Assembly: GCA_002335145.1 (NCBI GenBank)
Contig: DDBV01000022.1
Location: forward strand, 1-18,908
DNA from: Patescibacteria group bacterium UBA2023
Lineage (GTDB): Bacteria; Patescibacteriota; Gracilibacteria; BD1-5; UBA2023
Length of the DNA stretch: 18,908 nucleotides
Direction of reading: 5' to 3'
The translations under genes were made by a program, and so were the position numbers. Of the stretch, positions 1 through 18,908 are shown piece after piece. Every line of letters begins with the position of its first letter. The stretch's first letter is position 1. The notes beneath the pieces are model-generated. The model made no database searches, was not told where the DNA came from, and worked only from the letters and a program-made list of their open reading frames with translations.

Positions 1-158
1 TCTGCCTGAGAATAAGGTTCGGAGTAGGTTGCCTACACGAAGGGAATATGGGAAATTTTGAGTCCCGTCCCGGGGGATAAGAGGGTGTATATTCATATCC
101 GAAGTTCCCCTTCGGAAGCAGGAAGATACAATGGGGTACTGCTATATTTCGCACTTTC
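1..158. other. left edge, no supported gene
   Basis: I see no gene here that I can support. A frame from the left edge reaches a TAA at 78-80 and could be the last 25 codons of a gene outside the window, but it is too short to judge. A small inverted repeat, CCGAAG at 99-104 and CTTCGG at 110-115 around a five-base loop, has no T-run on either side, so I do not call it a terminator. Confidence 0.3.
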
Positions 159-533
159 ATGACCTACGCTGAGTGGTTACCCATGATTTTCTCGACACAC
201 GGTCACATTCGAAACTTCCTGCCTCCTCCGGAGGGTGCCGCTTTCGCGCAGTGGTTCCACAATAATCCTGAATCTTCTGGAAAAATTCATTGCTTGCCTA
301 CTGCCACGCGAAATGGCGAGGTAAGAGTCGAACGCGGACAAGGTATTGCGTTCGACTACGGTAGTGCATGCCCCAAAAAACTCCTCTCGAAGAGTGGAGA
401 TCGGGATTATACGCTCGCCACCATGGTGAGACGAAATGAACGACTTTTGTGCTACATATACAGCGGTACGAGAGGCGACAGTGTGTCCATAAATTCGTCT
501 TGACTTGGTAAGAAAATGGATAGGATCTGGTAG
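159..533 (+). CDS. hypothetical protein, 124 aa (code 25)
   Basis: I do not recognise this protein. The frame is open from 81 and its first ATG is at 159. A TGA at 501-503 (codon 115) would end it under the standard code; under code 25 it runs ten codons further to TAG at 531-533. The product is soluble-looking and mixed in charge, with aromatic residues near the N-terminus (AEW, QWF) and no signal peptide or membrane segment. The composition looks protein-like and the frame is the longest on this stretch, but no Shine-Dalgarno or clear promoter precedes it. A competing frame on the same strand reads to 265 and looks less convincing. It could also be a remnant. Confidence 0.4.
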
Positions 534-545
534 TTGTATTTTCTC

Positions 546-551
546 TATAAT
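546..551 (+). promoter_or_regulatory. isolated TATAAT -10 box
   Basis: A perfect TATAAT preceded by TCTC, as at the dedA promoter. No recognisable -35 box lies 16 or 17 bases upstream, so it is only a candidate promoter for the small frame that follows. Confidence 0.3.
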
Positions 552-588
552 ACAAGGAATATGACTTCCTGATCATTTCGGTCCGCCC

Positions 589-2414
<1,826 letters not shown>

Positions 2415-2462
2415 CGGCAAGCGTACGATTTCCGTCGCTTTCCACGTCTAACCAACATACGC

Positions 2463-2870
2463 ATGCGCGTCAAGATTCTTTCCATCTCATCGGTCGCTTT
2501 CGAGGGAGATATCCGTTCAGCCTCAATTCCTACCGCTTCGGGGCGTATTACGGTTCTTTCCCATCACGAGCCGATTCTTTCGGCATTGGTCCCCGGGGTT
2601 CTCACGATCGTGGATTCCGAAGAGAACATTCTTCATTTTGCGATTGGCGGGGGAGTCCTGCGCGTCTCGGATGAGATACTCACGATCCTCGCGGATATGG
2701 CCGAGGATGGTGCTGCTCTCAACACGGCCGAGATCGAATCACGTCGAGCCCAGCTTGCCGACGAGATCGCCGCGGCGAGAGGCTCGGACAAGCCCGAGGA
2801 CATAGAGCGGCTCGTGGCGATGGAAGAAGAATATGTGCGCGAATCCGCACGACTGCAGGCGAGTCGGTAG
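2463..2870 (+). CDS. atpC: F1F0 ATP synthase subunit epsilon
   Basis: Epsilon subunit of the central stalk, which couples and inhibits F1 rotation. The product has 135 residues, a normal length. The N-terminal beta-sandwich is clear (MRVKILSISSVAFEGDIRSA, then the conserved GRITVLSHHEPILSALVPG and a Gly-rich FAIGGGVLRVS). A charged helical hairpin follows from about residue 90 to the end. It lies 48 bases after atpD in the same direction and shares its promoter; a terminator follows. No Shine-Dalgarno is visible before the ATG. It ends in TAG and has no in-frame TGA. Confidence 0.95.
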   Translation: MRVKILSISSVAFEGDIRSASIPTASGRITVLSHHEPILSALVPGVLTIVDSEENILHFAIGGGVLRVSDEILTILADMAEDGAALNTAEIESRRAQLADEIAAARGSDKPEDIERLVAMEEEYVRESARLQASR

Positions 2871-2974
2871 GTCTTCCGTATTTTCCACTTGCCCGGGAAC
2901 ACTGATCATTAGCCAAATGACTACTGATCGACACGCTCCCGATTGATACGCTTTCAGGTGTTTGGTCTGTTTTT

Positions 2975-2999
2975 GCCCCGATTAAATCGGGGCCTTTTT
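2975..2999 (+). terminator. rho-independent terminator after atpC
   Basis: Stem GCCCCGA at 2975-2981 pairs perfectly with TCGGGGC at 2987-2993 around a five-base loop, followed by five T at 2995-2999. It closes the atpD-atpC unit. Confidence 0.85.
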
Positions 3000-3030
3000 G
3001 TGGAATCCGGGGCATTGTCGTGACGAGAGC

Positions 3031-3058
3031 TTGACTTCTTGTGCTCTATAAATAAATT
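3031..3058 (+). promoter_or_regulatory. promoter of the 108-aa membrane protein gene
   Basis: TTGACT at 3031-3036 and TAAATT at 3053-3058 are separated by 16 bases, the spacer seen at the other promoters here. The -10 match is 4 of 6. TATAAA at 3047 would be only 10 bases from the -35 box. Confidence 0.45.
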
Positions 3059-3092
3059 TAATTTCTTACTATTTATTTATTCGAACGAGGAT

Positions 3093-3419
3093 ATGGCGAT
3101 GATTTCTGATAACTCCTCGTGAAGTTCCCACCAAGAATGATTGACACTCGATAGCGTTGCTGCCGGTGCCTCCTTTGCTGGTACGTTACTAGCCATTTCA
3201 GTCTGAGTTTCTCATGCCGTGCGCTATTTCTCGGATCCGTTTTGTCCGGCGGAATGTGCGTATAGCCTGGATCCGGCACTCCTTGAGAAGCTCGGTTGCT
3301 TTCATTCTACCGACCTTATCGATTTGTTGACGATCGCTGGTACTGGCATGGCGACAGTTATTGGCTGATATATGACCGTGAGGCATGGAGTGCGATGGTC
3401 TCACGGCAACCATGAGTAA
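3093..3419 (+). CDS. small two-helix membrane protein, 108 aa (code 25, four TGA)
   Basis: Not recognised; visible only under code 25. TGA occurs at codons 10, 16, 38 and 92, and TAA ends the frame at 3417-3419. The product has a polar N-terminus, a first hydrophobic segment at about 20-39, a loop with CPAEC (Cys51, Cys55) and Cys69, and a second hydrophobic segment at about 75-96 (LIDLLTIAGTGMATVIGG). The tail is basic and His-rich. Hydrophobic runs spanning two of the TGA sites support Gly there. GAGG lies just before the ATG, one of very few Shine-Dalgarno-like sequences in the window. A promoter lies upstream and a bidirectional terminator downstream, so it is a complete single-gene unit. 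Function unknown; the Cys pair could bind metal or form a disulphide. Confidence 0.6.
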
Positions 3420-3438
3420 AGGCTATGCCTAATCGAAA

Positions 3439-3471
3439 CGAAAAAAGATCCTGCCCCAGGATCTTTTTTCG
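3439..3471. terminator. bidirectional terminator between convergent genes
   Basis: Perfect 15-base arms (3439-3453 and 3457-3471) around a CCC loop. Each arm carries a run of six A or T at its outer side, so either strand gives a stem followed by U. It lies between the plus-strand 108-aa gene and the minus-strand dcd and can serve both. Confidence 0.9.
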
Positions 3472-3484
3472 AATTGAATGGATA

Positions 3485-4021
3485 CTATTTTTCCACGTAT
3501 CCCTTCCAGTTGTCCGTGTGGTAGCGGCCAGTTTGTGTGTAGTTGCGCTTTGGCGGACTCGAGAGTTGGGAGAAAAGCAGTTGCGCGATAGCCATGCCCG
3601 GGCGCAGTATGATCGGGACACTATTGAGATTGGCGAGCTCGAACGTGATATTGAGGAAGTGTCCGGGATTGATGACCCCCGCGGTATTGTGCACGATGAG
3701 CCCGAGTCGTGCGAGAGAGCTCTTGCCCGAGAGATGAATGAGATATTTTTCACTTCCGAAATAGTCTGCGCTCGTGCCGAGGATACTCACCCCGGGATGC
3801 AATACAAAGTGTCCGTCTGGCTCGATGATGATCTCTCGGTATTCCGGGAGGATCTTCTTTACGGGGTCGATCACGGGTGTCCGGTGTGTGTCGATGGAGA
3901 GGAACTTGTTACCGAGCAGAATATCGTAGCTCGTGGGCTGTACCCTGGCCTCATCGAAGTCCGAGAGGGTGATGTCGCCGGAATGGACGGCGGCGATGAT
4001 CTCGTGGTCGGGGAGGTACAT
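3485..4021 (-). CDS. dcd: dCTP deaminase (possibly bifunctional with dUTPase)
   Basis: Deaminates dCTP to dUTP, feeding dTMP synthesis; some members also hydrolyse dUTP to dUMP. The product is 178 residues, a usual length. Family signatures are visible: QPTSYDILLG near residue 30, GKSSLARLGL in the nucleotide-binding region, then HNTAGVINPGHFLNITFELAN, whose Glu is the expected catalytic residue, and RPGMAIAQLLF. The C-terminus (YTQTGRYHTDNWKGY) resembles the tail that closes over the nucleotide. The frame is open far upstream, but the ATG at 4019-4021 (MYLPDHEI) matches family starts and the upstream part is antisense to the CYTH gene. Whether it is mono- or bifunctional cannot be told by eye. 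No in-frame TGA. Confidence 0.92.
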   Translation of the reverse strand: MYLPDHEIIAAVHSGDITLSDFDEARVQPTSYDILLGNKFLSIDTHRTPVIDPVKKILPEYREIIIEPDGHFVLHPGVSILGTSADYFGSEKYLIHLSGKSSLARLGLIVHNTAGVINPGHFLNITFELANLNSVPIILRPGMAIAQLLFSQLSSPPKRNYTQTGRYHTDNWKGYVEK

Positions 4022-4045
4022 AATAGGGAAAAAAGAATTTCTCCC

Positions 4046-4051
4046 AGTATA
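4046..4051 (-). promoter_or_regulatory. candidate -10 box for dcd
   Basis: On the minus strand this reads TATACT, about 25 bases before the dcd ATG. I find no good -35 box 16-17 bases upstream. dcd may instead be read through from the CYTH gene, 133 bases away. Confidence 0.3.
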
Positions 4052-4154
4052 CGGAAAAATCAAAAAACCACCTTTGAATTTTCTTCCTCCAACATGAAGC
4101 TTCAGAACGCCACAATCGAGGCGGGATATAGGAGCTTCTTTGTCATAAGTGTAT

Positions 4155-4829
4155 TTACTCGACAGTAAAGACTCGATCCGTCCCATAATAATCGTTCCAT
4201 CGTTCGTTGTAGTGAGCGAACATGCGCTCAAGCCGGTCTTGCGGGAGCTCGTGGAACCCGAGCGACTCGATGACGGCAGTAATATAGTCACGGTTGTGTC
4301 CGGCCATCTGCTCATCGTCGATGACGCGTTCAAACTCGGCGACATAGCCGTAGCCAGCATTTTTGTCGATCGTGAGAGTGAGGTCGTTCTCAAGCACGTA
4401 GGAGTCGCGTTCACGCGACCACTTGGAGAGGTAGGTGAATCCGGCAGATAATACGATCCTATCGAGTTCGTCGATGGAGAGTTCTGGGAAGATTGTTTCC
4501 CATTCGCGTCGGGCCGTGCCGTTCTGGCTGGAGTCCGCATTCACCGAGGCTTTCACAACGAGAATCCGCTCTGTCATGGTATCGCGGGTGCGAACGGAAA
4601 AGTCGCGCGCACTCGCGGCAATTACCGAGAGTGATTCATATCGCTCATCGGAGAGTTGCCCGCGAAACGCTTCCGCAAGTTTCACGAGCGATCCGCCCGA
4701 GAAGTAGTGGTTGAGTTGGTTCTCATGCCCGGTATGGATGCATTCCATTCCGATTCGCTCCACGCTCGCGAGGAGCTTCTCGGCATTTTCGTGCGAACCA
4801 AGCAAGACCTTGACCTCTATTTCGTACAT
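4155..4829 (-). CDS. CYTH domain protein (CyaB / triphosphatase superfamily)
   Basis: Member of the CYTH superfamily (class IV adenylate cyclases and thiamine or inorganic triphosphatases), which bind phosphate-rich nucleotides with divalent metal inside a beta-barrel tunnel. The signature ExExK is at the N-terminus: Glu3, Glu5, Lys7 in MYEIEVKVLL. Further family features follow: FSVRTRD, ILVVKAS, an acidic strand (ENDLTLTIDKNAG) and YVAEFER near the C-terminus. The length of 224 residues fits. It is transcribed alone or with dcd from a strong promoter just upstream. The sequence does not show whether the substrate is ATP, thiamine triphosphate or another triphosphate. No in-frame TGA. Confidence 0.88.
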   Translation of the reverse strand: MYEIEVKVLLGSHENAEKLLASVERIGMECIHTGHENQLNHYFSGGSLVKLAEAFRGQLSDERYESLSVIAASARDFSVRTRDTMTERILVVKASVNADSSQNGTARREWETIFPELSIDELDRIVLSAGFTYLSKWSRERDSYVLENDLTLTIDKNAGYGYVAEFERVIDDEQMAGHNRDYITAVIESLGFHELPQDRLERMFAHYNERWNDYYGTDRVFTVE

Positions 4830-4855
4830 GCGTAGGCGGGTAAAAAAGTATTTTC

Positions 4856-4883
4856 AATATAGCGGTTTTTCTCTTCGCGTCAA
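4856..4883 (-). promoter_or_regulatory. promoter of the CYTH gene
   Basis: On the minus strand, TTGACG (4878-4883) and TATATT (4856-4861) are separated by 16 bases. The -35 box and spacer closely match those upstream of rsmH. Confidence 0.75.
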
Positions 4884-4895
4884 AAGCATGAATTT

Positions 4896-4923
4896 AAAAA
4901 AGCGTCCTGTCGGACGCTTTTTT
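4896..4923 (-). terminator. terminator of the rsmH-ftsL unit
   Basis: Twelve-base arms (4896-4907 and 4912-4923, core GCGTCC/GGACGC) around a TGTC loop, with A and T runs on the outer sides, so either strand could terminate. It begins at the stop codon of the FtsL-like gene. Confidence 0.85.
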
Positions 4924-5291
4924 TACTGCTGTTGGTAGGTGTAGTAGGAATCAGCTACGACCAGGAATTGTGGATCGATCGCTTTCTCCATAGCAGCGAT
5001 CATGGGATTGGTCTCGATCGCTTCGAGCGATTCAATCTCGGCAACCTTGATTGCGAGGAGGTTCTCTTCGTGCTGGAGAGTTCGTCGTTCGAGATCGAGA
5101 GTGCGGAGGGCATACCCCTTGGTTGCGTTCACGTTGAGCGACCAGACGTAGTAGATTCCGAGAAGTCCGATGAGTACGAGCGAGAGGATGTAGGTCTGGT
5201 TGAATGAGAGCGAGAAGTGCTCCCTCGCGGTTTTTCGCAGGGCGAAGAAGGGGGTTCGTGATTTCTTGAGTACCAGGATCTGCGCGTGCAT
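4923..5291 (-). CDS. FtsL-like cell division protein
   Basis: Small bitopic membrane protein of 122 residues. A basic cytoplasmic N-terminus of about 30 residues is followed by one membrane helix (about 32-50) and a charged, coiled-coil-like stretch (about 60-95, LERRTLQHEENLLAIKVAEIESLE). This is the architecture of FtsL/DivIC, which links the divisome to septal peptidoglycan synthesis. FtsL sequences diverge strongly, so the call rests on topology and on its place 28 bases after rsmH, where ftsL normally sits. I chose the ATG at 5289-5291; earlier starts would run back into rsmH. The gene ends at the terminator; no ftsI, mraY or mur gene follows. Confidence 0.7.
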   Translation of the reverse strand: MHAQILVLKKSRTPFFALRKTAREHFSLSFNQTYILSLVLIGLLGIYYVWSLNVNATKGYALRTLDLERRTLQHEENLLAIKVAEIESLEAIETNPMIAAMEKAIDPQFLVVADSYYTYQQQ

Positions 5292-5319
5292 GTCTGCGGA
5301 GAGTGATGTTACGAATACT

Positions 5320-6279
5320 TTAGTTGATTCGCACGAGTGTTCGGAGTTTTGCGCTTCTGGCTCGAGGATTTTCCGTGATTTCCGCATCCGTCGGTACGAC
5401 CGGTTTGCGTGTAGTCTTTCGGTACGGAGCCTCTTTCGATGTGCGCCCGGTGAGGTTATCGATCTCATCGGCCGTGACCTCCGCGAAGAGGTGTTTTACG
5501 ATTCGATCTTCCACCGAGTGGAAGGAGATGACCGAGATCCGTCCGCCGACTGGAAGCCGTCCGAGAATCTCCGGAATGCTCGTTCGCATGGAGTCGAATT
5601 CGCCATTTACGGCGATTCGTACCGCCTGGAATACCCGGAGGATACTCTTGCGGTCGCGCGATCGGCGCGATACGGAGGCGGCGAGATCTGCGGTAGTCTC
5701 GAACGGGGTATTTGCATGTTCGGCCAGTAGGTGCTTGGCCATCCCGTAGGCATGCGGTTCTTCGCCGTACTCGCGGAGAATACTCGTGAACCGTTCGATG
5801 TCAACGGTCGAGAGCCATTCTTTTGCCGTTGGCAAGCGTCCGGTGCGGTCGTAGCGCATGTCGAGTGGTCCGGGAAATCGCCACGTAAAGCCACGATCGC
5901 CATCGTCTGCGTGCCGACTGGAAATACCGAGGTCGTAGAGCGCGTGAGTCGGGATCACCCCGAGTTTCGTGCAAATCGATTGTACATGAGCATAGCTGTC
6001 GTGCACGAGGTCGACCCTCGGACGATTCGCTGGAGAGAGGGAGTCGAGCACCGCATCGATGCGATTTCTCGCTTCTTCCAGATTCGCCGCATCCCACTCG
6101 ATCCCGATGAATCGGTCATCACAGCGGAGCGAACGAATGATGCCGATGGCATGCCCGCCGAGCCCGAGCGTACAGTCTACCACGATTCGTGGCTGCGGCG
6201 TGCCATCCTGATCGAGCGATAGGTGTTCGAGTACTTCACGATACAGTACTGGAACGTGACCATCGATTTGCTCGATCAT
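5320..6279 (-). CDS. rsmH: 16S rRNA (cytosine-1402-N4)-methyltransferase
   Basis: RsmH (MraW) methylates N4 of C1402 in 16S rRNA using S-adenosylmethionine. The 319-residue product carries the family signatures in order: HVPVLYREVLEHL near the start, the SAM-binding DCTLGLGGHA, YDLGISSRHAD, RGFTWRFPGPLDMRYD, FQAVRIAVNGEFDSM, GGRISVISFHSVEDRIVKHLF and the C-terminal NPRARSAKLRTLVRIN. It begins a short unit with the FtsL-like gene. No mraZ is seen upstream, unlike the classical division cluster. Its promoter shares a block with that of the CYTH gene. Start ATG at 6277-6279; no in-frame TGA. Confidence 0.97.
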   Translation of the reverse strand: MIEQIDGHVPVLYREVLEHLSLDQDGTPQPRIVVDCTLGLGGHAIGIIRSLRCDDRFIGIEWDAANLEEARNRIDAVLDSLSPANRPRVDLVHDSYAHVQSICTKLGVIPTHALYDLGISSRHADDGDRGFTWRFPGPLDMRYDRTGRLPTAKEWLSTVDIERFTSILREYGEEPHAYGMAKHLLAEHANTPFETTADLAASVSRRSRDRKSILRVFQAVRIAVNGEFDSMRTSIPEILGRLPVGGRISVISFHSVEDRIVKHLFAEVTADEIDNLTGRTSKEAPYRKTTRKPVVPTDAEITENPRARSAKLRTLVRIN

Positions 6280-6330
6280 GATTTGTTCGAAATTTGTTGA
6301 ATTTTTGTCGGAATTTCTCCCGTTGAAACG

Positions 6331-6358
6331 AGAGTATTGGTTTTCGTTTTCGCGTCAA
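6331..6358 (-). promoter_or_regulatory. promoter of rsmH-ftsL
   Basis: On the minus strand, TTGACG (6353-6358), a 16-base spacer and TACTCT (6331-6336). The -10 match is weak, but the -35 box and spacer are near-copies of those upstream of the CYTH gene, which supports the assignment. The leader would be about 45 bases. Confidence 0.6.
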
Positions 6359-6619
6359 ACAAATATTTCAAACGAGGCGAGAAAAAACATTGCGATCGAT
6401 TTTTTTCTATTGTCTGATTAAGAATTTATAAACAATGAAGGGGGATTTTTGGAGAAATCTCGTGTAAAAGATTGGGGTCTCTCTGGTATTTTTGTGTAAA
6501 AATACGAAAATTTTGTCAAAAAGTATTAGAAATCTCGTTGAGAAATTTCCGGAGATCCACACTGAATATCCTATACAAAGGAAATTCTCCGATCCCCATC
6601 TATGATCATCTCTAATAAC
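6359..6619. other. AT-rich intergenic stretch
   Basis: No gene supported. The stretch is clearly richer in A and T than the rest of the window and full of short A/T runs. A minus-strand frame at 6407-6655 lacks an ATG start and gives a low-complexity Phe-rich product, so I do not annotate it. I see no clear RNA gene. Confidence 0.4.
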
Positions 6620-6646
6620 TTGACACAGCATCAACGCGCATATGCT
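6620..6646 (+). promoter_or_regulatory. candidate promoter upstream of the 98-aa frame
   Basis: A perfect TTGACA at 6620-6625 and TATGCT at 6641-6646 with a 15-base spacer, one base shorter than at the other promoters. The transcript would start near 6653, shortly before the ATG at 6671. Confidence 0.4.
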
Positions 6647-6670
6647 CGAACCCAACGGGCTGTATCGCGC

Positions 6671-6967
6671 ATGAGTCGGTATCCGGTATCGCTTGCGCGA
6701 TCATGGCAGCGGCTACGGGGAGTCCTGAGTTTGTTACGTCCAATCCGTATCGGTACCGCTCAATGAGCAATTTCTCGCTCACTACAGAAGGTTATATTTG
6801 CACAGGATGTTCGGAGAGTCTTGCTCCCTTCGGCGATTCGGTATATCGAAAATATTTTTCGTGGCTCCTATGCACCGATTCGAAAGATGAGTCGGGTATT
6901 TTTGGCACAGAAAAGAGGCTTCGTGCGGATATTTCGAAATTTGAGTTTTCAGAGTTCTTCCCTATAA
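6671..6967 (+). CDS. hypothetical basic protein, 98 aa (code 25)
   Basis: Not recognised; complete only under code 25, with one TGA at 6764-6766 (codon 32). The product is strongly basic, rich in Arg, and looks made of amphipathic helices (VRRVLLPSAIRYIENIF, AQKRGFVRIFRNL), with no signal peptide. The frame runs from an ATG behind a TTGACA promoter to a TAA that is itself part of the -10 box of the next promoter. A second frame on the same strand (from 6703) is also open but would run about 240 bases into the LCP gene under code 25, so I prefer this one. It could be a nucleic-acid-binding protein or a chance frame. Confidence 0.4.
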
Positions 6968-6968
6968 T
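6941..6968 (+). promoter_or_regulatory. promoter of the LCP-PBP operon
   Basis: TTGAGT at 6941-6946, 16 bases, then a perfect TATAAT at 6963-6968. TCTGCC follows directly, almost as at the dedA promoter. Transcription would start near 6975. Confidence 0.8.
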
Positions 6969-6983
6969 TCTGCCTCGTCCAGA

Positions 6984-8603
6984 ATGATGTTTTTCCGACC
7001 CGATCTTCCCATGAGTTTTCGCAAACACCGTCTCGATTCCGCTTCGTCCGGCCCCCTCGGAATGAAGAAAATCTCCAAGAAATTTGTCACCCTCCCACGA
7101 AAGAATATCCTCTCCCGGATTGTTCTTGGGTCGCTCGCGATCATGTTTTTCTTCTTTGTCTCGTTCTCCGTTCTCGCGAACCTGCCGAAGGATGGTTGGT
7201 CATTTGATCTCCTCGGGGCGGTAGGGCGGCTCACGCTCGGGGCGGGGTCCGACTACGATCCAGGAAAACCAATCGTAAATGTGTTGCTTACTGGAAGGGG
7301 TGGGGGAGATCATGATGCTCCGGATCTCACGGATACCATCATGCTCGCCTCGATGAATCTGGAGAAGAAGAGTGTATCGTTTTTCTCGATCCCCCGGGAT
7401 CTCTATGTGAAGTACCCAACGGGCGGATCTGGACGGATCAACGAGGTATTCATGCGCGCGGCGAATAGAAACAAAAATCAGGAGGAGGGAATAAAAGCCC
7501 TCGCATCCATGGTGGAAAAGATCACAGGACAGCCCATCGACTTCTATGTCGGGGTAGATTTCATGGGATTCATCAAGGCGGTGGACGTGCTCGGAGGTAT
7601 TACGGTGGACGTGCCGGAGAAATTCGTGGATACGCAGTATCCGGATGGGAACTGGGGATATACTACGTTCTCGCTCGATGCCGGAGCTCAACTCATAGAC
7701 GGTGCCACAGCTCTCAAGTATGCACGGTCACGCCACTCCACGAGCGATTTCGATCGATCCCTCCGCCAGCAGGAGATTCTACGCGCGATCAAGGAACAGG
7801 CTTTTTCCGTGCAAAATCTCGTGAATCCCGCGAAAATCCGATCCCTCTACCTTACGCTCTCCGAGCATATCGTCACGGACCTTTCCATTGAAGATATCCT
7901 GTATCTTGCGAACTTCGTTCGCGGTCTCGATTCATCGCGGATGGTTTCGTTCAATCTTTCGGATTCATGCTTCCAGGGTTTTGCCTACTGTGAGCGCGGA
8001 GGACTGCTCTATACCCCTCAGCGTGCATTCTTCAATAATATGAGTGTCCTGCTGCCGGATGGTGCCTCGCCTTCGGACATAGAGGAATATGCGCGTATAC
8101 AGACCTATGCGGAGCTCGCAAGTCGTTATTCTGAGATGTTCCTCTCGCCCCGGCCTGTCTATGTCGTGAATTCCACGAGTGTTGGCGGCGTTGCGGGGGA
8201 TTTTGCTCTGATGTTGCGGAAGTACGGATTCACGATTCCGGATTCCGGGGGGCTTCTCTCGAACAAAGACCGCGAAAAGAAAACCACGATCTTCTATACT
8301 CTCCCAAGTGATCCGGATGCAGAAGGTGGGGTCGATGGCCGCGAAGCTGTCGAGCCAGTCTCAGAATCATCATCCGTTTCGGAAACGACCGCCGAACCTG
8401 AAAATGCCATTTCGGCGTCCGGATCTTCTGTCGATGGGGCGACTGCCGTGGCATTGCCGGATGAGGATACGATCCAGGCACTCTCACTCTTTTTCTTCGT
8501 GCCGATCCAGCAGGTAGACGTTCTCCCCGATGCTCCCGATGCGCCACCCGGTTCTATCGAGATTCTCATCGGAGCCGATTACGACCTGTTCCTCAATAAA
8601 TAG
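6984..8603 (+). CDS. LytR-CpsA-Psr (LCP) family cell wall glycopolymer transferase
   Basis: LCP enzymes transfer polyprenyl-pyrophosphate-linked glycopolymers to peptidoglycan at the outer face of the membrane. The product has 539 residues: a basic cytoplasmic N-terminus, one membrane helix (about 44-66), the LCP catalytic domain (about 95-275) and a LytR_C domain that starts near 389 (RPVYVVNSTSVGGVAG). The LCP domain shows DLTDTIMLAS, FFSIPRDLYV, RINEVFMRA, DVLGGITVDVP and YARSRH..DFDRSLRQQEIL, including the Arg and Asp residues that bind the pyrophosphate and metal. The LytR_C domain is split by an acidic Ser/Glu-rich linker (about 442-490). The start is uncertain: 6984 leaves a leader of about nine bases, while ATG 7062 (513 residues) leaves about 87. 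The PBP gene follows after 27 bases. Confidence 0.93.
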   Translation: MMFFRPDLPMSFRKHRLDSASSGPLGMKKISKKFVTLPRKNILSRIVLGSLAIMFFFFVSFSVLANLPKDGWSFDLLGAVGRLTLGAGSDYDPGKPIVNVLLTGRGGGDHDAPDLTDTIMLASMNLEKKSVSFFSIPRDLYVKYPTGGSGRINEVFMRAANRNKNQEEGIKALASMVEKITGQPIDFYVGVDFMGFIKAVDVLGGITVDVPEKFVDTQYPDGNWGYTTFSLDAGAQLIDGATALKYARSRHSTSDFDRSLRQQEILRAIKEQAFSVQNLVNPAKIRSLYLTLSEHIVTDLSIEDILYLANFVRGLDSSRMVSFNLSDSCFQGFAYCERGGLLYTPQRAFFNNMSVLLPDGASPSDIEEYARIQTYAELASRYSEMFLSPRPVYVVNSTSVGGVAGDFALMLRKYGFTIPDSGGLLSNKDREKKTTIFYTLPSDPDAEGGVDGREAVEPVSESSSVSETTAEPENAISASGSSVDGATAVALPDEDTIQALSLFFFVPIQQVDVLPDAPDAPPGSIEILIGADYDLFLNK

Positions 8604-8630
8604 TTGTTTTTGTTCGTTACCTTTCGAATT

Positions 8631-11600
8631 ATGTCCGATTTTCAGCCCAAGCGTATTCCCGTGGTGCGATCCAGACGGCAGGCTCTTCCCAAGATTCCCG
8701 GTGCTTCCGCAGGGCGGATCATGGGGATACTCTTCCTCTTTGTCACACTCGGACTCGCTCTCGGACTCGGGGGAATTTATGCGGTTTTTCTCTCGGATCT
8801 CCCATCCGTCTCCACGCTCGAAGACGATATTCTTCCGGAGAGCTCGATCATCTACGACCGCGAATGAAACGAGCTCTATAATCTCTACTCCGAGGAGAAA
8901 CGTCGCTACGCGAAATACTCCGCCATCGACCAGGATATGGTTCATGCCATTGTCGCTGCCGAGGATAAAACCTTTTTCGAGAACGCGGGAATCGATTTTC
9001 GGGGGCTTGTCCGCTCGGTTCTATCCTATGCGACTGGTCGTACGGAGCGCATTTCCGGGACTTCTACCATCACTCAGCAGCTCATTCGCAATGTCTTTCT
9101 TACGAACGAGCGTTCGCTCGATCGTAAGGTCAAGGAGATGTACCTGTCCTTTCTTATTACGAGCAAATATTCCAAGGAGAAGATCCTCGAGATCTACCTC
9201 AACAAGATTAGCTTCGGAAGCAATGCTTATGGCGTAGAGCAGGCTTCGCGCACGTTTTTCTGAAAATCCGTTGCCGATATATCGCCGCTCGAAGCATCCG
9301 TTCTCGCCTCCATTCCCAAGGGGCCGACCTACTATTCCCCGTATACCCAGCGTCTCAGGCTCGTTGGAGGACTCTCTGTGGTTTCCCAGACTGATACGAG
9401 CAACGAGGTTCGTATCGATACGCCCGAGCAGTTCGAGCGGTTCAAGCCGCTTGTGGATGCGTTCCGATCCTTCGTGACGAATTTGCGGTTCGAGTCGGTC
9501 AGCTCCGACTCGCTCAAGGTTTGCGGTATAGATGAGCGGCTCTTGGCCGAAGATTACGGTGTCCGCGATGGATGTGCCGGACTCGATTATCCCGATCTTC
9601 TCTCATTTCTCGGGAATATCCGTATTCCGTACGATGCTGTCGTAAGTGAGGCAGCTGACTCCGAATTGTCGGACTTTGCCCTGCACTACACGACTGGTCG
9701 CAAGGACTTCGTACTCGGACGCATGTTCCAGGATGGGTATATCGACGCGTCCGCCTACGCCGCATCGGTCGTTGACGCTGTGACGTACCAATTCGTGCCG
9801 TACCGGGAAGATATTAAAAATCCTCATTTTGTCTTCTACGTGCAGGAGTATTTGGAGCGTGAATATGGGACCGACTTTCTCGATCAGGGGGGACTCAAGA
9901 TCTATACCACTCTCGATCCGAAGCTCCAGAACAAGGCTCAGGAACTCGTGACCGCCCAAGCCACGAAGAATGCTACAGCCTACGCCGCGAAGGATGCCGG
10001 CCTCGTGGCAATTGATAATGCGAGCGGTCAAATACTAGCCATGATCTGAGGAACTGATTATTTCGGCGAGAGTGAGGGATCGCGCGTCAACGTTATGACG
10101 GCCCGACGTCAGCCGGGATCGTCATTCAAGCCGCTCGTCTTCGCGCTCGCGATGTCGAAGTATCCCATCGGACCGGATACGCCGATCTACGATGTACGGA
10201 CCGAATTCGGGAATTGGGAGCCGAAGAACTTCGATGGATCGTTTCTCGGACGAATGTCCATTCGCCGTTCGCTCGGATATTCTCGCAATATTCCCGCGAT
10301 CAAGATGCTCGATATCGCCGGGGGTGAGGCCGCCATGGTTCCATTTGCTAATTCGCTCGGCATCGCATCGCTCAAAACTGGGATGGGGTACGGCCTCCCA
10401 ATGGCCATAGGAACGGCCGAACTCGAACCGCTCGAACTCGCCCAGGCATACAGCGTTCTCGCGAGTGGCGGAAAGAAGCGCGATGCTACACCGATTCTTC
10501 GGATTGTGGACAGCCGTGGAAACACGCTCGATCCGGGCATTGCGAAGCCGACACAGGTATTGTCGGAGGCGGTTGCATACCTCCTCTCCGATATCCTTTC
10601 CAATCCGAACAATCGCCCGACAGAATACTGGAACAACGCCCTCACAATCCCGGGCCACACGGTCGCCGCCAAAACAGGAACATCAAATGCTGATGTGAGC
10701 GTAGGGAATACCAAAAAAATCCTGCCGCGCGACCTGTGGACGGCCGGATACTCGCAGGATATCACGACGATCGTCTGGACGGGGAATCTCGATGGAACCC
10801 CTGCCAATGCCAAGGCCGATGGTCTCTCGTCATCCGCGCCGATCTGGAAGGAATTTATGAAATTCGCACTTGCGGGCAAGACCGATCGTCCGTTTGACCC
10901 ACCCGAGTCCGTCTATACAGCGGTCATTTCCAATGTCACAGGGAAGCTCGCGAGCTCTGCGACGCCCGATTCTTTTCGCGTCCGTTCGCGGTTCGCGGTG
11001 GAGCCTACCGAATTCGACAGCTCAAGCCAGGAGATCGAGATTGATTCGCTTTGCAATGGGAAGGTGACTGATGCGACCCCTCCCGAATCCGTGACGCGCG
11101 GAATTCTCATGGATGTGACGCCCGTGATAGAGGGGATGCGCCCCGCCTGGAAGCGAGCGATTGAGAATCTCGCACGATCGAGTCTCTCGGAGGCCGAGAT
11201 CTCGCAGGTAGGCCGGGCGATCATCGTTGATTACGATCCGTCCGAAGTCTGCCCCCGACCCAAGGCAAGCCTCTCGAATATCTCTGTCTCCTCCACGTTC
11301 GGACAAAATGCCGTGCAGGCACTTGGATCAAACCATGTGTGGATCGACTATGTTGCCGATAATCCGATCGTCCGACTCGAAATTCGCCGCGGAGATACGC
11401 TCGTGCGTTCCATTCCCATAGAAGGCGAACAACGCTCTGGATCATTCGTAGACAATGCCATGTTTTTCGGACCAGAGTTCTCTGGACCACAGACGATGCG
11501 AGTCATCGCTGTCGACCGCTACGGATATACAAAAGAGGAGTCATCGACCGTCTCGTTCGAGTCTGATAGATCCGCTCCTGAGATCGTCCTCCTGAATCCT

Positions 11601-11867
11601 GTCGATGGAGACCGATCGATTTCCGTCTACGAGGACCAGTTCTTCAATCTCCGTTTCCGCGTGGATGATGCGAGCACCGTGACAGCAGTGAATCTCTACC
11701 TCAATGACCAGCTCTTTCGAATTCTCGGTGATGGTCGCGACTTCAGTCTCCCGATCAACGATGTCAACGACTTCGATATCGGTATCCATACGCTCGGGAT
11801 TGAGGCGATCGATGCTGCACGAAATCGCGGGTACGAGGAGGTTCGACTCGAAGTCCTTGCGCGGTAG
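8631..11867 (+). CDS. bifunctional class A penicillin-binding protein (code 25, three TGA)
   Basis: Polymerises lipid II into glycan strands and cross-links them, outside the membrane. One 1078-residue frame contains TGA at codons 79, 211 and 473, each at a conserved Gly position. Order: basic N-terminus, membrane helix (about 30-54), GT51 transglycosylase with EDKTFF (catalytic Glu111), SGTSTITQQLIRN, RKVKEMYLS and ILEIYLNKISFG. An insert of roughly 100 residues (about 250-355) contains a Cys pair (VCGIDERL...DGCAG). The transpeptidase follows with SSFK (nucleophile Ser497, Lys500), SRN (551-553) and KTG (681-683). After about 885 comes a beta-rich C-terminal extension that looks like one or two Ig-like domains. 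The standard code would split this gene into four pieces. It is co-transcribed with the LCP gene, 27 bases upstream. Confidence 0.97.
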
Positions 11868-11875
11868 GGATTCTT

Positions 11876-11912
11876 GCAGAGCCGGTAGAAACCGGGATCT
11901 GCCCGATTTTTT
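11876..11912 (+). terminator. terminator after the PBP gene
   Basis: GCAGA and CCGGT (11876-11886) pair with ACCGG and TCTGC (11891-11902) around an AGAA loop, interrupted by a small bulge. An alternative stem CGGG/CCCG (11893-11905) sits directly before six T at 11907-11912. It ends the LCP-PBP operon. Confidence 0.75.
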
Positions 11913-11942
11913 GGCGGTGGACCATCGCATAGCGTAGAAGTG

Positions 11943-11970
11943 TTGTAACTCCAGGCTTTTTCTCTATAAT
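11943..11970 (+). promoter_or_regulatory. promoter of the dedA-DUF268-fucosyltransferase operon
   Basis: TTGTAA at 11943-11948, 16 bases, then a perfect TATAAT at 11965-11970 followed by CCTGCC. Predicted leader about 25 bases. Confidence 0.8.
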
Positions 11971-12001
11971 CCTGCCGTATTCATCCGCCCCAGACGATCC
12001 A

Positions 12002-12610
12002 ATGGACCTCATCGATACCGTCTCTTCCTGGCTTGCGTGGCTCGTCAGCCACGTGGACTATCTCACGATCTTCCTCATGATGACGCTCGAGGCGTCGTTT
12101 ATTCCCTTTCCATCCGAGGCCGCAATGATCCCCGCAGGATACCTTTCCGCGGAGGGCGTGCTTAACCCGCTTTTTGCGTTTGCATCAGGACTGTGTGGTG
12201 TTGCGGTCGGCTCCACGATCAATTACCTTATTGGTCGGTATATTGGGCGAACTTTTATCTTGCGGTACGGACGCTACTTTCTGATCTCGCAGGAATCGTA
12301 TGAGCGTTCCGAGGCTCTTTTTGCACGCAATGCCGTGCTCTTTACGTTTGTCGGTCGACTCATTCCCGCGGTTCGGCAGCTCATCTCTATACCCGCTGGC
12401 ATGGCGCGGATGCCATTCGGTCTCTTCATGGCTGTTACGCTCGCGGGGGCGGGCATCTGGTGCGCGATTCTCATGGGTCTCGGATATGTTTTCGGACGCA
12501 ATGAGGCGGTCATCATGCAATACCTGAAGGATTTTTCACTCGGGATTGTTGGCATTATCGTGATCATGCTCCTTATTTGGATTATTCGCACCCTAAGACA
12601 TCGTCCATAA
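12002..12610 (+). CDS. DedA family (SNARE-associated) membrane protein
   Basis: Polytopic inner-membrane protein of the DedA superfamily; characterised members recycle or flip undecaprenyl phosphate and other phospholipids, the carrier needed for cell wall and glycan synthesis. The 202-residue product has the family signatures: an N-terminal half with E-ASFIPFPSEAAMIPAGYL, a Gly-rich re-entrant stretch (GVAVGSTINYLIGRYIGR), then FVGRLIPAVRQLISIPAGMARMPF, whose Gly-Arg-x-x-Pro and Arg residues are typical, and a last membrane helix (IVGIIVIMLLIWII). It is first in an operon with two surface-glycan genes, which fits lipid-carrier recycling. The exact substrate cannot be inferred. No in-frame TGA. 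Confidence 0.93.
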   Translation: MDLIDTVSSWLAWLVSHVDYLTIFLMMTLEASFIPFPSEAAMIPAGYLSAEGVLNPLFAFASGLCGVAVGSTINYLIGRYIGRTFILRYGRYFLISQESYERSEALFARNAVLFTFVGRLIPAVRQLISIPAGMARMPFGLFMAVTLAGAGIWCAILMGLGYVFGRNEAVIMQYLKDFSLGIVGIIVIMLLIWIIRTLRHRP

Positions 12611-12645
12611 GCGTTCTTTCCTTTCGATTCCTGTTTTTTTCCATC

Positions 12646-13470
12646 ATGCCCCTCAAACGTCGCATCTCCGTCTCGCCCCGTCTTTCCATTCTTGGCGGAC
12701 TGTTCGTGAGTTTTGTCGAGTTTTTCCGATTCCGTCCGATCCGCTGGATGAGTCTGTTTTTCGATTACGTCCGAGATTTCTCTACCTACCGCCGAACGAA
12801 TACCCACGCGCTGCTCTCAAACGATCGGATTGTCTGGTATCCATGCCTCGGCGATGCAGAGGTGTCGAACCCCGTAGAGCCCATTTACTTCACGCAGTCC
12901 TGCTGGTGCGCGCGCAAGGTGTTCGATGCTGCCCCCGAGCGACACGTTGATGTCGGATCGAGCGTTGTCATGCTCGGGATCATCGCTCAGGGTGTGCCAA
13001 CCGTCTTCGTGGATATTCGCGACCTCCCTATGGTCGTGCCGGGCCTGACGTATGTAGAAGGATCGATCCTCTCTCTGCCATTCGAGGATGCTTCCATCGA
13101 GAGTCTCTCATCGATCTGCGTCATCGAGCATATCGGACTCGGACGCTACGGTGATCCGATCGATTCGGACGGGAGCGAGAAAGCTCTTGCCGAGCTCGCC
13201 CGTGTCCTCTCCGATGACGGAGACCTCTATATTACCGTGCCGGTCGATGATACCGACCGTATCTACTTTAACGCGCATCGTGCCTTCACTCCTACGCGAC
13301 TCGCCGACCTGTTTACCGAGAACAGGCTCCAGTCCGTAGAATCACTCTATCTCTACGATACCGATCTTGGTGCCATGTGGCTTCCGGAGCGCGGATTTGG
13401 AACGGGATTCTACCATCTGCGAAAAACGAGCATCAATGACACAGGAAACGATGGAGAACTCGAAGGATAA
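12646..13470 (+). CDS. DUF268 family protein, methyltransferase-like
   Basis: A 274-residue protein of the DUF268 family, which has a class I S-adenosylmethionine methyltransferase-like fold and often lies in polysaccharide clusters. The match is strong: HVDVGSSVVMLG (SAM-binding loop), VFVDIRDL, then SLSSICVIEHIGLGRYGDP, ELARVLSDDGDLYITVPV and FNAHRAFTP. The N-terminal 50 residues are hydrophobic and basic and may associate with the membrane. The ATG at 12646 is chosen; an upstream start would overlap dedA. It lies 35 bases after dedA, and its last 35 bases overlap the fucosyltransferase gene, so the two may be translationally coupled. The acceptor is unknown; a sugar is plausible. No in-frame TGA. 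Confidence 0.85.
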   Translation: MPLKRRISVSPRLSILGGLFVSFVEFFRFRPIRWMSLFFDYVRDFSTYRRTNTHALLSNDRIVWYPCLGDAEVSNPVEPIYFTQSCWCARKVFDAAPERHVDVGSSVVMLGIIAQGVPTVFVDIRDLPMVVPGLTYVEGSILSLPFEDASIESLSSICVIEHIGLGRYGDPIDSDGSEKALAELARVLSDDGDLYITVPVDDTDRIYFNAHRAFTPTRLADLFTENRLQSVESLYLYDTDLGAMWLPERGFGTGFYHLRKTSINDTGNDGELEG

Positions 13471-14425
13471 TATTTCTGCTGCAGATCATCCGACCAAAAC
13501 CGTCTCGATTCTTTACCATAACAACGGACGTCTCGGAAATCAGCTCTGGCTCTATGCGAGCGTTCTTGCATACGCATTTCATGAGGGGTGCTCCGTGGAG
13601 AATCCGAGCTTTTTCGAGTATGCCCGGTACTTCCGCATGGAGTGCGTGCAGTGATGGCGGAAGCGAGCATTCTTCGATACGTATAACTGGCATCGGGATC
13701 GGCGGATCGGTAGGGTCTTCTACTTCATCTATGTTTGGTTCGTGCGCGTGTCCCGTTGGGGGAATATTCTCCGTGTGCGCCATACTCCAGAAAACTCCGT
13801 CCCTTTTTACCTGCCGCCAACCCAGCGACTCAATGCGCTCTACCCACGCCACGAGCATCGTCTGCGCGAGTGGGATAGGGAAACACTCTTCTTCGATGGC
13901 TGGCTCTTCAGGAATCCCGAGGGAATCCTCGGATACCGTGCTCGTATCCGTGAGTACCTCCGTCCGAACGAATCCATCGAGCGGTCCGTGACAGGATTCA
14001 TGACAGGTGTTCGCGAGATCTACCAGCATGTTGTCGGTGTGCATATCCGTCAGGGTGATTACCGTCACCACGATGGAGGAAAATACTATATTGCCCCTCG
14101 CGACATCGCGAGGATCTTGACCGACTATCTCCACCGGACCGAGCGAAAATACGTTGGGTTCGTGCTGTGTTCGGACGAATCGCTCGATGCCGCGGACTTC
14201 GCGGGACTTCCGGTGGTGTTCGCTCGTGGCAGCGAAGTATCCGACCTCTTCACACTCGCGGCATGTGACCTCATCATAGGATCAAATAGCACCTACGGTG
14301 CGTTCGCCTCGTACTATGGAGACGTGCCCTTTTTGGTGTTCTCCCGGGGGCCGACGGACTGGAGTGGAATCGATGCCAAGTGCGGGTATGAGGAGAATAA
14401 AAATGCAACCATGGTATGTTACTAA
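13436..14425 (+). CDS. alpha-1,2-fucosyltransferase-like glycosyltransferase, GT11 (code 25, one TGA)
   Basis: Likely transfers fucose (or a related deoxysugar) from a GDP-sugar onto a surface glycan. The N-terminal NGRLGNQLWLYASVLAYA corresponds to the GT11 motif GGLGNQMFQYA, and VVGVHIRQGDYRHHDGGKYY to the HIRRGDY motif that binds GDP-fucose. Later motifs also fit (VLCSDE, DLFTLAACDLIIGSNSTYGAFASYYG). The frame is broken under the standard code by TGA at 13652-13654 (codon 73, CVQ-G-WRK); under code 25 it is continuous at 329 residues. Two starts are possible, ATG 13436 or ATG 13451; the second has AGGAAA just upstream. Both overlap the end of the DUF268 gene. Sugar specificity is inferred from family resemblance only. 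Confidence 0.85.
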
Positions 14426-14452
14426 AACACAAAAATTCCTCTTGATTTTTGC

Positions 14453-14501
14453 GAAAAAAGATTATCCTCTCCATCTCTTTTTGGGAGGATATTCTTTTTT
14501 C
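14453..14501 (+). terminator. terminator-like hairpin after the fucosyltransferase
   Basis: Seventeen-base arms (14453-14469 and 14485-14501) pair with one internal T-T mismatch; the 3' arm contains six T. The outer arms are A/T runs, so it would also work on the other strand. It ends only nine bases before the next start codon, leaving no room for a promoter between them. Confidence 0.7.
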
Positions 14502-14509
14502 TCGTGCCT

Positions 14510-15145
14510 ATGCATTCTGCTGCCGCATCCGCACAAGACCCTCGTAGACACTGGGACATCGCGAACGACCCCTTTCCCTTCTCGGCCGTGGGAGACGGCC
14601 CCGCACCGGCCGATATGAATCGGGAGCGTGTTGCTGTCGCGCTCGAACGCGTTATACATCTTCGGAATACACCATCCGATCGCCTTGCTCCACTGATGCC
14701 GGATATTCACGAGCATGTTGTTGAATTGCGCCTAAATGCGGGCCAGGCGATCCATCGGCTTCAGGGGCTCGACCAACTCGTCCGGTCTCTTGCCGTCACA
14801 ATGCTTTGTGATCTCGCTTCGTTTCAGGATCTTTCAGAGGCTTCGCGTCAGAGTGTCGATCGGCGAATCCGCGAATATGCGAGGCTCATTTCCCGCTTGC
14901 TTCGGGCAATCGACCTCATCTTGAGTAATCGTCTCGACGAATCTCGCGCCACCCATGTCATTGACTCAACGCGGTATTATATCCTGGCGTTTTTTGCGAG
15001 AGCCTCGGCATTTAATGGAGACGATCCAGAAGCATGGACGAATACATGACATCGAGCTTCTTCGAGTAAGCCTGGAGCGAGTGGTTTTCTCGAGCATGTA
15101 TCGCGCCTTTTTGGCCGTATCGGATGAAGGAGTCGGGATCGCTAA
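14510..15145 (+). CDS. hypothetical helical protein, 211 aa (code 25)
   Basis: Not recognised. The N-terminal 40 residues are Ala/Pro-rich and probably disordered; the rest looks alpha-helical, with regular Leu, Arg and Glu spacing (NRERVAVALERVIHLR, RRIREYARLISRLLRAIDLIL). No signal peptide or clear membrane helix. Under the standard code it would stop at TGA 15047-15049 (codon 180); under code 25 it reads on to TAA at 15143-15145, passing a second TGA (codon 206) and overlapping the convergent GT4 gene by 134 bases. The start ATG 14510 lies nine bases after a terminator-like hairpin. A weak promoter (TTGATT at 14442, TATCCT at 14463, 15-base spacer) overlaps that hairpin. Confidence 0.55.
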
Positions 15146-16166
15146 GGAGCTCCATGATGCTCTGTGCGAGGTTTTCCGCATCGCCTTCGCGAAATATCTT
15201 GCCGTGCTCACCGATGACTTCTGGAATTGCTCCCGAGTCAGATCCAATAACTGGCACGCCCGAGGCCATACTTTCTACGATCACGCGACCGAATTGCTCT
15301 TTCCAGAAGTTTGTTGATCGTGAGGGGATAACGAGAAAGTCGATCTTTGTGAAAAAATCCTCGGCGAGACGATCGGCTGATACGCGCCCGATAAATTCCA
15401 CGTCCACTCATTGGTTCTTTGCGATGTCCGCGAGAGATTCTTTGCGCGGTCCTTCGCCTGCAGCGAGGATAGATATGCGGTCGCGGTCGAGCCGATGAAC
15501 GGCGTGAATGAGGTCCTCAAGTCATTTCTCATCGACCATCCGACCAATGAATCCGATCCGTACGTTGCCCGTGGGCGGAAGATGCTCGCGGAAAGGAAAG
15601 AGTGCGAGATCGCACGCGAATCCCGAGCCGAATACTTGCTTCGGTTCGCCGAATTTCCGAGCTTCGTCCACGGCTTCGCGATTCACTGCGAACACCGCAT
15701 CTATTCGTGCGAGATTCCATCGTCCTACCCAGGAGAACGGAAAACGGTACCAATCGAGATTCTCGAAGGAGAAATTCACGATTCGTGAGGGAATTCGAAG
15801 AAATCGCAGTGTTGCGATAGCTTGGGTGAGAGTGGGGGAGAATACCTCGGAACAGGCATGCACGACATCTGGCCGAATCTCCCGCAGCACCCGCGCGAGC
15901 GCGATCGGTCGGTAGAGTGTGCGCGCGTATCGGTGTGTTGGGTGCAGGAGAGGGAGTGTGACAATGCGGACATTCGGAGCTGCGGCTTGCCGCTCAGCGG
16001 CAGACACGGTTTTTTCGGCGATGCCGAGATTCGGGAATCCGACTCGTTCGGGCGTGACGACCGTGATATTGTAGCGGTCGGAGAGGAGTTCGAATGTCTT
16101 GAGGAGAAAATCCGTATCCACGGCGAGTGCAGGGTAGAGGAAGAGAATCTTCGGTTTAGCGGTCAT
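15012..16166 (-). CDS. GT4 family glycosyltransferase (code 25, two TGA)
   Basis: A GT-B fold retaining glycosyltransferase of 384 residues, probably adding a sugar to a lipid-linked surface glycan in the cytoplasm. The N-terminal domain starts PKILFLYPALAVDTDFLLKTFELL and contains PDVVHACSE; the C-terminal domain starts with VRIGFIGRMVDEKG. The donor-binding ExxxxxxxE motif is in KEQFGRVIVESMASGVPVIGSDSG. TGA codons at 215 (VDEK-G-LEDLI) and 253 (KNQ-G-VDVEF) fall where GT4 enzymes commonly have Gly; under the standard code the gene breaks into three parts. Its ATG overlaps the stop of the upstream GT4 gene by 11 bases, so the two are one operon and likely coupled. The 3' end overlaps the convergent 211-aa gene. 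Confidence 0.93.
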
Positions 16167-17322
16167 GGTGCGTAAGAGAGGATTCTAGTATATCGAGCGT
16201 CTGAGCGAGGGAGAAGTGGGTCCGGGCTACGTCGCGAGCATGTCGTCGGTAGGAGTCCGGATTTCCTGCGATTATCGTGATCGCTCGGGCGTAGTCCAAG
16301 GGGTCAAAAGAATCAACAACGATCCCGGCATCGCCAAGTACGTCCTTTGGGACACGACATCCAACAGAGAGGATACAGGGGAGTCCCGAAGCGAGCGATT
16401 CCGCCACCACGAGCGGTCGGCCTCATTCATCGAGCGATGGCGAGATGAATACATCCGCTGCGGCGAGTGTCTCGAATTTATCTCTCCCTGTGAGTGTGCC
16501 GAGAAACCGCACGGAGTCTTCGAGTCAGAGAGTGCGCGCGAGCGATTGTGCCGACTCTCGCGCGCCATCATCTGGTCCGACAATGAGTAGAATCGAGTCC
16601 GGATGTGTTTCGTGGAATCGTGTAAATGCCCGAATCGCGATATCGGGATGCTTGAGTGGATGGAGTCGCCCCAGAAACATGCACACGAACGTGCTCGTTG
16701 AGATTCCGAGATTCGTCCGGGCGGCAGGTCGGTCGATGATGGGGATCGCGTCCATGTCGATTCCGTTGCCGAGCGTCACGGTCCTTGCACGGGACTCCAC
16801 CGAGAGAATATCATCATGCTCCCCATCCGATATGGCATATACGGCGAATGCGTCCCGGAGGTACGGGCGGATCTTTTCGAGGAGCCACTGTTTTATGTGT
16901 GAATGTCTGAGAGTGACGCGAGCATGACTCATGGTGCCATGTGGCATGATGGCATAGGGAATACCTGATTTATTCGCATGGTGGAGCGCACGGAACGTGA
17001 GCCAGGTGTAGATGTCGTGGACGATCACTCGATCAAATTCACTGATATTCTCACGGGTCCAACGGTCGAATCCGATGGGGGAGTAGATATTGGAGCGGTT
17101 CGCGAGGAAATTCGAGATATTCGGGAATCGAATCACCCGTACCCCGTTGATCGTGTCTTCCCGGGTCGGGTTGCGCGAGTCGCGGTTGTGAGCATCGGTC
17201 GTGATGACGGTCACATCGTGGCCGCGCTGAGCGAGCCCCGAGGCATGATCCTCGGTCACACGCACGATCCCACCATAGGCATAGGCGGGGGCGTACCAGG
17301 GAGTGACAAGGAGGATACGCAT
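16156..17322 (-). CDS. GT4 family glycosyltransferase (code 25, two TGA)
   Basis: A second GT-B glycosyltransferase, 388 residues. The N-terminal domain has MRILLVTPWYAPAYAYGGIVRVTEDHASGLAQRGHDVTVIT, with the Gly-rich acceptor-side loop, and later PYAIMPHGTMSH. The C-terminal domain has VTLGNGIDMD, FVCMFLGRLHPLKHPDIAIRAF and the donor motif DEGGRPLVVAESLASGLPC. TGA codons at 266 (ARTL-G-LEDSV) and 300 (LDE-G-GRPLV) restore the frame; the second gives the EGG loop found in GT4 enzymes, strong support for Gly. It is the first gene of a two-gene operon behind its own promoter. The sugar is unknown. Together with the fucosyltransferase it suggests a branched surface polysaccharide or O-glycan pathway, although no flippase or polymerase is in the window. 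Confidence 0.93.
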
Positions 17323-17361
17323 GGGAATAATCTCTGATAAGCCGAATACGTTACTTCATGA

Positions 17362-17389
17362 ATTGTATGAAAGGTTTATTCTTCTCCAA
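17362..17389 (-). promoter_or_regulatory. promoter of the two-gene GT4 operon
   Basis: On the minus strand, TTGGAG (17384-17389), 16 bases, then TACAAT (17362-17367). The leader would be about 33 bases. It abuts the terminator of the gene upstream. Confidence 0.65.
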
Positions 17390-17390
17390 T

Positions 17391-17416
17391 AAAAAATCCC
17401 CCCGCTCGGGAGGATT
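17391..17416 (-). terminator. terminator after the polytopic membrane protein
   Basis: Nine-base arms (17395-17403 and 17408-17416, one G-T pair) around a four-base loop; on the minus strand the stem runs into six T (17391-17396). Confidence 0.85.
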
Positions 17417-17433
17417 TGTCTCGATTCTGATGG

Positions 17434-17949
17434 TTAGTGAGACATGGAAGGCATGGACGAAGCATCCACATCCATTGGCACATATCCGAGCACGTCCGGA
17501 GAGAGCATTCCGAAAATCATGGCGATATGGGCGACCACGAGAAAGACTCCGACCGCCATCGCATGGTACTTGAGGTGGTTTTCTTCTTCTTTCTCGGATT
17601 TTGATCTTTTGAGATCGAGCCAAGCTATGGCAACGAGGGGAAGTACTCCTGCCAAGTAAAATCCAACGGCAATGATGTCAGCAGCTCATCGCCACCCACC
17701 TGTGGACGTGAGAGGTATAACCGCCGCGAACATGAGATGGATAAATACTCCGATGAAGTAGATTCCACCAATAATTCCAGCAGTCCGAGAAAGGATGCGA
17801 ATCCATGCTGGGCACGAAGCGCGCATGAAAAGGATAGCGAGCTCCGTGATGGCAACGGTCTCGGCCAATACCACAGGAATGACCATGAACACTATGAGGT
17901 TCCATGGTTGATTGGAGGCAAGAAGCTCCATGTAGTGAGTCATTTGCAT
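17434..17949 (-). CDS. four-helix membrane protein, DUF6803-like (code 25, one TGA)
   Basis: A 171-residue inner-membrane protein with four hydrophobic segments at about 17-40, 54-80, 88-111 and 129-149. TGA at codon 88 (GGWR-G-AADII) splits it under the standard code. The N-terminus MTHYMELLASNQPWN and the VILAE/AITELAILF and TGGWRGAADIIAVGFYL stretches resemble a small conserved membrane family that I recall as DUF6803; this naming is from memory and tentative. Glu30, Glu36, His71 and His141 lie inside or at the edge of helices, as in proteins that handle metal, haem or protons. The C-terminus is Met/Ser/His-rich (SSMPSMSH). It follows the secreted-protein gene by 52 bases and probably shares its promoter. 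Function unknown. Confidence 0.8.
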
Positions 17950-18001
17950 AGTGAGTTGCGGTGATAAATGAGAACAAACAAAAAAGAGTTTTTATCTCAT
18001 T

Positions 18002-18379
18002 CTAGATGCGCCGACGCACGCAAAGTACAAAAGATGCGTCTCATTCATTTGGAGGTGGCTCCGACCAATTCTCGAGAATATTTTGCACTCTTGCACGGAG
18101 AGTGCTTTCTTCATAGATAAAAGAGAGCGGTTTTGTCGTATGAATCTTTACTTTTCATTCAGGAGGCCCTTCTCGCAGTATTGGAACATGTCGGAGTATT
18201 CCGTTGCAGAGAATCGTACAAGAGTCGGACGATTCCGTGTTATGATTTTCAGTATATGTCGAATGACAGGATGGGGTGTTGGGACCGTGCTCGAATGCGT
18301 GCGAGAAATCCGCATGTACAACGACCATGCTAAGATAGAGACACGCAATTCCCGAGAGCAATACTGCGAAGCGACCCAT
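18002..18379 (-). CDS. small secreted Cys/His-containing protein, 125 aa (code 25, two TGA)
   Basis: Not recognised, and truncated under the standard code. A signal peptide is clear: FAVLLSGIACLYLSMVV followed by a VHA cleavage-like site near residue 23. The mature part begins with a stretch rich in His and Cys (His27, His31, Cys38, His39, His46, Cys54, Cys58, His64) and ends in a more ordinary charged region. TGA codons at 75 (GPPE-G-KVK) and 113 (PPNE-G-DAS) are read as Gly, and TAG ends the frame at 18002-18004. The four-helix membrane protein gene follows in the same direction. The promoter contains a palindrome. I infer, without proof, that it binds or senses a metal or redox signal outside the membrane. 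A plus-strand frame over the same bases has no such structure. Confidence 0.6.
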
Positions 18380-18405
18380 GACGCATCAAAGATAATATCA
18401 AGGGG

Positions 18406-18434
18406 AGTATACTTGCAAAAGCTTTGCAAGTCCA
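18406..18434 (-). promoter_or_regulatory. promoter of the secreted-protein gene
   Basis: On the minus strand, TGGACT (18429-18434), 17 bases, then TATACT (18406-18411), about 30 bases before the ATG. The spacer is filled by a palindrome. Confidence 0.55.
18411..18431. promoter_or_regulatory. palindromic operator candidate
   Basis: A perfect inverted repeat: ACTTGCAAA at 18411-18419 and TTTGCAAGT at 18423-18431, separated by AGC. It covers the spacer and touches both boxes of the promoter above, the classic place for a repressor or a MerR-type activator. There is no T-run, so it is not a terminator. I do not recognise the regulator family from this half-site. Confidence 0.6.
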
Positions 18435-18453
18435 GCACGAAAGTCTCCGGGGA

Positions 18454-18482
18454 GCAAAATAATCCCCATAGAGGGGGATTAT
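18454..18482 (-). terminator. terminator downstream of the tRNA fragment
   Basis: Nine-base arms ATAATCCCC (18459-18467) and GGGGATTAT (18474-18482) around a six-base loop. On the minus strand four T follow (plus 18455-18459). It is probably the original terminator of the interrupted tRNA gene. Confidence 0.65.
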
Positions 18483-18502
18483 AGAGGGTTTCTTTTCGAG
18501 AG

Positions 18503-18547
18503 TGGTGCCGAGGGGCAGAATTGAACTGCCGACACAAGGCTTTTCAG
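18503..18547 (-). other. 3' half of a tRNA gene, probably tRNA-Phe(GAA); attachment site of the integrated element
   Basis: Read on the minus strand, this holds an anticodon loop CTGAAAA, stem GCCTT, variable loop GTGTC, T-arm GGCAG-TTCAATT-CTGCC, acceptor strand CCTCGGC, discriminator A and encoded CCA. The loop CTGAAAA and variable loop GTGTC point to tRNA-Phe with anticodon GAA. The 5' half is missing: the bases before the loop (CATAC) cannot pair with GCCTT, and no GCCGAGG acceptor strand lies upstream. With a recombinase gene next to it, this is best read as the displaced 3' end at one att junction, with crossover at or near the anticodon loop. The intact tRNA should lie at the other end of the element, to the right of the window. 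Confidence 0.8.
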
Positions 18548-18558
18548 GTATGCACATA

Positions 18559-18595
18559 AAAAAGGCAAAAAGTCAATACCGGAATTTTACCGGTA
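18559..18595 (-). terminator. weak terminator at the end of the recombinase gene
   Basis: TACCGG (18577-18582) and CCGGTA (18590-18595) form a six-base stem; the recombinase stop codon sits in the loop. On the minus strand two T-runs of five and six follow, interrupted by other bases. Confidence 0.4.
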
Positions 18596-18908
18596 GAGAG
18601 AGGCGTTATTTAGAGAATCACGGACATTGTCCAAACAGAAATTGAGGTAGATCCTCGTAGTCTGGAGATTTGAATGACCGAGAAGACTCGCGATGTTGTA
18701 GAGGTTGACGTTCTTCGAGGCGAGCTCGGTAGCGAACGTATGCCGGAACATATGGCAAGTAATGGGAAAATCCAATTTCTCTTTCAAACGGTTAATGATC
18801 CCGTACACCTCGCGGTGTTGGAGGGGATTTCCGAAAAAGGTCGGAAAGAACGAGTCCGATTTGAAATACTGCTTGTCCCGAAGGGTTGCATACGTTTTCA
18901 GGATCGGA
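18587..18908 (-). CDS. tyrosine recombinase / integrase, 3' end only
   Basis: C-terminal 106 residues of a phage-type integrase; the gene continues past the right edge. The catalytic signature is clear: HMFRHTFATELA holds the HxxR box, LLGHSNLQTTRIYLNF holds the Gly-His and the Tyr nucleophile. The first catalytic Arg lies outside the window. These enzymes cut and rejoin DNA at att sites, very often in tRNA genes, and the gene end lies 39 bases from the tRNA fragment, as expected for an integrase acting on its own attachment site. No TGA codon occurs in the visible part. XerC/XerD-like enzymes share the motif, but the tRNA context favours an integrase. Confidence 0.88.
   Translation of the reverse strand, partial: PILKTYATLRDKQYFKSDSFFPTFFGNPLQHREVYGIINRLKEKLDFPITCHMFRHTFATELASKNVNLYNIASLLGHSNLQTTRIYLNFCLDNVRDSLNNASLYR

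Follow-up and report, generated by a model that had tools for sequence, protein, structure and literature searches.

Genes of the window and the residues facing TGA

Five genes of the window, by which we mean the whole 18,908-nucleotide stretch of DNA that was analysed, carry between them nine in-frame TGA codons: three in a class A penicillin-binding protein (PBP), two in each of two GT4 glycosyltransferases (GT4a and GT4b), one in a fucosyltransferase-like enzyme (FucT) and one in a DUF6803 membrane protein. None of these five frames contains an internal TAA or TAG, and each of them ends on TAA or TAG, as the first-pass annotation of this DNA had said of the stops in use. Translation with table 11 breaks all five; the earlier estimate that at least seven genes would be wrong under the standard code comes down to these five clearly broken ones.

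Ten further genes or pieces of genes are free of TGA in the forms examined, these being atpD, atpC, dcd, CYTH, an FtsL-like ORF, rsmH, LytR-CpsA-Psr, DedA/VTT, a methyltransferase and an integrase piece. A longer 5' start of rsmH (5320-6390) would add one TGA; it is not counted among the five genes, and the Pfam match of the shorter form already begins at residue 8. Nor is the ORF at 14504-15145 counted, which has two TGA codons, matches no Pfam family and is absent from the gene calls. Upstream of atpD another ATP synthase gene might be expected, yet there is no convincing gene at 1-941 of the window, where none was called and five ORFs gave no Pfam match. At the other end, a tyrosine recombinase gene (PF00589, E = 2.1e-17) on the reverse strand runs past the end of the window, which includes its C-terminal part at 18587-18907.

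The host is a small, uncultured relative of Gracilibacteria, with an assembly of 1.10 Mb, and belongs to an order in which TGA as glycine is the rule. Its earlier placement in the CPR agrees with the named relatives of the PBP: in a list that may omit records of the host's own genome, 12 of the 27 bear the title 'Candidatus Gracilibacteria', and one of these is the best match (55% identity); three carry the titles Altimarinus, Patescibacteria or uncultured bacterium, and another 12 have names from other phyla.

The PBP (8631..11867, forward strand; transglycosylase and transpeptidase, PF00912, E = 5.7e-53, and PF00905, E = 2.2e-22) is 1078 residues long under code 25, and the columns of its three TGA codons were read over the 27 loci of named relatives. 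At codon 473 (10047..10049) the 26 loci have 23 GGN and three TGA codons and no other, so that all 26 are Gly or TGA. Codon 79 (8865..8867) faces GGN at 14 of 26 covered loci, TGA at four and something else at eight (three Leu, two Asp, one Pro and two gaps), and codon 211 (9261..9263) faces Asn as often as GGN (11 each of 27 loci, the others being two TGA, one Ala, one Asp and one Lys). The motifs that had been quoted around the TGA codons are right; the claim that those of the PBP lie on conserved glycines is borne out at codon 473 and fails at codon 211.

The same claim for the GT4 enzymes, both on the reverse strand, is likewise divided. In GT4a (15012..16166; PF13692, E = 2.5e-29), codon 215 (15522-15524) faces Gly in 113 of 117 homologues and codon 253 (15408-15410) in 59 of the 117, the alignment being made from 120 listed of 2170 found. 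In GT4b (16156..17322; PF00534, E = 2e-24), for which 120 of 918 were listed, codon 266 (16525-16527) faces Gly in 16, other residues in 23 and a gap in 79 of 118 homologues. Codon 300 (16423-16425) faces a gap in all 118, and is a one-residue insertion beside a conserved Glu-Gly. It should be noted that BLAST penalises the X that stands for TGA when it places gaps opposite TGA in GT4b, that MAFFT also gave gaps there, and that both GT4 alignments leave out truncated or off-length proteins. The DUF6803 protein (17434..17949, reverse strand; PF20617, E = 3.1e-66), described earlier as a four-helix membrane protein with its TGA on a conserved Gly, fully deserves that description of its codon 88 (17686-17688), which faces Gly in 120/120 homologues listed out of 2732 found. 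FucT (13367..14425, forward strand; glycosyltransferase family 11, PF01531, E = 8.1e-06) has its TGA at codon 96 (13652-13654), which was covered by a reading-frame check. Where the columns are conserved, as in DUF6803, GT4a codon 215 and PBP codon 473, it is thus Gly that stands at TGA, and the remaining TGA codons that were compared with homologues lie in variable or gapped columns.

A wider test set 253 genes called in a sample of the host's own sequence against 229 fetched loci; the 36 with hits gave 16 TGA columns in 10 genes, with 124 cells. These cells are 70% Gly if the 21 of 124 that are themselves TGA are counted as Gly, and GGN in 66 of 103 without them. As controls, the host's GGC codons face Gly in 72% and its TGG codons face Trp in 76%. 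Gly has a majority in 8 of the 16 columns, most of the other eight having only one to three homologues. It is worth adding that the single TGA among the first residues of the host's rpoB has Gly or TGA opposite it in each of 32 relatives.

Annotation with the standard code truncates the genes that bear TGA, and cut copies of two are already in the protein collection. It contains forms of the window's GT4b and GT4a that stop at the first TGA (P0121, 265 residues, and P0242, 214 residues), together with proteins of relatives that stop just short of GT4b codon 300 and GT4a codon 215 (P0122, 299 residues, and P0243, 214 residues).

Decoding of UGA in the host and its relatives

A tRNA with a UCA anticodon, which the first-pass annotation had expected of this genome, is present as one copy among the 41 tRNA genes of the host's assembly (Rfam tRNA), at G000:C16:18760-18838. 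ARAGORN, which labels it 'SeC', gives it 79 nt, made up of 76 nt and an encoded CCA; it has an ordinary shape, its acceptor stem being of 7 bp and its variable loop short. It carries G1:C72, C2:G71, G3:C70 and U73, the elements used as the criterion of glycine identity in PMC8629427. A separate tRNA-Trp(CCA) is also present in the genome. There is one release factor with a PCRF domain, RF1, and its sequence has VPETES (of the PxT type) and GGQ, which we take to be features of RF1. No second such protein and no RF2 (prfB) was found in the 88.9% complete assembly, in line with the absence of prfB that had been foreseen; the best prfB match (E = 1.4e-82) is far below RF2 strength.

With nine in-frame TGA codons, Gly in the conserved columns, this tRNA, an RF1 and no RF2 found, the proposal that TGA is glycine here stands, and the host almost certainly uses NCBI genetic code 25, with UGA read as glycine by a tRNA-Gly(UCA), RF2 gone, RF1 serving the stops, and UGA rare and avoided. 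The dedicated tRNA would decode UGA as glycine, presumably once the ordinary glycyl-tRNA synthetase has charged it by way of G1:C72, C2:G71, G3:C70 and U73 of its acceptor stem. RF2 would have been lost, leaving RF1 to terminate at UAA and UAG, and in this GC-rich lineage UGA would be a rare and avoided codon.

The relatives show the same pattern. A PCRF match was found in 37 of 40 genomes drawn from the family and order (the host's own included), one in each, that of G003 being in two pieces; these matches have 0 to 10 internal TGA codons and no TAA or TAG. Among the rpoB matches listed for the order, too, the only internal stops are TGA. A search of 77 genomes of the order for its tRNA(UCA) gave full-length matches in 64 and partial matches in two others, and all 30 copies that were fetched have the loop CTTCAAC and no GG in the D-arm. 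We note that the D-loop of these copies (L034:161-239, L099-L128) is a conserved one of 10 nt without the G18G19 pair in all 30 copies read, and that the copies drawn with ARAGORN have a 6-bp anticodon stem. Across the class, prfB is over the cut-off in 160 of 288 genomes, and within the window's order a match as strong as this occurs in G260 and nowhere else. It lies at G260:C153:10080-11129 and has no internal TGA; the assembly, of 2.7 Mb, is split into about 500 contigs, and the match is perhaps on a foreign one. Because of the tRNA(UCA), the missing RF2 and the pattern in the relatives, chance or error is very unlikely to be behind the in-frame TGA codons.

Organisms with code 4, in which UGA means tryptophan, also have a tRNA with a UCA anticodon and have lost RF2, and the host is like them in that UGA is a sense codon, with a UCA tRNA and no RF2 found; it is unlike them in the amino acid, which is Gly and not Trp. 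Tryptophan is, beside glycine, the one meaning that a reassigned UGA is known to have in bacteria, occurring in mycoplasmas and some insect endosymbionts (PMC8629427), and a UCA anticodon could serve it too. For this host, however, tryptophan is scarcely credible and is refuted by the alignments. Not one TGG codon stands opposite the host's own TGA in the 16 columns (124 cells) of the wider test, and codons 86-88 of DUF6803, TGG-CGA-TGA, face W in 120/120, R in 119/120 and G in 120/120 listed homologues, so that TGG is Trp and TGA, two codons on, is Gly. The tRNA(UCA) itself has the acceptor stem of a glycine tRNA, and U73, and exists alongside the separate tRNA-Trp(CCA). Trp or gaps opposite TGA had been named beforehand as what would speak against glycine; no TGG was seen, but gaps do occur at GT4b codons 266 and 300.

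A standard-code genome in which TGA is selenocysteine, readthrough, pseudogene breaks or sequencing errors has the ARAGORN label 'SeC' in its favour and can practically be dismissed, since TGA occurs in 138 of the 253 called genes, the well-conserved columns are Gly and not Cys, no RF2 was found and the relatives agree. The host's tRNA(UCA), having 79 nt, an acceptor stem of 7 bp and a variable loop that is short, does not resemble a tRNA-Sec, and selenocysteine insertion was rejected on this ordinary shape and on the Gly columns. Reading of CGA and CGG as Trp, as in Absconditabacteria, was also rejected: both codons face Arg in conserved columns of DUF6803 and GT4b.

That code 25 is established for this group, as the first-pass annotation stated, is correct: it is published for Gracilibacteria and Absconditabacteria, and its presence in the host is already known for its group and is not news. 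UGA as glycine, a missing prfB and the UCA tRNA are all in print (PMC8629427, PMC4032931, PMC6851277, PMC13092985, PMC10746230). In Gracilibacteria/BD1-5, UGA is glycine, prfB was not detected and prfA is present (Hanke et al., 2014, PMC4032931; PMC6851277), and for a BD1-5 population there is proteomic confirmation of glycine at UGA (PMC4032931, PMC6851277). The host, as read from its sequence, is like them in UGA as glycine, in RF1 being kept and in no RF2 being found. The Absconditabacteria (SR1) combine UGA as glycine with CGA/CGG as Trp (PMC8629427); the host shares the former, but its CGG and CGA face Arg and there is no CCG tRNA among its 41. It differs in composition from the Gracilibacteria genomes of PMC4032931 and PMC6851277 (33.2% and 28.87% GC), its sample having 53% GC, although a range of 0.21-0.53 has already been given for Gracilibacteria and Absconditabacteria (PMC8629427). 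Code 25 hosts have also been described as having 'high usage of TGA as a glycine codon' (PMC10746230), unlike the present one, in which TGA is 5.0% of glycine codons.

Scarcity of TGA as a glycine codon

What is less expected is this sparing use of TGA in a GC-rich member of the group, and its near-absence from genes presumed to be highly expressed. TGA-poor members, avoidance in highly expressed genes and the two types of tRNA appear in none of the titles and opening parts of abstracts among the matches listed in a literature search that covered few subscription journals. Codon usage was counted in 318.9 kb of the host's own sequence, consisting of the window and 15 further stretches; the window and this 319-kb sample are 53% GC. 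The 253 genes called in it have 91,185 codons, and their terminators are fixed by construction and are not independent evidence, the gene caller taking TAA and TAG as stops. TGA makes up 331 of the 6,620 glycine codons, and the ratio TGA/GGA is 0.116, against about 0.53 on the rough composition expectation (1-GC3)/GC3, which is 4.6-fold below.

In 24 of the host's genes presumed to be highly expressed, 1 of 516 glycines is TGA, compared with 330 of 6,104 elsewhere (Fisher p = 6e-11). High expression is here assumed from gene identity; the set consists of 20 genes of the ribosomal operon with secY, together with rpoB, rpoC, atpD and atpC. Of the ribosomal genes, uL2 alone was matched to a family, and the others were identified by eye and from their place in the operon relative to it. 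GGC is low in the same genes (26 of 515 GGN codons, compared with 1,124 of 5,774 elsewhere; p = 5e-20). The share of C among codons ending in C or T is up in them for Thr, Ser, Pro, Leu, Val and Arg, and down for Ala.

Across the order, the share of TGA among the glycine codons of rpoB ranges from 0 to 81% in 66 of the 69 genomes with a match (all but G025, G219 and G295; some of the genes are partial); the host's own value, 0/89, omits the first residues, where its one TGA lies. The Spearman correlation of this share with gene GC is -0.88, and it is this that favours the view that scarcity of TGA is a mere by-product of high GC, without selection on the codon. We consider that view quite unlikely. 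It does not account for the low TGA/GGA ratio of the host, nor for the difference between the presumed highly expressed genes and the rest; and in rpoB, where 28 of the 66 genomes are within 3-fold of the composition expectation, 22 are at least 10-fold below it, some of them with low GC (for example G035, with a GC3 of 0.145). Composition accounts for much, and not all, of the scarcity; what is left over is most readily understood as avoidance, or as failure of the codon ever to spread. Since TGA appears to be avoided in the presumed highly expressed genes, this suggests that UGA may be read less well than GGA. With rpoB shares from 0 to 81%, the order offers a graded set of lineages in which to study why a stop codon, once captured, spreads in some and stays rare in others, and whether such a codon is poorly decoded. 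Near the TGA-poor rpoBC genes there is an ORF with nine TGA codons and a serine recombinase or resolvase-like start, as judged by eye (L165:17800-19551, reverse strand).

As regards GGC, no tRNA-Gly(GCC) is present among the host's 41 tRNAs. Of 77 genomes of the order, 12 were seen to have one (ten of f1, two of f3 and none of f2), a count from which incomplete assemblies could hide further copies. It was sought with a pattern that has an N{12,18} spacing and demands GGTTC in the T-arm, together with a BLAST-type search; the pattern hits are those among the matches listed, and the anticodons of further hits were then read. Other similarity matches with the anticodon read are UCC, the exceptions being a single tRNA each for Asp and Pro, and in six of the 77 genomes the BLAST-type search gave no match whatever. 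In G006, G007, G026 and G028 the GCC gene is directly downstream of the tRNA(UCA). Loss of tRNA-Gly(GCC) was rejected as the full cause of low GGC: the link is partial, GGC being scarce also in the rpoB of G019 and G001, both of which possess the tRNA.

The f13 clade and the number of origins

A second clade of the class, f13, has no RF2-strength matches, while most, though not all, of the remaining class genomes have one. The order's tRNA(UCA), used as a query, had no match in 14 f13 genomes and 12 others of the class. Two f13 genomes (G103 and G078; L235, L237, L251, L254, L275) do have a UCA tRNA, of 74 nt without CCA, with UUCAG (G37) and an ordinary D-loop of the GUUGG type (TTGG), whereas that of the window's order has CUUCAAC (A37) as its anticodon loop and lacks the GG pair in its D-loop.

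These differing builds would fit either two origins or a single one followed by strong divergence. That UGA as glycine arose twice, once in the window's order and once in f13, with the GC-rich lineage keeping it as a rare codon outside its most expressed genes, is in our judgement unlikely. f13 is perhaps Absconditabacteria; if so, one origin would be favoured, because these are the sister clade of Gracilibacteria (PMC8629427). The window's tRNA(UCA) and those of f13 are 0.64-0.67 identical, and the nearest ordinary tRNA is at 0.71 to the window's and at 0.73-0.74 to those of f13. This nearest ordinary tRNA is not always one for glycine, being tRNA-His in G078.
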